DNA from: Natronomonas salinimetallica
GTDB taxonomy: Archaea; Halobacteriota; Halobacteria; Halobacteriales; Haloarculaceae
Assembly (NCBI RefSeq): GCF_013839515.1
Contig: NZ_JACDNQ010000001.1
Span: 62,001 to 126,000, forward strand
Reading direction: 5' to 3'
Length of the DNA stretch: 64,000 bases
Shown: positions 1 to 64,000 of the stretch, in pieces
How positions within the stretch are numbered: the first letter of the stretch is position 1
How the letters are laid out: every line of letters begins with the position of its first letter
Translations under genes and position numbers: made by a program
The notes under the pieces: model-generated
What the model was told of the DNA's origin: nothing
The model's database searches: none
The model's input: only the letters and a program-made list of their open reading frames with translations

Positions 1-1
1 G

Positions 2-475
2 CTGACCGAACTCGGCTTCGAGGAGATCACGGATTACGACGAGCCGCCGGAGAGCCGCTTCAGTTTCGAGACGTACGTCGTCTCGGCCCACCGGACGCCG
101 GAGTTGATGTACGCCTACGGCGAGACGGCCCCCGACCGCGGTCTCGACGTCATCATCGCGGGGGCGGGCGGCAAGTCGGCCGACCTGCCGAACATGACCG
201 CCTCGATCGCCTATCCACTCCCCGTCGTCGGCGTCCCGGTCCAAGAGAAGTCGGTCGATTCGGTCGTGGGGATGCCGACCGGCGCGCCGATCGTCGCCGT
301 CGACGCCGGCAAGTCGTTCAACGCCGGCCTGTCAGCCGCCCAAATTCTCTCTCGAGCCTACCCCGAACTGGCGGACCGCCTCGAGGCGTATCACGACGAC
401 CTCCAGGACGGTGTCGGTGCCGTCTCGACGCGGCTCCACGAACTCGGGACGGAGCGGTTCCGCGAGGAACGCTAG
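2..475 (+). CDS. purE: PurE, 5-(carboxyamino)imidazole ribonucleotide mutase, 5' end missing
   Basis: Cytoplasmic purine-biosynthesis enzyme that moves the carboxyl group of N5-CAIR to give CAIR. The reading frame is open from base 2, so the N-terminus lies outside the window; 157 residues are visible. The class-defining SAHRTP motif with its catalytic His is near visible residue 30, followed by the substrate loop GAGGKSADLPNM and the conserved PVVGVPV and MPTGAPIVAVD segments. The C-terminal tail of about 35 residues after the catalytic core is longer than in bacterial PurE, as is usual in haloarchaea. It converges on taw2 with a 174-bp gap in which I see no gene. Identification is firm; only the N-terminus is unknown. 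Confidence 0.93.
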   Translation: MTELGFEEITDYDEPPESRFSFETYVVSAHRTPELMYAYGETAPDRGLDVIIAGAGGKSADLPNMTASIAYPLPVVGVPVQEKSVDSVVGMPTGAPIVAVDAGKSFNAGLSAAQILSRAYPELADRLEAYHDDLQDGVGAVSTRLHELGTERFREER

Positions 476-649
476 CCCGTCCGATCGATGGAGACGGAGC
501 CGACGGCGGCGGACGCTGCGACGGAGCGCGACTCGGTCGAGGAGTCGCCGGCGCGGGTGACCCTGTAGGTAATCGTCGCCGCGCTCGCGGCCAGGGGCGG
601 TCGTGCTGGCGTTTGCGGGTCGGCGCTGACGCCTCTCGGTCGCGCCTTC

Positions 650-1678
650 CTACTCGATGTGCGCGTCCACGACGCCGTGGACGACGCCCGCGCTGTGGCT
701 CTTGACGCGCCGAGCGTCGAATACGTCGACAGTTCGGCCGGCGGCCGCGGCGGCGTCCCGAAGCCGACCGAGTGGCCGGTCGGGAAACATCGCATCGGGC
801 GTCGCTTCGTGGAGGTGGACGATACCCCCTGAGACGAGTGCGTCCAGCGCCGTACCGAGGTACTCGTGGGCCTCGTAATACCCCATTACGACCCGATCCG
901 CGGTCGTCTCGACGGTCCGACAGTCGCCCAACAGGGCGTGGACGTTCCCCGTGACACCGTTCCGGCGGGCGTTCTCGACGAGTCGGCGGTGGGACGTAGG
1001 GTCGATCTCGGCGGCGGTCACCGACGCCCCCGCCCGCGCCATCGGTAGCGAAAAGTAGCCGATCCCGGCGAACATATCGAAGACGCGCTCGCCGGTCGAG
1101 ACGACATCGCCCATCCGGGCGCGTTCGGCCTTGTTGCCCGGCGAGAACATCGTCTCCGAGAGGTCGAGGGCGTACTCGATCCCGTGTTCGGTGTGGACCG
1201 TTTCGGTGTCGCCGGACCCGGCGACGACCTCGCCGGCTGGGTCCCGTCGTGTTCCGGAGATCCCGCCGCGGGCGAGGACAGTGTCGGCGTCGCCGTGGAC
1301 CTCGAGGAGCGCCTCGCCGACGGTTTCGCGCGCGTCGCGATCGAGCGTCCCCTCGACGGAGACGTCGCCGAAATCCACCAGCACGACGTTTCCGATCACC
1401 GCCCACGACGAGGGGGCTGCCTCGACGACGTGCTCCGGGACGCCGCGGGACCGGAGTACGTCCGCCAGCCCCCGCTCACGAACCGAGAGTTCGAGGGCGA
1501 CGACCGCCTCGACGTCGATCTCGGTGGGCCGGCGGGTGACCGGCAGCGCGACCCGATCGGCGTCGTAGGCTTCGATCCGACGGCTCGGATCGTAGACGCC
1601 CTCCGCCTCGAGCGCCTCGGCGACGCGTTCGGTTCGGGGCTTTTCGACGATCGCCGCCTTACCGGGACGGTCGGTCAT
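650..1678 (-). CDS. taw2: Taw2-like tRNA-Phe wybutosine-pathway aminocarboxypropyltransferase (Trm5/Tyw2 family)
   Basis: Class I SAM-dependent enzyme of the Trm5/Tyw2 family, 342 residues. SAM motif I is FDMFAGIGYFSLP at residues 200-212, followed by AAEIDP near 222; the N-terminal half is the family's RNA-binding part. At the motif IV position the sequence reads VVMGYYEA (263-270) rather than the NLP-type motif of the m1G37 methyltransferase Trm5, which favours the aminocarboxypropyl transfer role (Taw2, C7 of 4-demethylwyosine at tRNA-Phe position 37). Start chosen at ATG 1678, which gives the family length and overlaps the nmd3 end by 20 bp, so the two genes are probably cotranscribed and translationally coupled. 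A Trm5 paralogue function is the main alternative. Confidence 0.78.
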   Translation of the reverse strand: MTDRPGKAAIVEKPRTERVAEALEAEGVYDPSRRIEAYDADRVALPVTRRPTEIDVEAVVALELSVRERGLADVLRSRGVPEHVVEAAPSSWAVIGNVVLVDFGDVSVEGTLDRDARETVGEALLEVHGDADTVLARGGISGTRRDPAGEVVAGSGDTETVHTEHGIEYALDLSETMFSPGNKAERARMGDVVSTGERVFDMFAGIGYFSLPMARAGASVTAAEIDPTSHRRLVENARRNGVTGNVHALLGDCRTVETTADRVVMGYYEAHEYLGTALDALVSGGIVHLHEATPDAMFPDRPLGRLRDAAAAAGRTVDVFDARRVKSHSAGVVHGVVDAHIE

Positions 1679-2804
1679 CGTCGGAGCCCTCCTCGGGGAG
1701 AACGTGGAGCCCCTTACGGTGTTTGAGCACGGGCACCGACTCCGCGTCGGGGTCGAGGTAGTCGGGCCGGGGAATCGTCTTCGACTCGAAGGTGTCGGGG
1801 TCGAGGACCTGGACGGCGTGGGCGTCCTCGACGGCGACGAGCGTCGTCGCCTCGGCGTCGGTACGCTCGCCGAGTTTCCGTGCGTCGGGGTCGATCCCCT
1901 CCTCGAAGTCGGCCTCATAGCGCTCGCCCGTGGCGAGTCGGATCCCCTTCAGATTGCCGTGGGCGCTCCTCACGAGGACGGGACCGTCGCCGTCGTCGAG
2001 GTCGATCACGTCGCCGGGGGTGTAGGGCGGCAGCCGGGCGGTGAACGTGACCCGATACACCTCGTTGCCGTCGCTGTCCTCCGTGACGAGTGTCGGCGCA
2101 TCCGAGACGGCCCCGCCCAGTTCGGCGACGATCCGTTTTGCGATCCCCTGGCCCATCTGGTTCGTCGATATCTTCATGTCGACGCCGTCGTCGGTCCGGG
2201 TCGTCTCGGTGATGAAGGCGTTTCGGTCGCCGGTTGCCTCCCGGTCGGCGATGTACGACTCCGCGATCTCGACTGCGCGGTCGTTTTCCGCCGGCGTCGG
2301 CGTCCGATCCGTCCCTCGAACCTGGACGATACTGGCGTAGTAATCGCCGGCGATCCGACCGCAACGGTCGCAGGTCTGTCTGGCGATATAGACCGGGACA
2401 GTGACGTCCTCCGAGAGGGCCGTCTCGCGAACCCGACCGCTAAACAGACAGTGCATGCGGATGGTGTTCTGGTCGACCTGTTCGGGGTCGACGCTCCACT
2501 CGACGTCGCCGGCGTCGACGTGGACCGAGAGCCGTTCGGCCGTCTCGTCGACGGCGATGTCGGTGTAATCGCGTGCGCCGACGTCGACCCACCGATTGCC
2601 GCGGTGTAGCGCCCCACAGCGGCTACACACACGGATCTCGATGCGCTCGGGTGCGTCGACGAGGTCGAACGACTCGAAGTAACACCCGTCACACAACACG
2701 GCGTCTGGATCGCGGGGGCCGCCGGGGAGGTCGACCTCCGGCGACCGCTCGATCTCGTCGCCACAGCGCGGGCAGAACGCCCCCGATCGGGACCCGGAAC
2801 TCAT
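1659..2804 (-). CDS. NMD3 family protein, archaeal homologue of the 60S export adaptor
   Basis: A 381-residue cytoplasmic protein with the cysteine-rich N-terminus of the NMD3 family: CPRC near residue 11, CDGC, CSRCGALH and CDRCGRIAGDYY, consistent with zinc-binding ribbons. Eukaryotic NMD3 binds the large ribosomal subunit; archaeal members are thought to act in late large-subunit assembly or quality control, and that role is inferred here. The start is the ATG at 2804, not the in-frame ATG 54 bp upstream, because a TTTAAA box lies 25-30 bp before it. It is the first gene of a pair with taw2, which overlaps its end, joining ribosome and tRNA maturation in one transcript. Confidence 0.88.
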   Translation of the reverse strand: MSSGSRSGAFCPRCGDEIERSPEVDLPGGPRDPDAVLCDGCYFESFDLVDAPERIEIRVCSRCGALHRGNRWVDVGARDYTDIAVDETAERLSVHVDAGDVEWSVDPEQVDQNTIRMHCLFSGRVRETALSEDVTVPVYIARQTCDRCGRIAGDYYASIVQVRGTDRTPTPAENDRAVEIAESYIADREATGDRNAFITETTRTDDGVDMKISTNQMGQGIAKRIVAELGGAVSDAPTLVTEDSDGNEVYRVTFTARLPPYTPGDVIDLDDGDGPVLVRSAHGNLKGIRLATGERYEADFEEGIDPDARKLGERTDAEATTLVAVEDAHAVQVLDPDTFESKTIPRPDYLDPDAESVPVLKHRKGLHVLPEEGSDDDRPSR

Positions 2805-2828
2805 TATCAGGAGTATCCGCCCGAGTCG

Positions 2829-2834
2829 TTTAAA
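2829..2834 (-). promoter_or_regulatory. TATA-like element for the NMD3 gene
   Basis: TTTAAA inside the palindrome CGTTTAAACG, centred about 27 bp upstream of the ATG at 2804. This spacing predicts a leaderless transcript starting at or next to the start codon. Confidence 0.55.
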
Positions 2835-2900
2835 CGGCCCGGACCGCGGCGACGGCAACCGGCCGCATGGATGCGTCCGAACGGAACATACGGCCGGGCG

Positions 2901-3500
2901 CTACCGGTGTCCTTCGGTCAGGCGCTCGACGTATTTCGCCACCACGTCGACCTCGAGGTGGACCGGGTCGCCGACCGATTTCGTAGAGAGCGTCGTCGCC
3001 TCGTACGTTGCGGGGATGATGGCGACGCCGAAATCGTCCTCGCGGAGGTCAGCCACCGTCAGCGAGATGCCGTCGACCGCGATAGAGCCCTTCTCGACTA
3101 CGTACCGTGCCATCTCGGCGGGCAACGAGACGTCGAAGACCCAATCGCCGCCCTCGCCGCCGACCCGTTCGATCCCCGTTACCTCGCCGAGGCCGTCGAC
3201 GTGGCCCTGAACGAAGTGGCCGTCGAAGCGGCCGTCGGCGGGGAGAGCGCGTTCGAGGTTGATCGCCGTCCCGACCGTGACCGAGCCGAGATACGTCCGT
3301 TCGAGCGTCTCCTCGGAGAGGAACAACTCGAAGCGCTCGGCATCGAACGCCTCGACTGTCAGACACGCACCGCTTATCGCGACGCTTTGGCCCTCCTCGA
3401 GTTCGTCACTGAATGGCGCGGTGACTTCGATACGCCGTCCTTCGTCCGTGTCCTCGACCGAGACGACCTCACCCGTCGCCTCGACGATGCCGGTGAACAT
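2901..3500 (-). CDS. ribE: Riboflavin synthase (alpha type)
   Basis: Dismutates two molecules of 6,7-dimethyl-8-ribityllumazine to riboflavin plus the pyrimidinedione precursor. The 199-residue protein starts with the signature MFTGIVE and consists of two tandem lumazine-binding domains (about 1-97 and 98-190). SGACLTV in the first repeat is mirrored by DGISLTV in the second, and FVQGHVDG marks the second domain start. Length matches bacterial-type trimeric RibE rather than the short archaeal RibC, as is normal in haloarchaea. It runs in the same direction as nmd3-taw2 but is separated by 96 bp with a separate promoter for nmd3. Confidence 0.95.
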   Translation of the reverse strand: MFTGIVEATGEVVSVEDTDEGRRIEVTAPFSDELEEGQSVAISGACLTVEAFDAERFELFLSEETLERTYLGSVTVGTAINLERALPADGRFDGHFVQGHVDGLGEVTGIERVGGEGGDWVFDVSLPAEMARYVVEKGSIAVDGISLTVADLREDDFGVAIIPATYEATTLSTKSVGDPVHLEVDVVAKYVERLTEGHR

Positions 3501-3579
3501 GGCCGCTGTTGGACCGTCGGTACCGAAAGGCTGTCGTCACACGGCGACTTTTTGTTCCCCAGCGCCCATCGATACACGA

Positions 3580-3939
3580 ATGAAGCTGCTCGATACGCTC
3601 ACGCTCTTCGGAACGGTCGCGCTCGCGGCACCGATCGGGCTTCTCGGCATCGAGGAACTCCTCGTCGGGGGACGCCCCATCGTCGGCGGCGGCTTCGTGT
3701 TCGTCGCGGGCGCGCTCGTCGCTGGGGGCTACTTCAGGCCGAGCCTGTCGTCGATCGTGATCGGAAGCGTCGGCGATGTGGTCGTCGGTGGTGGCGACCG
3801 CGATGCGGCGGCCGATGCCGACGGTGACGCCGACGCCAGTACCGATACCGACGGTGACGCCGACGCCAGTACCGATACCGGCCGCAACCGCGGTGGCGAC
3901 GGCGTCGGCGACGAAGAGGTATATAAGGGACGGGGGTGA
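3580..3939 (+). CDS. Small two-helix membrane protein with acidic repetitive tail (DUF7533-like)
   Basis: A 119-residue protein of unknown function. Residues 1-65 hold two predicted membrane helices (around LTLFGTVALAAPIGLLG and GFVFVAGALVAGG), followed by a tail rich in Asp, Ala, Gly and Thr built partly from a 30-bp tandem repeat. The N-terminal part resembles the protein encoded immediately downstream (TLxLxGTxxxAxPxGLxG shared), so the two look like a tandem duplication. I associate both with the haloarchaeal DUF7533-type small membrane proteins from memory. The start ATG at 3580 gives the matching N-terminus; an in-frame ATG further upstream would overlap ribE antisense. Confidence 0.65.
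   Translation: MKLLDTLTLFGTVALAAPIGLLGIEELLVGGRPIVGGGFVFVAGALVAGGYFRPSLSSIVIGSVGDVVVGGGDRDAAADADGDADASTDTDGDADASTDTGRNRGGDGVGDEEVYKGRG
3820..3879 (+). repeat. Two 30-bp tandem units in the coding tail
   Basis: Two exact adjacent 30-bp copies (3820-3849 and 3850-3879) encode repeats of a DGDADASTDT pattern in the acidic tail. Unit length is a multiple of three, so copy-number change keeps the frame. Confidence 0.9.
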
Positions 3940-3948
3940 ACGAACGCC

Positions 3949-4179
3949 ATGGCTCTCGGGATCGTTCGAACCCTTCAGTTGGCCGGAACGCTCGTCGTCG
4001 CGGGGCCGGTCGGGCTTGTCGGCGTCTTCAACCTCCTCGAAGGACGACTCGTGCTCGGCGTCCTCTTTCTCGCCGCGGCGCTCGGACTGGTCGGCGTCAG
4101 CGAGTATATGTACCTCCGGCTGACCGATCAGACCGTCGGACGGCTCCGGCGACTGAAAGGCGTCCGTGGCGACGAGTGA
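3949..4179 (+). CDS. Small two-helix membrane protein, paralogue of the preceding gene
   Basis: A 76-residue protein of unknown function with two predicted membrane helices (about 8-28 and 35-56) and a basic C-terminus ending near RLRRLKG. It aligns with the N-terminal half of the gene 9 bp upstream but lacks the acidic tail, so the pair is probably one transcript that arose by duplication. The alternation of GTLVVAGPVGLVGVFNLLEG with a second hydrophobic run is the DUF7533-like pattern. No catalytic motif is visible. Confidence 0.7.
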   Translation: MALGIVRTLQLAGTLVVAGPVGLVGVFNLLEGRLVLGVLFLAAALGLVGVSEYMYLRLTDQTVGRLRRLKGVRGDE

Positions 4180-4473
4180 CCGAATCCGGACGGGCGTCGT
4201 CGTGTGCCGTCGAGGGCCGAATCCGGACTGAGACTCGGCGGGATCGCGTGACGGCGACCCGTCTCAGGACCCGATCGTCTCTAGATTCGATTTCGGTGTC
4301 GCTGACGGTCTCCCCCGTCGCAATGGGGAGCGGACGCCGGGGATCCAGTTGCCCGACTTCGCCGCGATCACCTCGGAATCGGGGTTCGTGTACCCCTTTC
4401 GGAAACGTCCCCGCGAGCAGACCGCCAACACCCGCAACGCGGCCCTTTTCCCCGCCGATACAGTACATCTGCC
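4180..4473. other. 294-bp gap with no convincing gene
   Basis: Lies between the small membrane protein pair and the THUMP methyltransferase. I searched both strands for tRNA, RNase P or SRP RNA signatures and saw none. A minus-strand open frame covers 4264-4638 but runs into the methyltransferase gene and has arginine-rich shadow composition. A short stem (GGGGT/ACCCC) occurs around 4381-4396. Confidence 0.5.
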
Positions 4474-5580
4474 GTGAGGCTTCTCGCGACGACGAACGGC
4501 GGGTTGGAAACGATCGCGGCCGGAGAGATACACGAGCTCGTCGGGAGCGACGCGTCGAGACATCACCGGGGAGTCGTCGAGTTCGACGGCGACGAGGCGG
4601 ACGTCTACGAACTCCACTGTCGGGGGCGGACGCTTCATCGAATCATGGCCGTATTAGTCGACGACACCGTCGAGGAACTCGAAGACGTCTATGCGGCGAC
4701 CGAGCGTGGCCCGATCGCCGACCGGCTCCCCGAGGCCGACTTCGGCGTCGTCGGTACCCGCCACGGCGAGCACGCGTTCACGAGCGTCGACGTCGCCGAG
4801 CGGGTCGGACAGGCGGTTATCGACGCCTACCGCGACGCGACGGGAGTACGGCTCCCCGTCGACCTGGACGACCCGACCGTCCGACTGGAGGCGTATCTCT
4901 ACGACGACCGCTTCACGCTCGCGGTCGATCTGACCGGCGCGTCGCTTCACAAGCGGCCCTACCGGGTCTGTGAACACGACGCGCCGGTCCGAGGGACGCT
5001 CGCGTACGCGATGCTCCGGATCGCCGGGTGGACGCCCGACGACCGGCTCGTCGATCCGATGGCCGGGTCGGCGACGATTCCGACGGAGGCGGCTCTGGCG
5101 GCAACGGAGGCGGTTCCGCGTCCCGACCTCGATCCGAACTTCGGGGCGCTCCCCGGCTACGACGGCGACCGGTTTCGACGACGCCACGAGGCGTATGCGA
5201 CGGCGTCGGCGGCGCTGGAGGCGACGGATCCGTCCGCCCTCGATATCGAGGCGCGGGAGGTCCGGGCGCGGTGGCGACGGTGTGCGCGAGTCAACCGCGA
5301 GGCGGCCGAACTGGAGGACGCCTTCGGCATCGTCGACGCCGACGCTCGGACCGCGTCGATCGACGCCGACTGCGTCGTGACGAACCTCCCGTTCGGGGTC
5401 CGGACGGGAACGGACCTTCGGGAGCTCTATGCGGGGTTCGTTGATCGGCTCGAAGCGGGTAGCGTCGGCCGACTCGTCGCGTTGACGACGAGCCCCGAAC
5501 TGCTCCCCGTCGATCCGACCGAACGCTACGAGATCCCCTACGGCCGCCTCGACGCGACGATCGTCGTCTGGGAGCCCTGA
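4474..5580 (+). CDS. THUMP-domain RNA guanine-N2 methyltransferase (Trm14/TrmN-like)
   Basis: A 368-residue SAM-dependent tRNA methyltransferase. The N-terminal 150 residues match a ferredoxin-like plus THUMP RNA-binding region, and the C-terminal half is a Rossmann methyltransferase with VDPMAGSATIPTEAA near residue 190 as SAM motif I and NLPFGVRTG near 307 as the (N/D)PP(Y/F)-type catalytic loop of amino-group methyltransferases. The best fits are Trm14/TrmN (m2G6 of tRNA) or the related archaeal Trm-G10; the sequence alone does not decide. The start is a GTG at 4474, supported by the family N-terminus LLATTNGGLE that follows at once. Confidence 0.82.
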   Translation: MRLLATTNGGLETIAAGEIHELVGSDASRHHRGVVEFDGDEADVYELHCRGRTLHRIMAVLVDDTVEELEDVYAATERGPIADRLPEADFGVVGTRHGEHAFTSVDVAERVGQAVIDAYRDATGVRLPVDLDDPTVRLEAYLYDDRFTLAVDLTGASLHKRPYRVCEHDAPVRGTLAYAMLRIAGWTPDDRLVDPMAGSATIPTEAALAATEAVPRPDLDPNFGALPGYDGDRFRRRHEAYATASAALEATDPSALDIEAREVRARWRRCARVNREAAELEDAFGIVDADARTASIDADCVVTNLPFGVRTGTDLRELYAGFVDRLEAGSVGRLVALTTSPELLPVDPTERYEIPYGRLDATIVVWEP

Positions 5581-5630
5581 ATCCCCCGTTTTCGTTCGCC
5601 CGCGTCCGGTCGACGACGACGATCCGATAC

Positions 5631-5638
5631 CTTTATGA
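5631..5638 (+). promoter_or_regulatory. TATA-like element with long downstream leader
   Basis: CTTTATGA following GATAC. It is about 140 bp upstream of the 67-residue gene at 5778, so a transcript starting near 5660 would carry an approximately 118-nt leader, unusual in a genome where most genes appear leaderless. The leader includes a short open frame from ATG 5664 (or 5652) to TAA 5723. Confidence 0.45.
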
Positions 5639-5777
5639 ACAATCATGAGGTATGGGTGAGTACATGCGAGACACTGCTCGCGGCTATGGATCGTCGCTCG
5701 CCCTCGGGGTACACGTAGACTAATTTCTCTGTGTCCGCACCGCTGACGACTACCCCGACCCCATCCCGAACCCAACA

Positions 5778-5981
5778 ATGAGCACGAATCCGCAGACGAC
5801 GCCCGAACCGAAACCGACCACACAGACGACCGAGATCGCCGCCCGCCGCGGTAGCGATCCGTGGGCTACCCCCGACGAGTCGACATCGAGTCCGGCCCGC
5901 CGAACCCAACGGCAGTTCGAGCCGACGGCCCGGAACCGGCTGAAGAACCTCATGGACGACGAGAACGCCTACTGCAAATAA
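5778..5981 (+). CDS. Small hydrophilic protein of unknown function
   Basis: A 67-residue protein with no recognised domain. The N-terminal third is Thr/Pro-rich (TTPEPKPTTQTTE), the middle contains IAARRGSDPW, and the C-terminal part RRTQRQFEPTARNRLKNL is basic and likely helical. That contrast with the usual acidic composition suggests nucleic-acid or membrane-surface contact, which is inference only. A plausible TATA element lies upstream with a long leader. It converges on the SAM-hydrolase gene. Coding status is supported by codon use and absence of a better frame. Confidence 0.6.
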   Translation: MSTNPQTTPEPKPTTQTTEIAARRGSDPWATPDESTSSPARRTQRQFEPTARNRLKNLMDDENAYCK

Positions 5982-6065
5982 GGACGGATCACCGCTGTGC
6001 GTCCGTCGAGGAACGAAAAGCACCCCTGCGGTACACCGTCCACGGGCGGAGCAGGCCGAGGCGGG

Positions 6066-6857
6066 TCACGAGAACCCGATCCGGACGTCGTCGCCGACGT
6101 CGAGCCCGAACGCGTCGTCACCGCGCCCCCGGTTGACCGCGAGTTCGACGTTCCCGTGGCTGCCGACGGTTACGATGCCCTCGTCCCCCTCCGCGTGGGC
6201 GTACGAACGGACGACCGGGGTCGGTTCGCCGTCGACCCGGACCACGCTTCGGTTTCCGAGTACCGTCCCCGGGACGTTCGTGATGACGTTGCCGAAGCCG
6301 TCGACGACGAGGACGTCACCCACCACCCCGTCGTCGGTGCGTTCCGGTTCGGGAATCCCGAGGTCGACGGCGTCGCCGGCGGGCGAAATCCCGTCGAGTT
6401 CGGGGAGTCGGTCGATCCCGGCCTCGTGGACCACTGCAGCCCCAGGGGCGAACACGTCCCTGCCGTGGAACGTCGAACTCCGGGGGTCGCCGACGTCGAG
6501 TTCGTAGACGTCGATGTCGGCGTGGTCCTCGATATCGGCGTGGTGGTCGTCCCCGGCGTCCGCGAGCGCGCGAGCAGGCGGGAGCAACACGCCGTTGTCC
6601 GGGCCGACGAGTACGTGATCGCCGGCCCGGACGACCAGGGCCGCACGATCGGTGCCGACGCCGGGATCGACGACGACCAGATGCACCGCGGGCGGGAACT
6701 CCGGCAGGACCTTCCTGAGCCAGAAGGCGGCCGCGCGGACGTCCTGCCGCGGGAACTCGTGGCCGATATCGACGAGACGGGCCTCACAACGGCTGAGGAT
6801 CGCACCCTTCATCGCCGCGGGATAGGGCGTGCCGAAATCGGAGGCGAGCGTGATCAT
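6066..6857 (-). CDS. SAM hydroxide adenosyltransferase (DUF62 family)
   Basis: Cytoplasmic enzyme of the fluorinase-like DUF62 family that hydrolyses S-adenosylmethionine to adenosine and methionine using an activated water. The 263-residue protein begins with MITLASDFGT, the N-terminal loop whose Asp binds the SAM ribose, and has VVDPGVGTDR near residue 84 and VGPDNGVL near 106, all family hallmarks. The C-terminal beta-barrel includes DGFGNVITN. It lies 17 bp downstream of nadM on the same strand, so the two are likely one transcript; both handle adenylated nucleotides. Confidence 0.9.
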   Translation of the reverse strand: MITLASDFGTPYPAAMKGAILSRCEARLVDIGHEFPRQDVRAAAFWLRKVLPEFPPAVHLVVVDPGVGTDRAALVVRAGDHVLVGPDNGVLLPPARALADAGDDHHADIEDHADIDVYELDVGDPRSSTFHGRDVFAPGAAVVHEAGIDRLPELDGISPAGDAVDLGIPEPERTDDGVVGDVLVVDGFGNVITNVPGTVLGNRSVVRVDGEPTPVVRSYAHAEGDEGIVTVGSHGNVELAVNRGRGDDAFGLDVGDDVRIGFS

Positions 6858-6874
6858 GTATCCTTTGATCGCCT

Positions 6875-7429
6875 TTAGTCGTCGGCCGGGTCGCCGTTCC
6901 CGTTGACCCTGTCGGCCCCGTTGGTATCGGTCTGTGAGATCTGTTGAATCCGCTCTGCTCCTTCGATCTCGCCGATGACCTCGGCGACGGTCCGGGGGAC
7001 GAGCGACTCCCAGTCGTCGCCGTTTACCATCCGCTGGCGCACTTCGGTCCCTTCGAACTCGTCGCGTTGGAACATCGGCGACTGTCTGACCTCGATGTCG
7101 GCCTCCTCGAAGAGTCGGACGACGAGCGGGTTATTCGAGTACGCGACGTCGAACCGCGGGCTCATCGATTGGACGTGGCCGACCCAGACGGCGTTGCGGT
7201 TGAGATCCTCGATCGGGACGGCGTACGTCGTCATCTCGAACTCCGCGAGTGCCTTCGTGATCATCATGATCCGCTCGCCGGCGGTGAAGGGATTCCGGAC
7301 GGTGTGGGATTTGTCCGCGCTCCCGATCCCCACGACGAGTTCGTCGATCTCCTCGCGTATCCGGTCGACCATCGCGTGGTGGCCTTCGTGGAACGGCTGG
7401 AACCGCCCGATATAGAACCCCCGCGTCAT
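6875..7429 (-). CDS. nadM: Nicotinamide-nucleotide adenylyltransferase, archaeal NadM
   Basis: Makes NAD+ from NMN and ATP. The 184-residue nucleotidyltransferase carries GRFQPFHEGHH at residues 7-17 (the HxGH nucleotide-binding signature), VVGIGSADKSHT, the family's NPFTAGERIMM, and EGTEVRQRM near 139 corresponding to the ISSTEIR motif. The ATG at 7429 is preferred to the one 27 bp upstream because the signature starts at residue 7 and a TATA-like box is 25-32 bp before it. The C-terminal 20 residues are Gly/Asn/Asp-rich and not part of the core fold. Confidence 0.95.
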   Translation of the reverse strand: MTRGFYIGRFQPFHEGHHAMVDRIREEIDELVVGIGSADKSHTVRNPFTAGERIMMITKALAEFEMTTYAVPIEDLNRNAVWVGHVQSMSPRFDVAYSNNPLVVRLFEEADIEVRQSPMFQRDEFEGTEVRQRMVNGDDWESLVPRTVAEVIGEIEGAERIQQISQTDTNGADRVNGNGDPADD

Positions 7430-7453
7430 GTCGGTGAGTGAGTGGGGGGACAT

Positions 7454-7461
7454 CATAAACC
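7454..7461 (-). promoter_or_regulatory. TATA-like element for nadM
   Basis: On the minus strand this reads GGTTTATG, 25-32 bp upstream of the nadM ATG, consistent with a leaderless transcript. Confidence 0.5.
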
Positions 7462-7551
7462 CGGCGAGTCGGAGTCGGCCATCGGGGCTGAGCGGCCGAC
7501 GTGGCCGCCTTGCTGCGGGTTTGTCCGTCGGCAGCGCGTGACTCGGGGAGA

Positions 7552-7560
7552 AAGTATATC
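7552..7560 (+). promoter_or_regulatory. TATA-like element for lonB
   Basis: AAGTATATC about 40-48 bp upstream of the lonB ATG, predicting a leader of about 15 nt. It is separate from the divergent nadM box. Confidence 0.5.
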
Positions 7561-7599
7561 AGTCGATAACCCATCCTTACGGGTAGCAGAAACGTTTCT

Positions 7600-9891
7600 A
7601 TGAGCAACGAAAAGGAAAAAAACGAGGCGTCCGACGCGGACGAGCGCCGGACGCCACAGGAGGAGCCGGCCGACGCCCCAAACGGGTCCGCCCCGGACGA
7701 CGGCGAGGCCGGTCGTGCCACCGACCGTGGCGGCGAGGCCGGTCGTGCCACCGACCGTGGCGGCGAGGCCGATCGTGCCACCGACCGTGGCGGCGAGGCC
7801 GATCGTGCCACCGACCGTGGCGGCGGGGACGACACGGGGGCGGCCGGCCCGGACCCGGACGATCCGTACCCGGAGGACGCACGCTCCTCGGACGAACGGG
7901 GTGCGAGCGAACGCCTCGACGAGGACGAAGAGCTGCTCGACGGCTCGGATCTCGGCAGCGAAGTCCACGTCGACAGCGAAGTCGAAATCGAGGAGGACGA
8001 GGAGGACAACCTCCTCGGTGGACTACAGATCGATTCGAGCGCCGACATTCAGGTCCCGGACCGGCTCGTCGATCAGGTCATCGGGCAGGACCACGCCCGT
8101 GACATCATCCTGAAGGCGGCCAAACAGCGCCGTCACGTGATGATGATCGGCTCGCCCGGGACGGGTAAGTCGATGCTGGCGAAGGCGATGAGCCAGCTCC
8201 TCCCGAAGGAGGAACTGCAGGACGTCCTCGTGTATCACAACCCCGACGACGGCAACGAGCCGAAGGTCCGGACGGTGCCGGCCGGCAAGGGCGAACAGAT
8301 CGTCGACGCCCACAAGGAGGAAGCCAGAAAGCGAAACCAGATGCGGAGCTTCCTGATGTGGATCATCATCGCCGTCGTCTTCGGCTACGCGATCCTCATC
8401 GCGCAGGCGCTGCTTCTCGGTATCGTCGCCGCGGGCGTCATCTATCTCGCGTTCAAGTACATGAGCCGCGGTTCGGACGCGATGGTGCCGAACCTGCTCG
8501 TCAACAACGCCGACCAGCAGGTCGCCCCCTTCGAGGACGCGACCGGTGCCCACGCCGGCGCCCTGCTCGGCGACGTCCGACACGACCCCTTCCAGTCGGG
8601 CGGCATGGAGACGCCCAGCCACGACCGTGTCGAGGCGGGCGCGATCCACAAATCCAACAAGGGCGTGTTGTTCGTCGACGAAATCAACACCCTCGACATC
8701 CGCAGCCAACAGAAGCTGATGACCGCGATCCAGGAGGGCGAGTTCGCCATCACCGGCCAAAGCGAGCGCTCCTCGGGCGCGATGGTCCAGACCGAACCCG
8801 TCCCGACCGACTTCGTCATGGTCGCCGCCGGGAACCTCGACGCGATGGAGAACATGCACCCCGCGCTCCGGTCGCGGATCAAGGGGTACGGCTACGAAGT
8901 CTACATGGACGACACCATCGAGGACAGCCCCGAAATGCGCCGCAAGTACGCCCGCTTCGTCGCCCAGGAGGTCACGAACGACGGCCGACTGCCGCCGTTC
9001 ACCGACGAGGCGATCGAAGAAATCATCCTCGAAGCTCGCCGCCGCGCGGGCCGGAAGGGTCACCTGACGCTGAAGTTCCGAAGCCTCGGCGGTCTCGTCC
9101 GCGTCTCGGGCGACATCGCCCGCGCCGAGAACCGCGAGTACACCCGGCGTGAGGACGTCCTGCAGGCGAAGGCGCGCTCGCGTTCGATCGAACAACAGCT
9201 CGCCGACGACTACATCGAGCGCCGCAAGGACTACGAGCTCACCGTCAGCGAGGGCGACGTGGTCGGTCGGGTCAACGGCCTGGCCGTCATGGGCGAGGAC
9301 TCGGGAATCGTCCTCCCCGTCATGGCCGAGGTCACCCCGAGCCAGGGCCCCGGCGAGGTCATCGCGACGGGCCAACTGAAGGAGATGGCCCAGGAGGCCG
9401 TCCAGAACGTCTCCGCGATCATCAAGAAGTTCTCGGACGAGGACATCTCCCAGAAGGACGTCCACATCCAGTTCGTCCAGGCCGGCGAGGGCGGCGTCGA
9501 CGGCGACTCCGCCTCGATCACCGTCGCGACGGCCGTCATCTCGGCGCTCGAAGACATCCCCGTCCGACAGGACATGGCGATGACCGGTTCGTTGTCGGTC
9601 CGTGGCGACGTCTTACCCGTCGGCGGCGTCACCCACAAGATCGAGGCCGCCGCGAAGTCCGGACTCGACACCGTGATCATCCCCAAAGCCAACGAACAGG
9701 ACGTGATGATCGAAGACGAGTACAAAGATCAAATCGAGATCGTGCCCGTTTCGCACATCTCCGAGGTCCTCGACGTCGCCTTGGCGGGCGAACCCGCGAA
9801 GGACTCGCTCATCGACCGCCTCAAGAACATCACCGGCTCCGCGCTCGAACAGCGCGAGGTCGGCGGGGCGAGCAGCCCGAGCCCCCAATAA
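7600..9891 (+). CDS. lonB: LonB, membrane-anchored archaeal ATP-dependent protease
   Basis: Membrane-bound AAA+ serine protease for regulatory and quality-control proteolysis; known in haloarchaea as the main Lon. Domains in order: an acidic, repeat-containing N-terminal extension (1-140), AAA domain with Walker A GSPGTGKS near 184-191, two membrane helices inserted at about 250-289, Walker B GVLFVDEIN near 355, then the S16 peptidase domain. The catalytic Ser is in GDSAS at residue 637 and the Lys in THKIEA at 680, 43 residues apart exactly as in bacterial Lon. The 763-residue length is longer than usual because of the N-terminal repeats. A CPBP protease gene follows 3 bp later. Confidence 0.96.
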   Translation: MSNEKEKNEASDADERRTPQEEPADAPNGSAPDDGEAGRATDRGGEAGRATDRGGEADRATDRGGEADRATDRGGGDDTGAAGPDPDDPYPEDARSSDERGASERLDEDEELLDGSDLGSEVHVDSEVEIEEDEEDNLLGGLQIDSSADIQVPDRLVDQVIGQDHARDIILKAAKQRRHVMMIGSPGTGKSMLAKAMSQLLPKEELQDVLVYHNPDDGNEPKVRTVPAGKGEQIVDAHKEEARKRNQMRSFLMWIIIAVVFGYAILIAQALLLGIVAAGVIYLAFKYMSRGSDAMVPNLLVNNADQQVAPFEDATGAHAGALLGDVRHDPFQSGGMETPSHDRVEAGAIHKSNKGVLFVDEINTLDIRSQQKLMTAIQEGEFAITGQSERSSGAMVQTEPVPTDFVMVAAGNLDAMENMHPALRSRIKGYGYEVYMDDTIEDSPEMRRKYARFVAQEVTNDGRLPPFTDEAIEEIILEARRRAGRKGHLTLKFRSLGGLVRVSGDIARAENREYTRREDVLQAKARSRSIEQQLADDYIERRKDYELTVSEGDVVGRVNGLAVMGEDSGIVLPVMAEVTPSQGPGEVIATGQLKEMAQEAVQNVSAIIKKFSDEDISQKDVHIQFVQAGEGGVDGDSASITVATAVISALEDIPVRQDMAMTGSLSVRGDVLPVGGVTHKIEAAAKSGLDTVIIPKANEQDVMIEDEYKDQIEIVPVSHISEVLDVALAGEPAKDSLIDRLKNITGSALEQREVGGASSPSPQ
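7702..7821 (+). repeat. Four 30-bp tandem units in the lonB N-terminal extension
   Basis: Four adjacent 30-bp units, the first two identical and the last two differing by one base (Gly to Asp), encode EAGRATDRGG/EADRATDRGG decapeptides. A partial fifth unit follows. The frame is maintained whatever the copy number, and the units lie in an acidic linker outside the AAA core. Confidence 0.95.
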
Positions 9892-9894
9892 GGC

Positions 9895-10680
9895 GTGCCC
9901 CGGTGGGCCGCTTTCGCGGCGCTCGCTCTCGCCGTGTTGGCGTTCGTGCTCTTTTCCGCGCGTGCATCCCAGCGTGTCGTCACCGATCTGGCCGCGGAAC
10001 GGCGGCCACGCCCACACGCCGGCGAGCGCCCCGACGCCGACCATCCCGATGCGACGGGGCAGCCCGATACCGGGAGTGGCCCCGAGGAGCCCTCCTCGAT
10101 GGCGCTGTTGGCGAACGTCGGGATCTCACACGCGCTGTTCGCGAGCGTGCTCGTTGCGGGCGTCTGGATAACCGACGTGCCACCCGCGGCGCTGGGGATC
10201 GGCGTCGGCGCGACGGGCGTGGCCGCCGTTGGGATCGGGATCGGCGTCGGTGCCGGAATCGCGGCCGTCAATACCCTCCTCGGGAGCCTGATAGAAGCCG
10301 ACCCCGGCGCGGCGCTTCGGGCACTGCTCACCCCGGAGTCGACGTCGGGGTGGATCGTCCTTCTCGCCGTCGTTCTCCCCGTTATCGCCGGCTTCGAGGA
10401 GTTGCTGTTTCGGGCGATCCTGATCGGGGGGTTCTCCGCCGGCTTCGGAATCTCGCCGTGGCTCCTCTCTATCGGTGCCTCGGCCGCCTTCGCCGCCGGC
10501 CATGGCGCACAGGGGCGGCTCGGAATCGCCGTGACGGGCGCGCTGGGGCTCGTCCTCGCCGCGGTCTTCGTGGCGACGGAGAGCCTGCTGATCGTCGTCG
10601 TGGCACACTACGTCATCAACGCCGTCGAGTTCGTCCTCGGAGGGATCGGATACGACCCGCTCGAACCGGCGCGCTCGTGA
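9895..10680 (+). CDS. CPBP-family intramembrane glutamic protease
   Basis: A 261-residue polytopic membrane protein of the CPBP (CaaX protease, Bacteriocin-Processing) family. The signature FEELLFRA places the paired Glu at residues 168-169 and Arg at 173. Downstream His residues are in AAGHGAQG near 201 and AHYVINAVEF near 241, matching the four family motifs. An N-terminal helix (3-22) precedes a hydrophilic Asp/Pro-rich stretch (35-65). The start is GTG 9895, 3 bp after the lonB stop, so the gene is probably cotranscribed with lonB and the pair links two membrane proteases. Substrate unknown. Confidence 0.85.
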   Translation: MPRWAAFAALALAVLAFVLFSARASQRVVTDLAAERRPRPHAGERPDADHPDATGQPDTGSGPEEPSSMALLANVGISHALFASVLVAGVWITDVPPAALGIGVGATGVAAVGIGIGVGAGIAAVNTLLGSLIEADPGAALRALLTPESTSGWIVLLAVVLPVIAGFEELLFRAILIGGFSAGFGISPWLLSIGASAAFAAGHGAQGRLGIAVTGALGLVLAAVFVATESLLIVVVAHYVINAVEFVLGGIGYDPLEPARS

Positions 10681-10788
10681 TACTGCCGGACGTCCGTTCG
10701 TGAACGTCCGACTCGGTCCATGTCCAAACCGCCGGTCGAACGTGCGTGTCGAGTGGCCCGCGATTCGAGTCGGTACGTCCGGCAGTAT
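10680..10788. repeat. Foldback element between convergent genes (copy A)
   Basis: A perfect 14-bp inverted pair, ATACTGCCGGACGT at 10680-10693 and its complement at 10775-10788, bounds this gap. The pairing continues inward: CCGACTCG at 10708-10715 matches CGAGTCGG at 10766-10773 once a 14-nt hairpin-forming insertion (CCGTTCGTGAACGT) in the left arm is skipped. The left arm starts at the TGA stop of the CPBP gene. It could act as a bidirectional terminator or be a small mobile foldback sequence. Confidence 0.75.
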
Positions 10789-10796
10789 GAGGGGAT

Positions 10797-11459
10797 TCAC
10801 CCGGCGTCCGCGGACAGGTCCGCCTCGAGGACGCCGTAGAACGACGGCGCGCTCCCCTCGACGGCGGGGCGGAACTCGTTGGGGATCGCGCGGGCGCTCT
10901 CGTAGAACTCCGACTCCGTCTCGGGGGTCAAGAGCCGTCCGTCGCCGAGTTGTATCATCGCCGGCGCGGTCGAGGACTGTCCCCACTCCTCGCGTTCGAC
11001 CCAGTCGGGGCCGAACCGGAAGAAGACGCCGAAGGAGAACTGCCCGGCCTCGACCGCTTTGGCCTTCGACCTGAAGTGGTCGGCCTCCTCGGATTCGAAC
11101 TCGGCGTCGCTCATCCAGGCGACGACCGCGCCCTCCTCGAAGAGCAGGAGATAGACGTCCCAGGAGAACGACCGGTCGAAGACCGCCCATACGCTTCGCG
11201 GCCCGACGGTTCCGAACTCGATGCTAAACGCCGGCGTCTCGCGCCCGTCGCCGGCCGGTTCGAGGACGAACCGCCCGTCGTAGCTCGGGACCTGGATCCC
11301 GCGGTGGTGATAGACGAGCCCCTCGATCTCGGTCTCGGAGGTGACCGCATCCCAGAGATCGAGCGCGCCCTGGCTCTCCAGACGATCGAAGAACTCCGGG
11401 AACGACTTCAGTTCGCGTTCGAACTCGCCCTGTGGCGGACGCTCGAACTCGCCCACCAT
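10797..11459 (-). CDS. Conserved-type hypothetical protein
   Basis: I do not recognise this 220-residue soluble acidic protein. It has no signal peptide or membrane segment. Aromatic-rich stretches such as SVWAVFDRSFSWDVYLLLFEEGAVVAWM and FGVFFRFGPDWVEREEW suggest a compact beta-rich domain with possible ligand contacts through Trp. The ATG at 11459 gives a reasonable N-terminus. It stands alone, convergent to the lonB-CPBP pair with a foldback element between, and is separated from cobB by 153 bp. No functional claim is made. Confidence 0.75.
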   Translation of the reverse strand: MVGEFERPPQGEFERELKSFPEFFDRLESQGALDLWDAVTSETEIEGLVYHHRGIQVPSYDGRFVLEPAGDGRETPAFSIEFGTVGPRSVWAVFDRSFSWDVYLLLFEEGAVVAWMSDAEFESEEADHFRSKAKAVEAGQFSFGVFFRFGPDWVEREEWGQSSTAPAMIQLGDGRLLTPETESEFYESARAIPNEFRPAVEGSAPSFYGVLEADLSADAG

Positions 11460-11612
11460 CAGCGGCTCCCCCCGTGTTCGGAATCGGTACCGGTCGGTCG
11501 GATCGACGTCGGGTGGTACATACTACAACTGGAGGGTCCGAGGCCGATTAGTGTTTCCTCCGGCGCTGGCCGTCGCCGCATCGGGGCCGAGCGCCGACCG
11601 ACTCCTCCCCAG

Positions 11613-12911
11613 TTATAGGTGTTCGACGAACCGATCGAACGCCCCCGAATCGGCGTGGACGTGCGCGTAGGTACCGAGCGTCCGGTGTTCGGTGAGTCCG
11701 TCCCTCTTTGCGACGATCCCGTCCCCGCGCTCGACGTCGAAGGCGAACGTCGCGTCGTCGGCCACGTCGGCCTCGGAGTAGTGGAACTCGTGGCCCCGGA
11801 CCGTCCCGCCGCGTCCGGCGGTGAGCGTATCCCTCCGGGCGCGTAACTCGACGTGGTCGAGCGCCTGGTAGCGATCGCACATCCGCACGTCCGCGGGCAG
11901 GACGCCGGCCATCCGGTGTGTCCCGCCGTCGCCGTCCGTCAGCGTCTCCGAGAGCGCCATCAGGCCACCGCACTCCCCGAGGACGGGCAGGCCGTCGGCG
12001 GCGCGCTCGCCCAGTTCGTCTATCGTGCCGCCGTCGGCCAGTGCCGCGCCGTGGAGTTCGGGGTAGCCGCCGGGAAGGTAGACGCCGTCACACGCCGGCA
12101 GCGGATCGCCCGCCACGGGCGAGAACGTGACCACCGACGCCCGCTCGCGGAGCCGTTCGACGGTGGCGGGATACCTAAAACAGAACGCGCCGTCGTCGGC
12201 GACGGCGACGGTCGCGTCCGTCCCGGGGCCGGAGGGACTCGCCGAGCCCGGCGTGGGCGGTTCGCGGGCGAGGGCGACGAGCCGTTCGATCTCGACGTGT
12301 TCGCTCGCCTCGGCCAGGGTGTCGGCGTCGATCGGTGCCTCCGCGCCCATGTGAAGCCCGAGGTGACGGTCGGGGATCTCGAGTCCCGACAGCGGCGGGA
12401 TCCGTCCGAGATACGCGAGGCCCTCGGGCAGCGCCTCGCGGATACCGTCGGCGTGGCGGCCGCCGTGGGCGCGCTGGGCGAGGACGCCCACGATATCGAT
12501 ATCCCGGCCGGCCTCGGCGGCGTAGGTCTCGAACCCGAGCGCCGTCGCGGCGACGCTTTCCATGCCGGCCTTCGCGTCGACGACGAGGACGACCGGCAGC
12601 CCGAGCGTTTCGGCGACGGCCGCGGTCGAGTTCGTCCCGTCGTAGAGGCCCATCATCCCCTCGACGACGCAGACGTCGCCCGATCCGCGCCAGTAGTTGC
12701 GGCGAGTGCCGTCCTCGCCGGAGAGCCACGGATCCAGGCTGCGCGAGGGACGCTCACAGACGGCGGCGTGGTGGCTCGGATCAATGAAGTCCGGGCCGGC
12801 CTTCGCGGGCTGGGGATCGTAGCCGGCGTCTTCGAGCCCCGCCAGGACCGAAAGCGAGGCGACCGTCTTCCCGACCCCGGAGGCGGTCCCGGCGAGGACG
12901 AACCCTTTCAT
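11613..12911 (-). CDS. cobB: Cobyrinate a,c-diamide synthase (CbiA/CobB)
   Basis: ATP- and glutamine-dependent amidation of the a and c side chains of cob(II)yrinic acid in cobalamin synthesis. The 432-residue protein has a P-loop dethiobiotin-synthetase-like domain (GTASGVGKT at 8-16, AGPDFIDP near 38, EGMMGLYDG near 84) and a C-terminal class I glutamine amidotransferase domain with [10 protein letters not shown] and [11 protein letters not shown] carrying the nucleophilic Cys, and a late FHYSE His. It overlaps the end of cobT by 4 bp (ATGA), showing a cobT-cobB operon. Residues ~215-230 form a Pro/Ser/Gly-rich linker. Confidence 0.94.
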
Positions 12912-13966
12912 GGGGCAGGAGCCTCCCGGTCGGCCTCCTCGAGCACTCGGCTGTACACGTCGCGGACGCCCGAGCGGACGTCGGCCATCGGTACCGAGGC
13001 CCGATCCGCAAGCGCGAGCGCGCCGCCCATTCCGACGCCCTCCTTGGCCTCCCCGGCGTTGTAGGCGGCCATCGCCGGGTGATCGTCGGTGAATCCGGGA
13101 TCGGTGACGGTCACCGAGAGATCCAGTTCCGAGGCGGCCCGACCGACGTCGATCGAGGGGTCCTCGGCGACGAACGACGTCGTCGCCAGCGACAGCGGTC
13201 CCTCGTATCCGCCGTGTCGGAGACAGGCCGCGGCGGCGACGAGCTGGGTGCCGCCGGCCAGCGTCACCGCGGTATCGGTCTCGAGCGCGCCGGCCGCGAG
13301 CCCCGCGAGGACCGAAAGCGCCGGGTCGCCCGCCCGGCGCAGCGCGACGGTCGGCTCGCCGGCGGCCCCGCCGGGGTCCAGCGCCGAGGCGGCGAGCGCC
13401 TCGGCAACGACCTCCCGTTTCAGCCCGAGCGGGTTCTCCGGTAGCGAGGAGGAGATAGTCCCCCGGTCGGCCGCCTCTTCCGTTTCGGCCTCCCCATTGA
13501 GGACGCTTGCCTCCCCGAGCGCGGTCAACACGCCCAGGGCGGTCGTCGTTCCGCCGGGAACCGTCTCGGCGAGAAACAGCTCCTCGTCGGGGAGCTTTCG
13601 GCCGAACTGGCGGGCGGCGGCGAACGCACCTGGGGCGGACGGGACGGGATCGGACTCCCGGATGTCACGGCCGGGAGCGGCCCCGACGGTCACCGTCGGC
13701 GCGCCGGTCGGTTCGGCGAGGCCGGCGTCGACGACGGTCGTCTCGAGGCCGAGGCGTTCGACCACCGCCCGGGTGACGACGGCCGGCGTCGGGCAGCCGG
13801 TCGGCGAGACGGGGACGACCGGCGATCGGACGGTCCGGCCGTAGGTCAGGATTTCGCCGTCGGCGCTCGGCGTGTGGGTCATCAGGTCCGGATCCGCCCC
13901 CGCCGCGCTGATGCCGTCGATCTCGGCGGTCCGCGTCGTCCCGGCGCAGAGAACCAGTCGTGTCAT
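12908..13966 (-). CDS. cobT: CobT-like nicotinate-nucleotide phosphoribosyltransferase (UPF0284/TIGR00303)
   Basis: Predicted to activate the lower-ligand base of cobalamin by phosphoribosyl transfer from nicotinate mononucleotide. The 352-residue protein is Gly/Ala-rich, with [15 protein letters not shown] near 70, an [18 protein letters not shown] segment near 140, and [11 protein letters not shown] near 240, the pattern of the archaeal UPF0284 family rather than of bacterial CobT. The start is the ATG at 13966 (MTRLVLCAG), since the family begins there; the open frame extends upstream without support. It is the first gene of the cobT-cobB pair. The acceptor base is not known from the sequence. 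Confidence 0.85.
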
Positions 13967-14069
13967 TGCGCTTGTATTCCGCGCAAGCGGACTTGAACCC
14001 AGCGGAGACGCCGAAAACCACTCCTCCGGTGGCGTCACGGAATCACACGGCGGATACCCCCGAGGCGAT

Positions 14070-15092
14070 CTATGCCCGACGGATTACCCAAAGCGCCGCG
14101 AGGCCGCCGGCGGCGACGACGAGCCAGTAACTCGCCAGCCGATAGACCGTCGTCACCGCGAGCGCGTCGGCCGTCGACAGCGCCGTGAGCGCGGTCAACA
14201 GCGCGACGAGCGTCCCCTCGATGGCCGCGAGTCCCCCCGGAAGCGGTGCCGATCCGGCGATGACACTCACGGGAACCAAAAAACAGACGAGCAAGAGCGG
14301 GACCGGCGTCCCGAGCGCGAGCCCCGAAAAGTACAGCGGGATCGCAAAGAACACCCAGCCGACGTAGGCGAAGACGACCGCGACGAGGAGCGCCCTCGGT
14401 GCCGCCGCGATCACCTCGATCGACGCGTAGAGCCGGTCGATCCGGTCGCGGACGGACGGGATCGAGATCCGTGACGTCCGGTTTGCGATCGGCGTGAGCG
14501 CCCACAGCACGCCGCCGCGCAGCCGGGGGCGGAACCGCCACCCGACGACGGTGACGAACGGGAGCGCGACCGCGAGCGAGACGAGCACCAGCGCGAACCG
14601 CTCTATCGTCCCGGAGATCTGGGCGGTAAACAGCAGGTAGCCGAGGCCGACGCCGCCGACGGTAAAAAACGGCAACAGGCGGATCAGATCCGACGTGACG
14701 ACGCTCGCGAGGCTCTGTTCGTACGTCGCGTCTGTGTCCCGAGAGAGGACGTAGGCGATGAACGGCTCGCCGCCGGCCTGCCCCATCGGCGTCACGTAGT
14801 TCGCGAACGTCGCCGCGAAGAACGTCACGACGAGCTTCCGGTAGGGGACCGAGACGCCGGCCGCCCCGAGGACGGCCTGCCAGGTCTTCGTCCACGCCGC
14901 GAGACACAGCACGGTCGAGACACAGGCGAGTATGACCCACTCGGGCCGGGTCGTCCGGAGCCGATCGAGCGTCCGCTCCCAGCCGACGCCCACCGCGAGA
15001 AGCCCAACGAGGAGGAGCGCAACGCCGAACCCGAGGAACGCCTTGAGGACCGTCCCGCGGCTGGTCCCGGCGGTCGATAGCTCACCGAACAT
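14070..15092 (-). CDS. Flippase-like integral membrane protein (LPG synthase TM / UPF0104 family)
   Basis: A 340-residue polytopic membrane protein with about eight hydrophobic helices. The motif [21 protein letters not shown] (shown in parts: FFAATFANY then [10 protein letters not shown]) near residues 90-110 and the later [14 protein letters not shown] near 290 are hallmarks of the PF03706/UPF0104 family, whose archaeal members cluster with glycosyltransferases and are thought to move or modify lipid-linked sugars. The gene lies 21 bp downstream of the membrane glycosyltransferase on the same strand, supporting a cell-surface glycoconjugate role. No substrate can be assigned. Confidence 0.85.
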
Positions 15093-15113
15093 CGAAGCGT
15101 ACGTCCCGGACGC

Positions 15114-16391
15114 TCACGCGCCCGTTTTGGTCACCTGATACCACTCGCCGCTCCAGGTGAGCGCGTACTCGAAGGCCGCCTTGACCGTCAAGACCCCGTG
15201 GCCCAGATACACGAGCGGTGCGAGCGCGAGTGCCGGAGAGAGCAAGCCGACGCGCCCGTCGAGCGCGTCTCGGCTCCAGACGCCCAGGATGACCGCGAGG
15301 ATGCCCGCGAACGGGACGAGAACGGTTCCCGGCTCGAGCAACGCCAAGAAGAGCACGTGGGCGGTGAGAACCAACAGGATACCGCCCGCGAGGACGCCGC
15401 CGACGGCCCGACTGACCGCGATGGCGTCCGTGAGGTCGCGGTCCCCCTCGAGGGCCTCGCGGAGGCGCATGTGGACGACCTGTATGTGGCCGATCCGCCA
15501 GCGCTTGCGCTGGCCCCAGAGGTCGCGTAGGGTATGCGGTGCCTCCATCGAACTCGTACAGCGGCGGTCCCCCGTGACGGTGAGGCCGGCGCGGTGACAC
15601 TGATGGGAGAAGTAGATGTCCTCCGTCAGGACGTCGGCGTAGCCGCCGACCGCGTCGAAGGCCTCGCGGGTGAACCCGGTCGCGGAGCTTTGACAGTGCG
15701 TAAAGCCGACGAACTCGCCGACCAGATAGCCCGTCTGGACGACGACCCGCTCGCAGTAGGCGAGCGTCTCGATCGCTCCCGTCGGGCGGGGGATCCGCCG
15801 TCCCTGAAAGACGTCCGTTCCGTCGAGCAGTTCGCCCATCGCGGTCGCAACGAAGCCCGGCGAGGCGCGTTCGTCGGCGTCGAAAACGACGAAGTGGTCC
15901 GCCGAACTCCCCTCGACGGCGCAGTTGATCGCGGTCGCTTTCGAGCCCGGACGGTCGTTGACGAGACACTCGACGGGATCGTAGCGCTCGGCGAGTTCCA
16001 GCGCCCGCGACCGGGTCCGATCGTCGTCGGGTTCGACGACGACGGCGATCTCGAGGGGGTCGTAATCGTTCCCGAGGAGGCTCGTGACGCTCTCGTCGAC
16101 GACGTCGGCGTCCCGGTAGGCGGGGACGATCGCCCGAACCGGCGGTCCCGAGGGTACCCGATCGCCCGAACCGCCTCGCCAGACGTCGTAGACGAGTAAC
16201 AGCCCGGTGGCGGTGACGGCGACGGTGAACAGTCCGACGTAGACGGCCCCCTCGACGAAGGTGACGACGAAAAGCGGTCGGACGGCGATCGTCCAGATGT
16301 CCGCCCCGGTAAAGAACCCGAGGACGAGCAGGACCGCGATCCCGATCCACGTCCCCGCGTTCTCGGCGATTTGGCCGATTCCCGGTATCAT
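15114..16391 (-). CDS. Membrane-bound family 2 glycosyltransferase
   Basis: A 425-residue processive-type GT2 enzyme. Two N-terminal helices precede a cytoplasmic GT-A domain starting at PVRAIVPAYRDADVVDESV (residues ~84-102). FDADERAS near 170 carries the metal-binding Asp motif, TEDIYFSHQ the later acidic pair, and QRKRWRIGH the Q(Q/R)xRW acceptor motif, followed by about four C-terminal helices. It resembles dolichol-phosphate-type and cellulose/hyaluronan-synthase-type enzymes of haloarchaeal surface glycosylation. It is first in an operon with the flippase-like gene and divergent from a sulfatase-like gene. Confidence 0.9.
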   Translation of the reverse strand: MIPGIGQIAENAGTWIGIAVLLVLGFFTGADIWTIAVRPLFVVTFVEGAVYVGLFTVAVTATGLLLVYDVWRGGSGDRVPSGPPVRAIVPAYRDADVVDESVTSLLGNDYDPLEIAVVVEPDDDRTRSRALELAERYDPVECLVNDRPGSKATAINCAVEGSSADHFVVFDADERASPGFVATAMGELLDGTDVFQGRRIPRPTGAIETLAYCERVVVQTGYLVGEFVGFTHCQSSATGFTREAFDAVGGYADVLTEDIYFSHQCHRAGLTVTGDRRCTSSMEAPHTLRDLWGQRKRWRIGHIQVVHMRLREALEGDRDLTDAIAVSRAVGGVLAGGILLVLTAHVLFLALLEPGTVLVPFAGILAVILGVWSRDALDGRVGLLSPALALAPLVYLGHGVLTVKAAFEYALTWSGEWYQVTKTGA

Positions 16392-16415
16392 TATGGGGCC
16401 GTACCACCGGTCGGC

Positions 16416-16423
16416 TATTTAAC
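16416..16423 (-). promoter_or_regulatory. TATA-like element for the glycosyltransferase operon
   Basis: TATTTAAC on the plus strand (GTTAAATA on the minus strand), 25-32 bp upstream of the ATG at 16391, predicting a leaderless transcript. Confidence 0.55.
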
Positions 16424-16556
16424 GTTCTGTTCTGTCTCGTTTGCTGGCAGTCCGGTCTTCGCGTCGAGCGGTCTTCGCGTCCCAGCCCCACGCTGGGCCG
16501 GCCTCCGATCCGAATCCGATACGCAGTTACGCCACACCGTCGAACCGGAACGTACG

Positions 16557-17468
16557 ATGGGCTTCGACGACTGGGTCTCCGTCTCCGCCGAAAAGATCCG
16601 AAAGAAGGGCCTCGAGGGGTTCTACGACGTCGCTTACGACCTCTACACCGGGCTCTGGTGGCTCGCGTGGCCGATCCCGCGCGGTACCAACATCTACGAG
16701 CGCGAGTGGGACGTCCTCGTCGTCCTCGACGCCTGCCGCGTGGATCTCCTCCGATCGGTCGCCGACGAGTACGACTTCCTCGGCGAGATAGCGCGCGTCG
16801 AGTCGGTCGGCAGCATGTCCAAAGAGTGGATGGCGAAGACGTTCACCGACGAGCACGCCGACGAGGTGGCCGACACCGCGTACGTCACGAGCAACGTCTT
16901 CTCCGAACGGATGCTCGACGCCGACCGCTTCGGGAGCCTCGAGGAGGTGTGGCGCGACGGCTGGGACGAGGCGGCCGACACCGTCCTCCCCCGGACGATG
17001 ACCGACCGCGCGATCCGTACCGCCCGCGAGGACGACCCCGACCGGCTGATCGTCCACTACGTCCAGCCACATCACCCCTTCGTCGGCCTCGAGGCGGGCT
17101 TCGACGCCGACCCGTTCGGCCCGGCGCTCTCGGACACCGTCGTCGACGCGCTCCGGAAGGGAAAGATCGACCGGGAGACGTTCTGGGAGGCCTACCGGGA
17201 CAATCTCCGCCTCGCGCTCGACGACGTCGAACTCCTGTTGTCGAACGTCGACGCCGACCGCGTCGCGATCACGGCCGACCACGGCGACGCCCTCGGCGAG
17301 TGGGGGATCTACGACCACCCGGTCGGCTGTCTACACCCCGCAGTCCGGACGGTCCCGTGGGCGACCACGACCGCGACGGATCACGGAACGTACGAGCCCG
17401 AGATCGACCGGGAGACCGACGACTCCGACGTCGAGGATCGCCTTCAGGCGCTCGGCTACGTCGGATAG
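16557..17468 (+). CDS. Sulfatase-like hydrolase/transferase (alkaline phosphatase superfamily)
   Basis: A 303-residue member of the alkaline-phosphatase/sulfatase fold. VLVVLDACRVDLL near residue 58 supplies the metal-binding Asp and the nucleophile region; VHYVQPHHPF near 162 and ITADHGDALGEWGIYDHPVG near 238-257 (ITADHGDALGEWG then YDHPVG) supply the later metal ligands. There is no signal peptide, which is typical of the haloarchaeal proteins of this type found in polysaccharide and glycosylation loci. The start ATG 16557 is chosen because the conserved MGFDDW region begins there. Substrate unknown; divergent from the glycosyltransferase gene. Confidence 0.82.
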   Translation: MGFDDWVSVSAEKIRKKGLEGFYDVAYDLYTGLWWLAWPIPRGTNIYEREWDVLVVLDACRVDLLRSVADEYDFLGEIARVESVGSMSKEWMAKTFTDEHADEVADTAYVTSNVFSERMLDADRFGSLEEVWRDGWDEAADTVLPRTMTDRAIRTAREDDPDRLIVHYVQPHHPFVGLEAGFDADPFGPALSDTVVDALRKGKIDRETFWEAYRDNLRLALDDVELLLSNVDADRVAITADHGDALGEWGIYDHPVGCLHPAVRTVPWATTTATDHGTYEPEIDRETDDSDVEDRLQALGYVG

Positions 17469-17515
17469 CGGACGCGGCCCCGGATCTTGCGCGCGAGTTC
17501 GAGTAGCGACCGACG

Positions 17516-18268
17516 CTATCGCCTGACGACGAGCACGGACAGATCCGAGAACGCCGTCCCCTCGCGGGAGTCGACGTCGGCGGCCAACTCCGACAGCGAG
17601 GTGTGTGTGATCGCCTCGTCGTCGTGGGTCAGCCGTTCGCAGACGAGCGCCTCGTGGTCCGACGCCCCCGACTCCAGGAGCCGGCCGGCGATCCGTTCGG
17701 GCATCCAATCGAACGGCCGGGGGAGGACGAGCAGGTGTCTGTCCCCGACGTCGCGTTCGAGTCGGTCGAGATCGGACTCGATCGGCCCGCTCTTGTGGAG
17801 GGTGACGAAGGTCGTCTCCTCCATCGGCGTCCGGGCCCGGGAGGCCGCGATCTGCAGCGAGGAGATCCCCGGGATCACCCGGACGGGTGCGTCGACTGCC
17901 GATTCGACCTTGCCGACGAACTGATACCCCGAGTGGTTCGGGTCGCCCATCAGCACGGCCGTCCCGCTCTCGCCCGCCCTGACCCGGTCGGCGAACGCGG
18001 CGAGGACCGCTGGTTCGTCGTCGTACCCGCAGGTCAGCGTCTCGCCCGTTATCCCGTCGGCGACGAACCCGACGACCGTCTCGAATCCGACGACGACGTC
18101 GGCCTCGCGGATCGCCCGCTCGCCCCGGCGGGTGAGATACTCGGGGGTGCCGGGGCCGATGCCGACGGCGTAGACGGGGTCCCTCTCGGAGCCGACGCCG
18201 GCCACGGCCTCCGGTCTATCGGCCGCGAACGCCCCCGGATCGTCCGGGAACTCGACGCCGTCGGTCAT
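17516..18268 (-). CDS. cbiE: Cobalt-precorrin-7 (C5)-methyltransferase CbiE
   Basis: SAM-dependent tetrapyrrole methyltransferase that methylates C5 in corrin-ring formation. YAVGIGPGTPEYLTRRG at about residues 33-49 is the family N-terminal SAM-binding motif; LMGDPNHSGYQFVGKV near 105 and VIPGISSLQIAASR near 132 are the conserved GDP and PGISS elements. The 250-residue protein has an extra N-terminal 30 residues rich in Asp and Pro. Its start overlaps the end of cbiC by 4 bp (ATGA), making it the last gene of the cobN-cbiC-cbiE operon. CbiT, often paired with CbiE, is not in this window. Confidence 0.92.
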   Translation of the reverse strand: MTDGVEFPDDPGAFAADRPEAVAGVGSERDPVYAVGIGPGTPEYLTRRGERAIREADVVVGFETVVGFVADGITGETLTCGYDDEPAVLAAFADRVRAGESGTAVLMGDPNHSGYQFVGKVESAVDAPVRVIPGISSLQIAASRARTPMEETTFVTLHKSGPIESDLDRLERDVGDRHLLVLPRPFDWMPERIAGRLLESGASDHEALVCERLTHDDEAITHTSLSELAADVDSREGTAFSDLSVLVVRR

Positions 18269-19050
18269 TCCGACGCCCCGTCGTCGCCGTCGTATAGGGT
18301 CTCCTCGCCGTCACGGACGTCGCTTGCGACGTGGATCAACTCGTTCGTCAGGCTCGCGGCCAGCCCGCTGCCGCCGCGACGGCCGACGTTCGTGATCGCC
18401 GGGACGCCGTACTCCGCACAGATCTCGCGGATCCGCTTTCGGCTCTCGGCGGCCTTGACGAACCCGACCGGCGTGGCGACGACGACGGCCGGCCGGGTCC
18501 CCTGCTCGATGCAGTCGGCGAGCGCCAACGCGGCGGTCGGGGCGTTGCCGATGCTCGCGATCGCGCCGTCGTAGACGCCTTCGGTGTCGAGTTCGAGCAC
18601 CGATGCAGCGGTTCGGGTCATCCCGGTCTCTGCGGCCAACTCCGCCCCGTTCCCGATCGCCTTCCGGATCGGGCACTCGTGGCCCCGCCCGGTGATCCCC
18701 TCCTTGACCATGGTGATGTCGGTGACGATCGAGCGCCCGTCGAGGACGGCCTCGGCGCCGACCCGGACCGGCTCGGAGTCGTCCTCGCCGGTAAAGCGCA
18801 TCAGATACTGAAACTCCGGGTCGCCGGTCGCGTGGACCGACTTCGCGCGGATCCGGTCCGCGAGGACGTCCTGCGGTACCAGCTTGTGGACCCGATCCAT
18901 GCTGGTTTCGGCGATCTCCATCGCGTCGGCGGTCGTCGCCCCGAGATCGGCGTACGCCTCAAAGCCGTCTCCCGTCCCGTCGCCGTCGGTTCCGTTGCCG
19001 TCGGTTCCGTTGCCGTCGGTTCCGTCGCCGTCGGTCCCTTCTGTCGTCAT
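18265..19050 (-). CDS. cbiC: Cobalt-precorrin-8 methylmutase CbiC
   Basis: Moves the C11 methyl group to C12 to give cobyrinic acid. In the 261-residue protein SVHATGDPEFQYLMRF near residues 70-85 holds the catalytic His in the family HATxD context, VTDITMVKEGI follows, and IGNAPTAAL and ATPVGFVKAAESK-type segments complete the fold. ITNVGRRGGSGLAASLTN near the C-terminus closes the active site. Residues 1-27 are a low-complexity GTDGNGTDGDG repeat that is not part of the enzyme. It overlaps cobN at the start and cbiE at the end, 4 bp each. Confidence 0.93.
   Translation of the reverse strand: MTTEGTDGDGTDGNGTDGNGTDGDGTGDGFEAYADLGATTADAMEIAETSMDRVHKLVPQDVLADRIRAKSVHATGDPEFQYLMRFTGEDDSEPVRVGAEAVLDGRSIVTDITMVKEGITGRGHECPIRKAIGNGAELAAETGMTRTAASVLELDTEGVYDGAIASIGNAPTAALALADCIEQGTRPAVVVATPVGFVKAAESRKRIREICAEYGVPAITNVGRRGGSGLAASLTNELIHVASDVRDGEETLYDGDDGASE
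18977..19036 (-). repeat. 15-bp tandem units at the cbiC N-terminus
   Basis: About four 15-bp units encode GTDGN/GTDGD pentapeptides at the extreme N-terminus of CbiC. The start codon could therefore be anywhere from 19050 to just before the conserved domain; ATG 19050 is chosen because it gives the 4-bp overlap with cobN. Confidence 0.85.
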
Positions 19051-22000
19051 CGCTTCTCACCTCCCCGTCCTGCTCGCGGCGTCGTACGATCTCCCGTTCC
19101 GGGGGCTTCGCCCCGCTCATCCCTCGTGGTACGCTCCTCCAGATCGCCGTCGATCCGGAGGTTGAGGTCGGTAAGCCGCTCCTCGACGTCGGCGTCGGCG
19201 TCCCAGAGGCCGCGCTCGATCGCCTCCAACAGCGTGTCCGTGATCGACTCGAGCGCCCAGGGGTTGACCTCGCGCATCCACGCCTGGCGGTCCTCCTCGA
19301 ACGCGTACTGCTCTGCGATCGCCGCCCACAGCGTGTCGCTTACGACGCCCGTCGTCGCGTCCCATCCCAGGGTCACGTCGACGGTTCCCGAGAGATCGCC
19401 CGCCCCCTTGTAGCCGTGTTCCTCCATCGAATCGAGCCACTCGGGGTTCAACACGCGGGCGCGCATCGACTTGCGGACCTTCTCCTCGTTGGTGTACACG
19501 GAGACGTTGTCGGGGTCCGAGGAGTCGCCGACGTAGGACGCCGGCTCCTCCCCGGAGACCTCCGCGACGGCGGTGATGAAGCCGCCGTGGAAGGCGTACC
19601 AATCGGAGGAGTCGAACTCGTCTTGCTCCATCGTGTCCTCGATCTTGACGGTCGCGTCGACGCTTCCGAGTCGCCGCCGGAAGGCGTCGTGGTCCTCTTT
19701 CACCCGTCCGCGCGAGCCGAGCGCGTAGCCGCCCCACTGGACGTATACCTCCGCGAGGTCCGAACGGTCCGTCCAGTTGCCCTCGTCGACGGCCTTGTTC
19801 GTGCCCGCGCCGTAGCCGCCCGGCCGGGTGGTAAAGACGCGGGGCATGGCTGCCTCGCGGGCCTCGTCGGGCTCTAGCCCCTCGGCTTCCAGTTCCTCCG
19901 TCTCCTCCTCGACGTGTTTTTTGACGTAGTTCATCTCGTGTGGCTCATCCAGATCGACGACGGCCTCGACCGCGTCGTGGACGACCCCCGCCGCCTGCGG
20001 GAAGGCATCCCGGAACAGCCCCGAGACGCGGGTGGTCGCATCGATTCGGGGGCGGCCGAGGTCGTCGAGACCGATCGGCTCGACGGCCTCGACCCGGCCC
20101 GCGTCGGTCCAGATCGGTTCGACGCCCATCAGCGCGAGCACCTGCGCGATCGTCTCCCCCCGCGTGCGGACCGTCGGGGTCCCCCACGCGACGACGCCGA
20201 CCTCCTCGGGGTACTCGCCTGCCTCGCCGTGGTGTCGTTCGAGCGTTCCCTCGGCGACCTCCCGGCCGACCGCCCAGGCCGATCTCGCGGGGATCTTCCG
20301 GGGGTCAAGCGTGTAGAAGTTCCGTCCCGTCGGCAGCAGATCGACGCCGCCGCGGGTGGGCGCGCCGGACCCGCCCGGCGGGACGTACTCGCCGTTCAAC
20401 GCGTCGGCCGTCCGCGGGATCTCCGCTTCGGCCCCGAGGACGCGCGGGGCGGCCTCCTCGCAGATGTAGGCCAGCGCCTCCCGCAGGTCGTCGTGGGCGC
20501 CGCCCTTCACCCGGGCGTCGCCCAGCGCGTCGATATCGACGACCATGAGGTTCATCGTCGTCTCGTCGTCGGGGCCGGCGTCGGGTTCGGCCTCCGGCAC
20601 GTCGAAACCGTGCTCGGCGAGCGTCCCGACCAACTCGATGCTCAGTTCGTGGACCGCGTCGGCGGCCTGCGAGTAGGTCATCCCGAGCGTCTCGTCGTAC
20701 TCGCCCGGCGAGTCGAGCATCGTCTGGTAGTCGACGCCGAGCACGCCCGCGACGGACTCCCGCAGCGACGGCGCGCCGGGGTTTTCGAGCCGCATCAGCG
20801 CGATCAGGTACTCGACGAGGCGATCCGATTCGGGCGGTTCGCCCAGCGTGTGCAGGCCCATCCGGATCTGCGTCGTCTTCACGTCCGTCAGGTAGGCGTG
20901 GACGCGCTCGACGAGTTCGTCGATCGGCACGTCGTCGCCTTCGACCGCGCCCTTCGCCAGTGTCGTCCCCGCCTCCTCGGGGCCACGAACGTCCGCTTTC
21001 TCGTCGATGTCGCCCTCGAGCCCCAACTCGACGGCGAGGTCCAACTCGTCGATTTTCTCTCGGAGGAGCCGTTCGACCGTCTCGCCGGCCCCGCTGCCGG
21101 CCTCGCGGTACTGGTCGGCGAGCTCCTCCAGTTCCGCGAGCTCGTCGTAGGTGCCGGCCTCGGCCATCGGCGGCGTGAGGTAGTCGACGACGGCGGCGTA
21201 GGAGCGTCGCTTGGCCTGCGTCCCCTCGCCGGGGTTGTTGACGATGTAGGGATAGACGTTGGGCAGATCGCCCACGAGCGCGTCCGGCGCGCTCTCGGCG
21301 TCGAGGCCGACGGTCTTGCCGGGCAGCCACTCCAGGGAGCCGTGCGTACCGAGATGGACGACCGCGTCGGCGGCGAACTCCTCGCGGAGCCACTTGTAGA
21401 AGGCGTAGTAGTCGTGCGGCGGCTGGAGATCGGAGTCGTGATACACCTTCGAGGGGTCCATCCCGAATCCACGGGGGGGCTGGACCGTCACGAGGACGTT
21501 GCCGAACGCCGTGCCGGGGATCGCGAAGGGACGTTCCGGCGGGTCGCCCCACTCTTCGAGGACGTTTTCGCGGAACTCGGGATCGGCGTCGGCCCACCAC
21601 TCGGCGTACCGCTCGGCGGGGACGACGTCGGCGGAGAGCCCGCGGACGTCCTCGGGGGCGACCCACCGGTCGTCGAGCGTCAACTGCGCAGTGAGCGTCT
21701 CGATGAGTTCCTGCCCGGAGCTCGGAAACCGCCCCCCGAGGTCGTAGTTCCGAGCGCGAAGCTCCGACAGCAGGTTCACCGTCGACTCGGGCGAGTCGAG
21801 CCCGAAGGCGGTGCCGATGCCGTCGTCGCTCGGCGGGTAGTTGTGGAGCACGACCGCCACGTTTTTGTCCTCGTTCGGGGTGTCACGCAACTCGGCCCAG
21901 TTGACTGCCAGCGAGGCGGCGTGGTCGATCCGGTCCTCGATCGGGAAGTGCTGTTTCGGCGTGGAACCGATGCCGGCCTCGTCGTCGGTGCGTTCCTTCC

Positions 22001-23009
22001 CGGAGATCGGGTGAGTGATGACGTTGCCGTCGAACTCCGGCAGCGCGACGGAGAGCGCGAGTTCGAAGCCCATCACGCCCGTGTCGCTGGAGTCGTACCG
22101 CGAGCGCGAGCGCATCGTCGTCACCGTCTGGATCACGGGGACGCCGAGGCGCTTCAAGAAGACCTCCTCGGCGTCACCGCCCTCGTCGTTGGCGTCGCGG
22201 CCCCGCTCGGCCATCGACAGCGAGAACATGAACGACGAACAGACCGCGTCGACGAGCGGTTCGCCCGCCCCGTCGGTGAGCCAGTTGTCGACGACCCACT
22301 CGGCGTCTCCGGGCCGCGCCCGGCTTTCCGAGGCGTCTTCCGACGCCTCGCCGTCCCCCTGCTCCCCGGAGTCGGTGACGGGGTTACAAAACACCGGCAG
22401 CGCGTTCGCCCCCTCGGCTTCGATCGCCCGGACCAACGCGTCGACGTAGCGGGTGTTCTCGTGGGTCCAGTGGGACTCGTAGAACCAGACGGCGACGGTC
22501 GGTCGGTCCCCGTCGAGGGTCGCATAGAGCCCCTCGACGGAAACGCCCGGGTGATCGGGGTGATACACCCCTTCGGTCGGCAGCGCGACGGGGTCGTCGT
22601 ACCCGGGGGTCTCGGGCGTGAACCGGTCGGTCAGATACCGGACGCAGTTCGCCAGGTTGGCGCTGCCGCCGCGCTCGAGGTACTCCGAGACGGTTTCGCG
22701 GACGCTGCCGGGGACGGTCGTGTCCTCGACGGCGAAGGCGTCGCCGGTCGCTTTGATGACGACCGGAACGCCGGCCGCATAACAGCGATCGAGCGCGCGG
22801 TCGTAGCCGGGCATGCTCTCTTGGTCGCCGTGGAGCCACAGGACGACGGCGTCGCAGTCGGTCAGTTCCTCGCAGAACGCCTCGACGGCCTCCGGCTCGT
22901 CGAGGTCGCTCTCGGATCGGGCGACGAGGTCGGCTTCGACCTCGCCGGCGGCGCGGGCGAGCGCGCCCAACTCGTTTTCGGTCGCGGTGTAGAGTCCGAC
23001 GGTTGGCAT
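19047..23009 (-). CDS. cobN: Cobaltochelatase large subunit CobN
   Basis: Largest gene of the window, 1320 residues. CobN/ChlH-type subunit that binds the corrin ring and inserts cobalt with energy from AAA partners. The N-terminus MPTVGLYTATENELG, internal PTVAVWFYESHWTHENT, HYPPSDDGIG-like LHNYPPSDDGIG, VHLGTHGSLEWLPGK near residue 550, and the late GGYGAGTNKAVDEGNWTD region are conserved in CobN. Start is ATG 23009, right at the edge of a 34-bp divergent promoter gap; a longer frame upstream to 24647 is only the antisense of the ChlI/D gene. The stop overlaps cbiC. It faces the fused chelatase subunit that probably completes the enzyme. Confidence 0.96.
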   Translation of the reverse strand: MPTVGLYTATENELGALARAAGEVEADLVARSESDLDEPEAVEAFCEELTDCDAVVLWLHGDQESMPGYDRALDRCYAAGVPVVIKATGDAFAVEDTTVPGSVRETVSEYLERGGSANLANCVRYLTDRFTPETPGYDDPVALPTEGVYHPDHPGVSVEGLYATLDGDRPTVAVWFYESHWTHENTRYVDALVRAIEAEGANALPVFCNPVTDSGEQGDGEASEDASESRARPGDAEWVVDNWLTDGAGEPLVDAVCSSFMFSLSMAERGRDANDEGGDAEEVFLKRLGVPVIQTVTTMRSRSRYDSSDTGVMGFELALSVALPEFDGNVITHPISGKERTDDEAGIGSTPKQHFPIEDRIDHAASLAVNWAELRDTPNEDKNVAVVLHNYPPSDDGIGTAFGLDSPESTVNLLSELRARNYDLGGRFPSSGQELIETLTAQLTLDDRWVAPEDVRGLSADVVPAERYAEWWADADPEFRENVLEEWGDPPERPFAIPGTAFGNVLVTVQPPRGFGMDPSKVYHDSDLQPPHDYYAFYKWLREEFAADAVVHLGTHGSLEWLPGKTVGLDAESAPDALVGDLPNVYPYIVNNPGEGTQAKRRSYAAVVDYLTPPMAEAGTYDELAELEELADQYREAGSGAGETVERLLREKIDELDLAVELGLEGDIDEKADVRGPEEAGTTLAKGAVEGDDVPIDELVERVHAYLTDVKTTQIRMGLHTLGEPPESDRLVEYLIALMRLENPGAPSLRESVAGVLGVDYQTMLDSPGEYDETLGMTYSQAADAVHELSIELVGTLAEHGFDVPEAEPDAGPDDETTMNLMVVDIDALGDARVKGGAHDDLREALAYICEEAAPRVLGAEAEIPRTADALNGEYVPPGGSGAPTRGGVDLLPTGRNFYTLDPRKIPARSAWAVGREVAEGTLERHHGEAGEYPEEVGVVAWGTPTVRTRGETIAQVLALMGVEPIWTDAGRVEAVEPIGLDDLGRPRIDATTRVSGLFRDAFPQAAGVVHDAVEAVVDLDEPHEMNYVKKHVEEETEELEAEGLEPDEAREAAMPRVFTTRPGGYGAGTNKAVDEGNWTDRSDLAEVYVQWGGYALGSRGRVKEDHDAFRRRLGSVDATVKIEDTMEQDEFDSSDWYAFHGGFITAVAEVSGEEPASYVGDSSDPDNVSVYTNEEKVRKSMRARVLNPEWLDSMEEHGYKGAGDLSGTVDVTLGWDATTGVVSDTLWAAIAEQYAFEEDRQAWMREVNPWALESITDTLLEAIERGLWDADADVEERLTDLNLRIDGDLEERTTRDERGEAPGTGDRTTPRAGRGGEKR

Positions 23010-23043
23010 AAGGTTAATAAACTCCGTTTGTGTTAAAACAACT
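23010..23043. promoter_or_regulatory. 34-bp divergent promoter between cobN and the chelatase subunit gene
   Basis: The only sequence between two divergent start codons. TTAATAA at 23014-23020 sits 24-30 bp before the GTG of the plus-strand gene, and TTTTAACA (minus strand, 23031-23038) sits 22-29 bp before the cobN ATG. Each box would lie in the initiation region of the opposite promoter. TGTTAAAACA at 23031-23040 is also an imperfect palindrome. Confidence 0.6.
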
Positions 23044-25092
23044 GTGTTTGATTTCGCCGAGGACAAAAGCGTTTCTACGCCGTTCGGGGCGGTCGTCGGC
23101 CAACGGCGGCTCAAAGAGGCGCTTTCGTGTGTCGCCACGGACGACGGCCTCGATGGCCTGCTCGTGACCGGCGAGAAGGGTACGGCCAAATCGACGCTCG
23201 TCCGCGGGCTGGCCGAGCTGTTGCCCGACCAGCGCGCCGTCGCCGACTGCCCGTACGGCTGCCCGCCCGACGACCGGAGCCGACAGTGTCGGGAGTGCCG
23301 CGACCGGGCGACGTTCCCGGTCGAGACGCGCTCCGTCCCGCTCGTTACGCTGCCGCTCGGTGCGACGCGCGAGCGCGTTGTCGGGACGCTCTCGGTCTCC
23401 GATGCGCTCGCCGGCGAGGCGACGTTCGAGCCCGGCCTGCTGGCTCGCGCCAACCGCGGGCTGTTGTACGTCGACGAGGTGAACCTGCTGGACGACCACC
23501 TCGTCGACGTGTTGCTCGACGCCGCCGCCTCGGGGGTCAACCGGGTCGAACGCGACGGGGTCAGCCGGAGCCATCCCGCCGAGTTCACGCTCGTCGGGAC
23601 GATGAACCCCGAGGAGGGCGACCTCCGTCCACAGCTCCGGGACCGCTTCGCGCTCTCGGTCGACGTCGAGGGCGAACGCGACGTCTCCGACCGGGTCGCC
23701 ATCATCGAGAGCGACCTGCGGGGCGGCCGGCCGGCCGGGGGCGACGACGACACCGACGCCCACCGTCGGCGACTGCGGCGCGCCCGTGAGACGATCGGGT
23801 CGGTCGCGTTGACGGACGAACAGAAACGCGAGATCGCCGAACTCTGTCTCGAGGCCGGCGTCGACGGCCACCGCGCCGACATCGCGACCGCTCGGGCCGC
23901 CCGAGCGCTCGCCGCCCTCGACGAACGACCGACCGTTACCCGACCCGACATCCGGACCGCGGCCTCGTTCGCGCTCGGCCATCGGATGCGCTCGACGCCC
24001 TTCGAGGACGCCCCCGACGCCGACGAGGTCATCGACGACCACTTCGAGGACGGTGAAGACACCGATGGCGATACGGACGCCGACGACGGTGGAAGCGAGA
24101 ACGCGGACGCCGACGACGGTGGAAGCGAGAACGCGGACGCCGACGACGGTGGAGACGGAGACGACAGCGGCGGAGACGGAGACGACTCCTCCGGTAAGGG
24201 GGGCGGCGAAGCCGGCTCCGGAAACGACGGGGGGACCGACGGCCCGGATACGGGCGAAGCGGGCGGCTCCGCGGACCCCTGTGGGGACGATGGGACGGAG
24301 CAAGCGACGCCGCTGATCCCCGGCCAGCCGGCCGAACCGGCCGAACACGCCACGGCACCCGACGTCGACACGCCCGAAGCCGAGGCCGGAAGCGGCGCGG
24401 GGCGGGCCGACTCGGGACCCGATGCCCACAACGAGGGCGTCCGTGTCCGGACCGAACAGGCCGGTACCGGGAGCGCGATCGATGCGGCCGCCTCGGTTCG
24501 GGCCGCCGCGACCCGGGGAAGCGACCGCGTCGAAACGCGTGATCTGCGACGGTCCGTTCGGTCGGGTGCGGGCGAGGCGCTCGTCGTCTTCGCCGTGGAC
24601 GCGAGCGCCTCGATGCGACCCGCGATGGCGGCGGCGAAGGGCGTCACGCTCGAACTGTTGGAGGGTGCCTACACCGAACGCGACAGCGTCGCCGTCGTCG
24701 CGTTCGCGGGCGAGGGTGCGGAGGTGCTTCTCCCGCCGACCGACTCGGTCACGCTGGCGGCGCGGCACTTAAAAGAACTCCCGACCGGCGACCGGACGCC
24801 GCTGCCCGCCGGACTCCGGACGACCGCGGCGGTGATAGACCGGGCCGACCCCGACGCCGCCGTCGCCGTCGTGGTCTCCGACGGCCGGGCCAACGCCGCG
24901 TCGACCCCGACCGCTGACACCCGGGCGGCCGCCGAAGCGCTCGCGTCGACCGACGCCCGCGTCGTCTGCGTCGAGGCGGGCGACGAACGAGGCCTGCTCG
25001 CCGAGGTCGTCTCGGCGAGCGACGGAACGCTCGTCGCTCTCGACGCGCTGACCCCGGAGCGCGTCGAGCGTGAACTCGCCCGGTCGCGGTAG
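23044..25092 (+). CDS. Fused ChlI/ChlD-type AAA-VWA chelatase subunit, probable CobN partner
   Basis: A 682-residue protein combining an AAA+ motor and a von Willebrand A domain, as in magnesium chelatase BchI plus BchD. FGAVVGQRRLKEAL begins the AAA domain, GEKGTAKST near 43-51 is Walker A, GLLYVDEVNLLDD near 140 is Walker B, and GTMNPEEGDLRPQLRDRF near 185 contains sensor 1 and the Arg finger region. A Cys-rich insert (CPYGCPP, CREC) follows Walker A. After an acidic Gly/Asp linker (335-470) the VWA domain shows the MIDAS motif VDASASM near 517-523. Start is GTG 23044. Divergent from cobN, and together likely the ATP-dependent cobaltochelatase. Confidence 0.9.
   Translation: MFDFAEDKSVSTPFGAVVGQRRLKEALSCVATDDGLDGLLVTGEKGTAKSTLVRGLAELLPDQRAVADCPYGCPPDDRSRQCRECRDRATFPVETRSVPLVTLPLGATRERVVGTLSVSDALAGEATFEPGLLARANRGLLYVDEVNLLDDHLVDVLLDAAASGVNRVERDGVSRSHPAEFTLVGTMNPEEGDLRPQLRDRFALSVDVEGERDVSDRVAIIESDLRGGRPAGGDDDTDAHRRRLRRARETIGSVALTDEQKREIAELCLEAGVDGHRADIATARAARALAALDERPTVTRPDIRTAASFALGHRMRSTPFEDAPDADEVIDDHFEDGEDTDGDTDADDGGSENADADDGGSENADADDGGDGDDSGGDGDDSSGKGGGEAGSGNDGGTDGPDTGEAGGSADPCGDDGTEQATPLIPGQPAEPAEHATAPDVDTPEAEAGSGAGRADSGPDAHNEGVRVRTEQAGTGSAIDAAASVRAAATRGSDRVETRDLRRSVRSGAGEALVVFAVDASASMRPAMAAAKGVTLELLEGAYTERDSVAVVAFAGEGAEVLLPPTDSVTLAARHLKELPTGDRTPLPAGLRTTAAVIDRADPDAAVAVVVSDGRANAASTPTADTRAAAEALASTDARVVCVEAGDERGLLAEVVSASDGTLVALDALTPERVERELARSR
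24076..24150 (+). repeat. 30-bp tandem units in the AAA-VWA linker
   Basis: Two full 30-bp units (24076-24105, 24106-24135) and a half unit encode DADDGGSENA repeats in the acidic linker between the motor and VWA domains. Copy number may set linker length. Confidence 0.88.
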
Positions 25093-25134
25093 TTTTGGAC
25101 GCGACCGGAACGGTTAGGCGGTTCGACCCAAAGC

Positions 25135-25152
25135 TTTACAATCACACTTGTA
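25135..25152 (+). promoter_or_regulatory. TATA-like element with overlapping inverted repeat, upstream of cbtB
   Basis: TTTACA at 25135-25140 is about 31-36 bp before the cbtB ATG. It overlaps TACAA-N6-TTGTA (25137-25152), a 5-bp inverted repeat placed where a repressor would block TBP/TFB binding. A cobalt- or cobalamin-responsive operator is a reasonable guess given the genes, but it is only inference. No cobalamin riboswitch consensus was seen. Confidence 0.45.
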
Positions 25153-25170
25153 GAAGGGCAAATACAATTT

Positions 25171-25356
25171 ATGAGTACGAACGAAACCGTCGGCGACCGG
25201 CTCGACGTCGCCCGAACCGAACTGACAGCCACACAGATCGCCGCGGGACTCGCCTTTGGAACCGCGATCGTCTTCGCGCTCATGTTCGTCCAGGAGCCGC
25301 TCGTCCACGAGTCGATGCACAACTTCCGACACGCCGCCGGTATCACGTGTCACTGA
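25171..25356 (+). CDS. cbtB: Cobalt transporter subunit CbtB
   Basis: A 61-residue single-helix membrane protein of the CbtB family. One hydrophobic segment (about residues 22-40, QIAAGLAFGTAIVFALMFV) is followed by the diagnostic C-terminal HESMHNFRHAAGITCH, whose His and Cys residues are the probable cobalt ligands. CbtB and CbtA together are predicted to import cobalt for cobalamin synthesis. It is separated from cbtA by only 3 bp and follows the chelatase gene by 78 bp that hold its own promoter. Confidence 0.93.
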   Translation: MSTNETVGDRLDVARTELTATQIAAGLAFGTAIVFALMFVQEPLVHESMHNFRHAAGITCH

Positions 25357-25359
25357 CGC

Positions 25360-26100
25360 ATGATCGCTGAGTACCTCCGACGCGGCGTCGCCGCCGGCGC
25401 CGTGGCCGGGGTCGCATACGGGCTGTACATGACGCTCGTCGGCAACCCGCTCAGCAGCTCCGTCGAGCACGCGGCCCGCGATCACGCCGGCAACGCGCAC
25501 GGCTCGGGCGGCCTCGTCTCGGAGATGACGACCGCCGCCGTCAGCGCGGGCAGCGGGCTACTGTGGGCGGTCCTGCTCGGGGGTGTCTTCGCCGTTGCAC
25601 TGTATCTGCTCGAACCGGCGATCCCGGGCTCCGCGGCCGTCCGGTCGTACGTCCTCGCCGGAGCCGGCTTCCTCACGGTCTCGGGCGTTCCGTGGCTGGC
25701 GTTGCCGCCCGCCGCTCCCGGTGCCGTACACCAGTATCCGATCGGGCTCCGGATGCGGGCCTACGTCGGCCTCGCCGTCCTCGGCGCGATCACGGCTACA
25801 GCGGCCGTTCTCGCGTACAAACGGGGGGCGCGTCGCCACGTCGGCCTCGGGATCGTCGCCGGCGCGGCCCCGATACTCGTCATCGCCGCCGTTCTCACTC
25901 TCGCGACACCGACGGTGACGACGTATCCGAACCACCCGATGGACCTCGTCGCCGCCTATCAGGGGCTTACCGTCCTGACGCAGGCGGGGATCTGGCTTCT
26001 CATCGCCGGAACGTTCAACGCGCTCCGGCGACGGGAATCGGAGTACCGGAACGGACCGACACGCACGACCGACGACGCACTCGTGGGAGGAGGCCCGTGA
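25360..26100 (+). CDS. cbtA: Cobalt transporter subunit CbtA
   Basis: A 246-residue membrane protein with about six hydrophobic helices. The N-terminal LRRGVAAGAVAGVAYGLYM region, a His-containing loop (EHAARDHAGNAHGSGG near 38-53) and the later TYPNHPMDL near 185 match CbtA, the membrane partner of CbtB in cobalt uptake. Its TGA stop is embedded in the first of three 20-bp repeats that lead into the ferredoxin-like gene, so the three genes cbtB-cbtA-ferredoxin are one likely operon. Confidence 0.92.
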   Translation: MIAEYLRRGVAAGAVAGVAYGLYMTLVGNPLSSSVEHAARDHAGNAHGSGGLVSEMTTAAVSAGSGLLWAVLLGGVFAVALYLLEPAIPGSAAVRSYVLAGAGFLTVSGVPWLALPPAAPGAVHQYPIGLRMRAYVGLAVLGAITATAAVLAYKRGARRHVGLGIVAGAAPILVIAAVLTLATPTVTTYPNHPMDLVAAYQGLTVLTQAGIWLLIAGTFNALRRRESEYRNGPTRTTDDALVGGGP

Positions 26101-26149
26101 AACGTCGAGGAAACCCGTGAAACGTCGAGGGCCACCGTGAAACGTCGAA
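26094..26149 (+). repeat. Three 20-bp tandem units spanning the cbtA stop and the next start
   Basis: The unit CCCGTGAAACGTCGAGG plus three bases occurs at 26094, 26114 and (as ACCGTGAAACGTCGA) at 26134. Each copy has a GTGA; the first supplies the cbtA TGA, the third the GTG start of the next gene. Since 20 is not a multiple of three the copies are in different frames. Confidence 0.9.
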
Positions 26150-26457
26150 CCGACAAGCAGACGACCCGCCTCGACGCCCACGTCTTCGTCTGCGTAAACG
26201 AGCGCGACTCCGAGTACGCCTGCTGTGCCGAGGCGGGCGGCGAGGAGACCGCCGCGGCCGTAAAGACGTGGCTCCGCGAGCGGGACGCCTTCTGGTCGCC
26301 GGTCGGCGTCTCGACGACGGACTGTCTCGGCCTCTGTAGTGAGGCAGGCACCGCGATCACGATCCAGCCGCACAACGAGTGGTTCGCCGAGGTCCGGCCG
26401 GACGACGTGGACGACCTCATGAGCGAGGCGTTCGGCCCCGGGGCGGACCGGATCTGA
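26137..26457 (+). CDS. (2Fe-2S) ferredoxin-like protein of the cobalamin locus
   Basis: A 106-residue protein with thioredoxin-like ferredoxin features. Four-plus cysteines occur as VCVNERDSEYACC at about residues 18-30 and DCLGLCSEAG near 67-76, the spacing of the (2Fe-2S) ferredoxins sometimes called CbiW in cobalamin loci. The GTG start at 26137 is set by the third 20-bp repeat. It probably supplies electrons for a step of corrin-ring synthesis or cobalt reduction. Its position at the end of the cbtB-cbtA operon supports this, but the exact partner is unknown. Confidence 0.82.
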   Translation: MKRRTDKQTTRLDAHVFVCVNERDSEYACCAEAGGEETAAAVKTWLRERDAFWSPVGVSTTDCLGLCSEAGTAITIQPHNEWFAEVRPDDVDDLMSEAFGPGADRI

Positions 26458-26592
26458 CGACGACCGGGCGGCGCTCACCGATCCGTTCTCCGGGGAGCGG
26501 CCCGTCGACAACGACGGCCACGGCGTCGGGGGGCGTGATACCGTACGATCGAGGACCTCCGCCGCTCGCGGACGCCTTCGGGCCGCACCCGC

Positions 26593-26602
26593 GGATTTAA
26601 AT
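26593..26602 (+). promoter_or_regulatory. TATA element for rtcB
   Basis: GGATTTAAATA-type box (GATTTAAATA), centred about 30 bp upstream of the GTG start at 26628, in a 170-bp gap that holds nothing else I recognise. Confidence 0.6.
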
Positions 26603-26627
26603 ACCGGTACGCGCAAAGCCCCGACCA

Positions 26628-28070
26628 GTGATCGAACGCGAGGGGACCCACACGACGGCGCGGGTGTTGACTGACGACGAGGAACTCCTCGAGATGAACG
26701 TCCTCGAACAGATCGACGAACTCGTCGATCACCCGGCGTTCACCGAGCCGATACGGATGATGCCCGACGCCCACGTCGGCGCGGGGGCCCCGGTCGGTTT
26801 CACCATGCCGCTCGGCGAACGTATCGTCCCGAACGTCGTCGGCGTCGACGTCGGCTGTGGGATGGCGGCGTTCGAACTCGGATCGACGCTGCCGCTCGGT
26901 GACGCCGAACGTGAGCGCGCCGTCCGGGCGGCCGTCCCGATGGGACGATCCGTCCACGAGTACGACGACGCACCGCACCTCGTAGACGAGTTTCCCTTCG
27001 AGCGCGCCACCCGGATCTTCGAGCGCTTCGATTCCGCCCACGCGGCGCGGTTCGGCGAACGGATCGACCCCGCGTTCGACTTCGACGGCTACGACGGGGA
27101 GTATTTCAATTCCCTCTGTGACCGCGTCCTCGCCGACCAGCGCCAGGGGATGGGCCACGTCATCAAAAGCGTCGGGACGCTCGGGGGCGGCAACCACTTC
27201 ATCGAGTTCGCCCGCTCGCGGGAGACGGGATCGTACTGGCTTGTCGTCCACAGCGGGTCGCGGTATCTCGGCAAGTCCGTCGCGGAGTTCTGGCAGGGGC
27301 GGGCCGGCGACTACCGGTCGGCGGATCGGATCCGCGAGGTCATCCCCGAGTCCGACTACGAGTTCCTGAAGTTCGATCCGGAGACGGTCGGGGACCGTGA
27401 ACTCCACACCTGGGTGACCGGCGGGATGGGCGAATCCCACCTCCGCAAGGCGGCGATCCGCGAGGCCTTCGACGGAGGGGAGATCGAACGGACGTTCGAT
27501 CGGCTCTCGCGGCCGAAAGCCGACGCCGAGACGCGCAGCGACGACCTCGATTACCTCGAGGGACGGGAGGCACACGGCTACTACGTTGACATGCTGTTCG
27601 CCCAACAGTACGCCCGCTGGAACCGGCAGTTGATCGGCGAGGCGATCTGCTCGGCCCTCGGCATCGACCCGGCCGATTCGTTCCAGTCGATCCACAACTA
27701 CATCGACTTCCGTGATCTGACGGTCCGAAAGGGAGCGACGCCGGCCCGCGAGGGCCAACGGATCGTCGTCCCGTTGAACATGGCCGACGGCTCGATCCTC
27801 GCCCGCGGCCGCGGCAACGACGCCTACAACCGAAGCGCCCCCCACGGTGCCGGCCGGACGATGAGCCGCGGCGAGGCCTTCGAAACGGTCGCCCTCGACG
27901 AGTTCGAAACCGCGATGGAGGGCGTCTACTCCGAGTCGGTCGTCGACGGTGTGCGCGACGAGGCACCGATGGCGTACAAACCCGCCGAGGCCATCGCCGC
28001 GGCGATCGAACCGACCGCCGCGGTCACGGACCGGTTGGACCCCGTCCACAACATAAAAAGCGTCGAGTGA
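26628..28070 (+). CDS. rtcB: RNA-splicing ligase RtcB
   Basis: Manganese- and GTP-dependent ligase that joins 2',3'-cyclic phosphate and 5'-OH ends, used in archaea to seal tRNA exons. The 480-residue protein carries MMPDAHVGAGAPVGFT near residue 44, VGVDVGCGMAAFE near 74 with the metal-binding Cys, LGGGNHFIEF near 186, VHSGSR near 207 and YNRSAPHGAGRTMSR near 403 with the His that is guanylylated. The start is GTG 26628, matched by a good TATA box. It is complete and without an intein. Archease, its usual activator, is not in the window. Confidence 0.96.
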   Translation: MIEREGTHTTARVLTDDEELLEMNVLEQIDELVDHPAFTEPIRMMPDAHVGAGAPVGFTMPLGERIVPNVVGVDVGCGMAAFELGSTLPLGDAERERAVRAAVPMGRSVHEYDDAPHLVDEFPFERATRIFERFDSAHAARFGERIDPAFDFDGYDGEYFNSLCDRVLADQRQGMGHVIKSVGTLGGGNHFIEFARSRETGSYWLVVHSGSRYLGKSVAEFWQGRAGDYRSADRIREVIPESDYEFLKFDPETVGDRELHTWVTGGMGESHLRKAAIREAFDGGEIERTFDRLSRPKADAETRSDDLDYLEGREAHGYYVDMLFAQQYARWNRQLIGEAICSALGIDPADSFQSIHNYIDFRDLTVRKGATPAREGQRIVVPLNMADGSILARGRGNDAYNRSAPHGAGRTMSRGEAFETVALDEFETAMEGVYSESVVDGVRDEAPMAYKPAEAIAAAIEPTAAVTDRLDPVHNIKSVE

Positions 28071-28251
28071 CCGTCGTGGACGTCATCCAGCGGCTGTGAG
28101 GAACTGCCCCGTGCGCCTCGCTCGCTTCGCCCGCTGCTTGCGGCCGGAGCCTCCGGCTCGAATTCCGCTGAAAGACCGGTTCGGCGGCGGGGCGTCGACG
28201 TCAGTGCGTACGCGACGGCGGGGCGTCGACGTCGGCCCCCGTCCGACAGCC

Positions 28252-28536
28252 TCACTCGATCTCCAGGGTTCCGTCCCCGCCGCCGTCCCCGCCGTTTTCG
28301 TCCCATTCGAGTTCGAACTCGATGCTCAATTCGCCCGGCGCGTCGGTCGGCCCCTCCCGTTCGGCTTTGACCTCGAAGGTCGGGCGGGCCGGCGGGTCGA
28401 GGGTCACGGACTCCGCACCCGCCTTCAGGGTGATCTCGCCGCCACGTTCGAGGTTTTCCGCGACGGACCGAAGGTACGCCGCGATCTCCTCTCTGGTCTG
28501 GTCGCTCTCGGATTTAAACAGGACTTCTTCGGGCAT
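28252..28536 (-). CDS. Amphi-Trp domain protein
   Basis: A 94-residue acidic protein matching the amphi-Trp domain pattern: an N-terminal SDQTREEIAAYLRSVAENLERG helix (SDQTREEIAAYL then LRSVAENLERG), a short ITLKAGAESVTLDPP strand region, and a closing EFELEWDENGG with the conserved Trp between acidic residues. Function of the family is not known. It converges on rtcB across 181 bp in which the 18-bp string CGGCGGGGCGTCGACGTC appears twice (about 28187 and 28216). Confidence 0.8.
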   Translation of the reverse strand: MPEEVLFKSESDQTREEIAAYLRSVAENLERGGEITLKAGAESVTLDPPARPTFEVKAEREGPTDAPGELSIEFELEWDENGGDGGGDGTLEIE

Positions 28537-28615
28537 GCTGTGGGCAGGTACGCCGTCCGCACATATATCTATCTCGGCGGGTACCCGCCGTGGAGAGACG
28601 ACGCTACGGCCCGTC

Positions 28616-29599
28616 TCAAATCACCAACAGCCCGACCAGCGCGATCGCGATCCACAGTATCTTCAACGAGGTGTTCACGATAATCACCTTCGTTCCGAAC
28701 TCTGCCCCCCAGATGCCGTACTGAAAGGGGATCGACCGCTTGAACGTCGAGACGGTAAAGGAGACGATCCCACCGATGAGCATCGCCGAGACGGCGGTTC
28801 GAGCGGTGAACGTCCCGTCCTCGACGAAGGGGGCGAGCGTCACTGCCCCGCTGGTCGTATCGACGGCGTAGACGACGATGACGGGGACGGCGGCGCTCGG
28901 CAGCCCCGTCAGCGCCGCCAGCGGGTCGGCCGCCCCACCGGTCAGCGCCTCGAGGTCGTAATACGCCGTGAGGAGCACGACGAGCGTGTAGACGACGGCG
29001 AGCCGCGGCAGGATGTCCCGGGTCTTTTCGAGGCCACCGCGGCCGGCGTCGAGCAGCTTCTCGCCGGCCGGCCGGTCGTCGTCGCCATCGGCCCTGGCGT
29101 CGGGGTCGACATCCGACATCGCCTCGGGGTTTACGTTGTGGGCCGACAGCAAGAACGCGCCGGCGACGACGCCGGTGACCGTGATCGCGAGCGAGATGCC
29201 GGCGCGGGTGCCGACGTACAACAGGCCGACACGGAGGCCGAGAATCGGGATCAACACCGGCGCGTAGTACGTGAAGATGTGCTGGACGAACCCGAAGAAC
29301 GTGTTGATCGTGACGGCGACGAGCGTCGCGCGGTCGTCGAGCAACCCCGAGTCGCGGTACTCGGCGAGCATCCCATACCCCGCGGTCGTCGAGGCGGCCG
29401 TCGTCAGGATGGCACCGCCGACCTCGTCGGGGAGGTTCGCGGGGCCGGTCAGCGGCTTCGACAGCGCCGCGATATACCTGATCGCGCCGAAGGCGACGAG
29501 GACGTTCGCGAAGGCGACACCCCCGGCGATGGCGACCGCGATCGTCAGCACTCGCGGTAGTACCTCCCCGAGGAGCACCGAGCCGGCGGCGGGAGCCAT
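28616..29599 (-). CDS. Nucleoside-recognition (gate) domain membrane protein
   Basis: A 327-residue polytopic membrane protein annotated in haloarchaea as a nucleoside recognition protein. Two half domains with several helices each are joined by a hydrophilic Asp/Arg-rich loop (about residues 160-195). The first half has AILTTAASTTAGYGMLAEY and the second VVYAVDTTSGAVTLAPF with later GGIVSFTVSTFKRSIPFQYG, so each half has a Thr/Ser/Gly-rich re-entrant stretch typical of gate-domain transporters. Transported molecule unknown. Start ATG 29599 gives a hydrophobic N-terminal helix. Confidence 0.72.
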   Translation of the reverse strand: MAPAAGSVLLGEVLPRVLTIAVAIAGGVAFANVLVAFGAIRYIAALSKPLTGPANLPDEVGGAILTTAASTTAGYGMLAEYRDSGLLDDRATLVAVTINTFFGFVQHIFTYYAPVLIPILGLRVGLLYVGTRAGISLAITVTGVVAGAFLLSAHNVNPEAMSDVDPDARADGDDDRPAGEKLLDAGRGGLEKTRDILPRLAVVYTLVVLLTAYYDLEALTGGAADPLAALTGLPSAAVPVIVVYAVDTTSGAVTLAPFVEDGTFTARTAVSAMLIGGIVSFTVSTFKRSIPFQYGIWGAEFGTKVIIVNTSLKILWIAIALVGLLVI

Positions 29600-29758
29600 T
29601 CGAGCCGAAATTGTACTGTCGGGACCGAAACGGTTGCGCTTTTCTCGGCGGGAACGGGACCGCCGCCCCCTCGAGGGCCGCCCCGGCCGGTCGTGTTCGT
29701 GGCCGGGTCGGTCAAAACCGTAGTTGGTTTTGCGCTCGATGCTCTCTGTAGAGCCAAC

Positions 29759-30535
29759 ATGACACGAGTGAGCGTTGTCGGCTGCGGCAACATGGGCGGC
29801 GCGTTTTTAAAGGGTCTCGCCCGAACCGGATCACACCACCTGACGGCGATCGACCTCGACCCCGAGGCGCTCGAAGCCCTCGAGGCGTACGCCGACGAGA
29901 CGACGGACGACACCGCGGCGGCCGCCGAATCCGACGTCGTCGTCCTGGCGGTCAAGCCGGACCTCGTGGAGGTGGTGTTGTCCGACCTCGACCTCTCCGC
30001 GGAGCAGACGCTCGTCACCCTCGCTGCAGGCGTCTCCCGCGACTTCGTCGCCGAGCGGACCGAGGCGTCGGTCGTCCGGATCATGCCGAACCTCGCGGCC
30101 GAAACCGGTGACATGGCGGCGGCGGCGACGACCGAAGGCCTCACCGACGACGTGCGCGGGTTGCTCGCCGACGTCGGCGAGTTCATCGAGATCGACGAGG
30201 CGCTGATGGACGTCTCGACCGCGGTCAACGGAAGCGGTCCCGCTTTCGTTTTCTATCTCATCGACGCGATGAAGGCCGCCGGGGTCGAGGGGGGGCTCGC
30301 CCCCGATCAGGCGGAGACCCTCGCCGCCCAGACGTTCAAGGGGGCCGCCGAGACGGTCCTCAGGGACGACCGAAGCGTCGACGAACTCATCGATGCGGTC
30401 TGTTCGCCGAACGGGACGACCATCGAGGGGATGGAAGTACTGTGGGACAGCAACGCCGACGAGACGGTCATCGAGGCCGTCGGCGCGGCCGAGGAGCGGT
30501 CCCGCGAACTCGCCGAGGCGTTCGACGATGAGTGA
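29759..30535 (+). CDS. proC: Pyrroline-5-carboxylate reductase
   Basis: Last step of proline synthesis, reducing P5C with NAD(P)H. The 258-residue protein begins [17 protein letters not shown], a Rossmann GxGxMG loop, with [14 protein letters not shown] near 60 and the C-terminal dimerisation domain signature [16 protein letters not shown] near 158 and [11 protein letters not shown] near 217. The ATG at 29759 is taken as start since the dinucleotide fold begins three residues later. It overlaps proB by 8 bp, giving the operon order proC-proB-proA. Confidence 0.95.
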
Positions 30536-31376
30536 GACGGACGCCGTCGAGGCCGTCGATCCCGACGTGGTGGCGCGGGCCAGAACCCGCGCCGCCGAGG
30601 CCGATCACGTCATCGTCAAGGCCGGGACGAACTCCCTGACCGACGAGGATTCACGACTCGACCGCGTCAAACTCGACAAGCTAGTCGCGGACATCATGGA
30701 CCTGCGGCGGCGGGGAAAAGACGTCATCCTGGTCTCCTCGGGCGCGGTCGGGGCCGGGATGGGACGGCTCGACCACGGCACGGAGCAGATCGAGCAGAGC
30801 CAGGCGCTCTCGACGGTCGGGCAGGGCCTGTTGATGCGGCACTATACGCAGAGCTTCGATCGCTACGACCAGACGGTCGCACAGATCCTCGTGACCGGCA
30901 AGGACCTCGATACACCCGAGCGGTTCCGGAACTTCACGAACACGGTCGAGACGCTCTTGGAGTGGGGTGTCGTCCCGATCATCAACGAAAACGACGCGGT
31001 GGCGACCGAGGAACTCCGAATCGGCGACAACGACATGCTCTCGGCATCGGTCGCGATCGGCCTCGATGTCGACCTGTTGGTGACGCTGACGGACGTCGGC
31101 GGCGTCTACACGGGAAATCCGAAGCACGATCCCGACGCGGAACTGATAGACGCCGTCGGTGCGAACTACGACTCGGTCCGGGCGCTCGTCGACGACAGCA
31201 CGACCGCGGCCTTCGGCGGCATCCAGACGAAAGTCGAGGGCGCACGCGACGTCAGCGAGCGCGGGATCCCGGCGATCATCGCCGGGTCGGCCGACCCGGA
31301 CGTCCTGGATCGGATCGCCACAGGAACGTCCGTCGGAACTATATTCGTTCCGGCGGAGCGTGAGACCGACGACTGA
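30528..31376 (+). CDS. proB: Glutamate 5-kinase
   Basis: First step of proline synthesis, making gamma-glutamyl phosphate. The 282-residue amino-acid-kinase fold shows [13 protein letters not shown] near 26, [13 protein letters not shown] near 64, the substrate region [20 protein letters not shown] near 150 (PIINENDAV then GDNDMLSA) and [11 protein letters not shown] near 224. It lacks the C-terminal PUA domain of the enterobacterial enzyme, as in many archaea. An extended, charged 25-residue N-terminus precedes the core. It overlaps proC by 8 bp and is followed by proA after 8 bp. Confidence 0.94.
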
Positions 31377-31384
31377 ACCCGAAC

Positions 31385-32770
31385 ATGACTGCACACGAGA
31401 CCGACACACCCGAAGACGAGACCGACACACCCGAAGACGAGACCGACGCGCAGGTGGCGACAGCACAGCGCGCCGCCTTGGAGCTTGCGAACATCGAGAG
31501 GACGGACCGGAACGCGGCGCTGGAATCGATCGCCGACGCGATCCGCGAGCGCGGGGACGAGATCCTCGAGGCCAATGCCGAGGACGTCGAGGAGGCCGAG
31601 GCGATGCTCGAACGCGGTGAGTACACCCAGGCGCTCGTCGACCGGCTGAAACTGGACCCGGCGAAGCTCGAGGACATCGCCGGGATGGTCGAGTCCGTCG
31701 CCGGCCAGGACGACCCTCTCGGGGCGACGCTCTCGGCGCGGAAACTCGACGCTGACCTCGAACTCTACCGCGTCGCCGTCCCGATCGGCGTCGTCGCGAC
31801 GGTGTTCGAGTCCCGCCCCGACGCGCTGGTCCAGATCGCCGCCCTCGCGTTGAAGTCCGGCAACGCCGTTATCCTCAAGGGCGGCAGCGAGGCCAGCGAA
31901 TCGAACCGGGTCCTCTATGAGATCATCCGGGAGGCGACCGACGGACGCTTCGAGGGACTCCCCGACGGCTGGGCGCAGCTGATCGAGGCCCACGAGGAGG
32001 TCGATCGTCTCCTCGAACTGGACGAGGAGGTCGATCTCGTGATGCCGCGGGGCTCCTCGGAGTTCGTCTCGTATATCCAGGACAACACTCAGATCCCCGT
32101 ATTGGGCCACACCGAGGGCGTCTGTCACGTCTACGTGGACGGCGAGGCCGACCTCGATATGGCCGAGGACGTCGCCTTCGACGCGAAGGTCCAGTATCCG
32201 GCGGTCTGCAACGCCGTCGAGACGCTGCTCGTCGACGAGTCCGTCGCCGCCGAGTTCCTGCCCGGCCTCGTCGAACGGTACGACGACGCGGGCGTCGAGT
32301 TGCGCGGCGACGAGGCGACCCGTGAGGTCGTCGACGTGGGCGAGGCCACCGAGGCGGACTGGCGGACCGAGTACGGCGACCTCGAGTTGTCGATCAAGAC
32401 CGTCGAGGACGTCTACGGGGCGGTCGAACACATCAACGCGAACGGCTCGAAACACACCGAGTCGATCCTCACGGAGGATACCGACGCCGCGGAGACGTTC
32501 ATGAGGGGGATCGACGCCGCGAGCGTCTTCCACAACGCCTCGACGCGCTTTGCGGACGGCTATCGCTACGGCCTCGGCGCGGAGGTCGGCATCTCGACCG
32601 GCAAGATCCACGCTCGCGGTCCGGTCGGGCTCGAAGGGCTGACGACGTATAAATACTACCTCGAGGGCGACGGTCACCTCGTTGCGAGCTATTCCGGCGA
32701 GGACGCGCTGGCGTTCCTCCACGAGGACCTCGACGCCGAGTGGACGCCCGGACGCCGGTCGGACGAGTAG
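31385..32770 (+). CDS. proA: Gamma-glutamyl phosphate reductase
   Basis: NADPH-dependent reduction of gamma-glutamyl phosphate to glutamate semialdehyde. The 461-residue aldehyde-dehydrogenase-fold protein has VFESRPDALVQIAALALKSGN near 140 (VFESRPDALVQ then LALKSGNAV), the catalytic Cys in YPAVCNAVETLL near 275, and RFADGYRYGLGAEVGIST near 380. The N-terminus contains a short tandem repeat encoding ETDTPED twice. Length is slightly above that of bacterial ProA (about 420) due to this extension. Third gene of proCBA. Confidence 0.95.
   Translation: MTAHETDTPEDETDTPEDETDAQVATAQRAALELANIERTDRNAALESIADAIRERGDEILEANAEDVEEAEAMLERGEYTQALVDRLKLDPAKLEDIAGMVESVAGQDDPLGATLSARKLDADLELYRVAVPIGVVATVFESRPDALVQIAALALKSGNAVILKGGSEASESNRVLYEIIREATDGRFEGLPDGWAQLIEAHEEVDRLLELDEEVDLVMPRGSSEFVSYIQDNTQIPVLGHTEGVCHVYVDGEADLDMAEDVAFDAKVQYPAVCNAVETLLVDESVAAEFLPGLVERYDDAGVELRGDEATREVVDVGEATEADWRTEYGDLELSIKTVEDVYGAVEHINANGSKHTESILTEDTDAAETFMRGIDAASVFHNASTRFADGYRYGLGAEVGISTGKIHARGPVGLEGLTTYKYYLEGDGHLVASYSGEDALAFLHEDLDAEWTPGRRSDE
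31397..31438 (+). repeat. Two 21-bp tandem units at the proA N-terminus
   Basis: Two exact 21-bp copies encode ETDTPED repeats before the enzyme core, plus a third partial unit. Another coding minisatellite with a frame-preserving unit. Confidence 0.88.
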
Positions 32771-32854
32771 CGCCCGGGTCGGCGGTCGTGGGACGCGAAC
32801 GTGCCCGGGTCGCTGCCACCGCGGCGGGCGGAGCGTGCCCTCCGGGCTGACGTG

Positions 32855-32862
32855 CTTATATA
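32855..32862 (+). promoter_or_regulatory. TATA element for dacZ
   Basis: CTTATATA, 24-31 bp upstream of the dacZ ATG, a textbook archaeal box at leaderless spacing; dacZ can thus be transcribed independently of proCBA. Confidence 0.68.
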
Positions 32863-32885
32863 CGGATCGGGCCCGTACCGACGGT

Positions 32886-33440
32886 ATGCTCGATCGCGAA
32901 ACCGCCCGGGTGAACTACGAGACCAGCCAGGGGCTCATGGATCTCCTCCGGTACACGTGTGAGACGCTGAGCCTCGAGTTCGAGCGCTGGGACGAACAGT
33001 ACGTCTCCGGGCCGAGTCTGTACTTTCTCATCGTCGCCGACGTCGACTTCGTCGAGTACACCGACCCGCTCGGGGCGAACACGTGGCCGATCGACCGCTG
33101 TGGCGTCGTCTCCGAGTCGGCCGAGCCGTTCATCGACGTCGCCCGGGACGTGGCGTTCAGCTGCGACGGGGCCGTCGTCATCGCCGCGGACGGGACGATC
33201 CAAGAACAGATGGTCCGGGTCCGAAGCCCCAACGCCGAGGAGATGGACACCGACGAGGAGCTGTCCTACCCCGACTGGATGGGAACCAAACACCTGAGCG
33301 CCCTGGAGATATCCACCCGCGAGGAGGTGCTTTGGGCCGTCACGCTGAGCGAGGAGGACGGCCGCGTCACCTCGTTCGTGGACGGGACGTACAAGGACTA
33401 TCCACGGGAGGAGATCGGCGGACGGTGGCGGCCGACGTAG
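32886..33440 (+). CDS. dacZ: Diadenylate cyclase DacZ
   Basis: Makes cyclic di-AMP from two ATP. The 184-residue protein consists of a single DisA_N-type (DAC) domain: the DGA motif is in CDGAVVIAADG near residue 92 and the RHR-equivalent motif in GTKHLSALEIS near 131, with Lys and Leu in place of the two Arg of bacterial DisA, as I recall for the haloarchaeal DacZ type. There are no membrane helices and no regulatory domain. It follows proCBA on the same strand after 115 bp with its own TATA box. In haloarchaea c-di-AMP is linked to osmotic control, so the neighbourhood with proline synthesis is suggestive. Confidence 0.88.
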   Translation: MLDRETARVNYETSQGLMDLLRYTCETLSLEFERWDEQYVSGPSLYFLIVADVDFVEYTDPLGANTWPIDRCGVVSESAEPFIDVARDVAFSCDGAVVIAADGTIQEQMVRVRSPNAEEMDTDEELSYPDWMGTKHLSALEISTREEVLWAVTLSEEDGRVTSFVDGTYKDYPREEIGGRWRPT

Positions 33441-33549
33441 CCCGCACGGTATACGTATAAGGATCCCATCGAGCACAGTGAAACAGCAGTATCTATCCGG
33501 CCACTGGGAAATGGGTCAGTGCAGGATACGGAGGCTCCTTTGGGAGCCA

Positions 33550-34596
33550 TTAATCGACAGCAGCGTTGACCCCGGTGATTTCGAATCGCGCTCCCCCTTC
33601 CTGCCCTTCCGAAATACGAACGTCCCAACCGTGGGCATTCACAATTTGTTTGACGATAGATAACCCGAATCCGGTGCTGTCCTGGCTCTCTGAGTACCCC
33701 TCTTCGAAGACCTTCTCGCGTTTCTCCGGGGGAATACCGGGGCCGGTATCCGCTACGTAGAACCCATCCGACAGTGACCCGACCTCGACGGTCACGTCCT
33801 CACCGCCGTGTTCGATCGAATTGCGGAAGAGGTTTTCAAAGAGCTGACGAAGGCGGCTTCGGTCGGCCTCTACGGTCGACTCGACATCGATTGCGATTTC
33901 TGCTCCGGGCGTTTCGACCGTCTCCCAGCAGTCTTCGAGGAAATCAGCCAACTCGATAGTTTCCGTATCTTGGACGTCTTTGCCTCCCCTGGCGAGCGCT
34001 AACAGATCGTCGATCAAATCAAAGCTTCGATCGATCGCCTCGGCTGCGATCTCGAGATGATCGCTCTCACGATTTTCCCGGGCGATATTGATCCGACCTT
34101 GCGCTACGTTCAGCGGGTTGCGCAGGTCATGAGACACTACACTCGCAAATTTGTCGAGCTGCTGGTTCCGCCGTTTGAGTTTCTGTTCCGCTCGCTTTCT
34201 CTCGGAGATGTCCCACCAAGCGCCGAATACCTCCTGTTCTCCGTCCTCATTGGTACTCACTTGTTGCTCATCGTGCAACCAGCGATAGTTTCCGTGTTTA
34301 TCTTTGAACCTGTACTCCACGGTGATTCTGTCCGTGTCCTCATCTGTCAACAGCTTTTCTTCTTCTTCGAATAACTCTTGAGCATCTTCCGGATGTAGAT
34401 TCTCCTGAAAATGCTCCGGGGAACCCACAAAATACTCCGGCTCAAATCCCAACACGTTCTTAACGCTCTCACTAACGTAGGTCGTCACGGGATCTCCATC
34501 GCCGACCCTGTATGAATATATCACTGCCGGCGTTTGCGTTATGAGTGTGTTGAGTCGCTCTTCGCTCACGGTTAGTTCCTCAGCCTTTTCTCCCAT
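33550..34596 (-). CDS. PAS-domain sensor histidine kinase (kinase 1)
   Basis: A 348-residue soluble histidine kinase. A PAS/PAC domain spans about 12-135 (ending in GAWWDISERKRAE), followed by a HisKA dimerisation helix with the phospho-acceptor His in VVSHDLRNPLNVAQG near 152, and an HATPase_c domain with N-box LFENLFRNSIEHGG, G1 DTGPGIP and G2 STGFGLSIV. No membrane helix, so the signal is intracellular. The composition is visibly less GC-rich than the surrounding genes. It is first of three same-strand kinases; its upstream DNA is interrupted by the inverted-repeat-bounded segment described at 34729-38127. No cognate regulator is adjacent. Confidence 0.92.
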   Translation of the reverse strand: MGEKAEELTVSEERLNTLITQTPAVIYSYRVGDGDPVTTYVSESVKNVLGFEPEYFVGSPEHFQENLHPEDAQELFEEEEKLLTDEDTDRITVEYRFKDKHGNYRWLHDEQQVSTNEDGEQEVFGAWWDISERKRAEQKLKRRNQQLDKFASVVSHDLRNPLNVAQGRINIARENRESDHLEIAAEAIDRSFDLIDDLLALARGGKDVQDTETIELADFLEDCWETVETPGAEIAIDVESTVEADRSRLRQLFENLFRNSIEHGGEDVTVEVGSLSDGFYVADTGPGIPPEKREKVFEEGYSESQDSTGFGLSIVKQIVNAHGWDVRISEGQEGGARFEITGVNAAVD

Positions 34597-34720
34597 TTTA
34601 TTTCGATTGTCGAAGAGGACAGTGCTTAAGTTTTCCCGCAGGGGATACGACGGTTGCTGAATTTGCGCCCTCTATGTTACATGCCATCTGATGCCACTAT
34701 CATATAGCCGATCGCTGTTT

Positions 34721-34752
34721 CACGGAGTGAGGGTGTCATAGAAGACTTCTCA
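34721..34752. repeat. Left target duplication and terminal inverted repeat
   Basis: CACGGAGT (34721-34728) followed directly by the left terminal repeat 34729-34752, which starts GAGGGTGTCATAGAA. Confidence 0.7.
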
Positions 34753-37700
34753 CACCAAACAGAAATCGCTGAGCTCAGGGGACGCACATACCGCGACGAG
34801 TGACAACCCATCTGGAATCCATCAGAAATCCGGTGAACATGCAGAGGCTGGGTTCAGCAGTACGAACCGGTAGGGGCGTCAATCTGTGGCCGCCGTCTCC
34901 GTGAGTGGAAGGTTGACGACGAACACGCTTCCTTCGGGATCGTTATCTTCGACCCAAACAGCGCCACCGTACTGCTCGACGAGCGTCCGGATCAGATAGA
35001 GGCCGAGCCCGGTTCCTGGGCTGTCAAGGCCTTTTTCGCCCTTCCCGAAGATCGTCTCTTTTTGAGTATCGGGAATGCCGGGACCGTTGTCTGCGACCCT
35101 GACAGTTATGATCTCTTCATCAATCCTCGTCGAAATCCGCACCTCGGGTCTCTGCTTGTCGTTGTGGACCACCGCGTTCTGCAGGAGGTTCCGAAACACC
35201 GCTTCAAGCAACTCGTTCCCCCGAACGTGAGCCCTCGGAATCTGGCCATCGATGGTGACCATCGCCGTATCGAACTTCGCGCAGACGTTCTCAACCACTG
35301 GGTTGAGACACTGATCCAGCCTGACAGGCTCGATATCTTCTTCAGTACTCAGCATGATATCGGAGAGATCACGGGCCGTCTTTGTCAACTCAGTTGCACT
35401 TTCGGTTGCGTCCTGGATCGCCTCTAAGTCCTCTTTCCCAGCTTCTTCGACGTGTTTTTTGAGCAGTTCCGCTCGACCACTAACTACGGCCATATCGTTG
35501 CGAATATCGTGACGCACGACCTGATTGAGCACCTCGAGATTGTCCCTTTGGTCTTCGATTTTTTGCTCGTATTCCTTTTGTTTGGTGGTGTCTTGGCCGA
35601 CAGCGACGAACTTCTGTGGTTGTCCGTCTTCGTCGGTGATCGGCGAGATCGTCTGATTGAGAACGATTCCCTCGCCGTCGGCTCCTTCCTCGAACATTTC
35701 GTCGGCCCATTGCTCGCCCGAGAGGATCGTCTCCCAGAGCTCTCCGTAATACCCGTCGCCATATTCGCCTGATTTGAGGATGCTCGGATCTTGGCCCACG
35801 GCTTCGGATTCGCTAAACCCAGTGATCTCTTCGAATGCCGGATTGACGTACTCGATAGTCCCTTCAGTATCGGTGATATACACTATGTGAGCGGTCTGTT
35901 CGACGGCTTTCCGGAATTGTCGGAGTTTCCGCTCACGTTGTTTCTGTTCGTCGATGTCGATGTGAATTCCCACGGCACGAACCGGTTTGCCGTCTGCATC
36001 CCGTTCGACAGTCTTACCGACATCACGAATCCACTTCCAGTCGCCGTTGGCAGTCTGTAGCCGGTTTTCGGTGTCGTAGTAGTCGGTCTCGCCCGTGATG
36101 TGACTGTCTATGGCCGCCTCTGTATCAGCGACGTCATCGGGATGGACGCGCTTTTCCCAGGCGTTGAGGTGTGACTCGATCTCATCAAGCGAGTAGCCAA
36201 GCATCTGGGCCCACTGCTCGTTGAACTCCACCTCGTCGGTGGTCATATCCCAGTCCCAGACACCCAGTTCAGCGCCGTCGACCGCAAGTTCGAGTCGTTC
36301 CTTGAGGTGCTTAATTTCCTCTTCTCGCTCTTTGCGCTCGGTGGTGTCACGAACGACACAGATGAGACCACCGTTGTCAGTCTCAGTCAGCGATAGGTCC
36401 TGGTGGAAGGTTTCACCATTCTTTCGTCTCCCCGTGGCTTCACCACGCCATTTTCCCCGATCTTCGAGGGCTCTGAGGACCTCGCTCTCGAGCCGCTCAA
36501 CCTCATCGTCCTCATAAAATATCCGCCACGTATTCCCGACCAGTGCTTCGGGATCATCGTATCCGTAGATGTCCGCGTGGGCCTGATTTAAATAGATCAA
36601 TTCGTTGTTTTCGTTGAGGATCGACATCCCGTCCATCGATGCGTCCATCGCTTCCGCCCGTTCAAGCACCGACTGGGCGCGCTTGCGATCGGTAATGTCG
36701 ACGTATAGTGCGTGGGTTCCGACAACGTCGCCTTCGTTATTCCGGCGCGGCGTCGCCTGAAGGAGCGTGACTAATCGCTTATCGTCGGCTGTGATAAACT
36801 CACGCTCTTTGGGTGTGAACTCGCCGTCGAGGGATCGCTGATACCCGCCTTTATCCAACAGTCGTTCAGTAGATGTTTCGGTGTATACGTTTGCAAGTGG
36901 TTGTTCCTGAAGCTCCTCTCGTGAGTAGCCCAGTTTGTCGGCGAATCGCTGATTGCAGTCCTCGATGATCGGCTCGCCATTCGCCTCACGCGTGAAGGCC
37001 ATCATTACCGGTGCGTTCTCGAACAATTCTTGATACTGAGAGTCATACTGGTCTCGGACCTGAATGTGATAGTGCGCATGCGCGATGGTGTCGCTGAGGT
37101 CTTCGAGCAGTGACTGTTCGTCAGCATCGAACGCGTTTGGATAGGTAGCGTAAACGTTCAACACGCCATAGAGGGTTCCGTCGTGCTCGATTGGGATCGC
37201 TGCACTCGATTGATAGCTCCGTTCGAGCGCCGCCTCGCGCCACGGATCGTAGGTTGGATCCGCCGAAATATCTTGCACCACTTGACTCGTGCGAGTTCTA
37301 ACGGCCTGTCCTGTTGGTCCCTGCCCCGTTGTACTGTCATCGACGGTGATCTCGGCGGTATCGAGATAGCCTGCTTCTTCTCCAGCCGACGCTCTGGGAG
37401 TCACATGTGCAGTGTCAGCATCGAGACCGCCGATCCAGGCGAATACGTAGGGGTCAGCGTCGATGAGCCGTTCACAGACGCTGGCCTCGATGTCATCGCG
37501 TGTTCTGGCCTGGACGAGATCAGACTGAATATCTCTGACGAGGGCGGCAATGCGTTTGAGGTCGCTTGCTCGTTGCTGTTCGGTTGCAGCGGTGATTCGC
37601 TGTGCGAGAAATGCGAAATGTTCGGTCGAGCTGCCTTTCGGGACGTAATCAGTGCTCCCCGCAGAGAGTGCCTCGGGTACGACCGTCTCAAGGTCCTCGT

Positions 37701-38127
37701 TGGTGTAGAAAATAAACGGTAGGCTGGGATACTCCTTGCGGACAGCCTCAAGAAAGCTAAGTCCATCGCGGCCAGGCATGTCGTATTCGGAGACGATGCA
37801 GTCAATGTCGTGATTGTTTAAAAGCGTCAGTCCCTCGTTGGGGGTGGTTGCGGTATAAAAAGTGATCCGGTCGTCGCTATGTCTCGGAAGCTCAGTGGCC
37901 GTGCTATCGAACGCCGGTTCATTATCGACATAGAGAACGTGTATTCTATCGTTCGTTGTGGTCACAACTTCTCCAATTGATTGATCCGAACCAAACATTT
38001 AAGTAAATACCGGTACATCCCATGCCGGATACGCGCCTTCAGTCCTACATACCATTTCAAATATAATCCTAATCTAGTATTTTCTCCACCGGTCAGTTCA
38101 CCATGATAAGAGTTCTATGACACCCTC
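34729..38127. mobile_element. Candidate mobile insertion cassette carrying a sensor kinase
   Basis: A 3.4-kb segment bounded by inverted repeats. The outer 15 bp GAGGGTGTCATAGAA (34729-34743) is repeated exactly in reverse at 38113-38127, and the match extends to 21 of 24 bp (34729-34752 against 38104-38127). CACGGAGT abuts the left end (34721-34728) and recurs in the same orientation after one extra T at the right end (38129-38136), as a target-site duplication would. The only gene inside is the 1039-residue kinase; I see no transposase or transposase fragment. This fits the known class of mobile insertion cassettes, moved in trans by a related insertion sequence. Confidence 0.65.
34879..37998 (-). 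CDS. Large hybrid-type sensor kinase: degenerate receiver, GAF, four PAS, histidine kinase (kinase 3)
   Basis: A 1039-residue soluble sensor. Order: receiver-like domain (18-135), GAF (about 145-310), four PAS/PAC domains (about 325-440, 445-560, 565-690, 695-820), HisKA with VVRHDIRNDMAVVSG near 835, and HATPase_c with LLQNAVVHN, DNGPGIP and GTGLGLYLI. In the receiver the phospho-accepting Asp position is Glu71 (SEYDMPGRDG, where CheY has D-x-x-MP), and the acidic pair reads VDNEP, so it probably cannot be phosphorylated normally. It is the sole gene of the inverted-repeat-bounded segment. An in-frame GTG at 37965 is an alternative start that suits a TATA-like stretch at 38000-38012. Confidence 0.92.
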   Translation of the reverse strand: MFGSDQSIGEVVTTTNDRIHVLYVDNEPAFDSTATELPRHSDDRITFYTATTPNEGLTLLNNHDIDCIVSEYDMPGRDGLSFLEAVRKEYPSLPFIFYTNEDLETVVPEALSAGSTDYVPKGSSTEHFAFLAQRITAATEQQRASDLKRIAALVRDIQSDLVQARTRDDIEASVCERLIDADPYVFAWIGGLDADTAHVTPRASAGEEAGYLDTAEITVDDSTTGQGPTGQAVRTRTSQVVQDISADPTYDPWREAALERSYQSSAAIPIEHDGTLYGVLNVYATYPNAFDADEQSLLEDLSDTIAHAHYHIQVRDQYDSQYQELFENAPVMMAFTREANGEPIIEDCNQRFADKLGYSREELQEQPLANVYTETSTERLLDKGGYQRSLDGEFTPKEREFITADDKRLVTLLQATPRRNNEGDVVGTHALYVDITDRKRAQSVLERAEAMDASMDGMSILNENNELIYLNQAHADIYGYDDPEALVGNTWRIFYEDDEVERLESEVLRALEDRGKWRGEATGRRKNGETFHQDLSLTETDNGGLICVVRDTTERKEREEEIKHLKERLELAVDGAELGVWDWDMTTDEVEFNEQWAQMLGYSLDEIESHLNAWEKRVHPDDVADTEAAIDSHITGETDYYDTENRLQTANGDWKWIRDVGKTVERDADGKPVRAVGIHIDIDEQKQRERKLRQFRKAVEQTAHIVYITDTEGTIEYVNPAFEEITGFSESEAVGQDPSILKSGEYGDGYYGELWETILSGEQWADEMFEEGADGEGIVLNQTISPITDEDGQPQKFVAVGQDTTKQKEYEQKIEDQRDNLEVLNQVVRHDIRNDMAVVSGRAELLKKHVEEAGKEDLEAIQDATESATELTKTARDLSDIMLSTEEDIEPVRLDQCLNPVVENVCAKFDTAMVTIDGQIPRAHVRGNELLEAVFRNLLQNAVVHNDKQRPEVRISTRIDEEIITVRVADNGPGIPDTQKETIFGKGEKGLDSPGTGLGLYLIRTLVEQYGGAVWVEDNDPEGSVFVVNLPLTETAATD

Positions 38128-38136
38128 TCACGGAGT
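38104..38136. repeat. Right terminal inverted repeat and target duplication
   Basis: Right terminal repeat 38104-38127 ending TTCTATGACACCCTC, one extra T, then CACGGAGT at 38129-38136. Confidence 0.7.
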
Positions 38137-38139
38137 AGT

Positions 38140-38219
38140 TATAGCAGAGATCGGAAGACAGTACACACTCGACCGCACGGCGGCAGTGCGATCGATGTGT
38201 ACGTAGTTGCGATGTTCAC
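38140..38219. repeat. 80-bp direct repeat, copy 1, with long hairpin
   Basis: Matches 40171-40250 at 76 of 80 positions. Contains a nearly perfect hairpin at 38161-38202: GTACACACTCGACCGCAC pairs with GTGCGATCGATGTGTAC across the loop GGCGGCA, with one mismatch and one bulge. It begins 3 bp after the right target-site copy of the cassette. The rest of 37999-38352 holds the cassette's right end and a second hairpin, but no gene. Confidence 0.9.
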
Positions 38220-38271
38220 AACTGGTCTCGTTCATACTCATACTGACGGACAAAAGAATGTACACACGACT

Positions 38272-38317
38272 CACGAGTGATCCGCCGTTCGCTCCGTCGA
38301 ACGGTGTGATCCTCGTG
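38272..38317 (-). terminator. Nested hairpin downstream of the LOV kinase gene
   Basis: CCGTTCG (38285-38291) pairs with CGAACGG (38298-38304) around CTCCGT, and the flanks CACGAG-T-GATC and GATCCTCGTG pair outside it. It lies 36-81 bp past the stop of the kinase gene. A terminator role is inferred from place and stability; no T-rich run follows directly. Confidence 0.45.
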
Positions 38318-38352
38318 CGTCGGTTTCATTTGATTTCGTCCACCAGTATCAC

Positions 38353-40116
38353 TCAAGAGCCGCTATCCGCCACAATGCTTTGATCTACACTCGGCAATTG
38401 AAACGTCACCACGCTTCCTCGTGGGTCGTTATCACTAATCGTTAACTCTCCACCAAGCGTCGTTATCACCCACTCCATCATCCATAATCCAATACCGAGG
38501 CTGTGCTGGAGCGGCGTCTCCTCTCCCGATTCGATCACGCGCCGCTCGAGATCCGGAATCCTGGGGCCGTTGTCAGCTACCGATATGTACACGTAGTCGG
38601 CATCTGATTCCCGGTCAACCGTAATCGAAACGTCTGGCGATGACTGATCACTGTGTTTGACTGCATTCTCGACAGCCTCATCTATGGCTTGCTCGAGTAA
38701 ATCTGCGTTTCGAACGTAAATCGTCCCGTCACCATCGATCGATGCAGTGATTTCCGCGTCTGCGTACTGATTCTGATACGCTTCGAAAAGCGTCTCAACA
38801 TTGAGACGATTCCACGTCTGGTCGTCGTCGGTCATGGCAAAAACTTCGCGGATGCCGTCCACCGTCTCCGCGATCTTCTGCATCGATGTTGCTTGATCCC
38901 GAATCGCTTCGATTGACGCCTGTCGGGATTCTTCGTCCATCTTATCAGATGCTAACAGTTTTGCGTGTCCGTCAATCACGCTCACGGAGTTTCGCAAATT
39001 GTGCCGCACCACTCGATTAAGCACATCAAGCGTCTGTTTCGTGAGCAGGTTCTCGCCAATGTCCTGCATGATCGCCACGAACTGCGTTGTGTTCCCGTCC
39101 TTGCCCGTGGCAGGGATGATCTTCTGTGTGACCTCAAAGAGCTCCCCCTGTTTGGTCTGATTCGTCAGCTCCGCTTCCCACACGTCGCCGGCCGTGATTT
39201 GCTCCCACAGGTCCGCATAAAACGCGTCGTCTTGTTGCCCGGATTTGAGTATGGATGGATTGCGCCCGTTTGCCTCGGTAGCCGTATACCCGGTCATCTG
39301 CTCGAAGGCAGGATTGACATACTGTATCGTCCCGTCCGGGTCGGTTATGAAAATGGCTTCCTCAGACCCTTCAGCCTGCTTCTTAAACAGCGTGAGATCC
39401 TGTTCGAATCGCTTTTCGGTGGTCACATCCTTCTGATAGCCGAGGTAGTTGGTGACGGTCCCTGACCCGGATCGGATCGGAACGATCGTCACACGATTCC
39501 AGAACATCGTGCCGTCGCTCCGGTAATTCCGGAGTTTGACAGTCACGGGCTCTTCGGCTTCGATGGCGGCTCGCATCTGCGCAACCGGCTTCTCGCGTGT
39601 TGACTCGCCCTGGAGAAATCGACAGTTTTGCCCGAGGATCTCGTCACGGGGATAGCCGGTGAGTTCGCAAAACCCGTCATTGACGTAAATGAGCGGGTTA
39701 TCGGGTTGGGATGGATCTGAAATCGAGATGCCAAACGGGGCTTCGTCCATCGCTGCACTGCGGAGCAGACGTCCAACCGTAGAATCAGGCTCAACAATCG
39801 GGAGTACGGAGGCCTGAACCTGTTGAGTGTTATCCCACCGCATCAGTGAATTCACGATGATAACCCGCTGAGACTGATCGGCAGGCATCTGTAGCTCCAC
39901 GGCAAGCCCCAATACCGGTTCGTCTTCATTTTCGATTCGAGTCACTTGCTCGCGGAGCTCGGAGTGATACTCCGGTATCACAACGTCCGTCAATGACCGC
40001 CCGACAAGCTGTTCTTGAGACTCTACTCCAAGGAGTGTACAGAACACGGGATCCGCATACGTAATCCTCATACCGGAGTGGATAACAAATGAGTCCGGGA
40101 TGCCTTTAGATGTCAT
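38353..40116 (-). CDS. LOV-domain sensor histidine kinase, probable blue-light receptor (kinase 2)
   Basis: A 587-residue soluble kinase: PAS (1-110), LOV (118-238), PAS (245-355), HisKA (VVRHNLRNSVSV, His372) and HATPase_c. The LOV core has GQNCRFLQG with the adduct-forming Cys165, Asn197 in LRNYRS, Asn207 in FWNR and Gln228 in LGYQKD. Distances from the Cys (32, 42, 63) equal those of the FMN-contacting residues of plant phototropin-type LOV2. The protein should therefore bind flavin and signal in blue light. Its second PAS and kinase core resemble those of kinase 3. An 80-bp hairpin repeat is 55 bp upstream of its start; the gene is less GC-rich than the chromosome. Confidence 0.92.
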   Translation of the reverse strand: MTSKGIPDSFVIHSGMRITYADPVFCTLLGVESQEQLVGRSLTDVVIPEYHSELREQVTRIENEDEPVLGLAVELQMPADQSQRVIIVNSLMRWDNTQQVQASVLPIVEPDSTVGRLLRSAAMDEAPFGISISDPSQPDNPLIYVNDGFCELTGYPRDEILGQNCRFLQGESTREKPVAQMRAAIEAEEPVTVKLRNYRSDGTMFWNRVTIVPIRSGSGTVTNYLGYQKDVTTEKRFEQDLTLFKKQAEGSEEAIFITDPDGTIQYVNPAFEQMTGYTATEANGRNPSILKSGQQDDAFYADLWEQITAGDVWEAELTNQTKQGELFEVTQKIIPATGKDGNTTQFVAIMQDIGENLLTKQTLDVLNRVVRHNLRNSVSVIDGHAKLLASDKMDEESRQASIEAIRDQATSMQKIAETVDGIREVFAMTDDDQTWNRLNVETLFEAYQNQYADAEITASIDGDGTIYVRNADLLEQAIDEAVENAVKHSDQSSPDVSITVDRESDADYVYISVADNGPRIPDLERRVIESGEETPLQHSLGIGLWMMEWVITTLGGELTISDNDPRGSVVTFQLPSVDQSIVADSGS

Positions 40117-40170
40117 AATTAACCCTTGACCGTATTAGATAGAAAAGTTTGGGGCCAGATTCATCGAAGA

Positions 40171-40250
40171 TATAGTAGAGATCGGAAGACAATACACACT
40201 CGACCGCACGGCGGCAGTGCGATCGATGTGTACATAGTTGCGATGTTTAC
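40171..40250. repeat. 80-bp direct repeat, copy 2, upstream of the LOV kinase
   Basis: 76 of 80 bases equal to 38140-38219; the four differences are at the edges of or outside the hairpin stem. Starts 55 bp upstream of the LOV kinase ATG and 36 bp before the rlmE stop. Confidence 0.9.
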
Positions 40251-40286
40251 TATAGTTCACGTACGAGAACACATAGCACACCCGGG

Positions 40287-41045
40287 CTACTCTACGGTCT
40301 CGCCGAACCCGAACCGCGGTTTGACGTCCGTTATCTCGATCTCGACCTCCTCGCCCGGTTCGGCGTCGGCGACGAACAGCGTGTATCCTTCGACCTTTGC
40401 GATCCCGTCGCCCTCGCGGCCGACGTCCTCGATTTCGACCTCGACGCGGTCGCCCTCCCTGACCGGGGCGGTCAGCCGCCCCTTCGCGACCATATACAGC
40501 TCCGAGGAGGAGTCCCGCGAGGCGGCGGGGTGGATCGTCCGGACGTACTCGAACTCCCGGTCGATATCGGCCCGCAGTTCGTCGGTGTCTGGGCCTTCGA
40601 ACACCTTCGCGACGAAGTCGCCGCCGGGAGCGAGCAGTTCGAGCGACGTCTCGAAGGCGGTTCGGGCGAGATACACCGACCGAGCGTGATCCAGCGAGTA
40701 CTCGCCGGTCATGTTCGGGGCCATATCGGAGATCACGACGTCGGCCTCGCCGACGGCCGCCGTGATCCGCTCGCGGGTGTCGGCCTCGGTCATGTCACCC
40801 CGGATCGTCTCGACGCCGTCGATCGGTTTGATCCGCTGGAGGTCGACACCGACCACGGTGCCGCCCTCGCCCGCGAGTTCGTTTGCGACCTGGAGCCATC
40901 CGCCGGGGGCGGCCCCGAGATCGACGACGGTATCGCCGTCGCTTATAAGCCCCGCGTCCTCGTCGAGCTGTTTGAGTTTGTAGGCGGCCCGCGATCGGTA
41001 GCCCTGCTGTTTGGCCCGGTTGTAGTAGTCGTCCTTCCGCGTCAT
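40287..41045 (-). CDS. rlmE: 23S rRNA (uridine-2'-O)-methyltransferase with TRAM domain (RlmE/FtsJ type)
   Basis: SAM-dependent 2'-O-methyltransferase of the FtsJ/RrmJ family, 252 residues. YRSRAAYKLKQLDE at 17-30 contains the first catalytic Lys, VVDLGAAPGGWLQVA near 43 is SAM motif I, VISDMAPNMTGEYSLDH near 107 has the catalytic Asp, and FVAKVFEGPD near 150 the second Lys. Residues 190-252 form a TRAM domain, a haloarchaeal addition that helps bind RNA. Start is ATG 41045 (MTRKDDYYNRA). GC content returns to chromosomal level, marking the edge of the kinase island. Confidence 0.94.
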   Translation of the reverse strand: MTRKDDYYNRAKQQGYRSRAAYKLKQLDEDAGLISDGDTVVDLGAAPGGWLQVANELAGEGGTVVGVDLQRIKPIDGVETIRGDMTEADTRERITAAVGEADVVISDMAPNMTGEYSLDHARSVYLARTAFETSLELLAPGGDFVAKVFEGPDTDELRADIDREFEYVRTIHPAASRDSSSELYMVAKGRLTAPVREGDRVEVEIEDVGREGDGIAKVEGYTLFVADAEPGEEVEIEITDVKPRFGFGETVE

Positions 41046-41221
41046 AGGTGCTCGATCCCCCTCCGTGTGGCGCTTCGCGTGCGAACTGTCGGCGAACAGG
41101 CGTTCATACTGGCTATGAGGCGGCCGACCCGGAAATGCGCGTCGGATGTGCGGTCCGGTACGGATCGGCGCTCCGGCCGAATACACTCACCTTTATTCGG
41201 GGCTGCGCCGACAGCGGAGGT

Positions 41222-42589
41222 ATGCCTTCGCTCGAAGTGGACCGCGAACAGTGGTCGACGCGTGCCGGGTTCGTGCTCGCGGCGGTCGGCAGCGCCGTCG
41301 GACTCGGGAACATCTGGCGGTTCCCGTTCGTGACCGGCGAAAGCGGCGGTGCCGGATTCCTCCTCGTGTACCTGCTTTTCGTCGTCTCGATCGGCCTCCC
41401 CGCGATCCTCGTCGAGTTCGTCGTCGGCCGACAGACCCGAAGCAATCCCGTCGGCGCGTTCAGGGCCATCGGGACCGGACGCTGGCGGTACGTCGGATGG
41501 ATCTTCGTCGTGACGACGTTCGTCATCATGTCCTACTACAGCGTCGTCGCGGGGTGGACGATCCGGTATACGATCCTCGGCCTACAGGGGGGGTACGCCG
41601 CCGATCCGGCGGCCGCGGGCGAGCAGTTCCTCTCGCTGGCACAGGGCGTCGAGGCGATGGCGTTTCACGCGCTCTTTTTGCTCGTTATCGTCGCTATCGT
41701 CGGATTGGGGATCCGCCGCGGGATCGAGTTGGCGGTGAAGGTGATGGTTCCGGCGATCGTCCTCGTCGTCGCCGGCCTCGCCGTCTGGGCGGCGACCCTC
41801 GACGGGGCGGGGGCGGCGTACGCCTACTACCTCTCGCCGGACCTCGGCGCCATCGTCGCCGACTGGACCTCGATCCTTCCGGCCGCGGCCGGACAGGCGT
41901 TCTACACCCTCTCGTTGGGTTTCGGCATCATGATCACCTACGCGTCCTATCTCGGGGAGGATCGGAACCTGGCGGCCGACGGCGCGATCATCATCGTCTT
42001 CGATACCGCGATCGCGTTCGCCGTCGGGTTGGTCGTCTTTCCGATCCTCTTCACCGCGGGTATCGATCCGGGCGACCCGGGTGTCGGCGCGATCTTCATC
42101 ACGCTCGCCGCGGCCTTCGGCGAACTCGCGGCGGGTGGGCTGATCGGCACGCTGTTTTTCGCGACCGTCGCCGTCGCCGCGCTATCGAGTGCGATCAGCC
42201 TGACCGAGGTGGTCGTCGCCTACGCGATCGACGAACGCGGGGTCGGGCGGTTCCGGGCGACGGTGCTCGTCTGCGGTGCGCTCTTCGTCCTCGGGCTCGG
42301 GCCGGCCTACGACATCGTGTTGCTCGAGTTGTACGACGGACTCGCCGACGGCGTATTGCTCCTCCTCGGCGGAGTGCTCGTGACGGCCTACGTCTCCTGG
42401 AAGTGGTCCGAGGAGGCGATCGAGGAACTCGAACGGGGCATCGGGGGGCTCGGACGGCTCGGAACCTCCTGGATCTGGCTGGCCCGGATCCCGGTGCTCG
42501 TCGTGTTGGTCGTCTCGCTCGTCCTCGGGATCGTCGACTACGTCGGATTCATCGACGGATCGTTTCTCCCGTGGCTCCGAGCGCTGTGA
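41222..42589 (+). CDS. NSS-family sodium-dependent transporter
   Basis: A 455-residue sodium:neurotransmitter-symporter family protein with about eleven to twelve helices, probably importing an amino acid with Na+. The first helix contains AAVGSAVGLGNIWRFPF at about residues 18-34, the family signature that forms the Na+ and substrate sites; helix 6 and 8 regions are SLGFGIMITYASYLG near 232 and SSAISLTEVVVAY near 322. Length is close to LeuT. Start ATG 41222 is backed by a TTTATT stretch about 30 bp upstream. Substrate cannot be read from the sequence. Confidence 0.92.
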   Translation: MPSLEVDREQWSTRAGFVLAAVGSAVGLGNIWRFPFVTGESGGAGFLLVYLLFVVSIGLPAILVEFVVGRQTRSNPVGAFRAIGTGRWRYVGWIFVVTTFVIMSYYSVVAGWTIRYTILGLQGGYAADPAAAGEQFLSLAQGVEAMAFHALFLLVIVAIVGLGIRRGIELAVKVMVPAIVLVVAGLAVWAATLDGAGAAYAYYLSPDLGAIVADWTSILPAAAGQAFYTLSLGFGIMITYASYLGEDRNLAADGAIIIVFDTAIAFAVGLVVFPILFTAGIDPGDPGVGAIFITLAAAFGELAAGGLIGTLFFATVAVAALSSAISLTEVVVAYAIDERGVGRFRATVLVCGALFVLGLGPAYDIVLLELYDGLADGVLLLLGGVLVTAYVSWKWSEEAIEELERGIGGLGRLGTSWIWLARIPVLVVLVVSLVLGIVDYVGFIDGSFLPWLRAL

Positions 42590-42598
42590 CGGTCCATC

Positions 42599-43315
42599 TC
42601 ACGCCGGGCGTGTTTCCGACCGTCGGATAGCGCCCGTGATGAGGTACACGAACGGTGTATCGAGGACCGCGATCGCTAGCTTGAGGACGTACTGGCCGAC
42701 CATGAGCGAGACGACGGCCGCCGTCGGAAGCCGCGGACCGATCCCGAGGACCGTCGGCATCGCCCAGAAGGCGATACCGACGAAGATGACGGTGTCGAGC
42801 AGCTGGCTCGTCCCCGTCGATGCGATGTTGCGGAGCCACAGGTACTTGCCGTCGGTCCGCTCTTTGATCGCCTGAAAGACGAGCACGTCGTAGTTCTGGC
42901 TGACGACGTAGGCGAGGAGACTCCCGGCCACGATGTTCGTCGAGGCACCGAGCACCTCGGCGAACGTGGCGGCGAACGCCGGGTCGGCCGCCGGCGCGAG
43001 GATCGTACTCCAGACCAACGCGAGCACGAGGAAGTTTATCGCGAACGCGGCGTTGACGAGCACCTGCGCGGCCCGTTTGCCGTAGAGTTCGGTGTAACAG
43101 TCGGAGGCGAGAAACGTCAGCGCGTACGCGAGTGCGGCACCCGGCAGCGCCAGTTCGGCCCCCGCAAGCGGGATCGAGACGGGGAGGTCGAACGCCAATA
43201 CCTTCGCGGCCGTCAACTGGGCCGTCGCGAGCGAGGCGACGAAGATCGCCGCGAGCACGATTGCCCCGGCGGGCGGCTCGGGCCGGGACGTGGGGGCCGC
43301 GGCCGGCCTACTCAT
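42599..43315 (-). CDS. Queuosine-precursor transporter (QPTR/VUT family)
   Basis: A 238-residue membrane protein with six helices of the YhhQ/VUT family. AAKVLAFDLPVSIPLAG, TFLASDCYTELYGKRAAQ near 68 and the AYVVSQNYDVLVFQAIKERTDGKYLWLRN segment (in parts: VVSQNYDV, KERTDGKYLWLRN) are characteristic. In archaea it likely imports a deazaguanine precursor such as preQ0 for archaeosine synthesis. Its start overlaps the end of the ribbon-helix-helix gene by 8 bp. It converges on the NSS transporter with only 9 bp between stops. Confidence 0.9.
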   Translation of the reverse strand: MSRPAAAPTSRPEPPAGAIVLAAIFVASLATAQLTAAKVLAFDLPVSIPLAGAELALPGAALAYALTFLASDCYTELYGKRAAQVLVNAAFAINFLVLALVWSTILAPAADPAFAATFAEVLGASTNIVAGSLLAYVVSQNYDVLVFQAIKERTDGKYLWLRNIASTGTSQLLDTVIFVGIAFWAMPTVLGIGPRLPTAAVVSLMVGQYVLKLAIAVLDTPFVYLITGAIRRSETRPA

Positions 43316-43487
43316 CGGTCTCCTCGAGGCGGTCGTGGCGGGCGTCGATCTCGTCGAGCAGATCGAGGGTCTTTCTGATCGACGCCCGGACGGCGTCGCT
43401 TCGGTTGACGAACTTGCCGTCGTCGCCGACGTGCTCGTCGAGGTCCTCCAGGAGCTCCCGTGGGATCTCCACGCTTATCTTGGGCAT
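43308..43487 (-). CDS. Short ribbon-helix-helix (CopG-type) DNA-binding protein
   Basis: A 59-residue protein starting MPKISVEIPRELLEDLDEHV, which has the beta-strand followed by helix of ribbon-helix-helix regulators, then VNRSDAVRASIRKTLDLL as the second helix pair and an acidic tail ending ETDE. Such proteins dimerise to place a two-stranded sheet in the major groove. The gene is too short for length-filtered gene calling. Its stop overlaps the start of the queuosine-precursor transporter by 8 bp, so it is translated first in the same transcript and may control it, in the way NikR-like and other RHH proteins control linked transporters. Confidence 0.85.
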   Translation of the reverse strand: MPKISVEIPRELLEDLDEHVGDDGKFVNRSDAVRASIRKTLDLLDEIDARHDRLEETDE

Positions 43488-43548
43488 ACTGGAGGCATAC
43501 TCGAAGAATACGCATTAATATCACGGTCCCCGTGCGAGCCGAGGGATG

Positions 43549-44499
43549 CTACGTCGGCTCCACCTCGGCGTCGGCGTCGGGATACGGCACGTCGACGGTG
43601 TCGCCGTCTTCGGGAACGAACGCCCGTTCGCCGGACTCCCCGATACGCGCGTCCCGCTCTATGGGGGCGACGTTGCCGGCGTACCGCGAGGAGACGTGGA
43701 CCAACGCGAGCCGCTTCGCGCCGGCCCGGGCGGCGACCTCGGCGGCCTCCTCGGCCGTCGAATGGGCGGTCCGGCGCGCGCGTGCCCCGTTGTCGGCCGC
43801 GAAGGTCGCATCGTGAATCAACAGGTCCGCGTCCCCAGCGACCTCGACGGTTCGGTCGGTCGGCCGCGTATCACCGGTGTAGACGACCGTCCGTCCGGGG
43901 CGGGGCTCGCCGACGACCTGCTCCGGATCGACGACGGTGCCGTCCTCGAGTTCGACGGCCTCGCCCGCGTGAAGCCGCTGGAACATCGGGCCGACGGGGA
44001 CGCCGAGTTCCTCGGCGCGCTCGCGGTCGAACCGGCCCTTCCGATCCTCCTCGGAGAGCGCGTAGCCGACCGATCGGGTGTCGTGGTCCGTCCGGAAGGC
44101 GACGACTTCGTAGCTATCGCCTTCGAATACGGTCTCGCCGTCCTCGACGCCCTCGATCCGGAGCGGAAACGAGGGACGGCCGGCCGCCGTCTCGATCAAC
44201 TGCGTCAGCCGTCCCTGTGCGCCCTCGGGGGCGTAGACCGACAGCGGGGCCTTCCGGTCGTTGAAATCCATCGTCTGGAGCAATCCGGGCAGTCCGAGGG
44301 TGTGATCACCATGAAGATGCGTCACGAAGACCGTAGAGACGCCGAAGCCGGTCCCGAAGCGCATCATCTGGCGCTGTGTCCCCTCACCGCAATCGAAGAG
44401 CAAACGCTCACCCTCACGGCGGAGAAACACCGCACTCGTGTTCCGTCGGGTCGTCGGTACCGCCCCGCCCGTCCCGAGAAACGTCACCCGAAGCGACAT
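43549..44499 (-). CDS. rnz: Ribonuclease Z
   Basis: Endonuclease that cuts the 3' trailer from tRNA precursors. The 316-residue metallo-beta-lactamase-fold protein starts MSLRVTFLGTGGAVPT, has FDCGEGTQRQM near 38 (the family's PxxRN-like opening follows at PTTRRNTSAV), the zinc motif VTHLHGDHTLGLPG near 62-71, the exosite-like insertion (SVYAPEGAQ and following), YTGDTRPTD near 208 and AHSTAEEAAE near 242. Start at ATG 44499; the longer open frame upstream is a read-through of the 49-bp repeats. Divergent from an AAA ATPase. Confidence 0.95.
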   Translation of the reverse strand: MSLRVTFLGTGGAVPTTRRNTSAVFLRREGERLLFDCGEGTQRQMMRFGTGFGVSTVFVTHLHGDHTLGLPGLLQTMDFNDRKAPLSVYAPEGAQGRLTQLIETAAGRPSFPLRIEGVEDGETVFEGDSYEVVAFRTDHDTRSVGYALSEEDRKGRFDRERAEELGVPVGPMFQRLHAGEAVELEDGTVVDPEQVVGEPRPGRTVVYTGDTRPTDRTVEVAGDADLLIHDATFAADNGARARRTAHSTAEEAAEVAARAGAKRLALVHVSSRYAGNVAPIERDARIGESGERAFVPEDGDTVDVPYPDADAEVEPT

Positions 44500-44577
44500 A
44501 CACCCATCGAACGGCGGCGTCAATAAACCGACTTCGGTGTTCGAACGGTCTCGGACCGCCGACCCCTCGTAGACCAC

Positions 44578-44798
44578 GGCCAACCGGGCGCTGACGGCTG
44601 ACGGCCAACCGGGCGCTGACGGCTGACGAACGAGCCGCGCCGACGGCTGACGGCCAACCGGGCGCTGACGGCTGACGAACGAGCCGCGCCGACGGCTGAC
44701 GGCCAACCGGGCACCGACGGCTGACGAACGAGCCGCGTCGACGGCTGACGGCCAACCGGGCACCGACGGCTGACGAACGAGCCGCGTCGACGTCCGGA
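44578..44798. repeat. 49-bp minisatellite between divergent rnz and AAA ATPase genes
   Basis: The string GGCCAACCGG begins units at 44578, 44603, 44652, 44701 and 44750: one 25-bp short unit then four 49-bp units. Units differ at only a few positions (GCGCTG versus GCACCG; CGCC versus CGTC). Every unit carries ACGGCTGAC twice. With its flanks this fills the 367-bp gap 44500-44866; the rest holds the AAA gene's TATA box and no other gene I can see. Confidence 0.93.
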
Positions 44799-44833
44799 CG
44801 CCCCCCCTCCCCCGGTATTCGGGGTTTCGACGG

Positions 44834-44841
44834 GCTTATAC
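44834..44841 (+). promoter_or_regulatory. TATA element for the AAA ATPase gene
   Basis: GCTTATAC, 26-33 bp upstream of the ATG at 44867, arguing for that start rather than the in-frame TTG at 44858. Confidence 0.58.
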
Positions 44842-44866
44842 GCCTTCCACGGCAAGATTGGTGAGA

Positions 44867-46195
44867 ATGAGCAGCCCCGAACTCGATGTCGTTGAGTTCC
44901 TGTTGACTGCGGTTATTTACACCGAAAACCGCGATCTCGACGAGCGCGATCTGCCGCCCCGATACCGGCGGGTCTTCTGGGAGGACGGCGAGGTCGAACG
45001 CCCGCTGACGACGACGACTAACACCGCCGCCGCCGCGACCGGCGTCGATCGACCCTGGGAGGCGATATCCGGACTGATGTTCACGGACCGTGATGACTTC
45101 TCCGGGAAGATCGAGTTCAGCGACCGCGGAATGGCCGAATCGTGGTTTCTCGAACGGGCCTCGACCGACGCGCTCCGGGACAACCCGACGCTTACGTACG
45201 CCTTCGCGGAGTCGGTCGAGGGCGATATCGATTACGAGACCGCACGCGAGCAGAACCGGCCGATCCACGCCGACCGGGTCTGGATAGACTCCCTCTTAGA
45301 GGAGATGTTCGACGAGGACGAACAGGAGATGCTCGATCTCGTCGAGATCAGAGCGCCGGAGGAGATCGAAATGACGCTCGACGATCTCGTGTTGACCGCC
45401 GACCAGGAAAACGAGATCCACAAGGTCGTCAAAGCGATCGAACACCGCGATTACCTGGCCGAGATCGGACTGCGTGAGATCGGCAAACTGCTCTTCGTTG
45501 GGCCGCCGGGAACCGGCAAGACGTCCGTCGCCCGCGCGCTCGCACAGGATCTCGACCTCCCCTTCGTCGAGGTAAAACTCTCGATGATCACGAGCCAGTA
45601 TCTCGGCGAGACGGCGAAGAACGTCGACAAGACCTTCGAGATCGCCAAACGGCTCTCGCCGTGTATCCTCTTTATGGACGAGTTCGACTTCGTCGCGAAG
45701 ACGCGCTCGTCGGACGAACACGCCGCGATCAAACGCGCGGTCAACACGCTGTTGAAGAGCATCGACGAGATCTCGCTGATCCAAGACGACGTGTTGTTGA
45801 TCGGCGCGACGAACCACCCCGACCAACTCGACGCCGCGGCCTGGCGGCGCTTCGACGAGATCGTCAACTTCCCGAAGCCCGATTCGGGCATGCGGGCGGA
45901 CATCCTCCGAATCGTCACCCGGCGGATGGACATCGAGGAGTTCGATCCCGCGACGCTCGCGGAGGCGACCGAGGGGCTGACGGGCAGCGACCTCCGACTC
46001 GTGCTTCGGGAGGCCGTCCTCGACGCGCTGACCGAAGAGCGGACGACGCTGACACAGGAGGACCTCCTGGACGCGATCGAAGGGTTCGAAGAACGGGACA
46101 ACTTAAAGAACATGGACATGATCGAGGGCGACGCCGACGCCCTCGTGGCGGGCGGATCCGACGCCCCCGATCACACCCACGAACACGACGACTGA
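44867..46195 (+). CDS. Single-domain AAA ATPase with unknown N-terminal domain
   Basis: A 442-residue cytoplasmic AAA+ protein. The first 180 residues are acidic, unrecognised and probably a substrate or partner domain. The AAA module has GPPGTGKTS near 209 (Walker A), CILFMDEFDFVAK near 263 (Walker B), and ATNHPDQLDAAAWRRFDE near 309 containing sensor 1 and the single Arg finger region of the second region of homology; TGSDLRLVLREA is the C-terminal helical lid. It most resembles the FtsH/26S-type classic AAA clade without a protease. It runs into the downstream MBL hydrolase gene with a TGATG stop-start overlap, so the two are translationally coupled. Confidence 0.88.
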   Translation: MSSPELDVVEFLLTAVIYTENRDLDERDLPPRYRRVFWEDGEVERPLTTTTNTAAAATGVDRPWEAISGLMFTDRDDFSGKIEFSDRGMAESWFLERASTDALRDNPTLTYAFAESVEGDIDYETAREQNRPIHADRVWIDSLLEEMFDEDEQEMLDLVEIRAPEEIEMTLDDLVLTADQENEIHKVVKAIEHRDYLAEIGLREIGKLLFVGPPGTGKTSVARALAQDLDLPFVEVKLSMITSQYLGETAKNVDKTFEIAKRLSPCILFMDEFDFVAKTRSSDEHAAIKRAVNTLLKSIDEISLIQDDVLLIGATNHPDQLDAAAWRRFDEIVNFPKPDSGMRADILRIVTRRMDIEEFDPATLAEATEGLTGSDLRLVLREAVLDALTEERTTLTQEDLLDAIEGFEERDNLKNMDMIEGDADALVAGGSDAPDHTHEHDD

Positions 46196-47019
46196 TGGAA
46201 GTCACGCTGCTCGGGACCGGCGATACGACGGGAACGCCCACGCCGAAGTGCGGCTGTGACACCTGCGGGCGCGCCGACGACCTCGGCGTCGAGCGCACGC
46301 GGTTTTCGGTCCACGTCCGCAACGAACGGACCGACGAGTCGCTGCTCGTCGACGCCAGCCCGGACTTTCGATATCAATTTCTGGCCCACGACGTACCGTT
46401 GCCCGACGCGATCCTCATCAGCCACGTCCACTTCGATCACCTCGACGGTCTCGGCAACGCTTACCGACTGCTCGACGACGTGCCGGTATTCGCCGCCGAC
46501 GAGACCGATCCGGTGACGAACCGAAGCGTCGCCGAGACGGTCTCGGAGAAGTACCACTACCTCGATGCGATCGCCGTCCGACCGGTGTCGCCCTTCGAAC
46601 CGTTCGACGCCTGTGGCTTCGAGGTGACGCTCGTCCCGGTCGAGCATCCGCCGCTGTTGTGTTATGGACTCGCCATCGAGGACCCCGAGACCGGTGCGAA
46701 ACTATCGATTTCCGGCGATACGAACTACGGGATCGAAGAGCCCTCCCGCGAGGTACTCCGGGATCCGGACCTGTTCTTTGCGGACGGGATCGTCTCGGCG
46801 ACACACGCCGAACACCACCCGGCCGGCGGCGACCACGCCGACGACGGCGGCACCTACCGGACGTTCGGGAGCAAACACATGACGATCGAGGGCGCGAGAG
46901 CGCTGGCCGGGGACCTCGACGCCGATACCTACCGGCTCGTCCATCTCTCGCATTACATTCCGGCCGAGGCGGCCTTCGAGACCGATATGGCCGTCGACGG
47001 CGAACAGTTTCGAATCTGA
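46195..47019 (+). CDS. Metallo-beta-lactamase-fold hydrolase, PhnP/RNase Z-like
   Basis: A 274-residue MBL-fold protein. MEVTLLGTGDTTGTPTPKCGCDTC at the N-terminus (in parts: LLGTGDTTGTPTP, CGCDTC) has the extra structural zinc Cys cluster of the PhnP family; SHVHFDHLDGLGN near 80 is the HxHxDH metal motif, SISGDTNYG near 174 the bridging Asp and LVHLSHY near 252 the last His. PhnP enzymes are cyclic-phosphate phosphodiesterases, so a phosphodiesterase role is likely but the substrate is unknown. The start codon overlaps the AAA ATPase stop (TGATG). Confidence 0.85.
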   Translation: MEVTLLGTGDTTGTPTPKCGCDTCGRADDLGVERTRFSVHVRNERTDESLLVDASPDFRYQFLAHDVPLPDAILISHVHFDHLDGLGNAYRLLDDVPVFAADETDPVTNRSVAETVSEKYHYLDAIAVRPVSPFEPFDACGFEVTLVPVEHPPLLCYGLAIEDPETGAKLSISGDTNYGIEEPSREVLRDPDLFFADGIVSATHAEHHPAGGDHADDGGTYRTFGSKHMTIEGARALAGDLDADTYRLVHLSHYIPAEAAFETDMAVDGEQFRI

Positions 47020-47088
47020 GGAGTACGGCGAGGCCTCCCGGAGGCCGCGAACAGCAGCCTTTAGGCCCGAGACGCCCGCTGTATTCGT

Positions 47089-48045
47089 ATGGTTATCGAC
47101 GCTTCCGACGTCCGCCGTCGCTACGGGGAGACGCTCGCCCTCGACGGCGTCTCATTTTCCGTCGCGGAGGGGGAGATCTTCTCGCTTATCGGCCCCAACG
47201 GAGCCGGCAAGACGACGCTCATCCGTGCGCTGTTCGGAACGACCGACGCCGAGGGCGAGATTTCGGTCTTCGGACGGCCGCCCACGGAGGTCGACCGCGG
47301 TCGGGTGGGCTTGCTCCCCCAGGAGTTCACGCCTGCGGACCGACTCACGGCCCGCGAGCTGCTCGCGTACTACGCCGGGCTCTACGACGACGCGAGAGAT
47401 CCCGACGCGGTCCTCGCCGACGTCGGCCTGACCGACAGCGCGGAGACGCACTACGAGAACCTCTCGGGCGGACAGAAACGCCGGGCGTGCGTCGGGTCGA
47501 CGCTGGTCAACGACCCCGACCTGCTCGTGCTCGACGAGCCGACGACCGGGATCGATCCGACGGGTCGGCGCGAACTGTGGCGGCTCATCGAGGGCCTCGC
47601 GAACGACGGAACGACCGTCCTGTTGACCACCCACTACATGGACGAAGCGGAGGAACTCGCAGACCGGGTCGGGCTGTTGGCCGACGGCGAACTCGTCGCG
47701 CTCGGGTCGCCGACCGCGCTCATCGACCGATACGGCGGCGACAGCCGCGTCGTGATCGAGGCCGACGACGACCGGGCCGCGGAGGACGCCCTCGTCGCGG
47801 CCGGGTACGGTCCGATCGACGCCGGGAGACACGTCTCGGTGCCCGCCGACGCGGCCGAGATCTCGTCGATCGTCGAGTGTCTCGCCGACGCCGGAATCGC
47901 CTACGAGGGGCTGGCCTGGCGACAGCCGAGCCTCGACGACGCCTACGCCGTCCTGGCCGGGACGGACGCGTCGGGAACGACGAAGGCGGCAGACGGACCG
48001 GGGCCGACTGCCCCGGAGACGGCGGTCTCGGGGGGTCGACGGTGA
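47089..48045 (+). CDS. ABC transporter ATP-binding protein (ABC-2 exporter type)
   Basis: A 318-residue ATPase powering an export complex. LIGPNGAGKTTLIRALFG near 36 is Walker A, YENLSGGQKRRACVGSTLV near 126 includes the LSGGQ signature, LLVLDEPTTGIDPTGRR near 147 Walker B and the D-loop, and TTHYMDEAEELADR the H-loop. Residues ~220-318 form the C-terminal domain often seen in DrrA/NatA-type subunits of drug or ion exporters. The next gene's GTG overlaps the stop (GTGA), so ATPase and permease are one operon. Substrate unknown. Confidence 0.93.
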   Translation: MVIDASDVRRRYGETLALDGVSFSVAEGEIFSLIGPNGAGKTTLIRALFGTTDAEGEISVFGRPPTEVDRGRVGLLPQEFTPADRLTARELLAYYAGLYDDARDPDAVLADVGLTDSAETHYENLSGGQKRRACVGSTLVNDPDLLVLDEPTTGIDPTGRRELWRLIEGLANDGTTVLLTTHYMDEAEELADRVGLLADGELVALGSPTALIDRYGGDSRVVIEADDDRAAEDALVAAGYGPIDAGRHVSVPADAAEISSIVECLADAGIAYEGLAWRQPSLDDAYAVLAGTDASGTTKAADGPGPTAPETAVSGGRR

Positions 48046-48833
48046 GCCGACTCGGCCGGATTGGCGCGGAAACACACGCGGCGTGGCTCGCCTTCATCAG
48101 GCGGCGGACGGCGGTGTTCTTTACGTTCTTTTTCCCCGTCATCCTCATCCTCATCTTCGGGGCGTTGATCCGAACGGACCCCACCGGTGGCGGGCTGTTC
48201 GCCGAACCGCCGGGCTACTACGTCGCCGGCTATCTCGCCGTCGTCGTCCTCTTTACTCCGCTGTCGCGGATCGGCAGCGAGGTGGCGCGCCACCGCGAGG
48301 GCAACCGCTTCGAGAAGCTCGCGACGACGCCGTTGTCTCGGTCGGAGTGGCTCCTGGCTCAGACGCTCGTCAACGTCGCCGTCATCGGCCTCGCCTCGCT
48401 CGTCATCCTCGGGATGGTGCTTGCGGTTACCGACGCGTCCTTCGTCGTCTCGCCGCTCGTGGTCCCCTATCTCGGGCTCGCCGTTGCGCTGTTTTGTGGG
48501 TTCGGCGCTCTGTTGGGGCGGGTCTCGGACTCCCAAGACGGCGTCATCGCGGCCTCGAACGGCGTTGCGATCCCGCTTTTGTTCCTCTCGGAGACGTTCG
48601 TCCCCACCGAGATGCTCCCCGAATGGTTCGTCCCGTTCATGCAGTTGTCGCCGCTGACGTACTTCGCTCGGGGGCTGCGGGCGGCCACCTATCGGCCGCC
48701 GAGCGCAACGGCGACGGGCGTCGGCGAGGCGGGTCTCGTCGGTGCCGACCCGTATCTCAACCTGGCGGTGCTCGCCGTCCTCGCGGCCGGTTTCTTCGCC
48801 GTCGGGGCCTACGCGCTGCCGCGGACCGACTGA
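48042..48833 (+). CDS. ABC-2 type permease
   Basis: A 263-residue membrane protein with six predicted helices. It starts with an amphipathic segment and FIRRRTAVFFTFFFPVILILIFG (in parts: RRRTAVFFTFFFP, ILILIFGAL), followed by the ABC-2 motif RHREGNRFEKLATTPLSRSEWLLAQ near residues 85-109 (cytoplasmic coupling loop) and PLLFLSETFVPTEMLPEW near 182. It has the DrrB-like form of exporters. The GTG start at 48042 overlaps the ATPase stop by 4 bp. Confidence 0.9.
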   Translation: MSRLGRIGAETHAAWLAFIRRRTAVFFTFFFPVILILIFGALIRTDPTGGGLFAEPPGYYVAGYLAVVVLFTPLSRIGSEVARHREGNRFEKLATTPLSRSEWLLAQTLVNVAVIGLASLVILGMVLAVTDASFVVSPLVVPYLGLAVALFCGFGALLGRVSDSQDGVIAASNGVAIPLLFLSETFVPTEMLPEWFVPFMQLSPLTYFARGLRAATYRPPSATATGVGEAGLVGADPYLNLAVLAVLAAGFFAVGAYALPRTD

Positions 48834-48966
48834 CCGTACCGATACGTGCGCCCGACGGCGTTCCGGCGGGATTGCCCGCCCCGATGGGGATCTTCTCCCC
48901 CGGTCGAAGCCGACAAGCGAGTGGGGAAAACGAAGCGACCTTTGTTCGCGAACCCAAAGCGGGGAT

Positions 48967-49569
48967 ATGTCCACAGTCCGCGGGCCGCAGTTCGCCCGAA
49001 AGCACCCCCGCGCGGTCGCGGCAATCGGCACCGTCGTCGGCTACGTGGTCGTCATCGGAACGGTATACGGCGGTGCTGGAATCTATCCGGAGATCTCGGA
49101 ATCGACCGTCGACTTGCTGTCGCACGCCATCGCGGTCGTCAACGCCACGACGGTTCTCACCCTGCTCGCCGGGGTCTACTGGATCAAACACGACGAAATC
49201 GAGAAACACCGCGCGGCGATGCTTACCGCGTTCGCGCTCATTCTCGTGTTCCTGTCGTTGTATCTGTTGAAGACCGGCGGCGGCGGTCGAAAGGAGATCA
49301 TCGCCGGAGCGCCGCTTCGGGGGCTGTATCTCGGAAGCCTCGGTGTCCACATCGTTCTCTCGGTGCTCTCGGTCCCGTTCGTGTTGTACGCGATCACGCT
49401 GGGGGTGACTCACACGCCGGCCGAGTTGCGCGAGACCGCCCACGCGACGATCGGCCGGCTCGCGGTGACGGCGTGGCTCGTGAGCCTCGTGTTGGGAATA
49501 GCCGCCTACCTCATGCTCACGTTCTATTACAGCCCCGAACAGATCGAGTTCGTCCGGGGGATGGCCTGA
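48967..49569 (+). CDS. DUF420 membrane protein
   Basis: A 200-residue protein with five predicted helices of the DUF420 family, members of which (such as CtaM in Bacillus) help build heme-copper oxidases. Conserved His residues lie in LLSHAIAVVNATT near 50, KHDEIEKHRAAMLTAF near 73 and GVHIVLSVLSVP near 122. The role is inferred from the family only; no oxidase gene is in the window. The ATG at 48967 is 133 bp after the ABC permease, and the downstream cyclo-ligase starts 2 bp after its stop. Confidence 0.85.
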   Translation: MSTVRGPQFARKHPRAVAAIGTVVGYVVVIGTVYGGAGIYPEISESTVDLLSHAIAVVNATTVLTLLAGVYWIKHDEIEKHRAAMLTAFALILVFLSLYLLKTGGGGRKEIIAGAPLRGLYLGSLGVHIVLSVLSVPFVLYAITLGVTHTPAELRETAHATIGRLAVTAWLVSLVLGIAAYLMLTFYYSPEQIEFVRGMA

Positions 49570-49571
49570 CA

Positions 49572-50273
49572 GTGGTGAAAAAAGCCGCCGTCAGAGCCCG
49601 GATCTGGGACCGCCTGGCGGCCGACGGGATCGCGCGGTTCCCGTTTCCGCCCCACGGCAGGATCACGAACGTCGAGGGCGCGCCAGCGGCCGCCGACCGA
49701 GCGATGGCGCTTCCGGAACTGGACTGTGCCGACGCGGTCAAGGCCAACCCGGACGCCCCGCAACTCCCGCTGCGACGGCGACTTCTGAAGGCCGGGACGA
49801 CGGTGTACATGGCCGTTCCACGGCTCGGCGAGGAGGCGTGTTTCGTCGAGCTGGACCCCGCATCGGTTTCGGATCTCGACGCCGCACCGACCGTCTCACA
49901 CATGGGCAACTACGGGACCCGCGTCGGCCCCGAGGCGCTCCCCGAGATCGACGCCGTCGTCGTCGGCAGCGTCGCGGTCGACGAGTCCGGTGCCCGCATC
50001 GGAAAAGGCGAGGGCTACAGCGACCTCGAGTTCGCGGTGTTGCGGGAGTTCGGCCTCGTCGACGACGAGACGCCGACGGTGACGACCGTCCACGACGTCC
50101 AGGTGATCGAGGAGACGATCGATCCCGGCCGTCACGACGTTCCGATCGACGTCGTCTGTACGCCGACGCGGACGATCCGGACGGACCCGGGACCGAAACC
50201 GGCCGGGATCTACTGGTCGGAACTGGGGGAGACACGGCGCGAGGAGATCCCGGTCCTCGATCGCCTGGCCTGA
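49572..50273 (+). CDS. 5-formyltetrahydrofolate cyclo-ligase family protein
   Basis: A 233-residue protein of the MTHFS family. KKAAVRARIWDRL at the N-terminus gives the family's K-x-x-x-R nucleotide contact, VDESGARIGKGEGYSDLEFAVL near 139-160 (VDESGARIGKGEG then YSDLEFAV) is the glycine-rich triphosphate loop, and VHDVQVIEE with DVPIDVVCTPTRTI near 180-205 is conserved in the archaeal form. It is expected to turn 5-formyl-THF into methenyl-THF, or to act in a related folate salvage. The start is GTG 49572 or 49575; both give the same motifs. Cotranscribed with DUF420. Confidence 0.83.
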   Translation: MVKKAAVRARIWDRLAADGIARFPFPPHGRITNVEGAPAAADRAMALPELDCADAVKANPDAPQLPLRRRLLKAGTTVYMAVPRLGEEACFVELDPASVSDLDAAPTVSHMGNYGTRVGPEALPEIDAVVVGSVAVDESGARIGKGEGYSDLEFAVLREFGLVDDETPTVTTVHDVQVIEETIDPGRHDVPIDVVCTPTRTIRTDPGPKPAGIYWSELGETRREEIPVLDRLA

Positions 50274-50384
50274 TACGGGTCGGCATACCGGACCACCGGT
50301 GGGCGTCTGCCCGGACCGGCGCTCACCGGTATGGCCGCACCAGTCCGTGTGACGCCGGATGCCTCCGGCAGTATTTGCCGTATC
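50272..50384. repeat. Foldback element after the cyclo-ligase gene (copy E, weaker)
   Basis: GATACGG (50272-50278, starting inside the TGA stop) is complementary to CCGTATC (50378-50384). Inside, GCATACCGG pairs with CCGGTATGGC and CCGGTGGGC with GCCCGGACCGG. The string TCCGGCAGTAT near 50364-50374 is the same as in the right arm of copy A at 10778-10788. Confidence 0.5.
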
Positions 50385-50388
50385 TATG

Positions 50389-50411
50389 ATGATCGATCAT
50401 TACATTTAATA
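50389..50411 (+). promoter_or_regulatory. 12-bp perfect palindrome next to a TATA box
   Basis: ATGATCGATCAT (50389-50400) is immediately followed by TACATTTAATA (to 50411), a TATA-like box about 30 bp before the ATG at 50437. A palindrome at the BRE/TATA edge is a typical place for an archaeal regulator. Confidence 0.55.
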
Positions 50412-50436
50412 CCATGTACGTTTTTGGGTGTAGTAG

Positions 50437-50580
50437 ATGCCCCGAGACGAGATCGAACCGATGGTCCCGATGATGCCGACAGACGACACACCCGCAACGA
50501 CCGTCCGCGCCGATGGCGGGCACAAAAAGCGCTACGACGCCGACGAGGTAGAGGCCGCGCTCGTCCCGGACCTCCGGTAA
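50437..50580 (+). CDS. 47-residue protein upstream of larC
   Basis: Open frame from ATG 50437 to TAA 50580 encoding MPRDEIEPMVPMMPTDD and a tail with HKKRYDADEVEAALVPDLR. Methionine- and acid-rich, no membrane segment, no recognised domain. It has its own palindrome-flanked promoter and lies 94 bp before larC on the same strand, so it may share larC's transcript. The Met-rich N-terminus and His/Lys centre could bind metal, which is a guess. Short length makes coding status uncertain. Confidence 0.5.
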   Translation: MPRDEIEPMVPMMPTDDTPATTVRADGGHKKRYDADEVEAALVPDLR

Positions 50581-50674
50581 GCGATCGTCTTTCGCGTTTC
50601 GTATTTCATCGATCGCGAGCGGCGGCACTCGGCCGACCGATCCCTTTTTCGCCGCGGCGAATCGATCCAGGCAC

Positions 50675-51994
50675 ATGCAGACGCTCGCGTTCGACGGCAG
50701 GACCGGAGCTAGCGGCGACATGATCCTCGCCGCGCTCGTGGCGGCCGGTGCCGACCCCGACGCCCTCGCTCCCGTCGAGGCCGCCCTCCCGATCGAGTAC
50801 CGGATCGACGAGACCGAACGAAAGGGTATCGTCGCCACGACGGCCGACGTCGTCTTCACGGGTGGTACCGACGGTTCGGTGACAGCGGACGACGAACACA
50901 TCGATACCCGCGAGCACGACGACTCACACTCCCACGAGCACGACGACTCACACTCCCACGAGCATCCCCACGCCGAGGGCAGCGGCCCGAACCGGACGTA
51001 CGCCGACTGTCGCAAAATCATCACCGCGATGGACCTTTCGGAGTCCGTCGAAACCGACGCACTGGCGGTGTTTCGGCTGCTCGGGGAGGCCGAGGCCCGC
51101 GTCCACGGGACCGATCTCGAATCCACACACTTCCACGAGGTCGGGGCCGACGACGCCATCGCCGACATCGTCGGTGCCGCGATCCTCATCGACGACCTCG
51201 GGGTCGAGTCGATCGTGACGACGCCGATCGCCGCGGGCGGCGGCGAGGTGTCGATGAGCCACGGTACCTATCCGGTCCCGGCTCCCGCCGTCACCTACGT
51301 CGCAAGCGAGGCCGACTGGGAACTGGCCGGCGGACCGCTCGAAGCCGAGCTGTTGACTCCGACGGGAGCGGCCGTGTTGGCACACTTCGCCGAGGGGGTC
51401 GACTCGCTCCCGCCGTTGTCGGTCGAGGCGGTCGGCTACGGCGCGGGAGGGATGTCCCTCCGCGACCGCCCGAACGTCCTCCGTGCGACGGCCGGCGAGA
51501 CGTCCGGGGACCTCGTCCGCGACGGGATCCGCGTTCTCGAAACAACGGTCGACGACGCGACGCCGGAGGTACTCGGCGGCCTCCACGATCGACTCGCCGA
51601 CGTCGGCGCGCGCGACGTGACGATCGTCCCAACGGTGATGAAAAAGTCCCGACCCGGCCACCTGATACGGGTTATCGTCCGGCCCGAGGACGTCGCAAGC
51701 GTCACTCGGCGGCTGGCGGCCGAGACCGGCACGCTCGGGATCAGAGAGACGCCGGCGACCCACCGCTGGATCGCCGAGCGCTCGATCGAGTCCGTCACTG
51801 TCGTGATCGGCGGCGAGGGCCACGAGATCGACGTCAAGGTCGCCATGGACGACGCCGGCAGCGTCTACGACGTGAGCGCCGAGTACGACGACTGTGCGGC
51901 GGTCGCCGACGAAACCGGCCTCCCGACCAGGGAGGTACTACGGCGCACGGAGGCGGCCTATCGGGACGACGAGGCGGCCCCCACTGACGTATAA
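50675..51994 (+). CDS. larC: LarC, nickel-pincer cofactor nickel insertase
   Basis: Inserts nickel into the pyridinium dithiocarboxylic mononucleotide to form the nickel-pincer cofactor of lactate racemase-type enzymes. The 439-residue protein begins MQTLAFDGRTGASGDM (residues 7-16 FDGRTGASGD is the family signature), has a His/Asp-rich loop (HDDSHSHEHDDSHSHEHPH in two halves, residues ~80-99) that probably holds nickel, STHFHEVGADDAIADIVG near 152, MSHGTYPVPAPA near 195 and ETTVDDATPEVLGGL near 290. Encoded in a single frame, unlike the split larC1/larC2 of Lactobacillus. larB and larE are not in the window. Confidence 0.93.
   Translation: MQTLAFDGRTGASGDMILAALVAAGADPDALAPVEAALPIEYRIDETERKGIVATTADVVFTGGTDGSVTADDEHIDTREHDDSHSHEHDDSHSHEHPHAEGSGPNRTYADCRKIITAMDLSESVETDALAVFRLLGEAEARVHGTDLESTHFHEVGADDAIADIVGAAILIDDLGVESIVTTPIAAGGGEVSMSHGTYPVPAPAVTYVASEADWELAGGPLEAELLTPTGAAVLAHFAEGVDSLPPLSVEAVGYGAGGMSLRDRPNVLRATAGETSGDLVRDGIRVLETTVDDATPEVLGGLHDRLADVGARDVTIVPTVMKKSRPGHLIRVIVRPEDVASVTRRLAAETGTLGIRETPATHRWIAERSIESVTVVIGGEGHEIDVKVAMDDAGSVYDVSAEYDDCAAVADETGLPTREVLRRTEAAYRDDEAAPTDV
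50912..50959 (+). repeat. Two 24-bp tandem units in the LarC His-rich loop
   Basis: Two adjacent 24-bp units encode EHDDSHSH twice, in the putative metal-holding loop. Copy number would change the number of His ligands. Confidence 0.9.
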
Positions 51995-52104
51995 GAGAGG
52001 ACTCGGGTCGACGGCGGGGGAGACAAACGAACGGACGGGAGCGGCGTGCGAACAGCGCGTCCGAAACCCCTCGGCTCGTACCGTCGGACGGATCGCCGGC
52101 GGTA

Positions 52105-53475
52105 TCAGAACGTCTCGAGGTAGCGATCGAGTTCCCAATCGGAGACGTCGACGAGGTACTCCTCGAACTCCTGGGTCTTCGCTTCGACGAACTTCTCCGC
52201 GATGTGGTCGCCGAGCGCATCGAGGACAACCTCGTCGTCCTCGAGGGCCTCGACGGCCCCGCCGAGGTTGCTCGGGAGGGTATCGATGCCGTACTGCTCG
52301 CGTTTGGCCTCGTCGAACTCGTAGATGTTCTCTCGAACCGGATCGGGGGCTTCGAGGCCCTGTTCGATGCCCTCGAGGCCGGCGTGAATCATGGCCGCGA
52401 AGGCGAGATACGGGTTACACGAGGGATCCGGCGAGCGCAGTTCGATGCGCGAGGACGCCGGAACGCGCGCGGCCGGCTTGCGGATCAACGCGGAGCGGTT
52501 CCGGTCGGACCACGCGACGTAGACGGGGGCCTCGTAGCCGGGGACGAGTCGCTTGTAGCTGTTGACCGTCGGGTTCGCGACCGCGGTGATCGCGGGGGCG
52601 TGTTCGAGAACGCCGGCGAGATACGAGTGGGCCGTCTCCGAGAGGTTGAACTCGTCGTCCTCGTCGTGGAAGGCGTTTTCGCCGTCCTTGAAAAGCGACA
52701 TGTGGGTGTGCATCCCCGAGCCGTTGATCTTCGGGATCGGCTTGGGCATGAACGTGGCGTGGAGGTCGTGTTGGGCGGCGATCGCCCGGACGACCGTCCG
52801 AAACGTCCCGACGTTGTCGGCGGTTGTCAGCGCGTCGTCGTACTCGAAGTTGATCTCGTGTTGGCCACGGGCGACCTCGTGGTGGGAGGCCTCGATCTCG
52901 AAGCCCATCTCCTCGAGCCCGTAGATGATGTCGCGGCGCACGTCGCTGGCGAGGTCCTTCGGAGCGAGGTCAAAATAGCCGCCCTGGTCGCCGGTTTCCG
53001 TGGTCGCTCGACCCTCTTCGTCCTCCTCGAAGAGGAAGAACTCGGGTTCGGGCGCGAAGTTGATATCGTAGCCCATCCCCTCGGCACGGTCGATGGCGCG
53101 TTTGAGCACGTAGCGGGGGTCGCCCTCGAAGGGTTCGCCGGTGGAGGTGTTGTAGACGTCACAGATCATCCGGGCGGAAGCGCCGTCCTCGCGTTTCCGC
53201 CACGGGAGCACGGCGAACGTACTCGCGTCCGGAATGAGCCGCATATCGGACTCTTGGATGCGGACGAACCCTTCGATTGAGGAGCCATCGAAGTAGATAC
53301 CGTCGGTGAATGCCTTCTCGGCTTGCTCGGCCGGGACGGCGACGTTCTTGACCGTTCCGAGGATGTCCGTGAACTGCAATCGAAGGAACCCGACGTCCTT
53401 TTTTTCTATCTCGTCGAGAACGGCCTGTGCCTCGTCCGTTAGCCCGCCATCGGCGGTTACGTTGTCGTTCGTCAT
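52105..53475 (-). CDS. glnA: Glutamine synthetase
   Basis: ATP-dependent condensation of ammonia with glutamate. The 456-residue GSI-type subunit has the N-terminal beta-grasp region with [20 protein letters not shown] near 62-70, the catalytic [10 protein letters not shown] near 143, [20 protein letters not shown] near 200, [12 protein letters not shown] near 252 and [19 protein letters not shown] near 340. No adenylylation-loop Tyr motif is obvious. It is divergent from lrp across 127 bp; the promoter on the minus strand includes a TTTTAGTA-type box near 53507-53514. The pairing of glnA with an Lrp regulator is common in haloarchaea. Confidence 0.95.
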
Positions 53476-53557
53476 GTTTCTCGTCGTCTGTTTCGAAGTG
53501 TCCCCGTACTAAAACCTTGCTGCTCTGCGCAAATCTCTCACCCCTACGGAAAGAACT

Positions 53558-53578
53558 GAATATTCGTAAACTTCTAAA
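53558..53578 (+). promoter_or_regulatory. Palindrome and TATA-like box upstream of lrp
   Basis: GAATATTC (53558-53565) is a perfect 8-bp palindrome just before TTCTAAAG (53572-53579), which is 24-31 bp upstream of the lrp ATG. The palindrome is a candidate Lrp autoregulatory site in the shared glnA-lrp gap. Confidence 0.45.
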
Positions 53579-53602
53579 GCCTGGGTCGAGTACCGGAGTG
53601 TA

Positions 53603-54055
53603 ATGACGTACGAAAATCTCGACCGGAAGTTGGTAAACGCGCTCCTCGAGGACGGCCGGGCATCGCTCCGCTCGCTCGGGGAGGATCTGGACGTCTCCGT
53701 GACGACGGTCTCGAATCACATCTCGAATCTCGAAGAGGAGGGTATCATCCAGGGATACGCCCCGATCGTCGATTACGGCGAGTTGGGCTACGACGTGACT
53801 GCGATCATCCAACTCAAAGTCGAGGGGAGCGCGCTCCCCGACATCACCGACCGGCTTCAGGACCACAAACACATGGTGACCGTCTACGAGACCACCGGAG
53901 ACCACGACGTCATCGCGGTCGGGAAGTTCACCGACACGGATCACATGAACGAACAGATCAAAGAGCTGCTCATCGACCCCGACATCAAGGAGTCGAACAC
54001 GAGCGTCGTGCTCAACAGCGTCGTCGAGAACCAGCAGTTCGACCTGCAGTACTGA
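53603..54055 (+). CDS. lrp: Lrp/AsnC-family transcriptional regulator
   Basis: A 150-residue regulator with an N-terminal winged helix-turn-helix ([35 protein letters not shown] in parts: [35 protein letters not shown], residues ~6-52) and a C-terminal RAM ligand-binding domain (about 62-145, [26 protein letters not shown]). It likely senses an amino acid, plausibly glutamine or glutamate, and controls the divergent glnA and itself. Leaderless spacing from its TATA box. Confidence 0.92.
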
Positions 54056-54130
54056 TACCGACGCCCCGACTGTCCGGACGTTCGTGGCGACCGCACGTCA
54101 CCGGGACGCGACTCCCGTGAAAGCGGTATC
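54054..54130. repeat. Foldback element between lrp and hisH (copy F, weaker)
   Basis: GATACCG (54054-54060, beginning in the lrp TGA stop) is complementary to CGGTATC (54124-54130). GTCCGGAC and CGGGA-N6-TCCCG are inner palindromes. It lies between convergent genes. Confidence 0.5.
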
Positions 54131-54140
54131 GCCGACGGCG

Positions 54141-54785
54141 TCACTCCAGACAGTACCCGACGAAGTTCCGGAGGATCCGAAGCCCCGTCTCGCTCGATTT
54201 CTCGGGGTGAAACTGGGTGCCGAAGACGTTGCCGGCCTCGTTGGCGACGATCGCCGGGAACTCGACGCCGTACTCGGTCGTCGCGACGACGGCCCCCTCG
54301 TCGTCAGGGGCGGCGTAGTAGGAATGAACGAAGTAGGCGTAGTTGCCGTCGATTCCCTCGGCGATCGGGTGCTCGCGCCGGACGTCGAGTTCGTTCCATC
54401 CCATGTGCGGTACCTTCTGTCCCTCGTCGAACCGGAGGTTCGTCCCGGGGACGAGATCGAGCCCCTGGACGTCGCCCTCGCCGACCGTCTCGGCCTCCTC
54501 GCTGGTCGTGAGAAGCATCTGCATCCCGAGGCAGATACCGAAGAGGGGCCGGCCCTCCGCGGCGGCGTCGACGAGCGCGTCCCGGAAGGGACCGGCGTTG
54601 TCCATCCCCTCGCTGAACGCGCCGACACCCGGCAGTACGATCCCGTCGGCGGCGTCGAAGTCCGCGGGGTCCGCAGAGAGCGTCACGTCGGCCCCGGCGC
54701 GTTCTAACCCCCGGGTGACACTCCGGAGGTTCCCGAGTCCGTAATCGACGAGGACGACGTCCGCCGCCCGCTGAGTGGTGTTCAT
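54141..54785 (-). CDS. hisH: Imidazole glycerol phosphate synthase, glutamine amidotransferase subunit
   Basis: Supplies ammonia from glutamine to HisF in histidine synthesis. The 214-residue class I amidotransferase has VDYGLGNLRSV near 13, LPGVGAFSEGM near 50, FGICLGMQMLL near 82 with nucleophilic Cys, HMGWNELDV near 126, and TQFHPEKSSETGL near 190 with the catalytic His and Glu. No other his gene is adjacent, so it stands alone as in other haloarchaea. Convergent with lrp. Confidence 0.95.
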   Translation of the reverse strand: MNTTQRAADVVLVDYGLGNLRSVTRGLERAGADVTLSADPADFDAADGIVLPGVGAFSEGMDNAGPFRDALVDAAAEGRPLFGICLGMQMLLTTSEEAETVGEGDVQGLDLVPGTNLRFDEGQKVPHMGWNELDVRREHPIAEGIDGNYAYFVHSYYAAPDDEGAVVATTEYGVEFPAIVANEAGNVFGTQFHPEKSSETGLRILRNFVGYCLE

Positions 54786-54834
54786 GCGTCAGTTTCGGCG
54801 GCCGTCGGCAAAGTCGGTTTGGGTTCCCGCAGCC

Positions 54835-54883
54835 GTTCGCCGGTCGGCTCGCGTTCGCCGGTCGGTTCGCGTTCGCCGGGCGG
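54835..54883. repeat. 18-bp tandem repeat upstream of hisH
   Basis: GTTCGCCGGTCGG(C/T)TCGC occurs at 54835 and 54853, with a shortened third copy from 54871 to 54883. It fills most of the gap between divergent hisH and the frameshifted gene. Confidence 0.88.
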
Positions 54884-54922
54884 CCAGCCACTATAACAAG
54901 CGGGTCCCGTACGTTCCGTCGT

Positions 54923-55104
54923 ATGACCGGTGATCCGCTGGTGGCCCCCGAAACGAGGATCACGCTCGTGTTCATGTTCCTCGGGCTCACGGCGTGGTAC
55001 GTAGCCCAGGCCGCCACGGAGAGCGATCCGTTGGTCTCTTCGGAATCGGGATCGTGCTTCCGACGCTCATCAACGAGTTGCGGCGTCACGCGGGCTCGGA
55101 GTGA
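54923..55104 (+). pseudogene. Frameshifted small membrane protein
   Basis: From ATG 54923 the frame reads MTGDPLVAPETRITLVF then FLGLTAWYVAQAATESDPL, one membrane helix. Near 55030 the sense continues in the frame one base earlier as VGLFGIGIVLPTLINELRRHAGSE followed by TGA at 55102-55104 (in parts: VGLFGIGIVLPTL, INELRRHAGSE), a second helix with a charged end. Joining the frames gives about 60 residues, a natural two-helix protein, while the uninterrupted frame instead runs on through minisatellites with shadow composition. A lost base, a sequencing error or programmed frameshifting would each explain it. Confidence 0.6.
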
Positions 55105-55140
55105 ACGGACTACGACGTCCCTGGATCAGATACCCCCCGA

Positions 55141-55248
55141 CAGCCACACGCCTCCCCAGCCGACCTCGACAGCCACACGCCTCCCCAGCCGACCTCGACA
55201 GCCACACGCCTCCCCAGCCGACCTCGACAGCCACACGCCTCCCCAGCC
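55141..55248. repeat. 29-bp minisatellite
   Basis: Units starting CAGCCACACGCCTCCCC at 55141, 55170, 55199 and 55228; the first three are complete and identical, the last is cut after 21 bp. Not a multiple of three. Lies between the frameshifted gene and the uracil-DNA glycosylase gene in a gap of about 400 bp (55105-55501) that holds no gene I can support. Confidence 0.93.
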
Positions 55249-55394
55249 GATTCGCTCGCTCTCGGGCGCGTTCGCGCCCGTTCGCGCGCGAAACCTTCGG
55301 TTCCGCGCCGCTCATCCCTCGCACGTGGTTCGTGGCCGGCCCGCGCTTTCTCACGGCTCGCGGCGCTCGCCGTTCGCGCGCGTCGGACACGGCC

Positions 55395-55475
55395 ACCGAG
55401 CGCGCGCCACGGCGGTATCTCACCGAGCGCGCGCCACGGCGGTATCTCACCGAGCGCACGCCACGGCGGCGTCGT
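55395..55475. repeat. 27-bp minisatellite
   Basis: Three units of ACCGAGCGCGCGCCACGGCG plus GTATCTC at 55395, 55422 and 55449, the last with two changes. It ends 27 bp before the stop of the glycosylase gene. Confidence 0.92.
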
Positions 55476-55501
55476 GCGATTCAACGCTCGCCCAGCACGG
55501 T

Positions 55502-56083
55502 TCAAAACTCGCCCAGCCGCGATTGGTCGCCGCCGCCATCGACCAACTCGACGGCGGATTCGAGCGCCGAGGCGAACGTCTCCCGCTGGCTCGGGTCGTA
55601 CAGCGTCGCGGCGGGATGGACACAGACGAGCACGCGACGCGTCGCGCCGGCGATCCGGACGTCATGGACCGACCCGGCCTCGGCGGTCACCGGGACCGAC
55701 CGACCGAGCAGGTGTTCGGAGGGCACCTTCCCGAGCGTGACGATCACGTCGGGGTCGACCGCGTCGATCTCGCCTTCGAGATGCGGTCGGCAGTTCGTCA
55801 GTTCCTCGGCCGTCGGATCCCGGTTGTCCGGCGGCCGACATCGCGCGCAGTTCGTGATCCGGACGTCCCCTCGGGCGAGCCCCAGATCCCGGAGTGCGCC
55901 GTCGAGGACCTCGCCGGACCGACCGACGAACGGCTCCCCGGTGTCGTCCTCCCGCTCGCCGGGGGCTTCGCCGACGAAACACAGCGCCGCGTCCGTCGGC
56001 CCGACGCCGTTGACGATACGGCTCCGGGAGGCACATAGCTTCTCACACCGCCTACAGTCCGAGACATCGATCTCGTCGGTCAC
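55502..56083 (-). CDS. Uracil-DNA glycosylase, family 4 (iron-sulfur)
   Basis: Removes uracil from DNA formed by cytosine deamination. The 193-residue protein has the [4Fe-4S] cysteines in CRRCEKLC near residue 10 and CARCRPP near 90, motif 1 FVGEAPGEREDDTGEPFVGRSG near 38-59 (FVGEAPGERED then GEPFVGRSG), VTLGKVPSEHLLG near 121 and CVHPAATLYDP near 157 as the last active-site motif. The GTG at 56083 fits family 4 length and the N-terminal cysteine spacing; an ATG at 56164 would add 27 residues. Same strand as DUF99 and DUF5786. Confidence 0.92.
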   Translation of the reverse strand: MTDEIDVSDCRRCEKLCASRSRIVNGVGPTDAALCFVGEAPGEREDDTGEPFVGRSGEVLDGALRDLGLARGDVRITNCARCRPPDNRDPTAEELTNCRPHLEGEIDAVDPDVIVTLGKVPSEHLLGRSVPVTAEAGSVHDVRIAGATRRVLVCVHPAATLYDPSQRETFASALESAVELVDGGGDQSRLGEF

Positions 56084-56229
56084 GTCCGTCCGATGGACGT
56101 GCCGGGAGTTAACGCCGACGATAACCGGAGCCCCACGCCGCGTCCCACCGCCGGACAGCGGCATCGATACGGCCAACCCGGAACGGCTCCCCGTCGAGCG
56201 TGGCCGTCGTTCCGCCCGACGGGATAGGG

Positions 56230-56811
56230 CTATCCGTCGGTCAAGATACCGTCCCGGCGGGCGGCATCGATCCGACTCGCGAGCGTGCCTGCGACCCGCA
56301 GCGGCTCCGGACGGCGTTCGTGGGTGTATGCCCCGAGGACGGCGTCCGCCTCGGCCGGTTCGAGGCCGATGCTCCTGACGAAGAGGGGCCGTCCGTCGAC
56401 TTCGACCCGCCGCCGATCGGGGAGCGACCGATACGTGTCCAGCCTCGCCACCCGCGCCTCGCCGTCGAAGGCCGCCTCGATACCGGCTTCGAGCCCGTCG
56501 CTGTCCTCGAAGGAGACGGAGAGGACGGGACGGTCGGTCGCGGCCGCGAGCGCTTCGAGGTCGACGAGGTTGTACCACGCGAGGGCGACTCCCGCCACCA
56601 TGAGATACCGGACGTCGGGCCGCTCGAGACGGTTCCAGATATCGAGCACGCCGTCGGTCGCGTCCCGACCGCCGACCGCACAGCGCGACATTTCGGCGTC
56701 GTCGACAGCGCGGTCCACGCGGACGACCGCCCCACAGAGCGTGCTCGTCGTTCCGTCGGCTCGACCCCGGTAGGACTCGGCGATCCCGAGCGCTCGCTGC
56801 CCGGATTTCAC
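56230..56811 (-). CDS. DUF99 (UPF0215) protein, endonuclease V-like fold
   Basis: A 193-residue archaeal protein of the DUF99 family. RALGIAESYRG opens the first strand in the place where family members have an acidic Gly-rich motif, VRYLMVAGVALAWYNLVDLEALAAATDRPVLSVSFED (in parts: VRYLMVAGVALAWYN, RPVLSVSFEDS) follows near 67-100, and the C-terminus has PLRVAGTLASRI. The family is structurally related to endonuclease V, which cuts at deaminated adenine, so a nucleic-acid repair role is possible; here GIAESY lacks the usual DD, so activity is uncertain. GTG start overlaps the stop of DUF5786 (GTGA), and uracil-DNA glycosylase follows 146 bp downstream. Confidence 0.8.
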   Translation of the reverse strand: MKSGQRALGIAESYRGRADGTTSTLCGAVVRVDRAVDDAEMSRCAVGGRDATDGVLDIWNRLERPDVRYLMVAGVALAWYNLVDLEALAAATDRPVLSVSFEDSDGLEAGIEAAFDGEARVARLDTYRSLPDRRRVEVDGRPLFVRSIGLEPAEADAVLGAYTHERRPEPLRVAGTLASRIDAARRDGILTDG

Positions 56812-56993
56812 CGGTCTCGAAACTCCTGATACGCTTCCAGAAGGTCCTCGCCCGAGGCGTCGTCGTACTCGAAGTGGATCTCGCCCTCGTGGGCCGTCCC
56901 CGTTCGCGTCCCATCCTCGTGGCGTCCGTCACGTTCGTCGATGTCGATCCCGTGGTTCTCCTGTTCGGATTCGTCGTAGCTCCCGAACCCCAT
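56808..56993 (-). CDS. Small acidic DUF5786-type protein
   Basis: A 61-residue acidic protein that begins MGFGSYDESEQENHG, the recognisable start of the haloarchaeal DUF5786 family, and ends in the amphipathic DASGEDLLEAYQEFRDR. The centre is charged and low-complexity (DERDGRHEDGTRTGTAHEG). ATG 56993 is preferred over the one 27 bp upstream since the family starts at MGFGSYDES. It overlaps DUF99 by 4 bp (GTGA). Function unknown. Confidence 0.8.
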   Translation of the reverse strand: MGFGSYDESEQENHGIDIDERDGRHEDGTRTGTAHEGEIHFEYDDASGEDLLEAYQEFRDR

Positions 56994-57161
56994 GACAACT
57001 GGTAACAGCGACAGGAACATAAATCATACGACGGCGATGACGACACGGACGACGATGACGGCGACGGTGGGAGCGACCCGTCCGATATCACGGGCCGAAT
57101 CGGCCAGTACCGTTATCAACGGGTTCGCCGTACACCGAATCGATGTGTCAGGTGGTGTCGC

Positions 57162-59549
57162 ATGGCTACCGGTGACCGCGAGCCATCGGCGATCGTACTC
57201 TACGTCGGCCACGGCACCGTAACCGATCCCGACGGCCGGTTCCGTCTCGAGCGTGTCCCGCCCGGGTCCGTCGCGTCGCGCGCGGCGTCCGCGGACTGTA
57301 TCGTCGTCGAGGAACCCGGCGGCGGAGTGAGGACGCTCGAACGGCTCCGCGAGACGTCGGTGCCGACCGTCCTCTACGACCGAACGGCGGATCCGACCGT
57401 CGCCGCTCGGGCCACCCAACTCGGGGTCACGGAGTACGTCACCGACGGGATGGACGAACGGCCGATCGACCGTATCGCCGCCGTCGCCGGCGTGTCGGGC
57501 GAGCGGCCGGCGGACTGCCGAGCGGGGGCCGCGATGGAGTCGCTTCGGGAGGCCCTCGACGACCGGTCGGATCCCTTTAGCGACACCGTAGAAGCGATCC
57601 TGCAGGCCGGATGCGAACGGTTCGGGGCGTCGTTCGGAGCGCTCGCGGCGGTCGATGGCTCCTCGTACTCGGTCGTCACCGCGGCTGGCGGGGTAGATCT
57701 CGATCGAACGGTGCTTTCACGGACCTTCTGCCGCCGGACGGTCCGTCTGGAGGGTCCGTGTTGTCTTCCCGATACGGGGAACGCGCTCGGAAACGAGGAA
57801 GTGACCGGTCCCTTCGACCGGCTCGGGAGCTACCTCGGGACGACCGTCCGGGCCGGAGGGGAACGATATGGGACGGTGTGGTTCGGTACCGAGACGCCGA
57901 GACAGCGGTTTTCCGGGTCCGAACGGGGGTTCTTAGAGCTGCTCGCCGGAGCGTTGGGCGGGGAGATCGAGGCCGACCGCCGCCGCCGGGCGCTCCGGGC
58001 GACGGCGGACGGACACGAGCGAGCGATCGGTTCGCTCGCCGCCGCCGGTCGGTCGTTCCGGGCGGCGGAGACGGCCACCGAAATCGCCGAAACCGCCGCC
58101 GAAACCGCCGCCGAAATCGCCGACGTCGAGATCAGCGCGGTCAGGCTCTTCGAGGACGGTACCCCGGTCGCGAGGGCGGGCAGCCCCGAGGACAGCCGGA
58201 CCGGCCCGACAGATCGGACATCGAGCCTGGAGCCCCGTCCGGGGGAGTTGATCATCGGGGACGGATCCGGAACCGGCGGCGTCGGGATGCGCTCGGCGAC
58301 GGTGACACTCGGCGATCGGGGGCTCTTGTCTATCGGTGACGGGACCGGAACGATCACGGAGGCGGAGCGGAGCCGACTCTCGCTGTTGGCGATGCAGGTC
58401 GAATCGGCACTACGCCGGGTCGACCGGTCGGGTCCGCCCGACTCGGATATTCCGGAGGGGAAGGGCCGCCCGGAGGATAAGACGGCCCCCGATCGTACGT
58501 CCGGGGGCGATCACGACGCGGTCGGAAGCGACCGTGATCGGTTCCAGCACCTCTTCGATTCGCTTCCCGACGCCGCTGTCGACGTCGAGTTCCTCGGTGG
58601 CGAACCGATCGTTCGTCGGGTCAACGAGGCGTTCGAGGAGACGTTCGGCCACGAGGAATCGGCCATCAGGGACACGCCGCTCAACGACGCCATCGTCCCG
58701 GCGGACCGCGAGGCCGAAGCCGAGCGACTGGACCAAACCTCCATACAGCAGGGCCAAGACTCGGCCGAAGTCGAACGGCTGGCCGCCGACGACAGGCGGA
58801 CGTTCCTGTTTCGGGGGTTCAGCTACTCCCACGAGGGGACAGAGCGCGGGTTCGGAATCTACACGGACATGACGGACCGCCTCGAACAGGAACGCCGACT
58901 TCGGGTCCTTCACCGTGTGTTGCGGCACAACCTCCGAAACGAGATGACCGCGATCATCGGATACGCGAACATCCTGAACGAGGAGGTCGCGGACGAGACG
59001 TGTCGCGAGTACGCCGAGCACATCTACGACCGGTCGATGGACGTCTCGAAACTCGGCGATCAGGTCCGACGCATCCAGCAGGCGCTCGACCTCGACCGCC
59101 AGCGGGTCGCACTCGACCCGGAGCCGCTCGTGAATACGCTCGTCGACCGGTTCGAAACGGATTATCCGGACGTAACGATCAGCGTCTCGAACGACGCGTC
59201 GGGTGAGGTCGTCGGCGACGAACTGCTGAAAGTCGCCGTCGAGAACCTGATCGAAAACGCCGTCCAACACCATCCGGGGGCGGCGACGGTACACATCGGA
59301 CTGAGCGACGACGACGAGTGGCTCGACATCACGGTCGAGGACGACGGCCCCGGGATCCCCGAACGCGAGCGTGCCATCGTGAGCGGGGATCGAGAGATCA
59401 CCCAACTGGATCACAGCGTCGGGCTCGGCCTGTGGCTCTCACGGTGGATCGTACGCGGCGTCGGCGGACGGCTCGTCTTCGGGGAACGCACGGACGGCGC
59501 GGCGGTGACGCTCCGGTTCCGCCGGGCGGACGGGCAGATCGGGGACTGA
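57162..59549 (+). CDS. GAF/PAS sensor histidine kinase (kinase 4)
   Basis: A 795-residue soluble kinase of normal chromosomal GC content. A degenerate receiver-like N-terminus (1-115, IVLYVGHG and TEYVTDG but no phospho-Asp in a DxxMP context) precedes two GAF domains (about 130-280 and 295-420), a PAS domain (450-565), HisKA with LHRVLRHNLRNEMTAIIG near 583 and HATPase_c with VENLIENAVQHH near 694, DDGPGIPE and SVGLGLWLS. A run of ETAAETAAEIA near 310 likely extends a coiled helix. Unlike the three kinases at 33.5-40 kb it appears native. No response regulator adjoins. Confidence 0.9.
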   Translation: MATGDREPSAIVLYVGHGTVTDPDGRFRLERVPPGSVASRAASADCIVVEEPGGGVRTLERLRETSVPTVLYDRTADPTVAARATQLGVTEYVTDGMDERPIDRIAAVAGVSGERPADCRAGAAMESLREALDDRSDPFSDTVEAILQAGCERFGASFGALAAVDGSSYSVVTAAGGVDLDRTVLSRTFCRRTVRLEGPCCLPDTGNALGNEEVTGPFDRLGSYLGTTVRAGGERYGTVWFGTETPRQRFSGSERGFLELLAGALGGEIEADRRRRALRATADGHERAIGSLAAAGRSFRAAETATEIAETAAETAAEIADVEISAVRLFEDGTPVARAGSPEDSRTGPTDRTSSLEPRPGELIIGDGSGTGGVGMRSATVTLGDRGLLSIGDGTGTITEAERSRLSLLAMQVESALRRVDRSGPPDSDIPEGKGRPEDKTAPDRTSGGDHDAVGSDRDRFQHLFDSLPDAAVDVEFLGGEPIVRRVNEAFEETFGHEESAIRDTPLNDAIVPADREAEAERLDQTSIQQGQDSAEVERLAADDRRTFLFRGFSYSHEGTERGFGIYTDMTDRLEQERRLRVLHRVLRHNLRNEMTAIIGYANILNEEVADETCREYAEHIYDRSMDVSKLGDQVRRIQQALDLDRQRVALDPEPLVNTLVDRFETDYPDVTISVSNDASGEVVGDELLKVAVENLIENAVQHHPGAATVHIGLSDDDEWLDITVEDDGPGIPERERAIVSGDREITQLDHSVGLGLWLSRWIVRGVGGRLVFGERTDGAAVTLRFRRADGQIGD

Positions 59550-59630
59550 TACGGACCGTTGTCGTCCGAGCGCGGCCACCGCCGAAACGGTGCGAGCGGT
59601 GACCGGTCCATCGGTACGGCGGTCCGTATC
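59548..59630. repeat. Foldback element after kinase 4 (copy B)
   Basis: GATACGGACCG (59548-59558, starting in the TGA stop) is the exact complement of CGGTCCGTATC (59620-59630). Inside, CGGCCACCGC pairs with GCGGTGACCG with one mismatch. Total 83 bp. Confidence 0.72.
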
Positions 59631-59686
59631 GTAGGCTCGGCCGGGGGCCGTTCCGGGCCGACGGTCCCGACGCCGCCGTCCGACGG

Positions 59687-59694
59687 TATAAATA
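59687..59694 (+). promoter_or_regulatory. TATA element for the MBL hydrolase gene
   Basis: TATAAATA, 23-30 bp before the ATG at 59717, one of the best TATA boxes of the window and placed for a leaderless transcript. Confidence 0.7.
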
Positions 59695-59716
59695 TCCGGG
59701 CAGCCGTGGAACACCC

Positions 59717-60328
59717 ATGGACGTAACCAACGTGACGGCGGACGCGGAGACGTTCACCTGCAACGCCTACCTCGTCGAGGGCGAGCGAACCGTCCTCGTC
59801 GACGCCGGGGCCTTCGAGGGTGTCGCCGACGTCATCGCCGACCGCACCGACACGGTCGACGCTGTCGTGGTGACACATCAACACAGCGATCACATCGCAC
59901 AGTTGGACACGGTGTTGGACGCCTTCGACGCGTCGCTGTACGCCTACACCGACCATCCACGGCGGTCGGGCGAACTCAACGACGGCGACCAGGTGTTCGT
60001 GGGCGACGAGCCGTTCGACGTCGTCTACACGCCCGGACACGCCGACGACCACGTCGCGTTGGTCTCCGAGACGACGCTTTTCAGCGGCGACGTCGTCGTC
60101 CACGACGACGGGGCCTTCGACGACGGAAGCTTCGGACGGACCGATATGCCGGGGCAGTCCAGAGAGCGGCTCATAGAGAGCATCGAGGCGCTGTTGGATG
60201 CGATGGGTGGGGACGTCGAACACCTCTATGCCGGACACGGCGGGGCGTTCCACGGGGACGTCCGCGAAATCGTCGAAACCGCCCTGAGCCGGGCAAAAAA
60301 TCGCGAGCCGAAGTATCCCGAGGACTGA
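59717..60328 (+). CDS. Metallo-beta-lactamase-fold hydrolase, glyoxalase II-like
   Basis: A 203-residue MBL-fold enzyme. NAYLVEGERTVLVDAGAF near 17, VVTHQHSDHIAQLDTVL near 52 (HxHxDH), YTPGHADDHVALV near 98, LFSGDVVVHDD near 120 and YAGHGGAF near 172 give the full set of metal ligands of the glyoxalase II-type family. Thiolester hydrolysis is the likely chemistry but no specific substrate is readable. It has its own TATA box and converges on ccdA with a foldback element between. Confidence 0.88.
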   Translation: MDVTNVTADAETFTCNAYLVEGERTVLVDAGAFEGVADVIADRTDTVDAVVVTHQHSDHIAQLDTVLDAFDASLYAYTDHPRRSGELNDGDQVFVGDEPFDVVYTPGHADDHVALVSETTLFSGDVVVHDDGAFDDGSFGRTDMPGQSRERLIESIEALLDAMGGDVEHLYAGHGGAFHGDVREIVETALSRAKNREPKYPED

Positions 60329-60409
60329 TACCGAGTACGCTTGTCTCACAGCGCCACGCACGGTCAACGGGGGTGGCGCTCGGCGGGACACCGCGGGCGT
60401 ACTCTGTAT
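60328..60409. repeat. Foldback element between the MBL gene and ccdA (copy C)
   Basis: ATACCGAGTACGC (60328-60340, from the last base of the TGA stop) pairs with GCGTACTCTGTAT (60397-60409) at 12 of 13 positions. Moving inward, TTGTC pairs with GGACA and AGCGCCAC with GTGGCGCT, leaving a loop of about 15 nt. The whole 82-bp sequence can fold on itself. Confidence 0.78.
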
Positions 60410-60430
60410 GATACGGACTGTCGTCGTCCG
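60410..60430. repeat. Solo copy of the GATACGGAC motif
   Basis: GATACGGACTGTCGTCGTCCG is 19/21 identical to the left arm of copy B (59548-59568). It abuts copy C and ends 7 bp before the ccdA stop. No complementary right arm was found nearby. Confidence 0.6.
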
Positions 60431-60437
60431 GGGGCGA

Positions 60438-61154
60438 TCACCCGACGACCGGAAGCGACGGGGGCGTCGGCGGCGCTCCCGGGAGCACCGCGAAGACGAA
60501 GACGAGATAATAGAGCGCCACGAGGAGCAAGACCCCGCCGGCGGCACGGTTGATAGGCCCCGAGTACCGCGCGAGCGTCGTCGTGAGTCGGCGGCCGAAG
60601 GACTCCGAAAGGAGCGCAAACGCCAAAAGCGGCGTCCCGATACCGAGGCCGAAAAGGACGAATCCGAGCAGGTTCCGCAGTGGCCCCTCGAACAGCACCG
60701 CCTGGCGGGCGAAAAAGAGCCCGATGAAGCCGGGGTTACAGGGAACGACGATCCCGCCGAAAAAGAAGCCGTAGCCGAACGCCGAGACGTAGGGACGCTC
60801 CGTGTGCGGCGGCTCGACGGACGGAAGCCGGGAGAACCCGCCCGGGTCGACGACCAACACCGCGCCGACGACGGCGAGAACGCCGAACGCCCACGGGCCG
60901 AACCGGCCGACGAACCCGCTCTCGATTCCGACCCCGAGGACGACGACGAAGACGTACCCGGCGACCGCCATGAAGCTGATGACGCCCGCGACGACGAGGG
61001 TGCCGAGGACGGCGGGGGAGCGTCCCCGGCCGCTGTCATCGCCCGTGCTCGCGAGGTACGAAATGAACGCGGGATACAACGGGAGGACGCAGACGGCCGT
61101 CAACGGCGTCACGACGCCGATCCAGAACATCTCCGCGAACGCCATCCAGCTCAT
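60438..61154 (-). CDS. CcdA/DsbD-type thiol-redox membrane transporter
   Basis: A 238-residue membrane protein with six helices that carries reducing equivalents across the membrane to extracytoplasmic thioredoxin-like proteins. TPLTAVCVLPLYPAF near 17 has the first conserved Cys with flanking Pro residues, and FGGIVVPCNPGFIG near 142 the second; both fit CcdA. The start is ATG 61154, which overlaps the TlpA gene's stop by 4 bp (ATGA); ATG at residue 4 is an alternative. Its operon partner supplies the thioredoxin-like lipoprotein. Confidence 0.9.
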   Translation of the reverse strand: MSWMAFAEMFWIGVVTPLTAVCVLPLYPAFISYLASTGDDSGRGRSPAVLGTLVVAGVISFMAVAGYVFVVVLGVGIESGFVGRFGPWAFGVLAVVGAVLVVDPGGFSRLPSVEPPHTERPYVSAFGYGFFFGGIVVPCNPGFIGLFFARQAVLFEGPLRNLLGFVLFGLGIGTPLLAFALLSESFGRRLTTTLARYSGPINRAAGGVLLLVALYYLVFVFAVLPGAPPTPPSLPVVG

Positions 61155-61747
61155 TCGCAGGTGGTGTCGATGGCGGCCGCGATCGCCTCGGCGTCGGAGA
61201 CCTTCTCGATTTCGTGGGCGGTACCGTCGGGACAAAGGAGGATGACCGGCGACTGGGGCGGCGAAACCGCCGTCGGGCCGAACTCCTCGACGAGCGCGTT
61301 GGCGACGCTGTTGGGCGCGACGGCGAACCGGCTGTGCTCGGCGTAGCCGTTCTCCTCGGCGTACCCGAGCACGTCGTCCCCGTTCTCGCCGTCGCCGATG
61401 TTCAACTGGACGACCGCCCGCTCGTGACCGTACTCGCGCTGGAGCGTGTCTATCCGCCTGTTTTGACTACCGCAGGTGCTACACCAGACGGCGAAGGGGT
61501 GGACCAACACCGGCCCATCGAGCCCGGAGACGGTGAAGCGCTCGCCGGTGGTGACGTCGGTCAGCTCCGCCGTCCGCCAGGCGCTCGACCCGTTGGTGCC
61601 GTCCCCGCCGTCGCTGCCGTCCCCGTTGCCGCTGTCTCCGTCGCTGCCGTCGCCGCCGTCCGTTCCGTCTCCGGTACCCAGGCATCCCGATACGGCGACA
61701 GCGCCGCCGAGGGCGGCCAGAACGTTCCGGCGCGTCCGTCGATTCAT
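61151..61747 (-). CDS. TlpA-like thioredoxin-fold Tat lipoprotein
   Basis: A 198-residue secreted lipoprotein. The N-terminus NRRTRRNVLAALGG is a twin-arginine signal and AVAVSGC gives a lipobox with the lipid-modified Cys at residue 20, so it is exported folded and anchored outside. A Gly/Asp/Ser-rich spacer (21-50, itself repetitive) is followed by the thioredoxin fold with VWCSTCGSQNRRID near 87 as CxxC active site and SPPQSPVILLCPDG near 165 with the cis-Pro loop. Start ATG 61747 because the Tat motif begins there. Coupled to CcdA, it probably reduces or isomerises surface protein thiols, such as those of cytochromes. Confidence 0.9.
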   Translation of the reverse strand: MNRRTRRNVLAALGGAVAVSGCLGTGDGTDGGDGSDGDSGNGDGSDGGDGTNGSSAWRTAELTDVTTGERFTVSGLDGPVLVHPFAVWCSTCGSQNRRIDTLQREYGHERAVVQLNIGDGENGDDVLGYAEENGYAEHSRFAVAPNSVANALVEEFGPTAVSPPQSPVILLCPDGTAHEIEKVSDAEAIAAAIDTTCE

Positions 61748-61818
61748 CTCCCGGGAGATACACGGGGCGGTGACAAAATCCCCCTGTCGGTCGTGTGATC
61801 CCCGAGCACAACCCCGGT

Positions 61819-61931
61819 CCGGAGCCACGCTCGGAATCCGGAGCCACGTTCGGAATCCGGAGCCACGTTCGGAATCCGGAGCCACGTTCGGAATCCGGAG
61901 CCGCGTTCGGAATCCGGAGCCACGCTCGGAA
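61819..61931. repeat. 19-bp minisatellite, six units
   Basis: Six adjacent units of CCGGAGCCACG(T/C)TCGGAAT begin at 61819, 61838, 61857, 61876, 61895 and 61914; the fifth has one extra change. Nineteen is not a multiple of three and the array is intergenic. It lies in the 338-bp gap 61748-62085 between the divergent TlpA and MMPL genes; the rest of the gap has no gene I recognise. Confidence 0.94.
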
Positions 61932-62085
61932 GGTCGGGGTGTCGCTTCCCGCCCCACGAACCACCTCGACCGAGCCGATACGACCGCCGGGGCGGGCGTT
62001 TCGCGGCACACTGTGCCCGTCCCCGGCGTCCGACGTTCCGATTGGTTTTTGATGATGTGTCCCGAACGCTCATACGGTAGCGGAT

Positions 62086-64000
62086 TTGATCGAGTACCAG
62101 TGGCTAATCGACCGCATCGACGACGCCATCGTCGACCGGTCCAAGACGGTTATCGTCGTGTTCCTCCTCCTTACGGCCCTGTTCGCGGTCGGCCTCGGAT
62201 CGATCACGACCGAAAGCGGCCAGGAGCCGTTCATCGAGGATCTGCCCTCCTTCCAGGCCGTCGAAGACGTCGATGCGGATTTCAGTCCCGCGTTCTCCGA
62301 GGAGACGACGAGTACGACGCTCGTACAGGACTCGGGCAACGTGTTGTCGAAAGGTGCCTTGGTCGACGTATTGAGGACACGCCAGCGGATCCTCAGCAGA
62401 TCCCAGCTCCGCGCGCGGTCGGTCTCGACGCCGGCGGAGACCGTCGCCACTACGCTCGATCCGTCGGCGAGGACCCCCGAGGAACATCTCCGGGCGGTCG
62501 AACGGGCGACGCCGAGAGAAATCGATGCGGCCGTCCGGGAGGCCGCCGAAAATAACTCCGGGTTTAGCAACCAGTTGAGCGACGATTTCACCCCCCAATC
62601 GGCAGCGGCTTCGGCGAGTCGTAGCACCGTTACACACGTCGCCGGCCTCGGGGAGGGAACGTCCGGCGGACCGGGCGGCGGCTCGGAGTTCCCGCCGAAC
62701 CGCGTCGAGCAAATCGACAGCATCGCCCACGAGGAACGCTCCAACATCTGGGTCCAAGCGACGGCACCGGATACCACCGGGACGACCACCGGCCTCGTGT
62801 TGCCCGCCTCCCTCGTGCTCATCATCGTCTTTCTGTCGGTCGCCTACCGCGACCCGGTCGACATCGGTATCGGGCTATTGGCGATCGTGATGACGCTGGT
62901 CTGGACGTTCGGATTCATCGGATTGGTCGGCATCCCGTTCGCCGTCCTGTTGGTCGCCGTTCCGCCGATTCTCATCGCCGTCGGCATCGACTTCGGTATC
63001 CACTCGATCAACCGGTATCGCGAAGAGCGGGTCCGTGGGTTCGGGATAACCGACGCTATGACCCGAACCACCGATCAGATGACCGTCGCCTTCGCGATCG
63101 TCGCCGGTACGTCCGCGATCGGCTTCGTTTCCAATACCGCCAGCGCGTTCCCACCGACGCGGGATTTCGGCATCGTCTCTGCCTCCGGCATCGTCTTTAC
63201 CTTCCTCATCTTCGGTGTTTTCGTCCCGGCGACGAAGATAACGATCGACCGGGCCCGCGAAGCGTACCCGATTTTGACGGTATCCAACACGCCGCTGGGG
63301 TCGGAGTCGTCGCCACTGGGACGGCTGCTGTCCGTGGGTGTCGTCGTCTCGAAGCGTGGGCCGCTGCTCTTTCTCGTCGTGGTTGCCATCGCCACCGCCG
63401 GTGGCGGAATGTATGCGACCGGCGTGGACACGGGCTTCAGTCCGGACGACTTCCAACCCGCCGAGGAAACGCCGGAGTACCTCCAGTCCTTGCCGGAGCC
63501 GATCAGACCACCGGAGCGCTTCGAGTACGTCCGAATCAACAACTACATCGATCGGAACTTCCAGGAGGACGACCAGGTCTTGATGTACCTCGAGCGGCCG
63601 ATGAACGAGGACAGCGCGCTCGAACAGATCCACCGGGCCGGCCGGACGCCGCCTCCGACGTTCCGAACCGACCGCCGACGTGCCGAGAGCCAAAGCATCG
63701 TGACGCTGATTCAATCACGCGCCGAGCGCGATCCCGAGTTCCGCGCGCTCGTCGAACGTAACGACCGAAACGACAACGGAATCCCCGACCGGAACCTCCC
63801 GGAGATATACGACGCCCTCGGCGAACCGGCCGACAGCGACCTGAGCGGTTTTCTCGACGAAAACCGCCGGAGTGCGCTGGTGATCTATACGGTCGATGGC
63901 GACGCCGATGCCGAGGTCGTCACCGACGACGCCTACGCCGTCTCCGAGCAGTTCCGAACGACGGCCCAACCGACGGGGAGCGTCATCATCTTCGAGGAGG
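62086..64000 (+). CDS. MMPL/RND-family transporter, 3' end missing
   Basis: Open to the window end; 638 residues visible. An N-terminal helix (VIVVFLLLTALFAVGLG near 20-38) is followed by a large extracytoplasmic loop, then helices from about 220 with VAYRDPVDIGIGLLAIVMTL, PPILIAVGIDFGIHSINRYREE near 296-317 (PPILIAVGIDFGIH then INRYREE; the Asp fits the RND proton relay) and EDVQ-like DAMTRTTDQMTVAFAIVAGTSAIGF. A second copy of the loop-plus-helix half begins near 420. Probably exports lipid-like or small molecules or anchors sterol-sensing-type functions. The start is uncertain: TTG 62086 is proposed because the frame has a stop at 62053 and no ATG or GTG before the conserved region. Confidence 0.85.
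   Translation, partial: MIEYQWLIDRIDDAIVDRSKTVIVVFLLLTALFAVGLGSITTESGQEPFIEDLPSFQAVEDVDADFSPAFSEETTSTTLVQDSGNVLSKGALVDVLRTRQRILSRSQLRARSVSTPAETVATTLDPSARTPEEHLRAVERATPREIDAAVREAAENNSGFSNQLSDDFTPQSAAASASRSTVTHVAGLGEGTSGGPGGGSEFPPNRVEQIDSIAHEERSNIWVQATAPDTTGTTTGLVLPASLVLIIVFLSVAYRDPVDIGIGLLAIVMTLVWTFGFIGLVGIPFAVLLVAVPPILIAVGIDFGIHSINRYREERVRGFGITDAMTRTTDQMTVAFAIVAGTSAIGFVSNTASAFPPTRDFGIVSASGIVFTFLIFGVFVPATKITIDRAREAYPILTVSNTPLGSESSPLGRLLSVGVVVSKRGPLLFLVVVAIATAGGGMYATGVDTGFSPDDFQPAEETPEYLQSLPEPIRPPERFEYVRINNYIDRNFQEDDQVLMYLERPMNEDSALEQIHRAGRTPPPTFRTDRRRAESQSIVTLIQSRAERDPEFRALVERNDRNDNGIPDRNLPEIYDALGEPADSDLSGFLDENRRSALVIYTVDGDADAEVVTDDAYAVSEQFRTTAQPTGSVIIFEE

Follow-up and report, generated by a model that had tools for sequence, protein, structure and literature searches.

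The 3,399-bp segment between positions 34729 and 38127 of the window (the whole 64,000-nucleotide stretch of Natronomonas salinimetallica DNA analysed here) is best explained, with a probability of about 0.9, as an ISH11-type element of the IS5 family that is not autonomous: a mobile insertion cassette (MIC) in which a complete sensor-kinase gene replaces the transposase and which most likely arrived by transposition. The cassette is an insertion inside an island of three kinase genes, and its parts, together with the two flanking kinases, are the following:

33550-34596, minus strand: HK1, flanking PAS-HisKA-HATPase kinase of 348 aa, outside the cassette, the insertion point lying some 130 bp from its start
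34720-34728, no strand: left target-site duplication TCACGGAGT, 9 bp, same as 38128-38136
34729-38127, no strand: whole cassette, transposase-less
34729-34752, plus strand: left terminal inverted repeat, ISH11-type, outer 15 bp GAGGGTGTCATAGAA
34879-37998, minus strand: passenger sensor kinase, 1039 aa, one complete ORF, the only gene inside
37999-38127, minus strand: kinase upstream region within the cassette, with a TATA-like TTATATTT recognised by inspection
38104-38127, minus strand: right terminal inverted repeat
38128-38136, no strand: right target-site duplication TCACGGAGT
38353-40116, minus strand: HK3, flanking kinase with three PAS domains, 587 aa, outside the cassette

The inverted repeats match at 21 of 24 positions, with the outer 15 bp exact, as an earlier note on this DNA had read them, and are bracketed on both sides by a perfect 9-bp direct repeat; the note had rightly seen a repeat but described it as 8 bp with "one extra T", the ninth base on the left having been missed. 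With up to three mismatches allowed, GAGGGTGTCATAGAA is expected about 0.8 times per shuffled 64-kb window, and the window holds two exact inverted copies; genome-wide, at up to two mismatches, 22 matches were found vs. 2 for the reversed control pattern. Exact inverted pairs of any 15-mer with an outer direct repeat of at least 6 bp occurred once in the window and once in 60 shuffled windows combined. The pattern formed by the ends and the duplication is real. The lower GC content to which the same note pointed holds in comparison with the window (0.543 vs. 0.662) but is not distinctive of the cassette: the adjoining flanks are as AT-rich (0.529 on each side), so that low GC does not mark its boundaries.

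Judged by their sequence, the ends of the cassette are those of ISH11. In genomes of the family, pairs of the same ends 1,063-1,069 bp apart enclose a DDE_Tnp_1 transposase of about 330 aa, and such full ISH11-type copies are common; a representative one shows 91% identity to ISH11 of pNRC100, which is annotated as "IS5-like element ISH11 family transposase". The pNRC100 copy measures 1,068 bp, carries the same 15 bp at its ends and is flanked by an 8-bp duplication. On the left, the first 28 bp of the cassette are a 96% match to the terminus of a complete ISH11-type IS. The end GAGSGTGTCATAGAA is present in 81 of the 146 family genomes, with no occurrence of the reversed-pattern controls. Perfect outer duplications of at least 6 bp flank 23 of 42 sampled ISH11-type elements (a sample partly picked for unusual lengths, whose proportions are not population estimates) and none of 1,722 mismatched left/right flank pairs; these duplications are not due to chance. 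ISH11 insertions specific to single strains, with duplications of 6, 8 and 9 bp, have been described in a comparison of Halobacterium strains (PMC10264941). One ISH11-type copy (L137:368-2593) is broken by a transposase gene that, by eye, is IS630-like. Among viral contigs, 65 contain a single end match each, never a pair, a level in line with chance.

The cassette resembles ISH11 (IS5 family), ISHma6, ISNpe17 and ISHla6 in the 15-bp ends, in the conserved subterminal TT and CA positions and in the 6-9-bp duplications. However, ISH11 is about 1.07 kb long and encodes a transposase, whereas the cassette is 3.4 kb long and has a sensor kinase inside; since it has ISH11-type 15-bp ends and no DDE transposase of its own, it is to be called ISH11-ended and not an IS. 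With the MICs of bacteria (MIC231 of Bacillus cereus; mic-qnrS2 of Aeromonas, PMC2600179) it has in common the IS-type inverted repeats, the target-site duplication and a passenger gene where the transposase would be, which are among the defining features of a MIC, while it differs from them in its archaeal host, in its ISH11 ends, in its larger passenger and in the varied passengers found in related genomes. A 405-bp ISH11-type MITE, probably the MITEHsal2 of PMC10264941 (length being the one basis for this link), is like the cassette in its ends and in the missing transposase but holds no passenger gene, and only about 24-28 terminal bp are common to the two. MITE was rejected as a class for the cassette, which with 3399 bp and a 1039-aa gene is neither short nor non-coding, and so was compound transposon, as there are single ends only and no full IS on either side. 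The ISH2/ISH8 pair of Halobacterium sets the precedent of a full IS moving a haloarchaeal element that is not autonomous (PMC10264941), by action in trans, ISH2 differing from the cassette in that it belongs to another IS family and is a MITE without a gene.

The passenger is a single gene with no transposase beside it, as the earlier note had stated, and encodes a receiver domain (residues 21-126), a GAF domain (165-308), at least three PAS domains, HisKA (825-881) and HATPase_c (930-1033). Because the ORF, the upstream region (about 130 bp 5' of the kinase start fall inside the cassette) and all domains lie between the ends, insertion probably leaves the gene functional; its expression would start from a promoter within the cassette, and the carried kinase might confer a selective benefit. 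The nearest relatives of the kinase are haloarchaeal, with 67% identity over partial length in a Halorubrum MAG and 61% identity on a plasmid of Halorubrum sp. BOL3-1, where no bracketing ISH11 cassette was found. A paralog in the same genome, on contig C3, has 56% amino acid identity and no ISH11 ends; between it and the passenger, dN is about 0.35 and dS about 1.4, values consistent with purifying selection. An ISH11-type cassette surrounds the kinase relatives at none of the 70 loci examined, nor was a second copy of the window kinase between ISH11 ends found among the loci searched.

An ISH11 transposase supplied in trans would recognise the cassette ends and join them to target DNA whose two strands are cut 9 bp apart; that ISH11 is the cognate IS is read from the ends only. 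A partner IS elsewhere in the genome, as the earlier note proposed, did not emerge: in the 30-contig draft no complete ISH11 was found, the one ISH11 sequence there being a 252-bp remnant of the left end at C28:181626, and the complete element may be missing from the assembly or absent from the organism. A MIC usually shares its genome with an intact cognate IS, even if this is not strictly required. Further inverted pairs of the 15-mer lie on C7 (1,172 bp) and on C3, C12, C23 and C29 (405 bp each); the latter are ISH11-type MITEs without transposase, flanked by duplications of 6-8 bp. The C7 pair (C7:13853-15024) is a second cassette, with a 6-bp duplication and a membrane protein unrelated to the kinase and without a Pfam match, and has 36 of 42 bp in common with the window cassette at the left end. 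When its empty site was sought in the genus, the flanking genes were matched with no match across the junction, and its passenger had no match in the plasmid search.

A narrower form of the cassette explanation, not a true alternative, is that the element transposed once and is now stranded in a genome without functional ISH11 transposase. That the assembly shows one copy of the cassette and the 252-bp remnant speaks for it, but repeated IS copies usually fall in the gaps of a 30-contig draft, and neither end of the cassette shows a change in its outermost 15 bp, nor the duplication a mutation; we place this reading somewhat short of even odds. The perfect duplication and the exact 15-bp ends argue for a fairly recent insertion.

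Where that insertion took place is a separate matter. The island (window 33440-40290), made up of three collinear, AT-rich kinase genes, lies between proA/duf33k and rlmE and is absent from relatives within the genus; in one of these (G121), proA, duf33k, rlmE and SLC6 sit side by side without any kinase gene in between. It is possible, though rather doubtful, that the three-kinase island arrived as one block already holding the cassette, transposition having occurred in another genome or replicon, instead of entering after the island had arrived; the absence of the whole 33.4-40.3 kb island from G121 and its uniform AT-richness speak for this. Such a course bears only on when and where the insertion happened and does not conflict with the cassette explanation. 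The empty site that the earlier note had suggested as a check was not found in the 146 family genomes, where only dispersed repeats matched, because the surrounding island is private. With no empty site, no second copy and no bracketed relative among the 70, that note's claim that the cassette spreads a sensory kinase was not sustained, nor was the one concerning a partner IS, while the transposase-less IS-ended cassette with a passenger stands, with its ends now identified as ISH11 and similar gene cassettes recurring in haloarchaea; as a whole, its interpretation is partly supported.

A dispersed palindromic repeat of about 80-87 bp (TATAGTAGAGATCGGAAGACA...GTTCACTATAG) occurs in the island at 38140-38219 (plus strand) and at about 40180-40262. 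The first copy starts 3 bp outside the right duplication and is a neighbour, not a part, of the cassette. The genome has at least 40 copies, mostly 90-96% identical, and related copies occur in other family genomes; Rfam gave no match for the repeat and nothing near the cassette. One of the ISH11-type 405-bp MITEs (C3:95686-96090; L024:2687-3091) lies inside one copy of this repeat, with the 7-bp duplication ATCGGAA.

That two independent ISH11 or MITE ends bracket a resident kinase of the AT-rich island by coincidence is very improbable: the neighbours likewise encode kinases and have the same GC, and kinase relatives elsewhere lie outside cassettes, but the 9-bp repeat beyond the outer ends is perfect, when even 6 bp is seen in none of the 1,722 mismatched flank pairs, and each side has a single end only and no whole MITE.

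The non-autonomous ISH11-type element is not isolated: gene-bearing ISH11-ended cassettes number 15 in 11 genomes, the window element included, with one or two genes each, and 11 of the 15 have perfect duplications of 6-9 bp. Besides the kinase and the C7 membrane protein, the passengers include a membrane protein with DUF7344 (G025, 6-bp duplication), an HSDR_N-type protein with a membrane protein (G066, 7 bp), two different GNAT acetyltransferases (G014, 8 bp; G044, 7 bp) and a metallophosphoesterase (G002, 7 bp, one end degraded). Four cassettes of G141, with duplications of 7-9 bp, encode one small membrane protein and three lipoprotein-like proteins, the latter called from a lipobox read by eye and one of the three also having a nested IS. 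Perfect duplications are lacking from the cassettes with a MazG-like protein (G040) and with DUF7344 (G094), and no duplication was found around those with a lipoprotein-like protein (G107) and a DUF7344-like protein under the Pfam cut-off (G012). L375 (in G077), where similar ends are paired over 1,774 bp, was not counted, as it looked like an unrelated IS carrying its own transposase. At the insertion point of the G025 cassette, paralogous stretches of the same genome (79% and 69% identity) run through without the element.

Two of the G141 cassettes, 515 kb apart (L251:792-2435 and L252:747-1321), have ends of 76 bp and 64 bp that are 100% identical, with no detectable similarity between the ends, where unrelated lipoprotein-like genes lie; in the G025, G012, G066 and G107 cassettes, end modules of 53-81 bp are common in pairs at 76-80% identity. 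Passenger exchange is one reading of the shared modules, independent capture by the same ends another. Tentatively, at nearly even odds, ISH11 ends could form a standing gene-cassette system of haloarchaea, in which short end modules acquire individual host genes, swap them and spread them, ISH11 providing the mobilisation in trans; the genes so carried would have many different functions (signalling, acetyltransferase, nuclease-like, regulator, lipoprotein), and the identical-end pair of G141 would be a product of passenger exchange.

ISH11 thus appears to be a carrier of ordinary genes in haloarchaea. Most of the mobile insertion cassettes known so far come from a small number of bacteria. 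MICs and ISH11 are each known, and no haloarchaeal gene-bearing ISH11 cassette was found in the open-access literature; older subscription work, e.g. archaeal IS reviews, lies outside this scope, and priority is not certain. Within the literature covered, an ISH11-ended gene cassette is known in kind and new in its host group and range of passengers. It is plausible that ISH11 cassettes move signalling genes between haloarchaea; for the window kinase, such spread is something we infer. Mobilisation in trans is open to testing in Halobacterium, where strain-specific ISH11 insertions have been published (PMC10264941). If haloarchaea hold a diverse set of ISH11-ended cassettes, single genes, whole sensor kinases included, would be movable without plasmids, viruses or integrons, and many private genes of haloarchaeal genomes could be findable from the ends alone.
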